The notes beneath the pieces were generated by a model. The model did not search any database, was not told where the DNA came from, and saw nothing but the letters and a program-made list of their open reading frames with translations. 38,393 nt of DNA from a virus: the IMG/VR virus record IMGVR_UViG_3300033141_004518, positions 1-38,393 of that record; one strand, written 5' to 3'. Positions 1-38,393 of the stretch are shown piece after piece; the stretch's first letter is position 1; every line of letters begins with the position of its first letter. Both the position numbers and the translations under genes were made by a program.

Positions 1-361
1 TTATTTTACCTTCCTTTTCTGGTACTATACAAAAATCACAGTTTCTAATGCAACCCCTCGTCGCGAATCCCAAATTTATTTTTGGTTTGATTTTTTCAAT
101 CGTAGGAGGCAGCTTTTTCTTTAAGGTATATCCACTGCCTCCTATTTCTGCAATACCTTCCCATTTTTCACAAAATCGTTTGTTATAATCAAAAACGCAA
201 GATACAAAAATCTTATCGTAGTTGCCGACGAGTGGTAAGACGCTTACCAACTCATCTTTTATTTTGAAGACTTTATTTCCTTTTCGCACGTGATAAGTGT
301 GTAACTTCTCCAATGCGAAATTTGGAATAGAGCTATCTACATCTACCAATAAAATGTTCAT
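1..361 (-). CDS. Radical SAM protein, cut by the left window edge
   Basis: An open frame starts at the ATG at 361 behind a GGAG box and is still open at base 1. About 120 residues are visible. The N-terminal ~95 residues look like a small alpha/beta domain (start MNILLVDVDSS). They are followed by a CxxxCxxC cluster in RGCIRNCDFC, the 4Fe-4S ligand motif of radical SAM enzymes. The rest of the TIM-barrel must lie outside the window or be missing. Such proteins generate 5'-deoxyadenosyl radicals; the substrate here is unknown. It is the last visible gene of the leftward unit, 10 bases after the methyltransferase stop. The cysteine cluster makes the family call fairly firm; the function is open. 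Confidence 0.8.
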   Translation of the reverse strand, partial: MNILLVDVDSSIPNFALEKLHTYHVRKGNKVFKIKDELVSVLPLVGNYDKIFVSCVFDYNKRFCEKWEGIAEIGGSGYTLKKKLPPTIEKIKPKINLGFATRGCIRNCDFCIVPEKEGKI

Positions 362-370
362 AATACTCCA

Positions 371-1372
371 TTATTTCTTTTTGAAAATTAAAACAGGTTC
401 CATTTTTCGTTTTTTGTTACCTTTGCCAAAACTCGAAAATCCCATTTCTAATTTTTCCGTATAAGTGAAACCATTTCGTTTGGCTATTCTGATAGTGTCA
501 TTTACTAATGAATACGATTTGTTTTTTATGACCACGTTCGCTATATTCAGAGCCATAGTTCCTTTCGAAGTCAAAGCTCTCCTCGTCTTTCGCATCATTG
601 GTTTAAGGAACCCATTTAACCAGTCTCGGTATTCTGGATACCTTTCTCGGCTTTGTTTAGGATTGCCTTCTTCGTAGACTTCTTTCACGAAGTACGGCGT
701 AGATGTAAAAGCCAACTCAACTTTTGGTAGTTCTACGCCAACATCTTCAAATGGAGAACATATTATTTTAACTCGTTTCGTAGCTCCAAGTTCCTTCGCT
801 ATGTTTCTATTCCCTATGCAGGATTTTTTCGATGGGTCGATTCCTGTATAACTGCCTTTACAGTGCGAAGCAAGAAATCCCAATAAGCGTCCTCCATAAC
901 CCGCGGACATATCGAGAACGTTACGGGGTTTGAAATAATTATAAACGGCTTTCGCTGCTTGTGGTCTGAAGTTTGAACATATTTGAGTACCGTTCACCGT
1001 TCGTAAAAACAAAAGAACGTGCTTCTTCGCAATTTTACCGTCGTACGTGAGGCACAATTTCATTACCTTTTGCAAGCTCTTATCTATCCCAAACGATTGA
1101 ATAGAAGACCTCATATTAACAGCGTGTGATTCCCAGATATGAGGATGGAAGTAGTTACACAAAACAGCAGCTCCAACAGATTGCGTGGTTATTATCCTAC
1201 TTTTAGTGTTGAATAGATTTGGTCTGGCTTTGTTGATTTTCGCTTTCGTTTGCTGCAATCTTCGAAAGATGTTTATGATTTCGTACCTCGTTAAAACTGG
1301 ATACGGAAATCCATTTTCTCGAAAGTGCTCAAAGCCAGCTTGTACCTCGTCTTCGTCTGTAAAATCTACCAT
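371..1372 (-). CDS. Class I SAM-dependent methyltransferase, probably DNA methylase-like
   Basis: This 333-residue protein has a Rossmann SAM-binding motif I (VLDMSAGYGGRLLG, about residues 152-165). An acidic motif II follows in YTGIDPS, and a motif III-like CSPFEDV near residue 206. A motif IV-like TSTPYF lies near 223-228, followed by the aromatic YPEYRDWL stretch common after SPPY in phage N4/N6 amino-methyltransferases. The canonical first proline of (N/D/S)PPY is a threonine here, so target and activity are uncertain. It may protect phage DNA from restriction or methylate RNA. The start has a GGGA box upstream. It lies between the histone-like gene and the radical SAM gene in the same direction. 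Confidence 0.75.
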   Translation of the reverse strand: MVDFTDEDEVQAGFEHFRENGFPYPVLTRYEIINIFRRLQQTKAKINKARPNLFNTKSRIITTQSVGAAVLCNYFHPHIWESHAVNMRSSIQSFGIDKSLQKVMKLCLTYDGKIAKKHVLLFLRTVNGTQICSNFRPQAAKAVYNYFKPRNVLDMSAGYGGRLLGFLASHCKGSYTGIDPSKKSCIGNRNIAKELGATKRVKIICSPFEDVGVELPKVELAFTSTPYFVKEVYEEGNPKQSRERYPEYRDWLNGFLKPMMRKTRRALTSKGTMALNIANVVIKNKSYSLVNDTIRIAKRNGFTYTEKLEMGFSSFGKGNKKRKMEPVLIFKKK

Positions 1373-1405
1373 CAGAAAGTCCCTATTTTGGTTTTAAGCT
1401 TCAAC

Positions 1406-1984
1406 TTATTTGGCGAGCACGTAACCCTTGTCGGTCTTTTTAACCAGTCTTCGTTTTATAAGACTACCGAGGTGCGTATAGAAAGTTGAGCTGCTACCAA
1501 CGGCTTTCATTATTTGTTTCATCGTCTGCGGTTTCTTCCTTAAAACTTTGTTGACTTTAGCGTTGGTGCTGCCGACGGTACTACCAAACTCGTCGAGTTC
1601 TTTTTTGGACTTTTTGATTGCTTTCTTTTTACTTTTTTTCACGCTCTTCTTCGTTGCTTTCTTCGTTGTTTTTTTAGCCTTTTTGGCCTTTTCGGCACCC
1701 GCTGCTTTTTTTTCTTCTTTTATTCTCTTATGTTCATCCGCTTGTTGTTTTGTAAAACCAACATCCTTATCAGAGAGGATTACCTTGTCTGCCTTAAGCA
1801 GAGCATCGAGGAGCTTTTTGAACTTTTTGAGCTTTTCGACTTTAGCCACTGATAGTTCATCTACTAATTCCGAAAGGTTTTTGATTTTTTTCAGCAGCCT
1901 TTCCTTGCTCCAGCTTCGGGCGGTTTTGAAATCCAACGCTTCAAATAACTTTACTACTGTTGATTTGCTCACTTTCAATGTCAT
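1406..1984 (-). CDS. Histone H1-like lysine-rich DNA-binding protein
   Basis: The 192 residues fall into three parts. Residues 1-85 are a helical, charged N-terminal domain. Residues about 86-130 are a Lys/Ala/Thr/Ser tract of KK-rich repeats resembling eukaryotic H1 and bacterial Hc1-type tails. The C-terminal ~45 residues (QTMKQIMKAVGSSS to the end) look like a small winged helix. It probably binds or compacts DNA or alters transcription non-specifically, but no specific family is certain. The start has a strong AAAGGAAT box. A candidate promoter lies about 50-80 bases upstream, so it may be expressed separately from the helicase gene before it. A second lysine-rich tail occurs at 21827-22216. 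Confidence 0.6.
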   Translation of the reverse strand: MTLKVSKSTVVKLFEALDFKTARSWSKERLLKKIKNLSELVDELSVAKVEKLKKFKKLLDALLKADKVILSDKDVGFTKQQADEHKRIKEEKKAAGAEKAKKAKKTTKKATKKSVKKSKKKAIKKSKKELDEFGSTVGSTNAKVNKVLRKKPQTMKQIMKAVGSSSTFYTHLGSLIKRRLVKKTDKGYVLAK

Positions 1985-2035
1985 TTTTAATTCCTTTCCT
2001 AGTTAATATTAGGCGTACTTTCGAGTTCTATACTT

Positions 2036-2063
2036 ATTATCGCCGTTCAAAAATTAAAAGCAA
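2036..2063 (-). promoter_or_regulatory. Candidate leftward sigma-70-type promoter
   Basis: On the minus strand TTGCTT (2063-2058) and GATAAT (2041-2036) are separated by 16 bases, in the only sizeable gap (about 105 bases) between the helicase stop and the histone-like gene. The -10 is good and the -35 is poor. It is a guess from pattern only. Confidence 0.25.
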
Positions 2064-2089
2064 GGTATTTTTCCATTTTTTTATAATAT

Positions 2090-3484
2090 TTACCAACAGC
2101 TCTTAACGGCGATACTCGCGAGTGAACGACATTCAGCTACATAAACGCACTTCCTAACGTTTGACGCGCTATCCCGCATATCCACAGCCCAGTTCAATCT
2201 CATTATATGTTTCCGCTTTTCTGTAGGCGTTTGATTTAATCCAATCATACCTGTAACGTGTCCCGCTTTTCGCTTATCGTTAGAAAAGTTGCTCATATCG
2301 ATTAGTCTGGTATGATAACTGGCCGAATCTGATTGGGTTGCAGTTACTACTAAGCAATGATACCTTTGGGATAGTGAACGTAATTGTTTCCACGTCTCGT
2401 TTATGGCGTCCCTTCCTTCTATCTTCGAATAATTCATATTCAAAATATCTGCGTAATCTATTACTATAACGTCGGGCGCCCATTCTTGCCTTTCCCAATC
2501 TTGCAAAATACTTTGAATATTATATACAGAAAGGGTAGAGTTGGGGTGAGAAGATAGTTTGAAGTAGGACTTTTTGCTTTTTATCCTTTTTCTCGTTATA
2601 AAATCGCAAGCTCTTTTTGCCTTCCTCCAAGAAAGTTTTTTATCAAATTCTTTTTCTCTCGTACGAACGAATACGCCCCCTTGTTTGTTCCTATAAATTT
2701 TCATGGGATAATCTACTGTACAAGGGTACGCGGGATGTTGTGTGGCTCTTACCATAAATCTACGCATCACTTGATTTTGACCCATATCTCCAGCTTCAAA
2801 AAATGCAACCTTTCTACGCTGATATACTGCTCTAAATGCTATATCTAATAACCAAAAACTTTTTCCCCTCTTCTCGGGGCCTATAAACGAAATAAATCCA
2901 GCCCGTTCTAAAGAGTTACTGAAGAAGTCTCCCAATACGCCAGGGTATTCTATTAAGGGCTCTCTTTTGCCAGCGAACGCTTCTTTGAGAACCTCTTCGT
3001 CTTGGAATACATCGACTCCTGCACCCACTCCCATTTCTATTCTATCGTAGGAAGTGAGGTGTATATGAGCTTTGTTTATTTTGCCTTCGTCTATATCATC
3101 TTGAACCGTTTCCATTAACGTTTCGATTTTGACTTGATTAAAATACTTACTTGCAACGTCAATCACGTAGTCGCTATTGCTTTCTTTTTTTAGATTTTCG
3201 TATTCACCACTTAACGAAATTAAGAACTTATCTATAATATCGATGGTGCTTTTGTTCTTCGCTTGAGAAACCCATTGCATATATAAATTTTCTATTTGGG
3301 ATTTAGGGGCTTTCTTGTATTTTTTATAGTATTTTAAGCACCATCCAGCTATTAGGTTTGCCCAACTACTTTTGAACATTTGAGATTGCCATTTGCTATA
3401 GATTTGACCCAATACTAAAGTATCAACAATCATCCCTATGAGTATTTGACGTTCATTGTTCCTACTGTGTTTACGTATTTTCAT
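2090..3484 (-). CDS. DnaB-like replicative DNA helicase
   Basis: A 464-residue RecA-fold ATPase. The N-terminal ~150 residues are helical, like the DnaB N-domain and linker. Then come a Walker A (GPEKRGKS, about 202-209), the DnaB-type motif 1a glutamate in FFEAGDMG (about 230), and Walker B DVIVIDYADIL (about 338-348). A motif 3-like TATQSDS follows. The length matches phage and bacterial DnaB proteins. It should unwind the fork as a hexamer together with the primase encoded upstream in the same direction. The start at 3484 has an AAGGAAG box. No helicase loader is recognisable, though the small genes between it and the primase are candidates by position. Confidence 0.88.
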   Translation of the reverse strand: MKIRKHSRNNERQILIGMIVDTLVLGQIYSKWQSQMFKSSWANLIAGWCLKYYKKYKKAPKSQIENLYMQWVSQAKNKSTIDIIDKFLISLSGEYENLKKESNSDYVIDVASKYFNQVKIETLMETVQDDIDEGKINKAHIHLTSYDRIEMGVGAGVDVFQDEEVLKEAFAGKREPLIEYPGVLGDFFSNSLERAGFISFIGPEKRGKSFWLLDIAFRAVYQRRKVAFFEAGDMGQNQVMRRFMVRATQHPAYPCTVDYPMKIYRNKQGGVFVRTREKEFDKKLSWRKAKRACDFITRKRIKSKKSYFKLSSHPNSTLSVYNIQSILQDWERQEWAPDVIVIDYADILNMNYSKIEGRDAINETWKQLRSLSQRYHCLVVTATQSDSASYHTRLIDMSNFSNDKRKAGHVTGMIGLNQTPTEKRKHIMRLNWAVDMRDSASNVRKCVYVAECRSLASIAVKSCW

Positions 3485-3522
3485 TTGAAGCTTCCTTTTC
3501 TTGAAGTTTTACCTTTTCTTTT

Positions 3523-3645
3523 TTACTTTTCTTTTGAATTTTTTTCATCGTTAAAACACACTACACTACTACGTAGTGTGTATAGTGTTTTTTTTAACTT
3601 TATTGTTTTAACTAAATGGATAAGTAAAGATTTATTCACACGCAT
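3523..3645 (-). CDS. Small hypothetical basic protein (40 residues)
   Basis: The frame starts at 3645 behind GAGGT, four bases after the preceding small gene's stop, and reads MRVNKSLLIHLVK to ...NSKEK. It resembles no family I know. Its middle coincides with a hairpin-forming sequence (palindrome ACTACGTAGT at 3568-3577), so the DNA may matter more than the peptide. Spacing and ribosome site favour translation. Confidence 0.45.
   Translation of the reverse strand: MRVNKSLLIHLVKTIKLKKTLYTLRSSVVCFNDEKNSKEK
3553..3592. repeat. Imperfect inverted repeat with perfect ACTACGTAGT core
   Basis: AAAACAC arms flank alternating CTAC/GTAG-type sequence, giving an imperfect stem around the 10-bp palindrome ACTACGTAGT (3568-3577). 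T-rich sequence follows on the plus strand. It lies just upstream of the helicase gene. It could be a protein-binding site, an attenuator-like mRNA hairpin or an origin-associated site; the sequence does not decide among these. Confidence 0.4.
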
Positions 3646-3648
3646 TTT

Positions 3649-3792
3649 TTACCTCTTCTTTTTTGCTTTCTTTTTCGTCATCCCGCTAACTATGCAATAT
3701 TTAGACAAGTCCACGTTATGCTGATACCGATAATGTTTCGAACTCGCTTTAACACCGAGCAGTCTTTTCTTCAAATCTCTTTGACGTCCCAT
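3649..3792 (-). CDS. Small basic hypothetical protein (47 residues)
   Basis: The frame opens at 3792 with an AAAGGA box six bases upstream. It reads MGRQRDLKKRLLGVKASSKH, then a Tyr-rich middle and a Lys-rich tail (TKKKAKKKR). The charge suggests nucleic-acid or ribosome binding, but no family is recognised. It starts 11 bases after the stop of the 73-residue gene before it, within a string of tiny genes between primase and helicase. Confidence 0.6.
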   Translation of the reverse strand: MGRQRDLKKRLLGVKASSKHYRYQHNVDLSKYCIVSGMTKKKAKKKR

Positions 3793-3802
3793 AATTGTCC
3801 TT

Positions 3803-4024
3803 TCATTTTAGTTGTTTTAGAAACTTCGCGATTTCCTTGAGAATGGTTGCATCGAGAGCCGTGTTTGGTTTGGTTATGAAGAGATATTTTTCCCAGTGTG
3901 GCGAATACCCTGCCTCTCCTAATACGCAAAAATTTAATTTGTTTCTTTTGCAAACGAAAACGGGTTTCGCTAAATCTTCTTCTCCCAGCCGTTCGGAATG
4001 GATATGTTTGTATCTCGTTCTCAT
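3803..4024 (-). CDS. Hypothetical protein (73 residues)
   Basis: The start at 4024 is chosen because AAGGAGGTATAAA lies directly upstream. A longer in-frame reading from 4120 would lack this and would overlap the neighbour for its whole length. The product begins MRTRYKHIHSERLGEEDLAK and holds one CVLGEAGYSPHWEKY stretch and an amphipathic C-terminus. Its ATG overlaps the stop of the 35-residue reading frame before it (ATGA), which suggests coupled translation. Function unknown. Confidence 0.65.
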   Translation of the reverse strand: MRTRYKHIHSERLGEEDLAKPVFVCKRNKLNFCVLGEAGYSPHWEKYLFITKPNTALDATILKEIAKFLKQLK

Positions 4025-4128
4025 TTTATACCTCCTTGGTGGTACACTTCGTTTTGATAGTTTGCTTCTTTCGCTTCTTCTTCGGCTATTAAAGCAACCA
4101 ATCTTTTCCAATATTGCCAAAGCTGCAT
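4021..4128 (-). CDS. Small hypothetical protein, possibly the 3' part of a gene broken by TAA
   Basis: From the ATG at 4128 the frame encodes 35 residues (MQLWQYWKRLVALIAEEEAK at the N-terminus) and ends in an ATGA overlap with the next gene. No ribosome site precedes this ATG. The same frame stays open upstream to a TAA at 4188-4186. Upstream of that TAA it continues to an ATG at 4218 that has a strong AAAGGAAT box. It may therefore be a 65-codon gene with one internal stop, or a short gene with a weak start. Confidence 0.45.
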   Translation of the reverse strand: MQLWQYWKRLVALIAEEEAKEANYQNEVYHQGGIK

Positions 4129-4142
4129 TTTAGTAAACTGTC

Positions 4143-4319
4143 TTAAAAATTCAACCTTAGCTGCTGGGTTAAATCTACGAACTTGTTACACGTACCAATC
4201 TGTTGTGTGTAAGTCCATAATTTATTCCTTTCTATCGTGGATTTCGGCAGAATGGAAAGAGGATTGCAAAGGCCACAAACGTTGCAATTACAAATATCGT
4301 CGTCATTAAAAAATACCAT
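4143..4319 (-). CDS. Small Cys-rich hypothetical protein (58 residues)
   Basis: The ATG at 4319 has an AAAGGCGGA box five bases upstream. The product has a compact CNCNVCGLC cluster near residues 10-18, suggestive of metal binding, then a Gln-rich tail. It competes with two other frames in the same DNA. One is a 24-residue hydrophobic peptide (4306-4232) with no ribosome site. The other is the frame starting at 4218. Only one of these arrangements is likely to be translated well, so confidence is moderate. Confidence 0.42.
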   Translation of the reverse strand: MVFFNDDDICNCNVCGLCNPLSILPKSTIERNKLWTYTQQIGTCNKFVDLTQQLRLNF

Positions 4320-4335
4320 AGCGTTCCGCCTTTCT

Positions 4336-4506
4336 TTATATTATCGTGGATTTTAACTGGTTTCGAAAAAATACTGATTTTCGCTCGTTGTCTACGCTGC
4401 TGTGAAAGTTGCCAGCGTGCTGAGGATAGACCACAAGCGATTTTTCAGCTCTCACGAGTAGTTTCGTACTAATATTCAATTTTAGTTGCTTAGGTTCGAT
4501 TCTCAT
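4336..4506 (-). CDS. Hypothetical 56-residue frame overlapping a duplicated sequence
   Basis: The ATG overlaps the primase TGA (ATGA), the usual coupling in this phage. The product begins MRIEPKQLKLNISTKLL. Its first 23 codons lie in a 68-nt sequence that recurs at 29037-29104. There the same frame reads RIEPK-stop-LKLKINTKLHTRAEKSL. Several differences between copies are synonymous, which hints at coding, but the TGA in the other copy argues for an RNA or DNA role. Downstream the strand can fold a GTCTA/TAGAC plus CGCTG/CAGCG stem-loop (4431-4390). Confidence 0.35.
   Translation of the reverse strand: MRIEPKQLKLNISTKLLVRAEKSLVVYPQHAGNFHSSVDNERKSVFFRNQLKSTII
4436..4503 (-). repeat. Copy A of a 68-nt dispersed repeat
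   Basis: Read on the minus strand this block begins AGAATCGAACCTAAG and ends GAAAAATCGCT. It aligns without gaps to 29037-29104 (plus strand) at 56 of 68 positions by my count. It starts on the last base of the primase stop codon and is sense to the leftward genes. Conserved stretches are ATCGAACCTAAG, TACGAAACTAC and GAGAGCTGAAAA. Confidence 0.85.
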
Positions 4507-5381
4507 TTGTTCTCTAAAAAGATTCTTCTTAGCCTCCTAATATCTTTACTACTGCAACCTACTATATCTTTTGCATCCAAGTTGACGTTGTAGGTTCTTC
4601 CCGGGAATACGGATAACTCGCCCGCCAGTTTTTCTGCTCTTCTTCGTGCCTCTCTTTCGTTATCAAAACAAACTGCTCGAAGTGGGTACTTCAATATTCT
4701 ATTTATTTGTGCTTGAGTGAATCCTGTCCCAAAAGTGCATACGGCGCCAGGCCCCATTTTCCAAACATCGGTAACTCCTTCGTGTATTATTATTCCGTAT
4801 CGGACGTAATCTTCTCCGTAAAGAAGACTTTTATGAGGTATGGCTTCTTCTTCTAAACCAGCACTCACGTACCTTGTGATTCCGCTGCTTTTCGATATAG
4901 AGCGGGTCGTCCAACTAACTACATTGCCTTGGTATATAATAGGGACGAATATTCTCCAAGAAAGGCGTTTCGCTATTCCTATTCCTTGTACTTTCCAAAG
5001 TCTTTTTAGTTTTTGATAGCTAAATCCTCTTCTTCGTAAATATTCTATATGGGCTTTTTGTAATTCGCCAACACCTTTAGGAATAATAAGTGTTCCCGTC
5101 ACTTCTTCTTTTTCAAACTTCGGAATCTCAAGTTCACTAATTAGCTGCTTGCACTTATGGTAAGGTAGGTTGGTAAGTTCCATAAGTGTTTTCATAAGTG
5201 GTTGTGAGCCGCATCGCCAACAGTTGAAATAATTTCCTTCTAAGGAATACCCTAAGTGCCATTTGTGTGCATCTTTTGCACAGAACGGGCAATCGATTTG
5301 AATCCAGCCCGGCCGAGCGTGATGATGTCCTTCTGGTGCAGTAGTTATGTTCAGTTGTTTTAATAGGTCAGCAAATTTCAT
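4503..5381 (-). CDS. DnaG-type DNA primase (CHC2 zinc finger plus Toprim)
   Basis: The 292 residues show an N-terminal zinc-binding region with CPFC (31-34), His 39/42 and CWRC (54-57). A central RNA-polymerase-like segment follows, then a Toprim domain with the glutamate in HEGVTDVW (about E201) and the acidic motif CFDNE (about 239-242). It is shorter than cellular DnaG and lacks an obvious DnaB-interacting C-domain, as in many phage primases. It should lay RNA primers at the fork opened by the DnaB-like helicase encoded downstream. Its ATG follows the previous stop by one base (TAAAATG). Confidence 0.88.
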   Translation of the reverse strand: MKFADLLKQLNITTAPEGHHHARPGWIQIDCPFCAKDAHKWHLGYSLEGNYFNCWRCGSQPLMKTLMELTNLPYHKCKQLISELEIPKFEKEEVTGTLIIPKGVGELQKAHIEYLRRRGFSYQKLKRLWKVQGIGIAKRLSWRIFVPIIYQGNVVSWTTRSISKSSGITRYVSAGLEEEAIPHKSLLYGEDYVRYGIIIHEGVTDVWKMGPGAVCTFGTGFTQAQINRILKYPLRAVCFDNEREARRRAEKLAGELSVFPGRTYNVNLDAKDIVGCSSKDIRRLRRIFLENK

Positions 5382-5382
5382 T

Positions 5383-5574
5383 TTAATCCCACGATTTTTC
5401 TTCTGTGATTAGTGCTCCTTCTAACGTTTTCAAAACTGTCGTTCCTTTTTTGTTCCAGTGTCCCTTAATAAGTCGCCAGTCGCAAAGTCGGAGCAGGGTT
5501 ATTTTTTTTCGTTGCAATTTTTTTTCGCTGTTGCAAATACTTTCAAACATTTCTCTGAATATTGTTTCCGTCAT
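5383..5574 (-). CDS. Hypothetical protein (63 residues)
   Basis: The start has a GAAAGGACA box. The product begins MTETIFREMFESICNSEKK and includes a basic KKLQRKKITLLRLCDW stretch. It ends one base before the primase ATG, so the two are probably co-translated. No family recognised. The helical, charged profile could suit a replication accessory protein, but that is a guess from position. Confidence 0.6.
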   Translation of the reverse strand: MTETIFREMFESICNSEKKLQRKKITLLRLCDWRLIKGHWNKKGTTVLKTLEGALITEEKSWD

Positions 5575-5599
5575 TTTTTTGTCCTTTCATTTTTGGTTT

Positions 5600-5833
5600 T
5601 TAGTTTCCTTTAAGTTCGTAAATAAATAGAATTTCGAAGTGCGTATAGGGTCTTCCTCTGCTACCTCTTTTGGGGTTGGCAAAATCGATAAATCTTCTTA
5701 TATTTTGTTCGGAATCCAATGGATAATCAAGGTCGTAAAAATTTGTAGTGACATACGTATCCTCCCCAACTACTTTGTGTTCCGTTATCATATAATGGTA
5801 TTCCATATAATGGTATTTTCTGTCCCTTGTCAT
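5600..5833 (-). CDS. Hypothetical protein (77 residues) with repeated YHYM start region
   Basis: The ATG overlaps the helicase stop (ATGA) and has an AAAGGA box. Near the N-terminus the peptide YHYM occurs twice because a 15-bp unit is tandemly repeated in the DNA (5790-5819). Each unit supplies an in-frame ATG, so the true start could be internal at MITEHKVVGED. The body is mixed alpha/beta (YVTTNFYDLDYPLD) and ends IYELKGN. Function unknown. Confidence 0.6.
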   Translation of the reverse strand: MTRDRKYHYMEYHYMITEHKVVGEDTYVTTNFYDLDYPLDSEQNIRRFIDFANPKRGSRGRPYTHFEILFIYELKGN

Positions 5834-7206
5834 TTTTGTTTTCCTTTCAGCAGGGCTTTTTCGAGTTCGTCGAATATACTTAAACGATTCTTTCTTTTAC
5901 TTCCATCAAGTGTTTGGGAGAGGACGCCCTGTTTCGTTTGGAGTATTTCGCAAAGATGGTGCTCAATGGTATCTTTTGCGACGAGGTAATAAACAAGTAT
6001 TGGCCTCTTCGATTTCTGGTCAAATATTCTATCTTCACACTGCGTTAAGTCTCCGGGCGTCCAGTCTAATTCAACCATAACAGCTGCTCTTCCTTTTGAT
6101 AGTTCTATTACCGTACCAGCGGCAGTTGTATTGCCTATAAATATTCTGCACTTCTTACTCGTTTGGAAAGTCTTAACGCATAGGTGGCGTTTCTTGCCTC
6201 TAATGCTACCATCAACTACAACACATTTTCCTTTGTATCTCTCGTGAAGTTGTTTTATAATATCTTTATGAATTGCAAAAATTACGAGTTTTCCTTTATT
6301 CTTTCTTAGCCATCTGTCTATCCATTTGAGAGTATTTTTCATTTTTAAGGAAACTGCGAGCCGTTTCAAATATCCCATTTGTACAAGGCGTTTTGCTTTC
6401 TTAGCTTTAATCGCACGGGTTAGCGAGCGTTTACTTAACCATTTAATAAAAGAAGTTTCGGCTTCAATATATTCTTCTTCGTTCGATATTGATATAGGTA
6501 TGATTCGTCTGTCTTTTGGAAGCTCTCCCATTCCTTCTTTCCTTAACATTCGAATCATACACCAAGCCTTTAGGTTTTTATGCAGCTCGTCTAAGTGTGC
6601 CGCTCCTTTGAACTCCCAGCCCCAAGGTTTGCGTTTTGGAGCACAATAACGATGGGCATAAATTGTTCGGGATGGAAATTTGTCAGGTCTGAGAAGATTG
6701 AGAATATTAAAAAGTTCAATAGGCCTGCTCTTTAGTGGAGTTCCTCCCATCGCGATAATGTAGGGTATTCCTTCTGCAAGTGTTTTTGTTGCTTTGTAGC
6801 ATTGGGTTGTTGGCTCTTTGATAAAATGAACTTCATCGAGTATGAGCGTCCTTATGCCTTCCCTACGAAGAAAGTCGACCCAATATTGAAGTATTTCCCA
6901 GTTGAGTACGTATAGGGTGTCCTTGTGCAAAGATTTTCCTTTGGGTGGGGTGGTGCCATTTAATACCGTCGCTCTTATTTTGAAATAGTCTCCCGCTTTT
7001 TCTTTCCAGTGGAGCTTACCTATTTCAGGGCATACGACGACCGCTGGTCTTGCTGTTGGTTTCGATTTTAGCCATTGGAGAGCAATAAAGGTTTTGCCCA
7101 TTCGCATTTCGTAAGCAAGTAAAGCCCTTCCGTTGAAGTGTATTATTTTTCGCAAAGCTTTGCGTTGGTAGCTTCTATCTTCTTTTTGTTTATTCTTGAA
7201 GGGCAT
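5830..7206 (-). CDS. SNF2-family DEVH-box helicase/translocase
   Basis: A superfamily 2 ATPase of about 458 residues, counted from the ATG at 7206. It has a Q-motif-like YQRKAL (13-18), Walker A variant EMRMGKT (33-39), Walker B LILDEVHF (121-128), motif III GGTPLKSRP near 153, and a C-terminal RecA lobe ending in LVAKDTIEHHL. Phage SNF2 proteins are thought to remodel or unwind DNA at origins or during repair. I prefer 7206, with AGGA just upstream, over a GTG at 7287 that would overlap the sigma-like gene by about 98 bases and adds nothing to the domain. Motif VI reads QCEDRIFDQ and is shorter than the usual QxxDRxxRxGQ. Confidence 0.85.
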   Translation of the reverse strand: MPFKNKQKEDRSYQRKALRKIIHFNGRALLAYEMRMGKTFIALQWLKSKPTARPAVVVCPEIGKLHWKEKAGDYFKIRATVLNGTTPPKGKSLHKDTLYVLNWEILQYWVDFLRREGIRTLILDEVHFIKEPTTQCYKATKTLAEGIPYIIAMGGTPLKSRPIELFNILNLLRPDKFPSRTIYAHRYCAPKRKPWGWEFKGAAHLDELHKNLKAWCMIRMLRKEGMGELPKDRRIIPISISNEEEYIEAETSFIKWLSKRSLTRAIKAKKAKRLVQMGYLKRLAVSLKMKNTLKWIDRWLRKNKGKLVIFAIHKDIIKQLHERYKGKCVVVDGSIRGKKRHLCVKTFQTSKKCRIFIGNTTAAGTVIELSKGRAAVMVELDWTPGDLTQCEDRIFDQKSKRPILVYYLVAKDTIEHHLCEILQTKQGVLSQTLDGSKRKNRLSIFDELEKALLKGKQK

Positions 7207-7747
7207 TCCTAATCTCTTCGAAAGCTTCTTTAATTCTTTTCGTTTTCCAATTGAGCTTGGTAAATAGATAATTTTTAATGTGGGCACGTGTTCTTCTTTT
7301 GCTAAATCCTTTCACTAAGTCTTCATCGGGCAGCCCTTCTGGTGGTGAAAAAACCAGCTGTATAATTATTTTCGAATCAAGACTAACTTCTTCAAATAAT
7401 CCTATCGTATGTGAGTGGTTCTTCTTTTTCGTTAGTAATTGATTCGTGTCTATGTCTTCGAGGGAGGTCTTGGTGTGCTTTTTGTCCTTGTTGCGATAAT
7501 CGAGCAGTCTCTTCCAAACGAAGAAGTATAACCACGTGGTAAAATACGCTTTTGTTTCCTGATAGGAATCGAACGCGAGAATAAATTGAAGATTGGCTTC
7601 CGCTTTCAGTTCTTCGAACAGCTCTTCAAAATTACCATTAAAATCCTTTTTGTACTTTTCCGTAAATCTCCAAATAATTTCGTACGTTAAATTTTCCACG
7701 TCGTTAAAAGTTTCCGTGAGAGCATCTTTTCTTAGTGCACTTTCCAT
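7190..7747 (-). CDS. Sigma-70-like RNA polymerase factor (region 2)
   Basis: Residues about 40-95 (LFEELKAEANLQFILAF ... TWLYFFVWKRLLDYRNK) match the pattern of sigma region 2.1-2.4. The aromatic TWLYFFVWKRLLDY segment stands where -10 recognition and core binding occur. The C-terminal ~70 residues are helical and basic (SKRRTRAHIKNYL, LNWKTKRIKEAFEEI) and could be a degenerate region 4. At 185 residues it has the size of small ECF or phage sigma factors. It may direct host polymerase to middle or late promoters. An AAAGGA box precedes the ATG. Confidence 0.65.
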   Translation of the reverse strand: MESALRKDALTETFNDVENLTYEIIWRFTEKYKKDFNGNFEELFEELKAEANLQFILAFDSYQETKAYFTTWLYFFVWKRLLDYRNKDKKHTKTSLEDIDTNQLLTKKKNHSHTIGLFEEVSLDSKIIIQLVFSPPEGLPDEDLVKGFSKRRTRAHIKNYLFTKLNWKTKRIKEAFEEIRNALQE

Positions 7748-7771
7748 TTTCGTGGTTTTCCTTTCTTACTT

Positions 7772-7960
7772 TTATTTTTTGTGTGTTTTTAGTACGTCGA
7801 ACAACTTGCCAAGGTTGGCCGCACTCATTTCGGAAATTCCGTTTAGGTAGTTGAAGACCGTTCCCGTGCTTAAATCAGCCAGACGGGCTAATTTGGAGAT
7901 GCTTATACCTTTTTCCTTTATCAGTTTTTTTATTTGTTCCCTGAAATTTGTTTTCGCCAT
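7772..7960 (-). CDS. XRE-family helix-turn-helix regulator (Cro/CI-like)
   Basis: This 62-residue protein is a single HTH_3 domain. ISISKLARLADLSTGTVFNYL gives helices 2-3 of the HTH, followed by SAANLGKLFDVL. Such small Cro-like proteins dimerise on operators. The likely targets here are inverted repeats in the control region at 10641-10965, but that is inferred. It lies inside the leftward unit rather than next to the promoters, unlike lambda cI/cro. The start has a GGAAGG box. Confidence 0.8.
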   Translation of the reverse strand: MAKTNFREQIKKLIKEKGISISKLARLADLSTGTVFNYLNGISEMSAANLGKLFDVLKTHKK

Positions 7961-7988
7961 CGTTTGTATCCTTCCTTTCGAAAATTAT

Positions 7989-8174
7989 TTAATGTTTGGA
8001 ACCCATTCTTATTTTTAATCGTATTTCGGCGTCCACACTTCGCTTCGTAAGATTCTTTACTAAAGCTCCATAAAATGTATCCTTGTCTTCTTTGGCCTTG
8101 TCTTCGGCTTTCTTTATTTTTTCGTTAAGTGTTTTCGTTGTCATAATGTGTATTGGAAATAGAACTACTTTCAT
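7989..8174 (-). CDS. Hypothetical protein (61 residues)
   Basis: The start at 8174 is supported by AAAGGAATC upstream and an ATGA overlap with the previous gene; an internal methionine at residue 11 has no box. A hydrophobic N-terminus (MKVVLFPIHIM) precedes a charged helix (NEKIKKAEDKAKEDKD) and a basic tail. No family recognised. Confidence 0.6.
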   Translation of the reverse strand: MKVVLFPIHIMTTKTLNEKIKKAEDKAKEDKDTFYGALVKNLTKRSVDAEIRLKIRMGSKH

Positions 8175-8485
8175 TTTAGCGATTCCTTTCTTTTCGTTTT
8201 TGTTGGAAAGGGGTTTGGGGCATACAGTTTATCTTTCCAATTTAGTTTCTTAAGGTTTTTACGGCACATGAAACAATTATGGCCTACTATAACAATATCC
8301 GTTGGGTCGTAAAAACCTCCAAGTGAATCTCCAACCTGGTCTCCACATCGTGAACAATAAAAATATCCCATACAGGTCGTTTGGATTCTTGAGTGTTCGA
8401 TGAGAGAGCAAACGATTCTGTTTCTTTGCGCCTTCGTTACTTTTCCTAAAGCTTTGAGTTTTTTTGTTAGTTCCGATTTCGTCAT
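8171..8485 (-). CDS. Putative zinc-ribbon protein (104 residues)
   Basis: Two cysteine pairs, CSRC near residue 44 and CFMC near residue 72, are spaced like a zinc ribbon, with a basic N-terminal helix (LTKKLKALGKVTKAQRNRI). The pattern fits a nucleic-acid-binding or host-polymerase-binding early protein, but the family is unknown. It overlaps both neighbours by four bases, so translation is probably coupled. Confidence 0.6.
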   Translation of the reverse strand: MTKSELTKKLKALGKVTKAQRNRIVCSLIEHSRIQTTCMGYFYCSRCGDQVGDSLGGFYDPTDIVIVGHNCFMCRKNLKKLNWKDKLYAPNPFPTKTKRKESLK

Positions 8486-8712
8486 AGTGCTTTTACCTTC
8501 CTTTCTTTTATCATTCGAATATATCCCGGCGATTGCATATGATGTTTACCTTTATTATGATTCTTGCCTTTGACTTTGTATCCACAGATTGAGCAGTATA
8601 AGTGGCTGCTTTTTTTCTTGGGTGACAATCCCCACATCCCGCCCCTGTTGAAAGCCATGCTTTGGGGATGTTCCGAAATTATTAGATTATATTTTTTTCT
8701 TTCTATTGCCAT
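8482..8712 (-). CDS. Small zinc-finger-like protein (76 residues)
   Basis: The ATG at 8712 is preferred because GAGGTGG lies five bases upstream; the longer reading begins with GTG inside that box. The product has CSICGYKVKGKNHNKGKHH, a CxxC followed by two or more His, as in a C2H2-type finger, on a very basic background. Probably nucleic-acid binding. It starts 21 bases after the SLOG gene's stop. Confidence 0.6.
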   Translation of the reverse strand: MAIERKKYNLIISEHPQSMAFNRGGMWGLSPKKKSSHLYCSICGYKVKGKNHNKGKHHMQSPGYIRMIKERKVKAL

Positions 8713-8733
8713 TTTTTCCACCTCACTTTCTTT

Positions 8734-9168
8734 CTACAAAAGAAAAACATTCTTGTTTAAACTTTTGGCATATTTAATTGTCATCCAAGTACTCGACCTT
8801 TTACTCGACCTTTGGGTCGATTTTTTTGTTTTAGGTGCCGCGAGTAAGGTGTCATCTTCTTTTTGTAGTTCGTTTACAATATTTTTGTTTCGGACGAGGA
8901 ATGGTTTTCTGGGTTTTATTTCGTCTGCAAAGTAATTTCCAACAGCATAAGAGTTGATAGGTGGGTGGGCGACAATTTTAACCCTGAAGCCGTCTTCTTT
9001 TAGTTCCGAAAGTCCTTTTACTATCCACGATGCTTCAGTATCCGCCCCTTTGCAGCAGCCGTGGTGGAATTCGGTTATTTTATTTATATTCTCCTTTATA
9101 ATCTCTTTGAATAATCTACGTTGGAAACCGCTAAATCCTTTTCTTGTTCCTGAAAATCCAATTTTCAT
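8734..9168 (-). CDS. SLOG-domain protein (DprA/LOG-like Rossmann fold)
   Basis: Beginning MKIGFSGTRKGFSGFQ, the protein carries the SLOG hallmarks: a GFSGTR nucleotide-binding loop, a HHGCCKGADTEA motif (about residues 35-46), and a HPP stretch after the next strand. Members bind nucleotide-derived ligands and occur widely in phages (DUF2493/YspA-like). They have been linked to NAD or nucleotide signalling and anti-defence, though rarely proven. The last ~40 residues are Ser/Lys-rich, then YAKSLNKNVFLL. The start has the GAAAGGGA leader shared with the early genes. Confidence 0.75.
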   Translation of the reverse strand: MKIGFSGTRKGFSGFQRRLFKEIIKENINKITEFHHGCCKGADTEASWIVKGLSELKEDGFRVKIVAHPPINSYAVGNYFADEIKPRKPFLVRNKNIVNELQKEDDTLLAAPKTKKSTQRSSKRSSTWMTIKYAKSLNKNVFLL

Positions 9169-9200
9169 TTTTTCCCTTTCAAATTAAATGTTATTATTGC

Positions 9201-9234
9201 GGTTGCCCCCGCTCTACGAGAGCTAAGGGGCAAC
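9201..9234. other. Strong intergenic hairpin between two leftward genes
   Basis: GTTGCCCC (9202-9209) pairs with GGGGCAAC (9227-9234), and an inner GCTCT/AGAGC stem sits inside. On the minus strand it lies after the 79-residue gene's stop and before the SLOG gene. No T-run follows on either strand, so it is not a canonical terminator. An mRNA-stability or processing element is more likely. Confidence 0.6.
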
Positions 9235-9245
9235 GGGTAAAAAGT

Positions 9246-9485
9246 TTAGATAGTTGCCTTCTTGAACATCGAAGACACGATTATTTTGTCAACGTCTTTA
9301 GCAGCCAAACCTAAAGCTTCGTTCTTTTGTTTTGCACACTCGCGAGCGAGTTCTATATCTTTGCCCCATAGCCAATCGGTTCGATGATAGCCAGCTTCGT
9401 TTTCAGTAACTATACAAGGAATGTATTCGCCGTTTTTTGTTTCCGTTTCCATAATGTAGTAGCATACTCGTTTTTCCTTTGCCAT
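9246..9485 (-). CDS. Conserved small phage protein of unknown function (79 residues)
   Basis: The product begins MAKEKRVCYYIMETETKNGEY and contains YIPCIVTENEAGYHRTDWLWG followed by a helical ALGLAAKDVDKII segment. I recall similar short proteins in other phages with no assigned role. The start carries the GAAAGGGTAAAT leader shared with four neighbours. A strong hairpin follows its stop. Confidence 0.65.
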   Translation of the reverse strand: MAKEKRVCYYIMETETKNGEYIPCIVTENEAGYHRTDWLWGKDIELARECAKQKNEALGLAAKDVDKIIVSSMFKKATI

Positions 9486-9504
9486 AGTATTTACCCTTTC
9501 ATTT

Positions 9505-9717
9505 CTAAATTGTGAATTGAGAGAAGCGGAACGTTCGAACGTTATTTATAATCTTCTCTTTTAAGATTTTTTGTTTCCTTAAAAAATACAGTCCTTTTCC
9601 AATACTTGCAGCTGCACCAGCTCGGTAGATTTTGGCAGTGAAGTCGTCGAGTCCTATAAATTGAATTGTTTTTTCAATATCGGCCATAACGCACACCTCT
9701 AATTGTGTATCTGTCAT
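9505..9717 (-). CDS. Hypothetical early protein (70 residues)
   Basis: The start at 9717 is favoured because the shared GAAAAGGGTA leader precedes it. A second ATG at residue 11 (MADIEKTIQFIGLDD) also has an AGAGGTG box, so two forms are possible. The body contains a small alpha-helical AKIYRAGAAASIGKGLYFL stretch that could be a minimal HTH, but this is not firm. Confidence 0.6.
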   Translation of the reverse strand: MTDTQLEVCVMADIEKTIQFIGLDDFTAKIYRAGAAASIGKGLYFLRKQKILKEKIINNVRTFRFSQFTI

Positions 9718-9747
9718 TTTTTTTTACCCTTTTCAAAAAATGTTAGT

Positions 9748-10305
9748 TTACTTTACTCGCAGTATTGCATCTTCAATCACTTGTGTTAATCCTTTTAAGC
9801 CGCGGTCGACGTGGTTAAGGAAGTCAACGCCGAACATGTGTTCCATATCACGTCCCAACGTTAGTGCTTCGTTGGGTATATGTATGCCGTGTTGCTTACA
9901 AAGGCGCCAGATAGAGTGCAGCAAAAAAATCGATTCTTTGTATTCTTTCATATGGCAAAATTCGTTAGCCGCTTCGGTCATTTTGAAGATTGTACCTATG
10001 ATGTTTTTGTAATTATCTGAAACATTTGCCGTTTTTTGAATTGCTTCCGACCTTTGTTGCTTCGTTAGTTCCTTCTCCGCTCTTCGTGGAAAAACTATTC
10101 TGTTGTCTTTACTATCATAATGAGCCTTTCTGTCGAAAGGCATCATCGACGAATGGTTCAAAACTCTAACCATTGCTAAAGCTTCTTCTTTGTCTGGGTC
10201 GTGAAGAACGACCTCGCCGCCGATGTTGATATGAAAGTTCTTTTCACTGTACCCGGCTTTTACTAATGCTCCTGTAATTTGGTTGTCAAGTATTGTTGAT
10301 GCCAT
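9748..10305 (-). CDS. Hypothetical early protein (185 residues)
   Basis: The product begins MASTILDNQITGALVKAGYS. It has an N-terminal alpha/beta part with INIGGEVVLHDPDKEEALAM, and a long helical C-terminal part (EAANEFCHMKEYKESIFLLH ... TLGRDMEHMFGVDFLNH). No catalytic motif or known domain is visible. The start has the GAAAGGGTAAG leader. Being second in the leftward unit, it is likely an early host- or regulation-directed protein. Confidence 0.65.
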   Translation of the reverse strand: MASTILDNQITGALVKAGYSEKNFHINIGGEVVLHDPDKEEALAMVRVLNHSSMMPFDRKAHYDSKDNRIVFPRRAEKELTKQQRSEAIQKTANVSDNYKNIIGTIFKMTEAANEFCHMKEYKESIFLLHSIWRLCKQHGIHIPNEALTLGRDMEHMFGVDFLNHVDRGLKGLTQVIEDAILRVK

Positions 10306-10367
10306 TTTCTTACCCTTTCAATAAATTGTTTCGGCTATTCTCATCAGTGCAAATTTGCCGAGTTTGC

Positions 10368-10389
10368 AAACCTACCCGAAGGCAGGTTT
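10368..10389 (-). other. UUCG-capped hairpin after the first leftward gene
   Basis: On the minus strand AAACCTGCC-TTCG-GGTAGGTTT makes a 9-bp stem (one G-U pair) closed by an extra-stable C(UUCG)G tetraloop, six bases after the stop of the 81-residue gene. No U-tract follows, so it may stabilise or process the transcript rather than end it. Confidence 0.65.
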
Positions 10390-10394
10390 CGAAT

Positions 10395-10640
10395 TTAGTC
10401 ACGGAGTTTCCTTTTGATAAGTGTAAACATCAGAGAGTTGCCTATCCGGTCGAGTCTCGCATGCTGTTGAACTTCTAATTCGTCTTTCATTGCTGTTAAT
10501 GTATCGACGGCATCTATTTCGCTATCTGTGTGGTACGACTTTGCTTTGTTGACTACTCCATCTTCGAGATACTGAACGACGTACCCGTCCCATTCTTTAT
10601 CCCGTACTATTTTGAATGTCACTTCTTTTGGTGCTGTCAT
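10395..10640 (-). CDS. Hypothetical protein, first gene of the leftward unit (81 residues)
   Basis: The product begins MTAPKEVTFKIVRDKEWDGY and is predicted mixed beta/alpha. A short strand-rich N-terminus (VVQYLEDGVV) is followed by a helix (SEIDAVDTLTAMKDELEVQQ). No family is recognised. The start has the shared GAAAGGGTAG leader and lies about 57 bases from the leftward -10 hexamer, so it should be the earliest expressed leftward gene. Confidence 0.65.
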   Translation of the reverse strand: MTAPKEVTFKIVRDKEWDGYVVQYLEDGVVNKAKSYHTDSEIDAVDTLTAMKDELEVQQHARLDRIGNSLMFTLIKRKLRD

Positions 10641-10696
10641 TTTTCTACCCTTTCAAATGTTTCGTTTCTTTTAGCACTTTTAATGTGTCTATTGTT

Positions 10697-10724
10697 ATTA
10701 TACGATGGTACTCGTACTATTGAA
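10697..10724 (-). promoter_or_regulatory. Leftward early promoter
   Basis: On the minus strand a perfect TATAAT (10702-10697) lies 16 bases from a weak TTCAAT -35 (10724-10719). The orientation and the distance to the first leftward gene suit an early sigma-70 promoter. The weak -35 and the repeat between the boxes suggest regulation. Confidence 0.6.
10706..10719. promoter_or_regulatory. Operator-like GTAC-N2-GTAC repeat between promoter boxes
   Basis: TGGTACTCGTACTA is a near-palindrome (GTAC half-sites with a 2-base centre) lying exactly between the leftward -35 and -10. A repressor bound here would block the promoter. The XRE-type protein at 7772-7960 is the obvious but unproven candidate. 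Confidence 0.4.
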
Positions 10725-10785
10725 CTAAAATCTTTAGGTTTTTCAAAAATAAATGAAAATTTTTCGAAAATCATGGCTTAAGATA

Positions 10786-10804
10786 ATAAAAACCGTGTTT
10801 TTAT
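10786..10804. promoter_or_regulatory. Perfect 8-bp inverted repeat in the control region
   Basis: ATAAAAAC and GTTTTTAT flank CGT. The repeat lies midway between the divergent promoters, so it could be an operator or a small bidirectional hairpin. The surrounding ~150 bases are very AT-rich and hold no gene that I can support. Confidence 0.4.
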
Positions 10805-10879
10805 ACGTAAAATTTTTTAAGAAAAGTACCCAAAAATAAGTGTGTATCGTAATGGAATCAGTGTTTGCATATTTTTTAA

Positions 10880-10909
10880 TAGACTTTCCAATATTTCATA
10901 ACGTATACT
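10880..10909 (+). promoter_or_regulatory. Rightward promoter for the structural unit
   Basis: TAGACT (10880-10885) and TATACT (10904-10909) are spaced 18 bases and lie 57 bases before the first rightward ATG. The leader then contains a small TACTG/CAGTA hairpin (10932-10947). The boxes are a moderate match to sigma-70; a phage-directed sigma could also use this site. Confidence 0.5.
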
Positions 10910-10965
10910 AATAAAGCAGATGAATGGGTGGTACTGTAAAAGCAGTATTGAATCAGGGTATTATA

Positions 10966-11385
10966 ATGGCTAAGCGAGTCAAAAAGACGAAGACGACAGT
11001 AAAGAAACCCACCAAGCGGAAGAATTACCGTAAGCGTTTGAGTACCGAACCCGATGCACCCGTTAAGTCGGTACGTAAGAATGGAAAGTTCGCGAAAGGT
11101 CATTCTGGTAATCCAAACGGGAAGCCGAAAGGAACAAAAAATACGTATTCGATAGTTTTGCTTACTAAGGCTATAGCAGAGGTACAAAAAGAACCGAAGA
11201 ATAAAAATTGGCTCAAGCATCTTATTAGAGAATCGTATACAGACCACACTTTAGCCATTGCTATATTGAGGAAGTTGATGCCTGATTTGAAATCGGTTGA
11301 AGACGTTCTATCAGTATACGCCCCGAGTATGAGTGAGGAACAAGCTTCGAGTATACGAAAAGGTTTACTAAAGCGATTTCATTAG
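10966..11385 (+). CDS. Putative terminase small subunit (DUF5681-like)
   Basis: The start at 10966 (MAKRVKKTKTTVKKP) has an AGGG box; an earlier ATG at 10924 has none and lies at the presumed transcript start. The 139 residues carry a Lys-rich N-terminus, then the GKFAKGHSGNPNGKPKGTKN signature of DUF5681 proteins, then helical segments. DUF5681 proteins often stand at the small-terminase position in phage packaging modules, where they would recognise phage DNA for TerL. The position fits, but two genes separate it from TerL. The role is therefore likely rather than shown. Confidence 0.6.
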   Translation: MAKRVKKTKTTVKKPTKRKNYRKRLSTEPDAPVKSVRKNGKFAKGHSGNPNGKPKGTKNTYSIVLLTKAIAEVQKEPKNKNWLKHLIRESYTDHTLAIAILRKLMPDLKSVEDVLSVYAPSMSEEQASSIRKGLLKRFH

Positions 11386-11410
11386 TAATTAACAAGGAGG
11401 TTATTTATAG

Positions 11411-12250
11411 ATGGGAACTTTATTGGAAGATTGTGTATTAAGTTACAGTTGTGACGATAACGATAGTAGAAGCATAGTAACTGATAGGATGGATAATCAT
11501 CACGGGGTTCTTGAGCAGAATTCGGGGGCTGCCGGCCATGATTTGACATCCGTTGCTCACGTAGACAGTGGCAATCCTCCATATACTAATGGTGCGTTAC
11601 ATCTTAATTCGGCATATTCGTTATCTATCGATGCGGGTTTGTTAGCGAGCTTCTTTGAAAATATGGACGAGGTATCTTTCGAAGCGTTTTTTGCGACGGG
11701 CGACCCTACCCAGAATCCTGACCAATACTTATTTGGTGTTCAACAAGTAAGCCCTGTCGTAACTCTATGGTGTAATTTGAATTATTGGTCGGGAGAACCG
11801 CCGGGAAAATTGAAGTTTTTTTGTTTCGCGGGTTCTGATGTAAATCCTGTGTTGAGTTTTGGTGCGGATGATAATTTAAGTTTGACTGATGGTAACTATC
11901 ATCACGTCGTCGTTATAATGAAGAAGTCTTCGGGTACGGGACTACTCTACGTCGATGGTGTAAGTGCTGATATTACTGTTACGGATAATGGTACTGATTT
12001 GCCTTTCGGTGCTTTAGTTGCAGGAAACGAATTTCATATAGGAGCTTATCACGAAGCGGGAGAGGCGAAAAGTTGGACGAACCTTAAGTTGGAATTATTC
12101 AGAATTTTCGATAGGGAAGTTACTCAAGCCGAAATAACTTGGTTGTATAATGGGGGTAAGGGTAGGGGTTGTTTAGCTACCCAGCGGCTTTGTTTCAAAA
12201 CTACTGTTAAACCTTTAATCGCTATGGATATTAACGTAAAGGAATGTTGA
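11411..12250 (+). CDS. LamG/concanavalin A-like jelly-roll protein
   Basis: The 279 residues follow the LamG-like pattern. A beta-rich body holds an early SLSIDAG and EVSFEAFFATGD strand pair. The diagnostic DGNYHHVVVIMKK ... GLLYVDG motif follows near residues 163-185. The domain ends with KLELFRIFDREVTQAEITWLYNGG. Such domains bind carbohydrate or protein and, in phages, usually sit in virion surface or fibre proteins. Its place between the small terminase candidate and TerL is unusual. An AAGGAGG box precedes the ATG by ten bases. Confidence 0.7.
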   Translation: MGTLLEDCVLSYSCDDNDSRSIVTDRMDNHHGVLEQNSGAAGHDLTSVAHVDSGNPPYTNGALHLNSAYSLSIDAGLLASFFENMDEVSFEAFFATGDPTQNPDQYLFGVQQVSPVVTLWCNLNYWSGEPPGKLKFFCFAGSDVNPVLSFGADDNLSLTDGNYHHVVVIMKKSSGTGLLYVDGVSADITVTDNGTDLPFGALVAGNEFHIGAYHEAGEAKSWTNLKLELFRIFDREVTQAEITWLYNGGKGRGCLATQRLCFKTTVKPLIAMDINVKEC

Positions 12251-12251
12251 T

Positions 12252-13031
12252 ATGGGAAAGGTTAGACAAAACATACGTATAGGTAGTGAAAATTTCGTAG
12301 TGGTTGAAAATATGAAAGACTTAGAGACGAGTGAATTCATCAACGGTGCCGTTGTTACGATGTCATTATACAAAGAGGCGCCGTTGAACGTTGACATATC
12401 TAATTTGACTTTTACTTCTGGTGGCGTTGCTGAACTTATGGTAGGTGATGTTATTGTAGGAGATATAGGTAGTGCAACTGCGGTCGTCGTAGCGATATAC
12501 TTAACAAGCGGAGCGTGGGCTGATGGTGATGCTGCTGGTCGAATCGATGTAAAAAATCAATACGGTACATTCCAAGCTGAAGATTTAGATGTATTGTACG
12601 GGCAGGTTGGTATTGCTTCTATCGCTGCTGATTCTACGGGGGTTGTAGATAATGCCAACAAACCACAATTCTATGTAAGGAACCACGGGCTTACTACCAG
12701 CGACTACGTGAAGCTCGTTAACCAAAAGACGTATAGCGGAGAGTGTGACGTAACCGCCGTCGCCGAAGGCTTGGTTACTTTAGATATGACTTATTCGACA
12801 GCGGACAAATGCACCGGGGAGGAAGAGCTTTACGTAGGTATTCAAAACGGTACTGCAATCACACTTACACATGAAGCTTCTGACCCTGATGGTTACTACG
12901 ATGGTATCTTACCCGAAGAAATGCTTAAATTGATTTACGCGGGTTATTATCATTTGTTTATAACGGTAGAATCGAATGGAGATACGGTGAGGCAAAGGTT
13001 AATACTTAGGGCAGTTTATATGCCGGAGTGA
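12252..13031 (+). CDS. Beta-rich hypothetical protein, possibly virion-associated
   Basis: The 259 residues are strand-rich with few charged helices. A segment around residues 135-180 (YVRNHGLTTSDYVKLVNQ ... VTLDMTYS) resembles the small beta-barrel found in phage tail and connector proteins, also seen inside 26089-26979. The C-terminus (MLKLIYAGYYHLFITVES) reads like an Ig-like or baseplate-type strand ladder. With the LamG-like gene it forms a pair placed before TerL. One base separates the two genes, and an AAAGGAA box precedes the ATG. Function unknown. Confidence 0.55.
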   Translation: MGKVRQNIRIGSENFVVVENMKDLETSEFINGAVVTMSLYKEAPLNVDISNLTFTSGGVAELMVGDVIVGDIGSATAVVVAIYLTSGAWADGDAAGRIDVKNQYGTFQAEDLDVLYGQVGIASIAADSTGVVDNANKPQFYVRNHGLTTSDYVKLVNQKTYSGECDVTAVAEGLVTLDMTYSTADKCTGEEELYVGIQNGTAITLTHEASDPDGYYDGILPEEMLKLIYAGYYHLFITVESNGDTVRQRLILRAVYMPE

Positions 13032-13036
13032 TGTAA

Positions 13037-14341
13037 ATGCTTTCAGTAGAAGATATATTACAGATTGGTGAAGTTATAGCCGTATACGAACCGCTGGCAG
13101 CTGCCCACGACGGCTTTCATCAGTCTATAGCAAATACTCGTTGGATGTTTGGCGGGAATCAATCTGGTAAATCTTATTCCTTGTGGCTCGATTTAGCAAT
13201 GCAAGCGTTAGACGTGCATCCTTTCAGTTTCATATCTTCTGAGACTCCAATACATTGGGCTTGTATCGAGAGTTGGGAACAAGTAAGGGATGTTATATGG
13301 GAAAGTTATTTGAAGCAAATGATACCCGCCCATCTAATAGGTGATATACGATTCGGCAAAGATAAGATTCCTAAGAGATTGTTCTTAACGAACGGGCATA
13401 CGATAGAGTTCAAAGCATTCAATCAGGGACGTACTTTATTCCAAGCACGGGAGATTGATACTTGTCATTGTGATGAACAGTGCCATAGTGATTTCCAAGG
13501 AATTCTAAACGAGATACAAGCAAGACTATTAAAACGTAGTGGTAGACTAAGCTGGGCGATGACCCCCGTCATACCACAACCTTACTTAGAAGAGCGTATC
13601 GAAGAGCTGCCCGATACTGATGAAGTGTTTCACGCTAACCTAAACAATAATCGATTAAGTGAAGGTGGTTATATAAAAGATAAGCGTATAGATGAAATGA
13701 TTGACGAATGGCCAGAGGAGGTGCAAACTACTCGAATCGAAGGACGCTTTGCAAGCTTTTACGGAGCAGTTTACAAAACGTGGAATCGCAGTGTTCACTT
13801 TATCAAACCATTTCCTATACCCGAGGGATGGCAGAAGTACAGAGGGATTGACTTTGGTTTTACTAATCCATTCGTATGTTTATGGGTAGCAAAAGATGGC
13901 GATAATAATTGGTACGTATTTCGAGAGTATTATAAAGCGAAGACTGGTATCAACGAACATATTAGAAACGTTAAGAAGCTAAGTAAGCCAACAGAAAAAT
14001 ACATATGCACTTACGCCGACCCTGAAAATGCTGAAGACAGAGCGGAGATGAAGAAGCAAGGCTTGCCTACTAAGATTGCAAGAAAAGATGTAGCTAAAGG
14101 AATTGAATTGGTTCAAAGCAAATTAAAGGTGAAGCGAAACGGTAAGCCCAGTCTATACGTTTTTAATACTTGCCGGAATACAGCTCGTGAAATGGCAATC
14201 TATCGCTACCCAGAAGGAAGTAGTAGTAAGAATCCGAAAGATGTTCCAGTATCGAAGGATGACCATACCGTCGATACGCTTAGGTACATCTTATATACGA
14301 CCGAGAAGCCGGGAAAGAAAGGAAAAGTATATGCTGCGTGA
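13037..14341 (+). CDS. terL: Terminase large subunit
   Basis: The 434 residues have the packaging ATPase Walker A FGGNQSGKS (38-46), Walker B followed by the catalytic glutamate (DTCHCDEQ, 141-148), and a TP motif in AMTPVIP. The RNase H-like nuclease has acidic residues in YRGIDFGFTNP (D272), TYADPEN (D328) and the late DDHTVDTLRYIL. It translocates DNA into the prohead through the portal and cuts concatemers. Length and order match Terminase_6-type TerL proteins. The portal gene follows after about 210 bases. Confidence 0.92.
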   Translation: MLSVEDILQIGEVIAVYEPLAAAHDGFHQSIANTRWMFGGNQSGKSYSLWLDLAMQALDVHPFSFISSETPIHWACIESWEQVRDVIWESYLKQMIPAHLIGDIRFGKDKIPKRLFLTNGHTIEFKAFNQGRTLFQAREIDTCHCDEQCHSDFQGILNEIQARLLKRSGRLSWAMTPVIPQPYLEERIEELPDTDEVFHANLNNNRLSEGGYIKDKRIDEMIDEWPEEVQTTRIEGRFASFYGAVYKTWNRSVHFIKPFPIPEGWQKYRGIDFGFTNPFVCLWVAKDGDNNWYVFREYYKAKTGINEHIRNVKKLSKPTEKYICTYADPENAEDRAEMKKQGLPTKIARKDVAKGIELVQSKLKVKRNGKPSLYVFNTCRNTAREMAIYRYPEGSSSKNPKDVPVSKDDHTVDTLRYILYTTEKPGKKGKVYAA

Positions 14342-14435
14342 TAAGTTTTATGGCTGGTGTTTTAGTAAACGACTTCGAGAATGGAGCTTTTGTTTTTATA
14401 TTGGAAGCAGAAGACTTCTGATAAAGCTTTCGTAG
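14331..14435 (+). CDS. Possible 34-residue protein overlapping the end of terL
   Basis: An ATG inside the last codons of terL has a GGAAA box and opens MLRDKFYGWCFSKRLREWSF, an aromatic and basic peptide of 34 residues. It shares 11 bases with terL. No homologue is known to me. The 210-base gap before the portal gene holds only this and one other weak frame. Confidence 0.35.
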   Translation: MLRDKFYGWCFSKRLREWSFCFYIGSRRLLIKLS

Positions 14436-14458
14436 AGCTTGTTCTTTTTATTTATAGA

Positions 14459-14539
14459 ATGAAGGTGTTCTATGCTGGTTTTGTGCATCACTGGCACGCT
14501 CTTCATTGGAATCGACATAACAGGTTTGAAAAATACTAA
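14459..14539 (+). CDS. Possible 26-residue His-rich peptide
   Basis: The frame MKVFYAGFVHHWHALHWN and a short tail ends 16 bases before the portal ATG. There is no clear ribosome site. An overlapping +1 frame (14473-14547) encodes a hydrophobic peptide instead. I list it only because this gap is otherwise empty. Confidence 0.25.
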   Translation: MKVFYAGFVHHWHALHWNRHNRFEKY

Positions 14540-14554
14540 GGAGTAAAGAAGCTG

Positions 14555-15967
14555 ATGGCTGAACAAAAGAAAAAAGGCAGGGTGTTCGTTACAACAGATA
14601 CTGGCAAAATAGTTCCTTTCACGAAGCTTCGCCAAGCCGAAATCAAGAAAGATTCTAAGCAAGCGGAACAAGTTCCAAAGTGGTTAGCTCAAATGCAGCT
14701 TATACCACCACCGTATACTCCGGAAAGTTTTCTGCAGTTGTACGAATCTAATCCTATATTCTTTCGTTGTGTAAACCAGTTGGCTACCGATGTTGCTGGC
14801 CTTGGATGGAAGTTAAAGTTACGAGAGGGAAAGGAAGAGAGCAAAAACGAGCGTGAGCGATTGCAAGCTTTATTAGATAGGCCTAATCCCGATGAAGCTC
14901 TACGAACTATATTGAGACGCCTCCTGATAGACTGGGGAGCCGTCGGTTGGTTTGGCTTAGAAGTGGTTCGGGATAACAAGGGAGACATTGCAGAAATCTA
15001 TCACGTACCCGCCCATACGTTTCGAGTGCACTCAAATAAGAAGAAGTATTGCCAAAATAGGAACCAGAAGAAGGTATGGTTTAAGAAGTTCGGAGAAGTA
15101 AAAGACATTTCGATGAAGGATGGAAAGAAAGGCACGTTCAATATTAAAACCAGAGCAAATGAGCTGATATACTACCGCAACTTCTATCCTAAGTCCGATT
15201 ACTATGGCGTGCCTAATATCATATCTGCAGTAGGCGATGTAATGGGTCTTATAGGTGCTCGCGATTACAATCTCGCCTTCTTCGAGAATTATGGAATACC
15301 TTCTGCTATAATTATATTAGAAGGCGATTGGTATGATGATTCTGATAAAGCAATTACCAAGTTCATCGACAAGGAAATTAAAGGTGCTTCGAATCAACAT
15401 AGAACGTTGGTTGTAACGCAGCCGGACGGATGTAAATTTACCTACACTCCGTTGGAATCTAAGCAAGTAAAAGACAGCAGCTTCCGATTGTACGAAATAG
15501 GTAGAAGGGACGATATACTAATCGCCCATTCGATGCCGGCCGAACGGGTAGGTATCAGAGTAGTTGGAAACCTCGGAGGTAACGTCGCAGAAGAAGCTAC
15601 TAAAATATATATACAAGGCGTTGTTGAACCTTTGCAACTCGATATGGAAGATATAATAAACAACCTGCTTTATCCATCCGAAATTTATCTATTTAAGTTT
15701 AATGATGTGGACGTACGAAACATCAATGAACTGGTGAAGCGTATGAATACTCAAATAGAGCACGGTGTGTTGACTCCTAACGAAGCTCGTAACGAGTTAG
15801 GTATGAAACCTTATCCAGAAGGAGATAAGTATTTTATAATGAGCAGCTTGATTGAAGGTGGAGCACCCACAGAAGATGGATTGTTAAGTAAAGCCGACGA
15901 ACACTTGCTTGATTTGATAAAAGCTGGACAAGAGATTCGTGGAGAATACGAAGACGAGGAGGATTAA
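14555..15967 (+). CDS. HK97-type portal protein
   Basis: This 470-residue protein has the portal pattern. NPIFFRCVNQLATDVAGLGWKL lies near residues 66-87. A wing region includes DWGAVGWFGLEVVRD, and YYGVPNIISAVGDVMGLIG lies near 224-242, followed by the crown-side segment FENYGIPSAIIILEG. The acidic tail (GEYEDEED) is common. It forms the dodecameric vertex ring through which TerL packs DNA and to which the connector binds. An AAGGAG box lies 12 bases upstream. Order TerL-portal-MuF is canonical. Confidence 0.9.
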   Translation: MAEQKKKGRVFVTTDTGKIVPFTKLRQAEIKKDSKQAEQVPKWLAQMQLIPPPYTPESFLQLYESNPIFFRCVNQLATDVAGLGWKLKLREGKEESKNERERLQALLDRPNPDEALRTILRRLLIDWGAVGWFGLEVVRDNKGDIAEIYHVPAHTFRVHSNKKKYCQNRNQKKVWFKKFGEVKDISMKDGKKGTFNIKTRANELIYYRNFYPKSDYYGVPNIISAVGDVMGLIGARDYNLAFFENYGIPSAIIILEGDWYDDSDKAITKFIDKEIKGASNQHRTLVVTQPDGCKFTYTPLESKQVKDSSFRLYEIGRRDDILIAHSMPAERVGIRVVGNLGGNVAEEATKIYIQGVVEPLQLDMEDIINNLLYPSEIYLFKFNDVDVRNINELVKRMNTQIEHGVLTPNEARNELGMKPYPEGDKYFIMSSLIEGGAPTEDGLLSKADEHLLDLIKAGQEIRGEYEDEED

Positions 15968-15968
15968 A

Positions 15969-16349
15969 ATGCCAGCGGCTAAAAAGAATATTACGTTCGA
16001 TGATTACAAAGAAGGCGTCGATGTGTCTTTCAAGTTGGGTAGGGTTGAGGGTATTCAAGAAATGCAAGCCCCGTTAGAAGATGTGAGGAGACAACTCGCG
16101 GATATGTTGAGAACGAACACGCGACTTCTTCAGCTCTTAGTTACTGAAGATGGCTACCCTGATATGATAAAACTTAATCCTTGTGCTGTTCGTACTATCC
16201 TTGGATTTTTGCAAGCGGAGCCGAAGTCGAAGATACAAACGAACTGTTATCATAATCTATTGATGGTTTACGAAACGACGACTGGAAAGCAATATAAGTA
16301 CAAAGGCATTCATTTGAAGAAGGGTAAGAGGAAAAGGAAAAGTAGTTAA
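15969..16349 (+). CDS. Hypothetical protein between portal and MuF genes (126 residues)
   Basis: The ATG at 15969 has a textbook GAGGAGG box; a longer reading starting inside the portal gene has none. The sequence begins MPAAKKNITFDDYKEGVDVS. It has a long amphipathic helix (EDVRRQLADMLRTNTRLLQL), then an alpha/beta stretch and a Lys/Arg tail (KKGKRKRKSS). It ends in a TAATG overlap with the MuF gene, so the two are coupled. No family recognised; a head-assembly accessory role is inferred from position. Confidence 0.65.
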   Translation: MPAAKKNITFDDYKEGVDVSFKLGRVEGIQEMQAPLEDVRRQLADMLRTNTRLLQLLVTEDGYPDMIKLNPCAVRTILGFLQAEPKSKIQTNCYHNLLMVYETTTGKQYKYKGIHLKKGKRKRKSS

Positions 16350-17812
16350 TGCCAGCCAAAACTATATATAATAATGCTATTCAAGAGAAGTCCGCGGAGC
16401 GTGCTCTTATTAACGAGCGTAAAATGCTTCCCGCACTACGTAAATGGTTTGACGTTTTGCTTAAGCAGCTACGCCGTGACCTCTACACTACTTATATTAA
16501 GAAGGATGCCGCTTCTGCTTTTACCGATTGGGACAAAGCCAGAAAAGACGGAATGAAACTGATGAAGCCTGCTGCTATGACCGTTTATACCTCTGGTGGA
16601 GAATTTGCTAATAGTATATTCCAAATCCCGGGAGGTTTCGATGCTCTCACCGTAGACGCCGTTGAACAAGTTGACAGCTTGTGTGCCAAGTTAGTCAGGG
16701 AAGTTAATGAAGAGACGAAGCGAGGAATACGGACGTATATTAAGCAGGGCATCAAAGAAGGCAAAGGTATGGCTAAAGTAGCCCGCGAGCTTCGTCCGTT
16801 AGTAGGACTGACTGCGAATCAAACCAAGTCTATAATCAACCATAGAAAATTGCTTGCAGCGAAGCATCCCGATATGTCCGAAAAGATGCTTGACTATAAA
16901 AATAGACAATACGCGAGTAAAACGCAAACGAGGAGATTAAATACCATAGCGAGGACAGAAACCGCACGGGCACAAAATGCTGGCTATTCTCAAAGTATGA
17001 AAGAAATGGGAGTGGAAAGATTAGAATTCTCCGCTACGATGGGAGCTTGCCCCAAGTGTGTTTTTTTGAACGGTAAATATTTTGATACTGATAAAGCTGC
17101 TGGTATTATTCCCGTTCATCCAAATTGTAGGTGTGCGATGCTTCCTGTAATAGGAGAGAAGACTTATACTGAACCACAAACGAAGACGCCTACCGGGTTG
17201 CAGCCCAAATCGCCTATTATCGAACATACTGGAAAAACGACGGAAGGATTTAAGAATCTGGTAGAATCGACGGTAGGAAAGTTTCCTAAGAAAGTGAAAC
17301 TCGCTTTATCGGAAAATAAAGTAAAGATAAATACCGGTAGTAGAATGACACAAATGAGACCAGATTTGAAGGGTGTGCATCCCAGAGGGTGGCCCCGTGG
17401 TTCTTCGTTCGATTCTACCGAAGCCGCTTATAGTATAGAAAAGAAGGAAGTTTTTCTTGCTGAAACCTATCGCCCAATCCGTAGTAAAAAATTCGTGAAA
17501 ACTCCTAAGGAGCGAGTGCTGGGTGCCACGAATCACGAAGTCGGCCACGCCTTTAGCGAGACTGCTAAAGGAAAGTTTTATTATGCTACCGACGATTTTA
17601 AGGCCGCTTACGGAAAGGATGTTAAAAAGATTCGGAAGCTCTCGTCGCAAAGTTATTATAGTGATTTTAATTATTATATGCAAAAAGGCAGCCGTGGTCG
17701 TCAAGAAACTTTTGCCGAATGTTTTGCAAACCTGATGGGACGACGAGCTGGTAGAGTAGATATGACAAAACATTTTCCTAACGTGCTTAAATACGTGGAG
17801 ACTTTGTTGTGA
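16349..17812 (+). CDS. MuF-type head protein fused to a zincin metalloprotease domain
   Basis: Residues about 30-190 are helical, like the N-domain of Mu gpF/SPP1 gp7 proteins. The MuF core follows: TIARTETARAQNAGYS (199-214), CPKC (234-237) and VHPNCRC (256-262). After a Thr/Pro-rich linker (270-300), residues 300-487 form a second domain. It contains HEVGH (396-400) with the downstream QETFAECFANL (E453, E457). This HExxH plus distal glutamate arrangement resembles zincins, especially ATLF-like domains known on MuF toxins. MuF proteins are packaged at the portal vertex and some are ejected into cells, so a delivered protease is plausible but unproven. Confidence 0.85.
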   Translation: MPAKTIYNNAIQEKSAERALINERKMLPALRKWFDVLLKQLRRDLYTTYIKKDAASAFTDWDKARKDGMKLMKPAAMTVYTSGGEFANSIFQIPGGFDALTVDAVEQVDSLCAKLVREVNEETKRGIRTYIKQGIKEGKGMAKVARELRPLVGLTANQTKSIINHRKLLAAKHPDMSEKMLDYKNRQYASKTQTRRLNTIARTETARAQNAGYSQSMKEMGVERLEFSATMGACPKCVFLNGKYFDTDKAAGIIPVHPNCRCAMLPVIGEKTYTEPQTKTPTGLQPKSPIIEHTGKTTEGFKNLVESTVGKFPKKVKLALSENKVKINTGSRMTQMRPDLKGVHPRGWPRGSSFDSTEAAYSIEKKEVFLAETYRPIRSKKFVKTPKERVLGATNHEVGHAFSETAKGKFYYATDDFKAAYGKDVKKIRKLSSQSYYSDFNYYMQKGSRGRQETFAECFANLMGRRAGRVDMTKHFPNVLKYVETLL

Positions 17813-18042
17813 AAACCAGAGCAATACTAATTTCGACTATTGAAGAAGGAATTTGTGGCGACTTGTTATACGATTTTTCTACCCAGTGCTTAAGTTGTAC
17901 CCACCTACATAAAGATTTGGTTTCGTGTAAAGCATACCCGAAAGGGATACCGGATATGATTTTGTCCGGTAAGGTCGACCATAGTAAATCGTACCTTGGA
18001 GATAATGGTATTCAGTTTGTACAAAGGAAAGAACCAAAATGA
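17809..18042 (+). CDS. Conserved small Cys/His protein (77 residues)
   Basis: A GTG start overlaps the MuF stop (GTGA). The sequence has CLSCTHLH, then CKAYPKGIPDMILSGKVDHS and a final YLGDNGIQF. The C-x2-C ... C-x-A-x-P-x-G-I-P pattern is familiar from small proteins placed beside portal and MuF genes in many phages and prophages. It probably binds zinc. The role is unknown; tight four-base overlaps on both sides tie it to head assembly. Confidence 0.75.
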   Translation: MKTRAILISTIEEGICGDLLYDFSTQCLSCTHLHKDLVSCKAYPKGIPDMILSGKVDHSKSYLGDNGIQFVQRKEPK

Positions 18043-19457
18043 GAATCGAAGAAACAGACAGCCCAAGACTGGCCAAAGCGAGGGACAAGGAATTGCTAAT
18101 CCTAAAACTACGATTCACACAGCTTTGGGATAAGAACTTCGCTAACAACGATACCGCTGTGGTAGGCAGATTGAATCGAAACGATTTTCTTAAGCGTTAT
18201 AAAATGCTTCTGGACGAAATAGGTAATCGTAAATTAGAACACAGCACGAGTCCTATCGATAAAGCTGCTTTTAAGAAGTCTATGTCGGTGCATAAATTTG
18301 GCATAGACGTAACTGAATTCGAAGACTTGACTATTGTTTCGAATTGCATCATAACTAAGGCAGATTCAATAGACTTGTCTACCTTAGGTAAAGAAATAAA
18401 AAAGCAGGGCTTGAGTATTAGGGCTGCGGCTTTGTCAAATGGACACGACCCTGTCGCTTTAGTCGAAGAATCGTATATACCGTTGTACGATTTAGTGCTA
18501 CGAGCGAAGCAAGAAACTGTTAAGGTTGAGGTTATGAAACCTTATCCTAATGAGCATTCGGCGAGATTGCAAAGTCCAAGTATGACCCACGTAAGAGTTG
18601 CAAGAACGAAAGGTGGTAAGGTGCAGGGCGTTACGATTCCCGAAAGCATTAGCACTGTTTGGTTCATAACCGAAAAGGATGGAAAGGAAGTTCCTATTCC
18701 ACAAGCGTTACGATTCCCGACGAAGAGCTGGACGGAATCTAAAGCAAAGAAATGGTTGGTCGATAACGACATAACTTCCATCAAATTCGAGCCTGCTACT
18801 AAGGTGAAAAAAACTATGTGGAGTGCAAACTATATTAAGAAGCTGCCCGATACAGCTTTTTTACATACGGAGTTGATTAAAAACGATGCCATCGATGCTG
18901 AAGGTGATTCGAAGAAAGTAAGATGTTTTCCATATAGAGGTATCGATGGTAAAGTAGACGTAACGCATTTGGAAAAAGCTATTATGATTATATCGCAGAG
19001 TACCAGCTTGACTGAGAGTATCAAGAAAGAACTTCAGGCAAAAGCTGAATCTATTCTCGACGACGAAAGAACGGGTAAGGTGTTTGAGAAATTTGTTTCT
19101 GTTTATCCTATCGATAAAGCAGCGAAGGATGAACGCTTGGTTTGTGGTATAGTCTACGAGCCCAATGTAAAAGACACTCAAGGCGATAGTGCTAATGAGG
19201 TCGAAATCCGTAAAGCTGCTTATCAGTTTATGGAAGAAGTGCAGTCGTTCAAAGTAAATCACGAAGGAAGTAAAGTAAAGGTAAGGGTTCTTGAAAGCTA
19301 CATAGCTCCAACAGATTTTACAGTTGCCAAAATGCCAATTAAAAAAGGTAGTTGGGTACTTACCGTTCGGGTACTTGATAAGAAAGTTTGGGATGCTGTA
19401 AAAGATGGCGAGCTAACTGGGTTTTCGATGGCTGGTTATGCCAAAGTTGCAAGTTAG
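18039..19457 (+). CDS. XkdF-like putative prohead protease
   Basis: The C-terminal ~150 residues match the XkdF/Peptidase_S78_2 pattern: ERLVCGIVYEPNVKDTQGD, then EVEIRKAAYQFMEE, VLESYIAPTDFT, KKGSWVLTVRVLD and GELTGFSMAGYA. The middle part (MWSANYIKKLPDTAFLHTE) is a second conserved phage segment often fused in front of the protease. The N-terminal ~150 residues are helical. It should process capsid or scaffold proteins during maturation. XkdF activity is inferred by family; I cannot assign the catalytic serine with certainty. The start has AAAGGAAAG and an ATGA overlap. Confidence 0.75.
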   Translation: MRIEETDSPRLAKARDKELLILKLRFTQLWDKNFANNDTAVVGRLNRNDFLKRYKMLLDEIGNRKLEHSTSPIDKAAFKKSMSVHKFGIDVTEFEDLTIVSNCIITKADSIDLSTLGKEIKKQGLSIRAAALSNGHDPVALVEESYIPLYDLVLRAKQETVKVEVMKPYPNEHSARLQSPSMTHVRVARTKGGKVQGVTIPESISTVWFITEKDGKEVPIPQALRFPTKSWTESKAKKWLVDNDITSIKFEPATKVKKTMWSANYIKKLPDTAFLHTELIKNDAIDAEGDSKKVRCFPYRGIDGKVDVTHLEKAIMIISQSTSLTESIKKELQAKAESILDDERTGKVFEKFVSVYPIDKAAKDERLVCGIVYEPNVKDTQGDSANEVEIRKAAYQFMEEVQSFKVNHEGSKVKVRVLESYIAPTDFTVAKMPIKKGSWVLTVRVLDKKVWDAVKDGELTGFSMAGYAKVAS

Positions 19458-19464
19458 GAGATAA

Positions 19465-20598
19465 ATGGCTATGGCAAAAATAAGAGAGTTGACAGATATC
19501 CATTTGCGGGAAGTTTCCCTTGTGGATAAAGCAGCCAACAATAAGGCGTTCCTATTTTTTAAGGCACGTGGTGAAGGTCAGGGCGTTGGAAATAGTACGC
19601 AAGCAGATGGTGGTGCTAAGTATTGTGTTTGTTCGGAATGTGGTTATAGCGAAAAACACAAAAAGTTGGGTGAAGGTAAATCAGTACCTTGTACTAAAAC
19701 CAAGTGCCCTGATTGTGGGACTTTTATGGAAGGTTCTGATACAAAAGTGTTGAAAAAGAAAAAGAAAATTAACATAGTGATAGATAGTGATGGAACAATC
19801 GGTGGAACAAAGATTTCGGTGAACAAGGAAGAACTAAAGAATTTGAAGGATTTCTCGTTTTCGGTTAGGGGAGGACTCGATGATACTAATCCTGTTAGTT
19901 GTTCATATTCTAAATTTGTTGAAACCGATGATGGCTTCAGCCGTTCCGAAACTTTTTATTTAAGCAAAGGAGTAAACATTATGAAGACGGAAATTTCAGA
20001 GCAGTTAAAAGAGTATTTTGGTAAAGATGCAGAGGTCGATTTTGAAAAGGCAGAAGATGCCGAAGCTATCGTTAAGGCGTTGGAAAAGGTTAACGAGTAT
20101 CGGGGAGATTTTCCCGATGATTTGAAAAAAGCCGTTGCTGTTATAGCCAAACAAGCTGGCTTTTGTGACACACTTATTGCTAAGATAACAAAGAAGTCAA
20201 AAGGTGGCGATGAGGAAGAGGAAGAGGAAGAGGAAGACGTCGTGAAGGCCGGTGCCAAATTTTCGAAAGAGAACTTGGCAAAAATAAAAGCTCTCGTTGC
20301 AACTGTAAAAGCTTTGGAAGATATGATTTCCGAAGAAGAAGGCAATACTGGAAAGTCTGTGAAGAAAGACGAAATCGGAAAAGCTATCGAGGTAATTACC
20401 AAGTCTATCGAATCGCTTGAAAAGAACAAAGAGGATAAGAATAAGGACAATATCTCCAAAGTTCTCACCAAGCTGACCGAAAGACTCGAAGCCGTGGAAA
20501 AAGGAACCGGCGTTAAGAAAAGTGAAGACGGACAGGAAGGCAACGAAGAGGACGGAGACGGCACGAAGTGGCCGAGTTTTTCGAATCGTTCGGATTAG
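19465..20598 (+). CDS. Capsid assembly scaffold with N-terminal protease-tail and zinc-ribbon segments
   Basis: The first ~35 residues (ELTDIHLREVSLVDKAANNK) match the C-terminal tail usually attached to XkdF-type proteases, which suggests a split or rearranged protease. A zinc ribbon follows (CVCSEC near 53-58, CPDCGTF near 82), then a beta segment. From residue ~173 a long acidic, coiled-coil region includes an eight-Glu run. That C-terminal part looks like a scaffold. A strong internal ribosome site before residue 173 implies a second, shorter product. It directly precedes the major capsid gene. Confidence 0.65.
   Translation: MAMAKIRELTDIHLREVSLVDKAANNKAFLFFKARGEGQGVGNSTQADGGAKYCVCSECGYSEKHKKLGEGKSVPCTKTKCPDCGTFMEGSDTKVLKKKKKINIVIDSDGTIGGTKISVNKEELKNLKDFSFSVRGGLDDTNPVSCSYSKFVETDDGFSRSETFYLSKGVNIMKTEISEQLKEYFGKDAEVDFEKAEDAEAIVKALEKVNEYRGDFPDDLKKAVAVIAKQAGFCDTLIAKITKKSKGGDEEEEEEEEDVVKAGAKFSKENLAKIKALVATVKALEDMISEEEGNTGKSVKKDEIGKAIEVITKSIESLEKNKEDKNKDNISKVLTKLTERLEAVEKGTGVKKSEDGQEGNEEDGDGTKWPSFSNRSD
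19981..20598 (+). CDS. Nested in-frame scaffold product (internal start)
   Basis: The ATG at 19981 (MKTEISEQLKEYFGKDAEVD) has AAAGGAG eight bases upstream, better than the gene's own first start. The 205-residue product would be just the acidic coiled-coil part. This is the same design as lambda Nu3 inside C, where the nested product is the scaffold. It should bind the capsid protein interior and be lost during packaging. Confidence 0.6.
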   Translation: MKTEISEQLKEYFGKDAEVDFEKAEDAEAIVKALEKVNEYRGDFPDDLKKAVAVIAKQAGFCDTLIAKITKKSKGGDEEEEEEEEDVVKAGAKFSKENLAKIKALVATVKALEDMISEEEGNTGKSVKKDEIGKAIEVITKSIESLEKNKEDKNKDNISKVLTKLTERLEAVEKGTGVKKSEDGQEGNEEDGDGTKWPSFSNRSD

Positions 20599-20676
20599 TT
20601 GAAGTTGGCGTTTGATTCCGAAAAGGAAGAAGGTGAAGTAAAGGACGTATTTTTTAATCGTTGAAAAATTTGTAAA

Positions 20677-20693
20677 GGTTGATTAAGTCAACC
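20677..20693 (+). other. Small hairpin upstream of the capsid ribosome site
   Basis: GGTTGA and TCAACC pair around a five-base loop in the 118-base gap before the major capsid gene, ending about ten bases before AAAGGAG. Capsid mRNAs are often stabilised by such 5' hairpins. The rest of the gap shows no gene. Confidence 0.4.
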
Positions 20694-20716
20694 GGAAAAG
20701 TAAAGGAGATAATTCT

Positions 20717-21802
20717 ATGAAAACTAACAAGCATCTGCTTAGTAAAAAGCAGCAGATTCAGAAAATGATTAGTCTTCCTTCAATAACCTTAGCTGCCCAA
20801 GAAGCGGATAGGTTTATAGACTATATCGTTGACGAATCCGTTATGAAGGACAAAGCACGGGTCGTTAAGATGACCAAAGCAACTCAAAACATCCGTGCTT
20901 TGGGTTTGGGAAGTGGAGATTTCTTGCATCCCGGGGCTACGTTCAGTACTTCGGAGTATAAGAAAGTTCTTAGCCAGCATAAAATCGAGTTGGCAAGTCA
21001 GAAGGTACGTGGTTGCATCGCCATTTTCGATGACGACCTCGAAGATAACATCGAGGGAGACGCTTTTGCCGACCATCTTATGCGGATGGTTGCAAAGAAG
21101 ATTTCGAACGAGCTTGATATTGCTTATTGGATTGGCGATAGGGGCTCTGGTAATTCCTTTGGTGATACTGACATTCGAAGTTTGTGGGACGGTTGGCGTT
21201 ATCGTATCGCGAACGGCGATACCGATGGCGATGCATATTACAATGCCGTTTCAGGTGGCTCTATTATTTTAGACGCCACAAGTGATTTCATTACCGCCGG
21301 CCGTATCGCTATGTGTGCAAACACTGCTCCGTATAACTGGGAATTCAAATACGACAAGATTCTTGCAACACTGCCTTCGAAGTATAAAACGGGTGGGTTG
21401 TCAAATCTTTCGTTCTACAATAGTGATAAAGTTACCCAGAATTACGTTGAAGCATTGTCAGCACGTTCAACCATCCTTGGCGATAGTGCTATCCTCGGTA
21501 AAGCTGACCTTCAGTACGGGTTAGTTCCCATTACCTCTTGTCCAAATATGCCGACGACGATGGCGGGCGATACGCAGGCAACGGAAAAAGCTACAACCGG
21601 TGCCTATGCGGATGTCGTTCTTACGCCCAACGGTAATTTCATTATTGGTATCCAAAGGGATATTAAGATTGAATCTCAAAGAGAAGCGGCGGACGAAGCT
21701 ACTTATTGGTTCTATTCGATGAGAGCAGTTCCGGCCATTGAGAATGTTAATGCTTGTGTAATGGCCAGAAAATTAACCGTTACCGGCACAATGATAGCGT
21801 AG
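20717..21802 (+). CDS. Major capsid protein
   Basis: A 361-residue protein with an excellent AAAGGAG ribosome site, directly after the scaffold. The N-terminal ~60 residues (LAAQEADRFIDYIVDESVMK) resemble the N-arm helix of HK97-fold capsids. The centre holds a P-domain-like DHLMRMVAKKISNELDIAYWIGD. The C-terminus has the LTPNGNFIIGIQRDIKIES strand and YWFYSMRAVPAIENVNACVM, typical of the A-domain. The identification rests on these patterns together with synteny; the fold call is inference but strong. Confidence 0.85.
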   Translation: MKTNKHLLSKKQQIQKMISLPSITLAAQEADRFIDYIVDESVMKDKARVVKMTKATQNIRALGLGSGDFLHPGATFSTSEYKKVLSQHKIELASQKVRGCIAIFDDDLEDNIEGDAFADHLMRMVAKKISNELDIAYWIGDRGSGNSFGDTDIRSLWDGWRYRIANGDTDGDAYYNAVSGGSIILDATSDFITAGRIAMCANTAPYNWEFKYDKILATLPSKYKTGGLSNLSFYNSDKVTQNYVEALSARSTILGDSAILGKADLQYGLVPITSCPNMPTTMAGDTQATEKATTGAYADVVLTPNGNFIIGIQRDIKIESQREAADEATYWFYSMRAVPAIENVNACVMARKLTVTGTMIA

Positions 21803-21826
21803 CATATTTTTGGAAAGGGCTGAACT

Positions 21827-22216
21827 ATGGTAAGGTACAAAATCACGAATTATGGAGCCACTCGTAAGTTTCCTTATAAAACGGATTTTTACGAGATTCC
21901 CAGAATGGGAACGAGAACGGTTACGGATAGGAAACTTGCGGATGAGTTTGCAAAATTTCCGTTCGTGGATGTTGAAACTATAGGACAGCCCTCTACTGTG
22001 AAGGCTTTTAAAAAGTCCAAAAAGGTGGAGAAGAAAGCTTTGAAGAAAGTAGCCAAGACTAAAAAGAAAACAGCTAAAAAAGCCAGTAAGAAAGTTAGTC
22101 GAAAAGCTTCGAAGAAGACAACGAAAACCTCTAAGAAGTCTTCGAAACGTAAAAAGAATGTGACAACTGTGAAGAAACACAAAAAGATAAAACGTTGCAA
22201 AAATAAAAGGAGATAA
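21827..22216 (+). CDS. Small head protein with histone-like lysine-rich tail
   Basis: Residues 1-60 form a compact domain (MVRYKITNYGATRKFPYKTD ... FPFVDVETIGQ). The remaining ~70 residues are almost all Lys with Ala, Ser and Thr (KKVAKTKKKTAKKASKK repeats). The tail resembles H1 or bacterial Hc1 tails and could neutralise packaged DNA or hold it near the capsid wall. Its location straight after the capsid gene implies a virion component. A GGAAAGGG box precedes the ATG. Confidence 0.65.
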   Translation: MVRYKITNYGATRKFPYKTDFYEIPRMGTRTVTDRKLADEFAKFPFVDVETIGQPSTVKAFKKSKKVEKKALKKVAKTKKKTAKKASKKVSRKASKKTTKTSKKSSKRKKNVTTVKKHKKIKRCKNKRR

Positions 22217-22222
22217 ATTCTA

Positions 22223-23107
22223 ATGAGTAAAAGAGATTTAGCAAATATGGACGCCGATATGTTTACTCCTATCGGTCGCGTATTGCAGCAAGCAATGGCT
22301 CATGGTATTACCAATGACATGGTTTTTGGTGGGTTGGTTACCGGCCAAACGGCTTTGCAGGGTCTTCACGTGGAGGCCACCACACAAAATTGTCTTATTG
22401 GAACTCGCCGAGTTCGTTGGGACGGCCGTGTGTTTCGTTACGCTAAGGGTTCGAACATAATTATCGTTCGACATTTTGGTGTTAAGTTTTGGAATCAAAT
22501 TGGTGACGGGTTGTCAGCTACTGTAGCAGCAGATTCCGCAAAAGAAGCTTTGACTTTCACTATGACAGACGCCGGTGCTACTTTAGATGAGTATGCAGGT
22601 GGTTTTGTTACGTTCTTCACTACTCCTGTACAAACCAGAAGTATTATTGGCAATACCGCTGTGAGTGATGGAAAAACAATCATTACTTTGGATGAGCCAT
22701 TAACCACTGCTTTAGTGAATGGAGCTACCTTTACGGAAGTTTTGCACAATCCTTATAGTGCGGTACGATTGACTGCAGGGCCAAGTGGTGGAGATGCTGG
22801 TAACGATTATTCTTCCGTTGCTGGAATGCCTTGTACTATTACTACCACCACTGCACAATTCCTTTGGTTGCAGACTTGGGGTCCCATCTGGATTAATCCC
22901 CACGGGTCGAGTTTGCAGGGTGCCGGCATAACTGGTAGTGAGCGAAAAGTCGTTTTCGATTGTGAGGGTTCAATTACTCTTGAAGATGATGCCACCCACG
23001 GTCCTTGTGCTGGAGGCGAAGATATGCAGCATGCTGGTTTTATTATCGACAGAAGTGCTTCTGGTACTTCGGGGCCTCCCTTGATTATGTTACAACTTGA
23101 TAGGTAA
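22223..23107 (+). CDS. Virion structural protein, probably head-associated
   Basis: The 294 residues are beta-rich with many Gly, Thr and Ala. They begin MSKRDLANMDADMFTPIGRV and contain an RVRWDGRVFRYAKGS strand pair and a FLWLQTWGPIWINPHG segment. A late Cys/His stretch (HGPCAGGEDMQHAGF) follows. Charge is low overall, as expected of a shell or decoration protein. It follows the capsid gene by one small gene with a strong AAAGGAG box and ends at a long hairpin, closing the capsid block. Family not recognised. Confidence 0.6.
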   Translation: MSKRDLANMDADMFTPIGRVLQQAMAHGITNDMVFGGLVTGQTALQGLHVEATTQNCLIGTRRVRWDGRVFRYAKGSNIIIVRHFGVKFWNQIGDGLSATVAADSAKEALTFTMTDAGATLDEYAGGFVTFFTTPVQTRSIIGNTAVSDGKTIITLDEPLTTALVNGATFTEVLHNPYSAVRLTAGPSGGDAGNDYSSVAGMPCTITTTTAQFLWLQTWGPIWINPHGSSLQGAGITGSERKVVFDCEGSITLEDDATHGPCAGGEDMQHAGFIIDRSASGTSGPPLIMLQLDR

Positions 23108-23126
23108 TAAATTTAATTTGGGATTG

Positions 23127-23171
23127 TTAACCTTTGGGAGCCGCCTTACGATAACAACTCCCAAAGGTTAA
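23127..23171 (+). terminator. 14-bp perfect hairpin after the capsid block
   Basis: TTAACCTTTGGGAG (23127-23140) and CTCCCAAAGGTTAA (23158-23171) are exact complements around a 17-base loop, 20 bases after a stop. An A-rich, not T-rich, tract follows on the plus strand. It may be a partial terminator or an mRNA 3'-end stabiliser that lets capsid mRNA accumulate. Confidence 0.6.
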
Positions 23172-23211
23172 AACTTAAAAAAAATTTAGAGTGAAAGGAT
23201 GGTTGTAAAAG

Positions 23212-23343
23212 ATGGCAAAGAAAAGCGATAAAAAAGTGAAAAAGGAAAAGCCAATTGATTCGGTTGCGGTTTACGTCGCAAGGAAAAAGAAGGAAGCTAA
23301 GGCTGAGAAAGTAGAAGGAAACGACGATTGTGGATGCGAATAG
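23212..23343 (+). CDS. Small Lys/Glu-rich protein (43 residues)
   Basis: The frame MAKKSDKKVKKEKPIDSVAV continues with a charged helix and ends NDDCGCE. A GAAAGGA box lies about a dozen bases upstream. No family is known; it is too charged for a membrane or enzyme role and may be a capsid accessory peptide. Confidence 0.5.
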   Translation: MAKKSDKKVKKEKPIDSVAVYVARKKKEAKAEKVEGNDDCGCE

Positions 23344-23370
23344 AAACCAGAGCTAAAAAGGATTAGAGCG

Positions 23371-23574
23371 ATGGATGACCCAAGAACAATGGACATCGTG
23401 AATCCTGAATTACGTGGTATGCCTCAAGAGGAGTATAGGCAAGAAGTCAATAGGCGAACGTTCAAAGCGGGGCATACCACCCGGGAAGGAGGTCCCATAC
23501 CTCTGAAGAGTATGTCAAAACCTGGTGGTAAAAAATATCGTGAAAATTATAAACGTGCTTTCGGGCACGATTAA
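23371..23574 (+). CDS. Hypothetical protein (67 residues)
   Basis: The product MDDPRTMDIVNPELRGMPQE continues with EEYRQEVNRRTFKAGH and a Gly/Pro/Lys-rich tail ending KRAFGHD. It is polar and likely disordered in its second half. An AAAGGAT box precedes the ATG. The function is unknown; by place it belongs to head completion. Confidence 0.6.
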   Translation: MDDPRTMDIVNPELRGMPQEEYRQEVNRRTFKAGHTTREGGPIPLKSMSKPGGKKYRENYKRAFGHD

Positions 23575-23609
23575 GACATTCATATAGTTGAATGGGTAAG
23601 GAGTCCGAA

Positions 23610-23966
23610 ATGGATTACGTACAGCAAATAAATCAAATCGTATCGTTTGCCAATACTGCAGTTGAAGCGGCTACGTTAACCAGTGTGCATCCTCCAATAG
23701 GCAATACAAAGTTAAATACTTTTATGGGTGGCCTTGGAATAGTCCAAGCTACAATCGTTGCTGGTAATTTACAATTAGCTTATAGTCAACTTTCGACGGG
23801 TTTGAGCTTGTGTGATGGAGAAGAATCTCCAGCGGATTTAGTGGAAGGAACTGCTCGTGCGGAACTGGCGAGTTCAATCCAAGTTCTTATGGCGGCTATA
23901 ATGAGTGATAATGGAAGAACCGACGGTGGGAAATTTGCTGCACTAAAATCAAAGGGGAGGTTATAG
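23610..23966 (+). CDS. Hypothetical helical virion protein (118 residues)
   Basis: The ATG at 23610 follows TAAGGAG by seven bases; a longer reading from 23592 has no box. The sequence (MDYVQQINQIVSFANTAVEA) is helical and Ala-rich, with a conserved-looking VHPPIGNTKLNTFMGGL loop and a final GRTDGGKFAALKSKGRL. Low charge and length suit a head or neck protein. No family identified. Confidence 0.6.
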   Translation: MDYVQQINQIVSFANTAVEAATLTSVHPPIGNTKLNTFMGGLGIVQATIVAGNLQLAYSQLSTGLSLCDGEESPADLVEGTARAELASSIQVLMAAIMSDNGRTDGGKFAALKSKGRL

Positions 23967-23970
23967 TATT

Positions 23971-24483
23971 ATGGTAGATGAAACTATAGGTTGTTTTGTG
24001 GACGTAGCTTTCGGATATTTCAAGGTTCACGAAGGTAGTGCATTTTACGCCCAACGTGCCGATGCTGGAATGGAAGCGGACGATACCATAGAGCTTGTAG
24101 TTATCACGCCAAATACAACCAAATGGATTCATGCTCTTTTTGGTGTAAGTGCTACCGGCTCTTCTACTATGCAGGTTTTCAAGGACGTCATTACCTCAAA
24201 CGACGGAACACTTATCACACCCTTCAATAGGAACGAAAATAGTGATAGAGAACCAACTGCATTGATTAAGCATTCTCCTACAATCACGAATGACGGAACG
24301 CTTAGGCAGACGAAGTTTTGTGGAGTAACTGGAAAGTTTTCTACTGATAGTGAAGAACTACGCAATCAAAGTGAGATTATATTGAAACGGAATGCAAAAT
24401 ACCTATTAAGGTTGACCGCCGAAACTTCTATAAAAGGTAAGTTGTTCGTCAATTGGTACGAACATGTTAATAAAAGTTTTTAG
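23971..24483 (+). CDS. Hypothetical beta-rich virion protein (170 residues)
   Basis: The sequence MVDETIGCFVDVAFGYFKVH continues with HEGSAFYAQRADAG, a run of short strands (DTIELVVITPN, TKWIHALFGV), and a NRNENSDREP ... SPTITNDGTL pattern. That last pattern is common in phage decoration and fibre-base proteins next to the capsid gene. It ends KGKLFVNWYEHVNKSF. A GGGGAGG box is strong. Likely a virion component. Confidence 0.6.
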   Translation: MVDETIGCFVDVAFGYFKVHEGSAFYAQRADAGMEADDTIELVVITPNTTKWIHALFGVSATGSSTMQVFKDVITSNDGTLITPFNRNENSDREPTALIKHSPTITNDGTLRQTKFCGVTGKFSTDSEELRNQSEIILKRNAKYLLRLTAETSIKGKLFVNWYEHVNKSF

Positions 24484-24508
24484 GATACGAGAGAAAGGAA
24501 ACAAAAAA

Positions 24509-24772
24509 ATGATTATTGCTGCGATTGAATATGTAACAGCGGGAGGAGTTTGTGGAATAGCTCTCGTCGTATGTGGATGGTTTATTATACATACGAGGAA
24601 TCATCCAAACAAGGCAGACATTGACAAAAATCATGATAGTTTGAAAGATAGTGTTCAGTTTAAGGACGTTTGCGACGAACGAACCCAAAGGATAGAAAGT
24701 GCTATTGCTAACGTCGACGATAAAGTTACTAAAGGTTTCAAACGTATAGAAGAAGCCATAACAGCGGAGTAA
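24509..24772 (+). CDS. Single-span membrane protein with coiled-coil tail, possible holin
   Basis: The ATG at 24509 has an AAAGGA box; the earlier reading begins inside the preceding gene. Residues 1-28 (MIIAAIEYVTAGGVCGIALV and on) form one hydrophobic helix with N-out or signal-anchor character. The remaining ~60 residues are a charged coiled coil (RIESAIANVDDKVTKGFKRI). Size and topology resemble small phage holins or XhlA-like partners, but there is no lysin next to it. A spanin-like or injection role is possible. Confidence 0.55.
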   Translation: MIIAAIEYVTAGGVCGIALVVCGWFIIHTRNHPNKADIDKNHDSLKDSVQFKDVCDERTQRIESAIANVDDKVTKGFKRIEEAITAE

Positions 24773-24792
24773 AAGGAAGAAGATTAAAACAG

Positions 24793-24852
24793 ATGTCAAC
24801 GGAAGGTAATTATATTGACGATAGCGTGGTAAATAATTGGGTAATTTGTTAG
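24793..24852 (+). pseudogene. Truncated duplicate of the connector gene start
   Basis: The 19-codon frame MSTEGNYIDDSVVNNWVIC shares EGNYID-x3-V-x-NW with residues 17-29 of the connector at 26089-26979. The DNA of 24802-24840 matches 26137-26175 at about 31 of 39 bases. It then stops. It reads as the leftover start of a related gene on the other side of the beta-helix gene. Confidence 0.6.
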
Positions 24853-24874
24853 TAATATTGAAGAGGGTATAATT

Positions 24875-26089
24875 ATGGCTAATATTCACGATTGGTATGT
24901 TGCTAAAACTGGTGACGATGGTAATGGTGGTCATTCATTCGACGATGCTTTGTTGACTATAGCAGCAGCAGTTGCAGCAGCTTCTAATGGAGATAAGATT
25001 ATTTTATATCCTGGTGATTATGATGAAGCGGCCCTTATTAACGCATCAAATAAGAATCTCAGTATTGCGGGTATAGATAGGTATACATCTAAAATTGCTA
25101 CAACAGCAGGTGTTGTTGTCGATATGGAAGATGGAAGCAAAATCTCTGATTTGTACGTTCAGTCTTCCGGAGCAGGTTCTATCGGTGTGCAGGCGTTCAC
25201 AAAAGAAGATGTTTTGGTCGAGAACAGTATACTAAGAGGTATTGGCGATGCTGTTACCGCGGCTGTATGCAACGGGTTTACTATGAGAGATTGTCATCTT
25301 CATTCTACTTTTGATGCGTTGAATATAATGGCGTCAAAAGGATTGCTTGTAGATAATTGTTATTTTGAAGTTGTAGGTGACGGAGAGGCAAATGACTGTG
25401 CCGGCGTATTTAACTATGCAGACGGCGTTTTCAGGAATTGCATTTTTGATATTAGTAAAGATGATGCAACAGCTTTCAATATACGTGGCCTTTGGCTGGA
25501 AAATGGTGGCGGAAATCTTATATTTATAAATTGTGTGTTCAAGATTAGAGCGGGAGCAAGTAATACTGGCGATGTTATAGGCGTGCACGTCAATCACGCG
25601 GACTTGAAGGTCACACTGATAAATTGTTCCTTCGACACTGCTTCTGCTGGTAATGGTAGCGTTTATGATATTAAAGTGGATGCAGGTACTTTGACTGAAA
25701 TTGGTTGTACTTACGATTCCGCTAAAGTTTCAGGTACAATAACAAGTATTGGAACTCAAGTAGCTGATAGTTTGAATACGTACGACCCACCTACAAGGGC
25801 GGAAGCAACTTCTGATAAGGTTGAAATAATAGAGGACATCGATGCTATTCCCACAGCGGGTGCAGGAGCTACTACTAAAGAATATACTGTTTTGGATGGC
25901 GACTCGAATCCAATCGATGGAGTTGAGGTTTGGATTACAACCGATATAGAAGGGGAACATATTATTGCATCTGGCGTAACAGATGCTCTTGGTAAAGTAA
26001 CTTTTTACTTAGATGATGGTACGTATTATTTTTGGTCTCAAAAAGCAGGTTATAATTTTACTAACCCCGATATAGAGGAGGTGCCCTAA
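24875..26089 (+). CDS. Right-handed beta-helix (pectin-lyase-like) appendage protein
   Basis: The N-terminus DWYVAKTGDDGNGGHSFDD ... TIAAAVAAASNGDKIILYPG is the classic DUF1565/parallel beta-helix opening. Repeating helix rungs such as FTMRDCHLHS, LLVDNCYFEV, FRNCIFDI and LIFINCVFKI follow up to residue ~290. A C-terminal Ig- or carboxypeptidase-regulatory-like domain (about 335-404) contains GVTDALGKVTFYLDDGTYYF. Such proteins act as tailspikes or depolymerases, or as capsid fibres. No catalytic residues can be assigned. It sits between head genes and the connector, and its stop overlaps the connector ATG (TAATG). Confidence 0.8.
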   Translation: MANIHDWYVAKTGDDGNGGHSFDDALLTIAAAVAAASNGDKIILYPGDYDEAALINASNKNLSIAGIDRYTSKIATTAGVVVDMEDGSKISDLYVQSSGAGSIGVQAFTKEDVLVENSILRGIGDAVTAAVCNGFTMRDCHLHSTFDALNIMASKGLLVDNCYFEVVGDGEANDCAGVFNYADGVFRNCIFDISKDDATAFNIRGLWLENGGGNLIFINCVFKIRAGASNTGDVIGVHVNHADLKVTLINCSFDTASAGNGSVYDIKVDAGTLTEIGCTYDSAKVSGTITSIGTQVADSLNTYDPPTRAEATSDKVEIIEDIDAIPTAGAGATTKEYTVLDGDSNPIDGVEVWITTDIEGEHIIASGVTDALGKVTFYLDDGTYYFWSQKAGYNFTNPDIEEVP

Positions 26090-26979
26090 TGAATGATTTT
26101 CAAACGGTAGGAACCGCTGCTACGAGTCCGTCGGCAGAAGGTAACTATATTGACAATACAGATGTTGATAATTGGCCTGATGGAATATCCAATGCTGCGA
26201 AGCTTATTATAATTCGAGCGGCGGAGAATATGATTGAAAAGCTTACCAAGGATTATTTCTACGCTAAGCCGTTCGCAATCGTAAGAGACGGCAACGGAAA
26301 GAATCGTATGTTCCTCGGTTTGATTCCTAATATTCTTTCGGTCACAGAAATAAAAGTTAGTGGGGTGACAATGGTCACCAGTCTCTATGCTTTTGATGAC
26401 GATGCAATATTCAGAGCCATCGTTTCCGGAAGTCAATGTAAAGCTATAGAAGGAATTACGCTATCCGGCTCCGACCCTGTTAGTGTGAACGTTACCAGCC
26501 ACGGCTTTATTACAGGTGAGACGGCGAGGTTAATCTCCATAGTAGGATTCAGTCCTTTAATGGATGGCGAATTCGGGGTAACAAAAACCGATGATGATAA
26601 TTTTACTTTGAACGGAACAGATAGCAGCGATTACACCGGCCCTTTTACTTCCGGGACTGTTTGCTTCGCGACGTTAGCCGAATTGCATTACCAGACTGGA
26701 AGGGAAGCTGATTCGTTTGTTAAAGGTTTAGCTAATATTGAAATTGCAGGTACTTACGGGTGGGCGACTTGTCCCGCCGCTATCAAACAGGTAGCAGTAA
26801 TTTTATGTAGGTATGAAAACGATGGTACATTATACACGAAGTACGACGATGTGGCTTCGGACAGGCTTGGTGATGCAAGTTACAATCGGGCTGATAAAAA
26901 GTTTCTTATGGGAATACACGAAGCCGACCGTTTGATTAGAAATTATATAAGAAAGAAGCCGGTGCTCTGTGCAGTATAA
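26089..26979 (+). CDS. Head-tail connector (gp6-like) with an inserted small beta-barrel
   Basis: The two ends match adaptor proteins of the HK97 gp6/SPP1 gp15 type. One is an N-terminal helix bundle (DGISNAAKLIIIRAAENMIEKL). The other is the C-terminal GTYGWATCPAAIKQVAVILCRYEND followed by a RYIRK-like helix. Between residues about 120 and 190 lies a strand-rich insert: VNVTSHGFITGETARL, then GEFGVTKTDDDNFTLNGTDSSDY. That is the GHGL-type beta-barrel seen in many phage tail proteins. It should dock on the portal and bind the head-closure protein. A GAGGAGG box precedes the ATG. Confidence 0.75.
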   Translation: MNDFQTVGTAATSPSAEGNYIDNTDVDNWPDGISNAAKLIIIRAAENMIEKLTKDYFYAKPFAIVRDGNGKNRMFLGLIPNILSVTEIKVSGVTMVTSLYAFDDDAIFRAIVSGSQCKAIEGITLSGSDPVSVNVTSHGFITGETARLISIVGFSPLMDGEFGVTKTDDDNFTLNGTDSSDYTGPFTSGTVCFATLAELHYQTGREADSFVKGLANIEIAGTYGWATCPAAIKQVAVILCRYENDGTLYTKYDDVASDRLGDASYNRADKKFLMGIHEADRLIRNYIRKKPVLCAV

Positions 26980-27283
26980 TTCCAAAATGAAAGTGGTACG
27001 GGTATCAACTAAAGCCGACGGCGTGGGTGGTTTAGCTGCTACCGGTGATATTACTGTCCACGAGAGTTTGCCTTGTAGAATTAACTGGTCTCGTGGAAAA
27101 GAAAAGTTAATGTTTAATAAACAAGACTATTTAAGGGATGCAAAGGTTTATTGTCGCGTTGTGGATATACTTGAGAGTGACGTTGTCATCATTAAGGACG
27201 TAAGGTACAATATCGTAGGTTTGACCAATACTGATGAGGTCAACCGCCAAATGGTTTTGGAAATTATTAAAATAGCAGTGTGA
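26969..27283 (+). CDS. Head-closure protein (SPP1 gp16/HK97-type joining)
   Basis: A 104-residue beta-rich protein that overlaps the connector gene by 11 bases and starts with GTG; an internal ATG at 26987 has no ribosome site. PCRINWSRGKEKLMFNKQDYLRD followed by VYCRVVDI ... YNIVGLTNTDEVNRQMVLEI is the typical joining-protein pattern. It would plug the portal-connector channel and bind the tail. The call rests on pattern plus order. Confidence 0.7.
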   Translation: MQYNSKMKVVRVSTKADGVGGLAATGDITVHESLPCRINWSRGKEKLMFNKQDYLRDAKVYCRVVDILESDVVIIKDVRYNIVGLTNTDEVNRQMVLEIIKIAV

Positions 27284-27287
27284 CTCA

Positions 27288-27698
27288 ATGATAGAATTTT
27301 GGCGTGCAATAGATGGTTATTTTCGGAGCGACGTTAAGACACTCGCTTTTAGGAGTCTCTTAACGGGGGGAATGTGGAATACCGAAGCGGAGCAAGGAAC
27401 CGCGTTTCCTTATGGAACTTTCGAAGTTATAACGGACACTCCCGACCATTTCGCATCTGGTAATAATTACATCGAGAACGTACTGTTGCAATTCAATCTT
27501 TTCTCGAACGACAAATCCCAAGTCGAGGTACTTAATCTTTTGGGTGCCCTTATCGATTGTTTCGATTTCAAAATTATACCAGTGGCGGAATATACGGTCA
27601 AAAGTTGTGTTCGTGAAAACGTAATTCCACTTAGGATTGATAATGTTTGGCAGATGAATATTCGATATAGAATATTATTAGAACCAGGAAGCTACTAA
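27288..27698 (+). CDS. Tail terminator / tail completion protein (DUF3168-like)
   Basis: The 136 residues have the alpha/beta tail-terminator layout. It comprises an N-terminal helix, GTAFPYGTFEVITDTPDHFAS with the Pro-Tyr motif, and a long strand (VLLQFNLFSNDKSQVEVL). It ends with the RIDNVWQMNIRYRILLEPG strand typical of this family. It forms a hexameric ring ending the tail tube. The position between joining protein and gp10-like protein agrees. Weak ribosome site; probably coupled. Confidence 0.7.
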   Translation: MIEFWRAIDGYFRSDVKTLAFRSLLTGGMWNTEAEQGTAFPYGTFEVITDTPDHFASGNNYIENVLLQFNLFSNDKSQVEVLNLLGALIDCFDFKIIPVAEYTVKSCVRENVIPLRIDNVWQMNIRYRILLEPGSY

Positions 27699-27699
27699 T

Positions 27700-28083
27700 A
27701 TGTCCGTTGTGAAAATGTGGAATCCAAATAAGGTTTTGAAGGGTATAGACTTGACGAATGAAAAACTTGTCAAGAATATAGCCCTAACGTTAAGTCGAAA
27801 GGCCAAACAAAATTTGTACCCCGGCCACGGTTTGGTAACGGGAAATCTTAAACGCTCTATTCGTGCTGTAGTAAGTAAGACAAAGCAGATGTTTGGGCAA
27901 AGGGCAGAAGTTCGGGCTGGTGGAGACACAGACGTTGCCCCCGGCGTCGCTTCGCCGGTCGACTACGCTGCTCACGTTGAGTTGGGAACTTATAAGATGT
28001 CGGCAAGGCCATATATGACGCCCGCGATTGAGGATTTCTCAAAAAGTGATTTGGATAAATGTGTTGAAGCAAGTAAAAAGTAA
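27700..28083 (+). CDS. HK97 gp10-like tail/neck protein
   Basis: The 127 residues carry KAKQNLYPGHGLVTGNLKRS near 41-60 and the signature VDYAAHVELGTYKMSARPYM near 92-111. These are the two hallmarks of HK97_gp10 (PF04883) proteins, which complete the neck or tail top. A CAGGAAG box overlaps the end of the preceding gene. One of the firmest identifications in the tail module. Confidence 0.85.
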   Translation: MSVVKMWNPNKVLKGIDLTNEKLVKNIALTLSRKAKQNLYPGHGLVTGNLKRSIRAVVSKTKQMFGQRAEVRAGGDTDVAPGVASPVDYAAHVELGTYKMSARPYMTPAIEDFSKSDLDKCVEASKK

Positions 28084-28096
28084 AGGAGATTAAAAA

Positions 28097-28465
28097 ATGA
28101 CTACTAATTCAGCAGTGGGTTTGACGACAGCAGGTGATTTGTCTACCTACGAAGTTAGAAGTATTACAAAAGGACGTTCAGCAGATAACAAGCCATGGGT
28201 GTCAAGTTTAACCGACGGCAAAACCCATCGTGCTCCGGGCAATTTAGATAGGACGTGGGAAATCTCGTTGTATGCTCCCAGTGGTACTACAGAAGTTCCG
28301 GCGGCTTTACGTTCCGGCGAGGAGATTTCTGTCCAACCTACCGGCGATTCGGGTGCTATGGATATGATTATCGACAGTTCATCTTTAGAAATAGACATCG
28401 AAGGCGGCGAGTTGATAGGAATATCTTTGAGCTGCTCTGCGGTTAACGCCGGTTCTTACAATTAG
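28097..28465 (+). CDS. Putative tail tube protein or tail-completion protein (122 residues)
   Basis: This beta-rich protein reads MTTNSAVGLTTAGDLSTYEV, then WEISLYAPSGTTEVPAALRSG, EEISVQPTG and a final LEIDIEGGELIGISLSCSAVN. A strand-helix-strand plan with a charged outer loop is compatible with a tail tube monomer, and it sits where the major tail protein is expected. It is short for that role. The next gene is an alternative tube candidate. An AAAGGAG box precedes the ATG. Confidence 0.55.
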   Translation: MTTNSAVGLTTAGDLSTYEVRSITKGRSADNKPWVSSLTDGKTHRAPGNLDRTWEISLYAPSGTTEVPAALRSGEEISVQPTGDSGAMDMIIDSSSLEIDIEGGELIGISLSCSAVNAGSYN

Positions 28466-28528
28466 TTGTTTTGTAGTACCGTTTCGTATTTCGTAAAAAT
28501 GAAAAACTAAAAAGAAGGAGTGTTCAAA

Positions 28529-29038
28529 ATGAAAGACGTTAGTTCAGCCATAAACATATCCATCAATGTAGTGGGTTCGCCCGACGCGGCTGACCTCGAT
28601 TTGGCGACCGCTGTTGCTAAGTGTGCCCTTAGCAGAGGAAAGACGTTTGCTAATGGTGTTGGTTCTGACCAAGTGAATACTTGGTATTCCGATACTCTTG
28701 GTGTTACTGGTGGAAGCAACGATACTATTGATTTACAAGGTGGTGGCGACGAAGTCGATGCTTTCGGTAATTCACTTGATATAGACAAGTTGAAAGTTCT
28801 TTACCTCAAAAATCTTTCCGATGCAGCTATGACAATTGGCCCCAAGGCTCAAGGAATTAGCATCGTTGGAGATATAGCTACCGACGTTATCAACCTTCCA
28901 GTCGATGGAGAGATACTGATGATTTTTGGCGGTGATGGAATTACCGTCGATAGTGAACATAAGGACTTGTTCATCGCCGCTGGAGGTTCGGGAACTAAGG
29001 ACGTCGAAATACTCATTGTCGGAGTTACTTCTGCGTAG
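28529..29038 (+). CDS. Virion protein, tail-tube-position candidate (169 residues)
   Basis: The ATG at 28529 has AAGGAG at eight bases; a GTG nine bases earlier would lie inside the box spacing. The sequence is strand-rich (INISINVVGSPDAADLDLAT). It has FGNSLDIDKLKVLYLKNLSDAAMTIG and a final HKDLFIAAGGSGTKDVEILIVGV. The LY(I/L)KN ... TIG pattern recurs in phage structural proteins of unassigned role near tail genes. Its stop codon overlaps the start of repeat copy B. Confidence 0.55.
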   Translation: MKDVSSAINISINVVGSPDAADLDLATAVAKCALSRGKTFANGVGSDQVNTWYSDTLGVTGGSNDTIDLQGGGDEVDAFGNSLDIDKLKVLYLKNLSDAAMTIGPKAQGISIVGDIATDVINLPVDGEILMIFGGDGITVDSEHKDLFIAAGGSGTKDVEILIVGVTSA

Positions 29039-29104
29039 AATCGAACCTAAGTGACTAAAGCTGAAAATCAATACGAAACTACATACGAGAGCTGAAAAGT
29101 CGCT
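29037..29104 (+). repeat. Copy B of the 68-nt dispersed repeat
   Basis: It begins on the second base of the TAG stop of the preceding gene and matches 4503-4436 (minus strand) without gaps at about 56 of 68 bases. Its ends can pair: AATCGAACCTA (29039-29049) with GAGGTGCGATT (29105-29115), allowing mismatches. A second AGTGACT/AGTCGCT helix with one G-U pair sits inside. The same reading frame as copy A has a TGA at its sixth codon. Confidence 0.85.
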
Positions 29105-29155
29105 GAGGTGCGATTGTGTGCTTATGTGTGATACTATAGCAGTTGGTGCAAGCTT

Positions 29156-29659
29156 ATGAGTACGATAATTGGAAATCCCGTACCCGTTAAGATAGGATTT
29201 AAGTTGTATTTAGTAGCTTACGTATCCTTGTCAGAATGGGAAACTTTCGAAGCTTTGGTTCGGAGAGATTCAAAAGATGGGCAGTTTTTGTTTTATTTAA
29301 TCCATTGTTCTTTACGTAGAGGCGACCCAACTATTACTAAAAGGAAGGTTAGAAAACTCATCAGATGGCATAAAGCTATGATGGTTTTGGTTGTCTCTAT
29401 AATTCGTGGAATGAGTCTCCCCGTGTCCAAACTCTCAAAAAACAAGGACGTTAAAGTTCCGGAGTTGGATACGAAGCAAGCCGAAAGGAACATGAAAACT
29501 ATCTGCCGTGTATTAAGTCGTATCCACGGATGGACACCTCAACAGATTGGGGGTATGTCGCCAGCACAAATATATTCCTATCTAATGGGAGGCAAAAGTG
29601 GAACTGGTATAGAGAAGATGAGTTCAGAGGAATATCAAAACTTTTTAAGTAGGGGATAA
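29156..29659 (+). CDS. Tail assembly chaperone-like protein
   Basis: It lies just before the tape measure gene, where tail assembly chaperones are encoded. The N-terminal part (GFKLYLVAYVSLSEWETFEAL ... SLRRGDPTITKRKVRKLI) and a helical middle lead to GWTPQQIGGMSPAQIYSYLMGG, a motif I associate with chaperone C-terminal parts. I do not see a clear -1 slippery site with a second frame, so a frameshift product is not supported. The ATG overlaps a tiny 11-codon frame (ATGA). Ribosome site weak. Confidence 0.6.
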   Translation: MSTIIGNPVPVKIGFKLYLVAYVSLSEWETFEALVRRDSKDGQFLFYLIHCSLRRGDPTITKRKVRKLIRWHKAMMVLVVSIIRGMSLPVSKLSKNKDVKVPELDTKQAERNMKTICRVLSRIHGWTPQQIGGMSPAQIYSYLMGGKSGTGIEKMSSEEYQNFLSRG

Positions 29660-29665
29660 ATCAAA

Positions 29666-31708
29666 ATGCCCGTCGGTAAAAAATTAGGTGAGATTTATGT
29701 CGATATTGCTGGAAGGTTGACGAAGCTTAAAGCGTCTATGGCTAAAGGCAAGAAAATGCTTTTGGGTTGGTCGAAGGGTCTTACCAAGTTATTGAAAAAA
29801 GCTGGTATAGCATTAGGTATGGTTTTGGTTGCCGCTTTAACTTTGGCTGTGAAAGCTGCGGTTTCTTTCGAACAACAAATGGCTAAAGTAGCAACGATGT
29901 TAACCGCTCAAACTTTGAAACTTATTCCAAAACTTGGTCGTGCAATAAAGGATATGGCCATTAGGTTCGGGGAAGGTACAAAATCTATTACCGAAGGTTT
30001 ATACTCGATTCTTTCAGCAAGCATATCCGTCGGTAAAGCGATAGGTGTTTTACGAGCATCGATGATGGCTGCAAAAGGTGGCTTTACTGATACCGCTACC
30101 GCTGCTAACATCATAACGACTGCTTTGAATTCTTATGGCATAGCTGCTGATAGAGCTATGGAAATTTCAGACAAATTTCTTATGGTGCAGAAACGTGGTA
30201 AAACCAGCCTTGCGGAATTCGCTGTGCCGATGGGGAAGGTTTTAGGATTAGCGGCGGCATTAGGAGTGCCCTTAGAAGAAGTTAATGCCGCTCTTGCTAC
30301 TTTAACGAGAAATGGAATACCAACGGCCGAAGCATTGACTTCTATCAGAGGTGCAATGGTTGCATTAACTGGAAGAAGTGCCGCGGGCGTAAAGATAGCA
30401 AAGGATTACAATATATCACTTTCTGCTACTGTATTGGCTGGCGAAGGTTTGTTAGGAATGATGGAGAAGTTTTCCAAGTTGACTCCCGACGTAACAGGAA
30501 AAATAATAACCGAGGTAGAGGCGTTAACAGCTATTGCTATTTTAACTAAGGATTTGTCTGGCTTTACCGAAGACTTAAATCATCAATTCAACGCGGCGGG
30601 CGAGACGATGAGAGCTAAGTCCTTAGTCACGGCTACACTTGCTGAGAAGTTCAAGAGTTTGTGGCAGTCCATTAAAATGCTTGCAACGGATACGGGCACA
30701 ATCTTTCTTCCAATGATTAAGAATGTCGTCGATTCGTTGATAGAAAAGTTCAAAAGTATGCGGGACGAACTTATTGGTATTTGGACGGGCGTCGAAGGAG
30801 ATTTTGGAGATTTCTTCTCTGTTCTTTCAAAAATAGGAATGGTCAAGGTTAAGGAGTTCTTCAATAATCTCGTAGAATATACAAAAACTTATGCTCCTTA
30901 TATAGCTTCGATAATGATGCAAGCTATCAGAAAGAAAGCTTCAAAAACTGTATTAGGGGAATTGTTATTTGGAAAGCCCGCTCCCGAACCAGAAGAAGGC
31001 GAAGTAGCTCATTGGGATTTGATGCTTAAGCTTCGTAAAGACCGTGCGAAGCAAATGATAAGAATAAATAAAATGGAGGCCGACGGAAAGATAAAGGAAA
31101 TCCTTAGGGTCGCTGGTGCAGAAGAAGGGCATAAAAAGCATTTGGAAATGATAGAAAAGGAACGGTTGGAGCGGGAAGCAGCTGGTAAAGAAAACGCGGA
31201 CGAAAACGATTTAGCAAGATTAAAAAAGAATGAGGAAGCAAAGAAAAGACTTGCCAAGAAGTATGCAGCTGAAAGGGCTCAAGCACTCAAAGAATCCGCT
31301 GAACAGGAAAGAGACGATAGAAGGAAAAGACTTGAAAGTTTGAAAAGTATGTATAGTTCGATGGAGGGTTACGAAAAAGAGTTCGCTAAGGTTCAGCGTG
31401 CATTATGGAGAATGCAAGCGGAAGAATATGCGAAAACTGGATTAGTAACTGCAAAAGAAGCGTATGGCAGATTGGCTGCTAAAGGAGGAAGCAAAGGTGT
31501 AGCGGGTGCGGCAGCTGAAGCACGTGGAGGGTTCGTAGGATTTAGAGAAGCTTGGAATGATATTGCAACTAAAATACTTAATAAGCGGGTTGAACAAGAG
31601 CAGTTAAATCAGCAAAAGGAGTTGGTTAATCAAGCGAAGATAGGAAATGACAAAACGGATACTTTAATAGATGCTGTCAGAAGCCAGCCAGGAGGTTTTA
31701 TAGAATGA
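29666..31708 (+). CDS. Tape measure protein
   Basis: The 680 residues begin with a basic amphipathic stretch and a hydrophobic segment (AGIALGMVLVAALTLAVKAAV, about 46-66). The PhageMin_Tail/TP901 core domain follows: SFEQQMAKVATMLTAQ, then SITEGLYSILSASIS and NIITTALNSYGIAADRAMEIS. Residues 440-600 are a highly charged coiled coil, and the C-terminus is helical. It sets tail length and is ejected during infection. By the rule of about 1.5 angstrom per residue the tail would be near 100 nm. It ends in an ATGA overlap with the next tail gene. Confidence 0.9.
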   Translation: MPVGKKLGEIYVDIAGRLTKLKASMAKGKKMLLGWSKGLTKLLKKAGIALGMVLVAALTLAVKAAVSFEQQMAKVATMLTAQTLKLIPKLGRAIKDMAIRFGEGTKSITEGLYSILSASISVGKAIGVLRASMMAAKGGFTDTATAANIITTALNSYGIAADRAMEISDKFLMVQKRGKTSLAEFAVPMGKVLGLAAALGVPLEEVNAALATLTRNGIPTAEALTSIRGAMVALTGRSAAGVKIAKDYNISLSATVLAGEGLLGMMEKFSKLTPDVTGKIITEVEALTAIAILTKDLSGFTEDLNHQFNAAGETMRAKSLVTATLAEKFKSLWQSIKMLATDTGTIFLPMIKNVVDSLIEKFKSMRDELIGIWTGVEGDFGDFFSVLSKIGMVKVKEFFNNLVEYTKTYAPYIASIMMQAIRKKASKTVLGELLFGKPAPEPEEGEVAHWDLMLKLRKDRAKQMIRINKMEADGKIKEILRVAGAEEGHKKHLEMIEKERLEREAAGKENADENDLARLKKNEEAKKRLAKKYAAERAQALKESAEQERDDRRKRLESLKSMYSSMEGYEKEFAKVQRALWRMQAEEYAKTGLVTAKEAYGRLAAKGGSKGVAGAAAEARGGFVGFREAWNDIATKILNKRVEQEQLNQQKELVNQAKIGNDKTDTLIDAVRSQPGGFIE

Positions 31709-32604
31709 CTATTTCATTAGTAGAAGCTACGTTCACTATAGATTTTGAGGAAATGGATGGCAGCCCCGTCGAAACACTTTCACGTGATTTCAATAAAGTT
31801 GCATCAACGAGAGTGATTAGGTGTCCCTGGGCGGATAGAATGCAAATGGCTAAGGAATTTATAGGTTGGATGGAACTGATGGGTGGAACTTCTATCCAGC
31901 ACCTACCTCATAGGTACGAGTCGATAAACGGTGAAGTTATGGCTAAAGACGTAAAGATGAAACCCGCGTCTCGCATTCAAGCAGACGAAGATGATAATAT
32001 GGTTGCTGCTTACAAAACGGCTGAACTAACTATAGATTATGTAGTGACACAAACTCAAGGTGCAATTACTTGGAATCAAGCTGGGTTAGATATTTACGGT
32101 GCTGCAGTTTTAATATCGGAAACAATAACCGTCGCTACCGAATTTTTAACTTTACCCCACAAAGGCCTTTATTTTGGGACTGGAGAAACTAAAGTAAAGT
32201 TGGATACTCTAAGTGCTCCCGCTAAAGTCTGCACCGTTCTCGAATGGCATTATAATGTTTCGGGAGCAATACTGGTACCGATTGGAAGTATATTTCCTGG
32301 TAGGATAAACAGCGACGAGGTAGTTTCGACTTCTCTTGGCTATACTTTTCCCGCCGAGACTTTGCTTTGTGGTGCTCCTGTAATAAGAAGAGAAACATCT
32401 TTCGATACTGTGGAATTTAATATATCGCTTCGATATTTTTATAAGAATAACGGAATCGATGCGAATGGAGCCGCTTGTGGTTGGAATCATTTTCCAAATC
32501 CAAATTATCCCGACTCCGCACCCATCAGTTGGGAACGAATTACAGACGGCATTCTTAATAAAAGAATGTATGAGTTAGCTGTTCTTGGAGGTACTATAGT
32601 CTAA
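31705..32604 (+). CDS. Distal tail / baseplate-type protein (299 residues)
   Basis: Coupled to the tape measure by ATGA with an AGGAGG box. Sequence features include EFIGWMELMGGTSIQHLPHRY, a central strand-rich region (ELTIDYVVTQTQGAITWNQ), and a late beta region with SFDTVEFNISLRYFYKNN. The place right after the tape measure is the distal-tail (Dit) slot, and length and fold type are compatible. I see no decisive Dit signature, so this is by synteny. Confidence 0.55.
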   Translation: MTISLVEATFTIDFEEMDGSPVETLSRDFNKVASTRVIRCPWADRMQMAKEFIGWMELMGGTSIQHLPHRYESINGEVMAKDVKMKPASRIQADEDDNMVAAYKTAELTIDYVVTQTQGAITWNQAGLDIYGAAVLISETITVATEFLTLPHKGLYFGTGETKVKLDTLSAPAKVCTVLEWHYNVSGAILVPIGSIFPGRINSDEVVSTSLGYTFPAETLLCGAPVIRRETSFDTVEFNISLRYFYKNNGIDANGAACGWNHFPNPNYPDSAPISWERITDGILNKRMYELAVLGGTIV

Positions 32605-33281
32605 TGAATGGCCCCAGTTTCAAACGTTACAAAGCAGGCGAGCGGGAGAGTGCTGCAGACCATAACGCAGCGATGGATTTACTTTCTAATATAGCTGGTT
32701 CGATGCGTGAAAATTCGTTTGTTAGTTCTGATGGCGTTATGATTCGCAGGACTCCTTTTGAAGCTGGTTCAGCAGGTATCAAAGTTTTTGAAGTTCAAGA
32801 AGCGGGTACGGGGGATGGTATTTATAATTGTTACGAGCAGATTTTGGATTCTTCTAATTGGGATGGTACTGATGGAGACAGTCCTAAATTTGCCGAATTG
32901 AACGAAGACGAAATAGAAGTTTTGAATATAGAAGAGTACGACCCACCCGCGGCTTATTTACCATATTTAGATGTGGGTGATTTAATATTTGCTTGGGAGC
33001 AAGAAGACGACGAAGGAGAAACACGTTGGGTTGGCTACCCTATCGAACCCGATACTCATATAGCGTATTGCGATGAAAGTGCTCCAGCTGATATTGTAAT
33101 GAATTGTCATTTAGATGTAGATGATACGGGTACTGTGGTAGAGGTAAACTTTTTCATAGTTGGCCCCGAAGGCACAAATTTAGACGATTGCGTTCCATTA
33201 TTGGTTATGCACAATCCTATTGTCGTCGAAAAAATAAGGGGAGAGTGGTGGTGTAAATTCTGGTTCAATAACATTTGCTGA
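32604..33281 (+). CDS. Hypothetical tail-associated protein (225 residues)
   Basis: It starts in a TAATG overlap with the preceding tail gene. It begins MNGPSFKRYKAGERESAADH with an NAAMDLLSNIAGSMREN helix, then is acidic and strand-rich (DVGDLIFAWEQEDDEGETRW). It ends in a Trp/Cys-rich strand (EKIRGEWWCKFWF). The N-terminal pattern of a short helix pair followed by beta structure is common in phage proteins after the baseplate hub. No enzyme motif. Confidence 0.55.
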   Translation: MNGPSFKRYKAGERESAADHNAAMDLLSNIAGSMRENSFVSSDGVMIRRTPFEAGSAGIKVFEVQEAGTGDGIYNCYEQILDSSNWDGTDGDSPKFAELNEDEIEVLNIEEYDPPAAYLPYLDVGDLIFAWEQEDDEGETRWVGYPIEPDTHIAYCDESAPADIVMNCHLDVDDTGTVVEVNFFIVGPEGTNLDDCVPLLVMHNPIVVEKIRGEWWCKFWFNNIC

Positions 33282-33285
33282 AATT

Positions 33286-35025
33286 ATGAAACGACCTATT
33301 AAAGAAACCGGTAGTATTTTCGCGAGGAGATTATTGAGGCAAGGTATAGGCGTGCCTCCAATAGCGGAGCTTTTAGAAAAAAGAACTCATAAGGTAGCGA
33401 ATAGGGATAAGTATAAAGGAGAACGAACAGGATTTGGTATTATAAATGACGAAGAAGGAAGACCTCTATTCGCTATTTTTGTTAAGAAGAAACGAAAGAC
33501 ACACAAACATTTTGAAAAATTGAAATTAGATGGTATTCCCCTCGTCGTTAGAGAGCTACCAGCTATGCACGCTATGGGTATTGATAGAACTGTTAAACGA
33601 CGTCCTGCAGAGGGTGGTATATCTGTAGGGCACGTCGATATATCTGCCGGTACGATAGGTTGCGTTGTGAGGAAAATTGGAAGTTCAAAAAAGTACCTTC
33701 TTTCTAATCAACACGTCTTTGGAAATTCTAATGATGCAAATATAGGTGACGATATTATTCAACCAGGTGATTTCGATGGGGGTGCAAGTCCTGCCGATAA
33801 AATTGGAGAACTTTTTGAATATGAAGAATTACTATGGTGTCCCGCTTGCCTTAGTTCTCCCGGTAGTTGCGACGTAAACTACGTCGATGCCGCTTTGTGT
33901 GAACCAACTTTTCAAGGAGATGTGGTAGAAGAATTATTAGAACTTTCCAAAGCTCCTATACAATATACTACTGACCCTTACGCGGGTTTGAAAATAGCTA
34001 AGTCGGGAAGGACTACTGCCATAACCCGTGGTCGAATACTGATTTCTTCTTGGTGGGGTTGTGTGGGTTACGATGCAAAGCTTGCCTACTTTGAAGACCA
34101 AATAGTTACTACTCCATATTTTTGTTGGGGTGGTGATTCAGGTTCATTGGTTATCATCGACCCTTACCGTGATATTTTAACTTGTGAACCCGAAGTGGGT
34201 GTTAGAGATATAGTAACTTGTGAACCCGAAGTGGGTGATAGAGATATTTCAACTGATTGCTCCTTTCCAATACAGGGTGGCCCCTTGATTTGTTGGGCGT
34301 GTGAAAGGGAACATATAGCAGAGGAAACTCCACAATATCTGAATGTTACAATTAGCGGTATTAGTGTTTGTCCCATTCATTGTCTCGTCCAACCACCGAC
34401 GGAATCGGCGAAGGTCTTAACGTTTGCAGTACAAGCGATGAAAGCGAAGCCGGTTATCAATGGGGCGGTTGGTTTGTTGTTTGCCGGGTCAGGGCTGGGT
34501 CATGCGGTATTGAGTCCAATGGGACGTGTCGTGGACGCCTTTGGATTGGATTTGGTGGGGGCACCACAAATTTTAACGCCAATCGATTTGGTTGTGCCGC
34601 GGACGAGTGGAGGCCCCTATCCGGATAATTGTACTTGGGGATATGCATTTGGCGGTAATTTTGGAACGATACGTCATTACCTTAACGAAAACGATTGTAC
34701 GGGCGACTCGGAAATTTTAATTTTAGACACGTTGGAAATTTTAATTATAACAAACGAAAACAAGGAAAACCCGACCCGGCTAAAAGGAATAGTCGAGATT
34801 TGGGTACGCAATTCCACATTGCCCGATGCGTTTCAATACGTCCGATGTTTTTCGAATTGGAACGACCCTTCGATTGGTGACGGTGTCGAGTGTCATTGTG
34901 GTATGATAGGCACGTGGAATAATCAATTAGAATGTAATGATGGTGAGGAGGTTTTCACCGGTGGGTCGGTAACGATTCGCGAGGCAGCGTGGCCAGACTT
35001 CAATGCTCCACCACCATCACCATAA
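33286..35025 (+). CDS. Trypsin-like serine protease, virion/tail-module protein
   Basis: A 579-residue protein with a chymotrypsin-fold triad: H143 in LLSNQHVFGN, D201 in NYVDAALCEP and S285 in CWGGDSGSLVI. Residues 1-110 are a basic N-terminal region. The protease spans about 115-350. Between 295 and 330 lies a 12-residue tandem repeat (TCEPEVG-type). A hydrophobic, Gly/Pro-rich linker (about 385-450) precedes a C-terminal beta-rich Cys-containing domain. No signal peptide is visible, so it is more likely a virion-borne cleaving or penetration enzyme than a secreted one. It could act on a proteinaceous envelope, S-layer or pilus. The ribosome site is weak. Confidence 0.85.
   Translation: MKRPIKETGSIFARRLLRQGIGVPPIAELLEKRTHKVANRDKYKGERTGFGIINDEEGRPLFAIFVKKKRKTHKHFEKLKLDGIPLVVRELPAMHAMGIDRTVKRRPAEGGISVGHVDISAGTIGCVVRKIGSSKKYLLSNQHVFGNSNDANIGDDIIQPGDFDGGASPADKIGELFEYEELLWCPACLSSPGSCDVNYVDAALCEPTFQGDVVEELLELSKAPIQYTTDPYAGLKIAKSGRTTAITRGRILISSWWGCVGYDAKLAYFEDQIVTTPYFCWGGDSGSLVIIDPYRDILTCEPEVGVRDIVTCEPEVGDRDISTDCSFPIQGGPLICWACEREHIAEETPQYLNVTISGISVCPIHCLVQPPTESAKVLTFAVQAMKAKPVINGAVGLLFAGSGLGHAVLSPMGRVVDAFGLDLVGAPQILTPIDLVVPRTSGGPYPDNCTWGYAFGGNFGTIRHYLNENDCTGDSEILILDTLEILIITNENKENPTRLKGIVEIWVRNSTLPDAFQYVRCFSNWNDPSIGDGVECHCGMIGTWNNQLECNDGEEVFTGGSVTIREAAWPDFNAPPPSP
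34180..34251 (+). repeat. Two tandem 36-bp repeats inside the protease gene
   Basis: Units 34180-34215 and 34216-34251 differ at about four positions and encode TCEPEVGVRDIV and TCEPEVGDRDIS. The repeat lies just after the catalytic domain's serine region, in a likely surface loop, and probably arose by recent slippage. Confidence 0.85.
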
Positions 35026-35034
35026 GGAGAAATG

Positions 35035-35337
35035 ATGGGTTGTTGCAATGAAATTATTATTAGAGTAAAACAAGTCGCCGAAACAGGTAAACAAATCGCG
35101 TCTGGTTATATTGATTATACTTTCAATGAAAAGCCTGATTATGTAGATGACCGTATCTGGGTTTGTCAACAGTGTCCAAGAAGTGTGGTTAGGATTCGAA
35201 TACTTTGGTGCAAACTTTGCAAATGCAATATGTATGTAGCTTCGTGGGTTCGGAATAAAAAGTGTGAAGAAAATAGATGGCCAAAACTTGATGACGAGGA
35301 GGAAAAAGAAAACGGAGGTAAACAAAATGGTAATTAA
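35035..35337 (+). CDS. Small Cys-rich zinc-ribbon-like protein (100 residues)
   Basis: Two ATGs are adjacent. The second (35035) is spaced five bases from AAGGAG and is preferred. The sequence has IWVCQQCPRSV and WCKLCKCNMYVASWVRNKKCEENRW. That is a C-x2-C ... C-x2-C-x-C plan ending in a Cys-Trp element, found in short conserved phage proteins near tail genes. It probably binds zinc. It overlaps the next gene by 11 bases. Function unknown. Confidence 0.65.
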   Translation: MGCCNEIIIRVKQVAETGKQIASGYIDYTFNEKPDYVDDRIWVCQQCPRSVVRIRILWCKLCKCNMYVASWVRNKKCEENRWPKLDDEEEKENGGKQNGN

Positions 35338-35770
35338 AAAACTAAAGGGCTATAAGTATTTATCTTTAGAAGAGGAACATTGTGAAGTCGAGCTTCCAGA
35401 TTTCGAACATGAGTTTATGAATGTTCGCGATGGTTATTTAACTGTTAAAGGAAACTATGCTTTCGACGGCCCCAGTGGCCCCACTAAAGATGACGAAACA
35501 AATATGATTCCAGCTTGTTTTCACGACGCCCTATGTCAAGCGATGAGAGAGGGGTTGTTGGATAGAAAATATAAGAAGTATGTGGATAAACTTTTCCACG
35601 AACATCTTCTTTATTATGGAATGTGGAAATTTAGGGCAAAGTTATATTATTGGGGTGTGCGGCTTAGAAAGAAACAGGTTTACCCTGAGAAAAATCCACG
35701 TGGTCAAAAGTATGAATTAAAACATTCAGGCGTGTGGGGAGAAAAACCAAAACGAACTAAGGTTGCGTAA
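35327..35770 (+). CDS. DUF1353-like phage protein (147 residues)
   Basis: The ATG at 35327 has GGAGGT upstream; earlier starts lie in the preceding gene. The centre YAFDGPSGPTKDDETNMIPACFHDALCQAMREG (read in two parts, about residues 43-76) is the DUF1353 signature. The second half, with FHEHLLYYGMWKFRAKLYYWGVR, completes it. These proteins recur late in tail or lysis regions. A peptidase-like role has been suggested but not shown. As the last rightward gene here, it stands where lysis genes often lie. Confidence 0.75.
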   Translation: MVIKKLKGYKYLSLEEEHCEVELPDFEHEFMNVRDGYLTVKGNYAFDGPSGPTKDDETNMIPACFHDALCQAMREGLLDRKYKKYVDKLFHEHLLYYGMWKFRAKLYYWGVRLRKKQVYPEKNPRGQKYELKHSGVWGEKPKRTKVA

Positions 35771-35791
35771 AATTTGCAGTCCCTTTTCGGC

Positions 35792-35824
35792 AGCAGGGTA
35801 GTTCTGGTAATCGGCTACCCTGCT
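35792..35824. terminator. Bidirectional hairpin between convergent units
   Basis: AGCAGGGTAG and CTACCCTGCT are exact 10-bp complements around a 13-base loop. They lie 22 bases after the last rightward stop and overlap the stop codon of the leftward gene. T-rich sequence follows on the plus strand (TTCTATTCCTATT). It is well placed to end both transcripts, though the T-tract is interrupted. Confidence 0.65.
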
Positions 35825-36021
35825 TCTATTCCTATTAACTTAATTACGTGGACGGGTGAAAATATTTCATCGATTCGTCTTTGTTGTTTCAAGGCATCCA
35901 TTTCGTTGTACTTAGCAGCTTGTTTCTTTTCGTCCGTCCATACGGGTTCGTGGTGTTTGTAACCCTTAAGGTAAAGGTTGGCAGTTTCGTCAAATACAAT
36001 ATACTGTTCATTCGTATCCAT
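35815..36021 (-). CDS. Hypothetical protein, last leftward gene (68 residues)
   Basis: The product MDTNEQYIVFDETANLYLKG continues with HHEPVWTDEKKQAAKYNEM and a short helix. A ribosome site AAGGAAA precedes the ATG. Its stop lies in the right arm of the terminator hairpin. The DxTANLYLKG-like phrase suggests a small beta protein; family unknown. Confidence 0.65.
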   Translation of the reverse strand: MDTNEQYIVFDETANLYLKGYKHHEPVWTDEKKQAAKYNEMDALKQQRRIDEIFSPVHVIKLIGIEAG

Positions 36022-36033
36022 TTTATTTTCCTT

Positions 36034-36609
36034 CTAAAGTGATATTACTTTACCCGTTTGAAGTTCTGGTATATGGGTGACCATTACGAATTGGAATTTG
36101 AAATCTTTAGCCAGGCCTTCCAAAAGCAATCTTATATTTTCGCGAAATTCTTCACTTACAAATTTGAAAGGTTCGTCTAATACTAAGAATCTTCTTAGCT
36201 TTGGTTTGGTTAGTATGATACAAGAAAGACGCAAAACAAATGCAGCTATATCTACCACACCGCCACTATCCGAATTTAATGGGTCGTCTATATCGTGGCC
36301 GTTTTTCGTGAGTAACAAATTAGCTTCAGTCTTGCCTCTCTTTCTATCAAAATCAATTCTAAAGCCGTAAACGTCATCCCCCGTAAAAACAGTTTCTAAT
36401 CCTTTACTAACGACTCCCGCTATTCTACGGTGGGCCTGCTGCTGAATCGTCTGGGCTATTTGCTGCGTAATAAGTTGGGCTTCTTTGATGTCGGTAAGAT
36501 TCCTTTTGGCTTTACCGAGCTTTCGCTTTTCTTCTTTGCAACGTTTCTTAGCGGCGTTCAAATCACCGATAAGTGTATCTACGTTTTTACGAATTTCGTT
36601 CAAGTTCAT
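36034..36609 (-). CDS. SMC/Rad50-like half ATPase lacking Walker A
   Basis: The ATG at 36609 has GAGGAG upstream; a longer reading begins with TTG. After a coiled-coil N-terminal segment (KKRCKEEKRKLGKAKRNL), the protein shows only the C-terminal half of an ABC ATPase head. It has an NSDSGGVVDIAAFVLRLS signature motif, Walker B FLVLDEPFKFV with the catalytic Glu, and an H-loop in FVMVTHIPEL. No GxxGxGKS Walker A occurs anywhere in its 191 residues. It would need another protein for the N-lobe, or acts without full ATP hydrolysis. Repair or recombination roles are suggested by the family. Confidence 0.75.
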   Translation of the reverse strand: MNLNEIRKNVDTLIGDLNAAKKRCKEEKRKLGKAKRNLTDIKEAQLITQQIAQTIQQQAHRRIAGVVSKGLETVFTGDDVYGFRIDFDRKRGKTEANLLLTKNGHDIDDPLNSDSGGVVDIAAFVLRLSCIILTKPKLRRFLVLDEPFKFVSEEFRENIRLLLEGLAKDFKFQFVMVTHIPELQTGKVISL

Positions 36610-36841
36610 TTTGCCATTTCTCCTCAAACTTTACGACGGCGGTTTCGAAAGCTTTTTCCGCTTCGTCTTTTTGTCTTTTTAAGGTACTCGCTTTTTTTTT
36701 TTTAGCAGATAACGAAACACAACCGAACTCGCTTTTTAGTCGTTTCATTACCTGCTCTTCTGCACCTTGTGCTCGGTCGGCTTTTTGTTGGGCTTCCTCT
36801 ACCTTTTCTTTCAAGTCTACAAATTTTTGCAAAGTGCTCAT
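36587..36841 (-). CDS. Coiled-coil partner of the half ATPase (84 residues)
   Basis: The sequence MSTLQKFVDLKEKVEEAQQK is one long helix with heptads (ADRAQGAEEQVMKRLKSE) and a later KDEAEKAFETAVVKFEEKW. It overlaps the ATPase gene by 23 bases. Short coiled-coil genes often precede this type of truncated SMC-like protein. A run of A/T (eleven bases) encodes a Lys tetrapeptide and is a possible frameshift or sequencing trouble spot. An AAAGGAG box precedes the ATG. Confidence 0.65.
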   Translation of the reverse strand: MSTLQKFVDLKEKVEEAQQKADRAQGAEEQVMKRLKSEFGCVSLSAKKKKASTLKRQKDEAEKAFETAVVKFEEKWQNELERNS

Positions 36842-36853
36842 TATTTTCTCCTT

Positions 36854-37096
36854 TTACTGCTCGTAAATACAATCGTCAATATTTATAGTACGTCCCGCTA
36901 TAAGTAATCCGTTTACTACGTCGTTGCTATCGATGCATCTGAATTTATTGTGCCCTTTGAGTTGCTCTCCTATACTAACGAATCCACCATCGTCTACAAA
37001 CGAAACGAGTTTAGGTTTCGGTTTATCATCCGTTATGGTGCTCTTCGAAAATAAAGAAGCTAATCCTATCCTTTTTATGAAGTCTCGCCTATTCAT
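36854..37096 (-). CDS. Hypothetical protein with Tat-like N-terminus (80 residues)
   Basis: It begins MNRRDFIKRIGLASLFSKST. RRDFIK matches the twin-arginine motif S/T-R-R-x-F-L/I-K, but the following hydrophobic part is short and a KPKPKL stretch comes next. The body (LVSFVDDGGFVSIGEQLKGH) is small and beta-like, and there is no AxA cleavage site. It may be a Tat-targeted protein or a chance match. It overlaps the Fis-like gene by eight bases and has a weak ribosome site. Confidence 0.55.
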   Translation of the reverse strand: MNRRDFIKRIGLASLFSKSTITDDKPKPKLVSFVDDGGFVSIGEQLKGHNKFRCIDSNDVVNGLLIAGRTINIDDCIYEQ

Positions 37097-37298
37097 TTTT
37101 ATCTGCTTTCTTTTTTCCTTTCCTGTGTCCTGTTCGTTTGGGTATTTTATATCCCGTTCGTTGGGCGATTTTCTTTTCCAACGTACTTAAAGGCATATCC
37201 AATAATATTGCTGCGTCTCTTCTATTCCCATTAGTTTTAGCTAAGGCGATTATAATCAGCTGTCCTTCTCTTCTTTTAAGTGTGTTTACGCCTCTCAT
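37089..37298 (-). CDS. Fis-type helix-turn-helix protein (69 residues)
   Basis: The central QLIIIALAKTNGNRRDAAIL ... DMPLSTLEKKI matches HTH_8, the Fis/NtrC C-terminal DNA-binding fold, including the tNGN-(R/K)-x-A-A and S-T-L-x-x-K positions. It lacks other domains and has a basic tail (KRTGHRKGKKKADKNE). It could bind promoters or the origin, or bend DNA. A GAGGAT box precedes the ATG. Confidence 0.7.
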   Translation of the reverse strand: MRGVNTLKRREGQLIIIALAKTNGNRRDAAILLDMPLSTLEKKIAQRTGYKIPKRTGHRKGKKKADKNE

Positions 37299-37337
37299 TT
37301 TTTATCCTCGGTTTTTAATTCCTTTGCCAGTAGGGAC

Positions 37338-37805
37338 TCACCCACTCGTTATTTGCTTTGAAACGTTCGTATCAAGTTTAGGTTCTTCGGGTTCTTTTAT
37401 TTCTTCTTCGGGTTCGCCTTCTAAGCTAACGAGTTCCGGAGTGGTAGTAGTCTCACCTACTATTTTTGCTTTTGTATAACGTGGCTTGAACGCTGAATAG
37501 TGCATATCGCAAGGGGTTTCGGACGTGCATTCGCTCATCACGAACGATTGACAAGCATCACAAAGTATGTCGCGAAGTACGTACACTTTTTTATTTTGTT
37601 CGACGTTACGCGATTCACCTAAAATTCCATTCATTTTTTCTTCGGTAGCTTTATACCCATCGAGAGTTTTGTCTACTAATCCTATAATAGAATCGTCCCA
37701 ATTTACGACCGCTAATTCTCCAATGGCAAATAATACATCTTTCAATTCCTTTATTTCTCTTTCCCGTTGACTAAGTGCAGCCCGCATCGATATTTTCGGT
37801 TCCAT
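37338..37805 (-). CDS. Hypothetical protein with Cys cluster and acidic tail (155 residues)
   Basis: An N-terminal helix-rich region (SQREREIKELKDVLFAIGE) is followed by a four-Cys stretch (LRDILCDACQSFVMSECTSE and CDMHYSAF) that may bind metal. The tail is acidic, Glu/Pro-rich and disordered (GEPEEEIKEPEEPKLD). An AGGAGAATTG box is very similar to that of the frame before it. Unknown function. Confidence 0.6.
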   Translation of the reverse strand: MEPKISMRAALSQREREIKELKDVLFAIGELAVVNWDDSIIGLVDKTLDGYKATEEKMNGILGESRNVEQNKKVYVLRDILCDACQSFVMSECTSETPCDMHYSAFKPRYTKAKIVGETTTTPELVSLEGEPEEEIKEPEEPKLDTNVSKQITSG

Positions 37806-37858
37806 TTCAATTCTCCTATATCCTTTTTCGAATTAATAACCGCATATGCAAAATACAT
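37751..37858 (-). CDS. Possible 35-residue frame overlapping the next gene
   Basis: The ATG at 37858 has an AGGAGAATCA box almost identical to the one for the gene at 37805. The frame MYFAYAVINSKKDIGELKWN continues across 55 bases of that gene. It may be a leader peptide, a duplicated ribosome site or a chance frame. Confidence 0.35.
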   Translation of the reverse strand: MYFAYAVINSKKDIGELKWNRKYRCGLHLVNGKEK

Positions 37859-37871
37859 TTTGATTCTCCTA

Positions 37872-37970
37872 TTACAAAAGTAAACCTAACATAAGACCAA
37901 AAATGCAAAGAACGGTTCCAACTATAAAATACAATAACCATTCCACTTTGCTAAATTTTTCTTTACTCAT
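37872..37970 (-). CDS. Single-span membrane microprotein, copy 2 (32 residues)
   Basis: The sequence MSKEKFSKVEWLLYFIVGTV continues with CIFGLMLGLLL. A charged N-terminus is followed by one ~21-residue hydrophobic helix, so it is N-in with C-terminal membrane anchoring. A perfect GAGGAGG lies eight bases upstream. It is clearly related to the gene just before it (KEKxSxxExLL). Confidence 0.7.
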   Translation of the reverse strand: MSKEKFSKVEWLLYFIVGTVLCIFGLMLGLLL

Positions 37971-37971
37971 C

Positions 37972-38079
37972 TTAAAATCCTCCTCTTATAATCCATACCA
38001 CAATACCCAGTAAGGACATAAGCGTCAAAAGTATTAACCATAATAACCGTTCCATTCTACTCATTTTTTCCTTTTTCAT
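37972..38079 (-). CDS. Single-span membrane microprotein, copy 1 (35 residues)
   Basis: The sequence MKKEKMSRMERLLWLILLTL continues with MSLLGIVVWIIRGGF: a basic N-terminus, one hydrophobic helix and a short basic C-terminus. A GGAGGT box lies five bases upstream. One base separates its stop from the paralogue's ATG. Small phage membrane proteins of this size include holins, antiholins and superinfection-exclusion proteins. Confidence 0.7.
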   Translation of the reverse strand: MKKEKMSRMERLLWLILLTLMSLLGIVVWIIRGGF

Positions 38080-38080
38080 T

Positions 38081-38365
38081 TTATACCTCCATTGCTTTTA
38101 TAATAATTTTCTTTACATCTGGTGATATTTTTTTGTGCCTGCAGTATTGCTCTACAGCTTCTACGAAGTCCAAAGTGGTCGAATCCAATCCTTCTAACTC
38201 CCGAACGAAAGATTCTATATCAAGTTCCTTCCTTTCCGTTTGTTCGTCCAAGAGTTTTATATGCTTGTCTTTAGAAGTATCCAGATAATAGGGTTCAATC
38301 GTTCCGTTGGCGTGCAGTAAACCAACTTGTGGCTTATAATCGATTTCGTCGGATTTTCTTCTCAT
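38081..38365 (-). CDS. Hypothetical protein (94 residues)
   Basis: The product MRRKSDEIDYKPQVGLLHAN has a short beta hairpin (TIEPYYLDTSKDKH), then a helical C-terminus (FVRELEGLDSTTLDFVEAVE ... VKKIIIKAMEV). An upstream GTGGA may serve as ribosome site. If the window ends are joined, its ATG would overlap the stop of the frame entering from base 1 (TAATG). Function unknown. The remaining 28 bases to the right edge hold no gene. Confidence 0.6.
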   Translation of the reverse strand: MRRKSDEIDYKPQVGLLHANGTIEPYYLDTSKDKHIKLLDEQTERKELDIESFVRELEGLDSTTLDFVEAVEQYCRHKKISPDVKKIIIKAMEV

Positions 38366-38393
38366 TAAAGTTCCACAGTTAAAAATTTGAGTT

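Follow-up and report, generated by a model that had tools for sequence, protein, structure and literature searches.

Phage lambda carries two nut sites, nutL and nutR, one untranslated site in each of its divergent operons. In phage HK022, putL and putR are two similar untranslated cis elements of ~70 nt, located one per phage operon and in the sense orientation (PMC9378689). Each put copy contains two stem-loops; the sites lie just downstream of PL and ~270 nt downstream of the PR start, and they suppress termination by binding to the zinc-binding domain of the RNA polymerase β′ subunit.

Here we describe a 68-nt sequence that occurs twice in an IMG/VR phage record of 38,393 bases, which was analyzed over its whole length and is called the window below. 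The likeness to put lies in its length, in the number and 82% identity of its copies, and in their placement, one in a minus-strand and one in a plus-strand operon, both sense. By analogy, an arrangement of one untranslated site per divergent arm would also resemble that of nutL and nutR, although the repeat has no established boxA/boxB pattern and no N-like protein came to light. The differences from put concern structure and location. Copy B forms one long imperfect hairpin and copy A has no stable 68-nt fold, and the copies lie ~6 kb (A) and ~18 kb (B) from the divergent region, with no promoter above chance adjacent to them. Because neither two stem-loops nor a promoter-proximal site was found, we did not file the repeat as a put RNA.

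Genome setting

Genes of the window are read leftwards from ~10.6 kb to 0.4 kb (including those for an SNF2-type helicase, primase, and a DnaB-like helicase) and rightwards from 10.9 kb to 35.8 kb (terminase, portal, capsid, tail genes, and tape measure); beyond 35.8 kb they are read leftwards again. The divergent intergenic region is at 10641–10923. A frame that reads as radical-SAM-like extends beyond the left end, which makes the record a fragment, and additional copies of the repeat could therefore lie outside it. The nearest relatives form a mosaic: the replication genes resemble those of phage G001 (primase and helicase each 55% identical), and the structural genes resemble those of phage G008 (capsid 84%, portal 69%). 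A search for the host, using the terminase against bacterial genomes, gave no match. The gene at 7190–7747 (minus strand) has a weak sigma-70 region-2 match (Pfam E 2.9e-4; PHROG sigma factor E 6e-4) and a homologue in G001, and is a candidate phage sigma factor.

Copy A (4436..4503, minus strand) lies in a 183-nt gap 3′ of the primase gene (4503..5381, minus; PHROG 47, E 5.5e-27), the product of which has a C-terminus matched by relatives. The next gene call downstream (4143..4319, minus) encodes 58 amino acids without assignment. Copy B (29037..29104, plus strand) lies in a 117-nt gap between the gene for a 172-aa structural-module protein (28520..29038, plus; PHROG 22694, unknown function) and a 167-aa gene (29156..29659, plus) that precedes the tape-measure gene. 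The 167-aa product has a 48% identical homologue in G008 and, from its position before the tape-measure gene, is probably a tail assembly chaperone.

Properties of the repeat

The two copies align without gaps and are identical at 56 of 68 bases. Self-BLAST of the window gave E 1.4e-12 for this pair, which was the sole repeat below E 0.01 in the 38.4-kb record. Each copy lies between genes, in the sense orientation of its own operon, and there is one in each half of the genome. An earlier note, made from the sequence alone, had described the pair, and its coordinates, strands, length, and identity proved exact, as did its placement of both copies sense to transcription in opposite arms, in a minus-strand and a plus-strand operon. 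The note was also correct that the flanking DNA is unrelated: the 12 bases following position 68 matched no better than random 12-mers. An extension of the homology to ~79 nt, which would include the 3′ arm of the copy B hairpin, was suggestive only, at chance level, and was rejected.

The first base of the similarity is the last of the primase TGA in copy A and the second of TAG in copy B. The onset inside a stop codon, to which the note had drawn attention, is thus real; in the alignment the stop codon of one copy is shifted by one base against that of the other, and therefore the stop codon itself is not a feature common to both copies. The repeat starts there because unrelated coding DNA ends there, and no special cause is needed.

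Ten of the 12 differences between the copies are transitions. The differences are mildly clustered, with adjacent ones commoner than expected (p about 0.02), and the alignment contains invariant blocks of 15, 11, and 12 bases. A template/variable pair of a diversity-generating retroelement (DGR) was rejected because the differences are not restricted to the adenines of one copy.

Search for further copies

Two models were built from copies A and B, a covariance model with the fold of B and a sequence-only model, and were searched against the window together with 638 kb of relatives (69 loci). Both returned A and B alone, the next match having E 0.89; an unfiltered search of the window gave the same two, besides B's own reverse strand. 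The earlier note had named a failure to find further copies in relatives as a refutation of its interpretation, and for these 638 kb this was the outcome. Scans with exact IUPAC patterns over the invariant blocks gave no match in viral contigs (18 specified bases) or in bacterial and archaeal contigs (20 bases), and there was no credible homologue of the repeat among GenBank phages and plasmids. The 15-base block AGAATCGAACCTAAG was present in 28 public contigs, in all of which the other 53 bases were unlike the repeat. G008 conserves the two genes that flank copy B; the 132-nt gap between them bears no relation to B, and its folding does not stand out from that of shuffled sequence. A core-like sequence elsewhere in G008, GGTGACTAAATTGTGTTTAGTATGAAACT (L029 1448-1476), is probably a chance match plus a recurring leader and was set aside.

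The absence of a third copy from the record, from the 638 kb of relatives, and from the pattern-scanned contigs argues against a mobile element, which was one half of the note's suggestion of a mobile or regulatory element; a regulatory role is possible. A tRNA remnant or attachment core was suggested by AATCGAACC, which is complementary to a tRNA T-arm motif. This candidate was rejected, since no tRNA or tmRNA was found on either strand and the 28 public matches to AGAATCGAACCTAAG had no likeness to the rest of the repeat.

RNA folding of the two copies

The 68 nt of copy B alone fold with -10.5 kcal/mol (z -1.9). When 12 bases of 3′ flank were added, the value was -22.7 kcal/mol (z -5.05), and none of 200 shuffled sequences was as good. 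The resulting imperfect hairpin (29039..29116, plus) pairs AATCG/CGATT, ACCT/AGGT, AGTGACT/AGTCGCT, and AGCT/AGCT; the helices that the note had drawn for copy B are those of its minimum-free-energy fold. The 68 nt of copy A folded no better than shuffled sequences (z +0.47). When the 20 pairs of B were mapped onto A, 13 were kept and seven were lost; three pairs were changed on one side only and none on both sides, so there was no compensatory change. The consensus fold of A and B had only -1.1 kcal/mol. From the lost pairs, the lack of double changes, and the weak consensus we conclude that the fold is a property of copy B and not of the repeat, and a hairpin conserved in both copies was rejected. 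The structured 3′ RNA proposed in the note therefore holds for copy B alone.

Another strong hairpin, different from that of B, has its start in the final bases of copy A (4381..4440, minus), with arms TCGCTTGT.GGTCTA and TAGAC.A.ACGAGCGA; it has z -4.29 (4376-4445) and a duplex of -19.7 kcal/mol. It uses downstream sequence, is followed by a T-run ~10 nt further on, and is specific to copy A. Searches of Rfam gave no match for the whole window at gathering thresholds or around either copy up to E 1, in agreement with the note, which could name no RNA family. Neither a sigma-70 promoter nor an ordinary terminator above chance was found at the copies; the best sigma-70-like match at A (9/12) lies inside the repeat, is at chance level, and is absent from B.

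Coding potential

The note's second reading was a duplicated peptide segment, beginning RIEPK. In copy B this frame is interrupted by a TGA and lacks a start codon. The differences between the copies fall at codon positions one, two, and three in numbers of 3/4/5, without a third-position excess, and five changes are synonymous against 4.1 expected by chance (p 0.38). No relative examined encodes the peptide. The duplicated peptide was rejected on these grounds.

Copy A opens a 56-aa ORF (4336..4506, minus) that overlaps the primase stop as ATGA. We judged it not to be a gene: it had no family match and no homologue, and outside the repeat its codon usage is not gene-like. Within the 68 nt of either copy, codon usage in the RIEPK frame is at the median for genes of the phage; frame 2, which contains stops, has an equally good score. 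Programmed ribosome bypass at copy A was also rejected. The primases of relatives end where that of the window ends, and therefore no coding resumes after A.

Pseudoknotted elements in relatives

A helicase search gave 42 loci of relatives, 38 of which contain the primase gene. Several open a gene at once after the primase stop (ATGA overlap), and others have a gap. In seven of these gaps (L117, L086, L003, L093, L077, L087, and L100) we found two crossing long helices with the order H1 5′, linker, H2 5′, H1 3′, H2 3′, often with a T-rich tail next. The elements are ~70–105 nt long and their crossing helices are perfect; the arm sequences mostly differ between contigs, and the architecture is constant. 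A pseudoknot scan of the relatives gave 24 matches at or below -38 kcal/mol versus two in shuffled sequence, and 12 versus none at -44 kcal/mol, the real counts including overlapping variants and contigs present more than once. Unrelated control contigs had no match at -38 kcal/mol. 

Fourteen intergenic members were listed, and some contigs hold more than one: L085:5950-6046, L085:446-537, L083:948-1039, L083:3397-3476, L086:2583-2678, L077:3059-3136, L003:3921-4019, L117:3112-3188, L093:799-900, L087:939-1018, L100:2280-2347, L080:2930-3024, L006:4730-4835, and L035:419-513 (minus). A sigma-70-like promoter (at least 9/12 bases) was present within 60 nt upstream of 10 of the 14, versus 3.4% of random positions; an L085 element has a perfect TTGACA-16-TATAAT. 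In the homologous pair L077/L083, compensatory changes affect three base pairs, of which two belong to H1 and one to H2. Rfam gave no match to these elements. As predicted from sequence, they look like a set of small-RNA genes and may possibly be a new family of phage small RNAs; with their promoters, they are a better-supported lead than the repeat itself.

Other repeated sequences also occur after the primase in relatives. In L102 a tandem array of AGAAACCCA and AAACGTGTCA units, with variable stretches between them, follows directly after the primase stop, and L091 and L092 have other repeated units directly after the primase. The linker of the G001 element (L003:3921-4019) includes ACGAAACAACTCG, which differs at a single base from ACGAAACTACTCG of copy A, and the two occupy the same gene junction; this likeness may be suggestive, and a chance origin is possible.

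Possible function of the repeat

We tentatively favor, as possible though short of probable, the interpretation that the repeat is a two-site untranslated cis-acting element present in the mRNAs of both operons and laid out like putL and putR. We infer that the repeat is functional and acts as RNA, and the step affected is likewise a matter of inference. The phage's two main transcripts would carry one such site each, and the copies would be kept similar by one factor that reads both in RNA, or in DNA during transcription. Placement directly behind a stop codon would leave the site free of ribosomes. Each site would be transcribed in the sense direction with the genes downstream of it, which for A are small ORFs and the replicative helicase gene, and for B the genes for the presumed tail chaperone, the tape measure, and the tail. 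The most likely effect would be a change in elongation or read-through of the transcript, or in mRNA processing, for these downstream genes. If functional, the repeat would provide a rare instance of two matched RNA control sites located mid-operon in a phage, and would be a candidate for the second example of a two-site layout like that of put; at present it is a short dispersed repeat in a single phage, and unexplained.

This interpretation is preferred because of the gap-free match, which is far beyond chance, the untranslated sense position of both copies in true intergenic gaps of a compact genome, and the layout of one similar element of about 70 nt per operon, as in HK022 (PMC9378689). 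The invariant blocks, the clustering of the differences, and the excess of transitions are consistent with it, as are the B hairpin and the separate hairpin beginning in A. Against it, the repeat is absent from the relatives examined, even at the same gene junction with a long gap, and A and B have no demonstrable common fold. Given the orientation of one copy, the other would also be sense by chance in 1 of 2 cases. The copies lie far into their operons and have no promoter above chance beside them, unlike put and nut, which lie beside early promoters. Paired RNA sites of an antitermination or processing system unlike put and nut, mid-operon in both arms and either protein-free or dependent on a phage factor, are unlikely. 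Ranking just behind the cis-acting pair, and nearly as likely, is a short functionless segmental duplication, now drifting and tolerated on account of its landing in intergenic DNA flush with the stop codons, which could have arisen by ectopic recombination, by template switching, or by acquisition of a copy that had diverged in a related phage. Its flush ends would be expected because copying into a gene would break the gene. The restriction to two copies, with none in relatives or scanned public contigs, and the lack of conserved pairing and of coding constraint speak for it, and 12 substitutions without an indel are compatible with neutrality; the mild clustering and the long invariant blocks speak against it. 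Non-functional DNA is, moreover, usually lost quickly from compact phage genomes.

The pseudoknotted elements of relatives raise the alternative that A and B are diverged or decayed members of that group. Like those elements, A and B are intergenic and sense, and seven relatives carry an element right after the primase, the position of copy A. In copy B a second helix, CATACGAGAGC with GCTTATGTGTG (-11.2 kcal/mol), can cross the first one, of 16 bp, at a spacing like that of the family, and a separate crossing pair can form in A; 0–3 of 150 shuffled sequences were as good, but many coding sites in the window score equally. Comparable imperfect pseudoknots are about as common genome-wide in coding or shuffled DNA, B ranking 21st and A fourth on their own strands, and the two copies use different segments for their crossing helices. 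The long perfect helices of the elements, their usual sigma-70-like promoter, and their frequent T-rich tail are lacking: the perfect-helix scan at the family threshold had no match at A or B, B has no following T-run, and within 60 nt upstream A has only the chance-level match inside the repeat and B has none. We consider membership improbable. Somewhat more improbable is a duplicated gene fragment that has decayed in B and possibly still forms the start of a 56-aa protein in A. The gene-like codon usage of the RIEPK frame in both copies would fit this origin, as would the ATGA-coupled ORF of A, an arrangement seen in several relatives after primase; it is opposed by the TGA and missing start codon in B, the equal score of the stop-containing frame 2, the atypical codon usage of the rest of the A ORF, the chance level of synonymous changes, and the lack of a homologue. 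The presence of the sigma-70 region-2-like gene at 7190–7747, and of genes of the same operon downstream of both copies, would suit a promoter or operator for a phage factor, for example that protein. With no third copy upstream of any other operon in the window, and a sigma-70 match at chance level at A and absent at B, we regard this as very unlikely and the least probable of the explanations.

Other intergenic features of the window

The left operon contains other strong intergenic hairpins, at 9169-9245 and 3485-3802 (minus), with arms GTTGCCCC..GGGGGCAAC and AAAACACACTAC..GTAGTGTGTTTT, respectively. The 167-aa gene before the tape-measure gene has no obvious Shine-Dalgarno sequence in the window (29106-29158) or in G008 (L029 2120-2160). 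In both phages it is preceded by a mini-ORF with a Shine-Dalgarno sequence, GAGGTG..GTG TGC TTA TGT GTG ATA CTA TAG in the window and AGGGGG..ATG GTG ACT GAG TAG in G008, and re-initiation control of the gene is possible.
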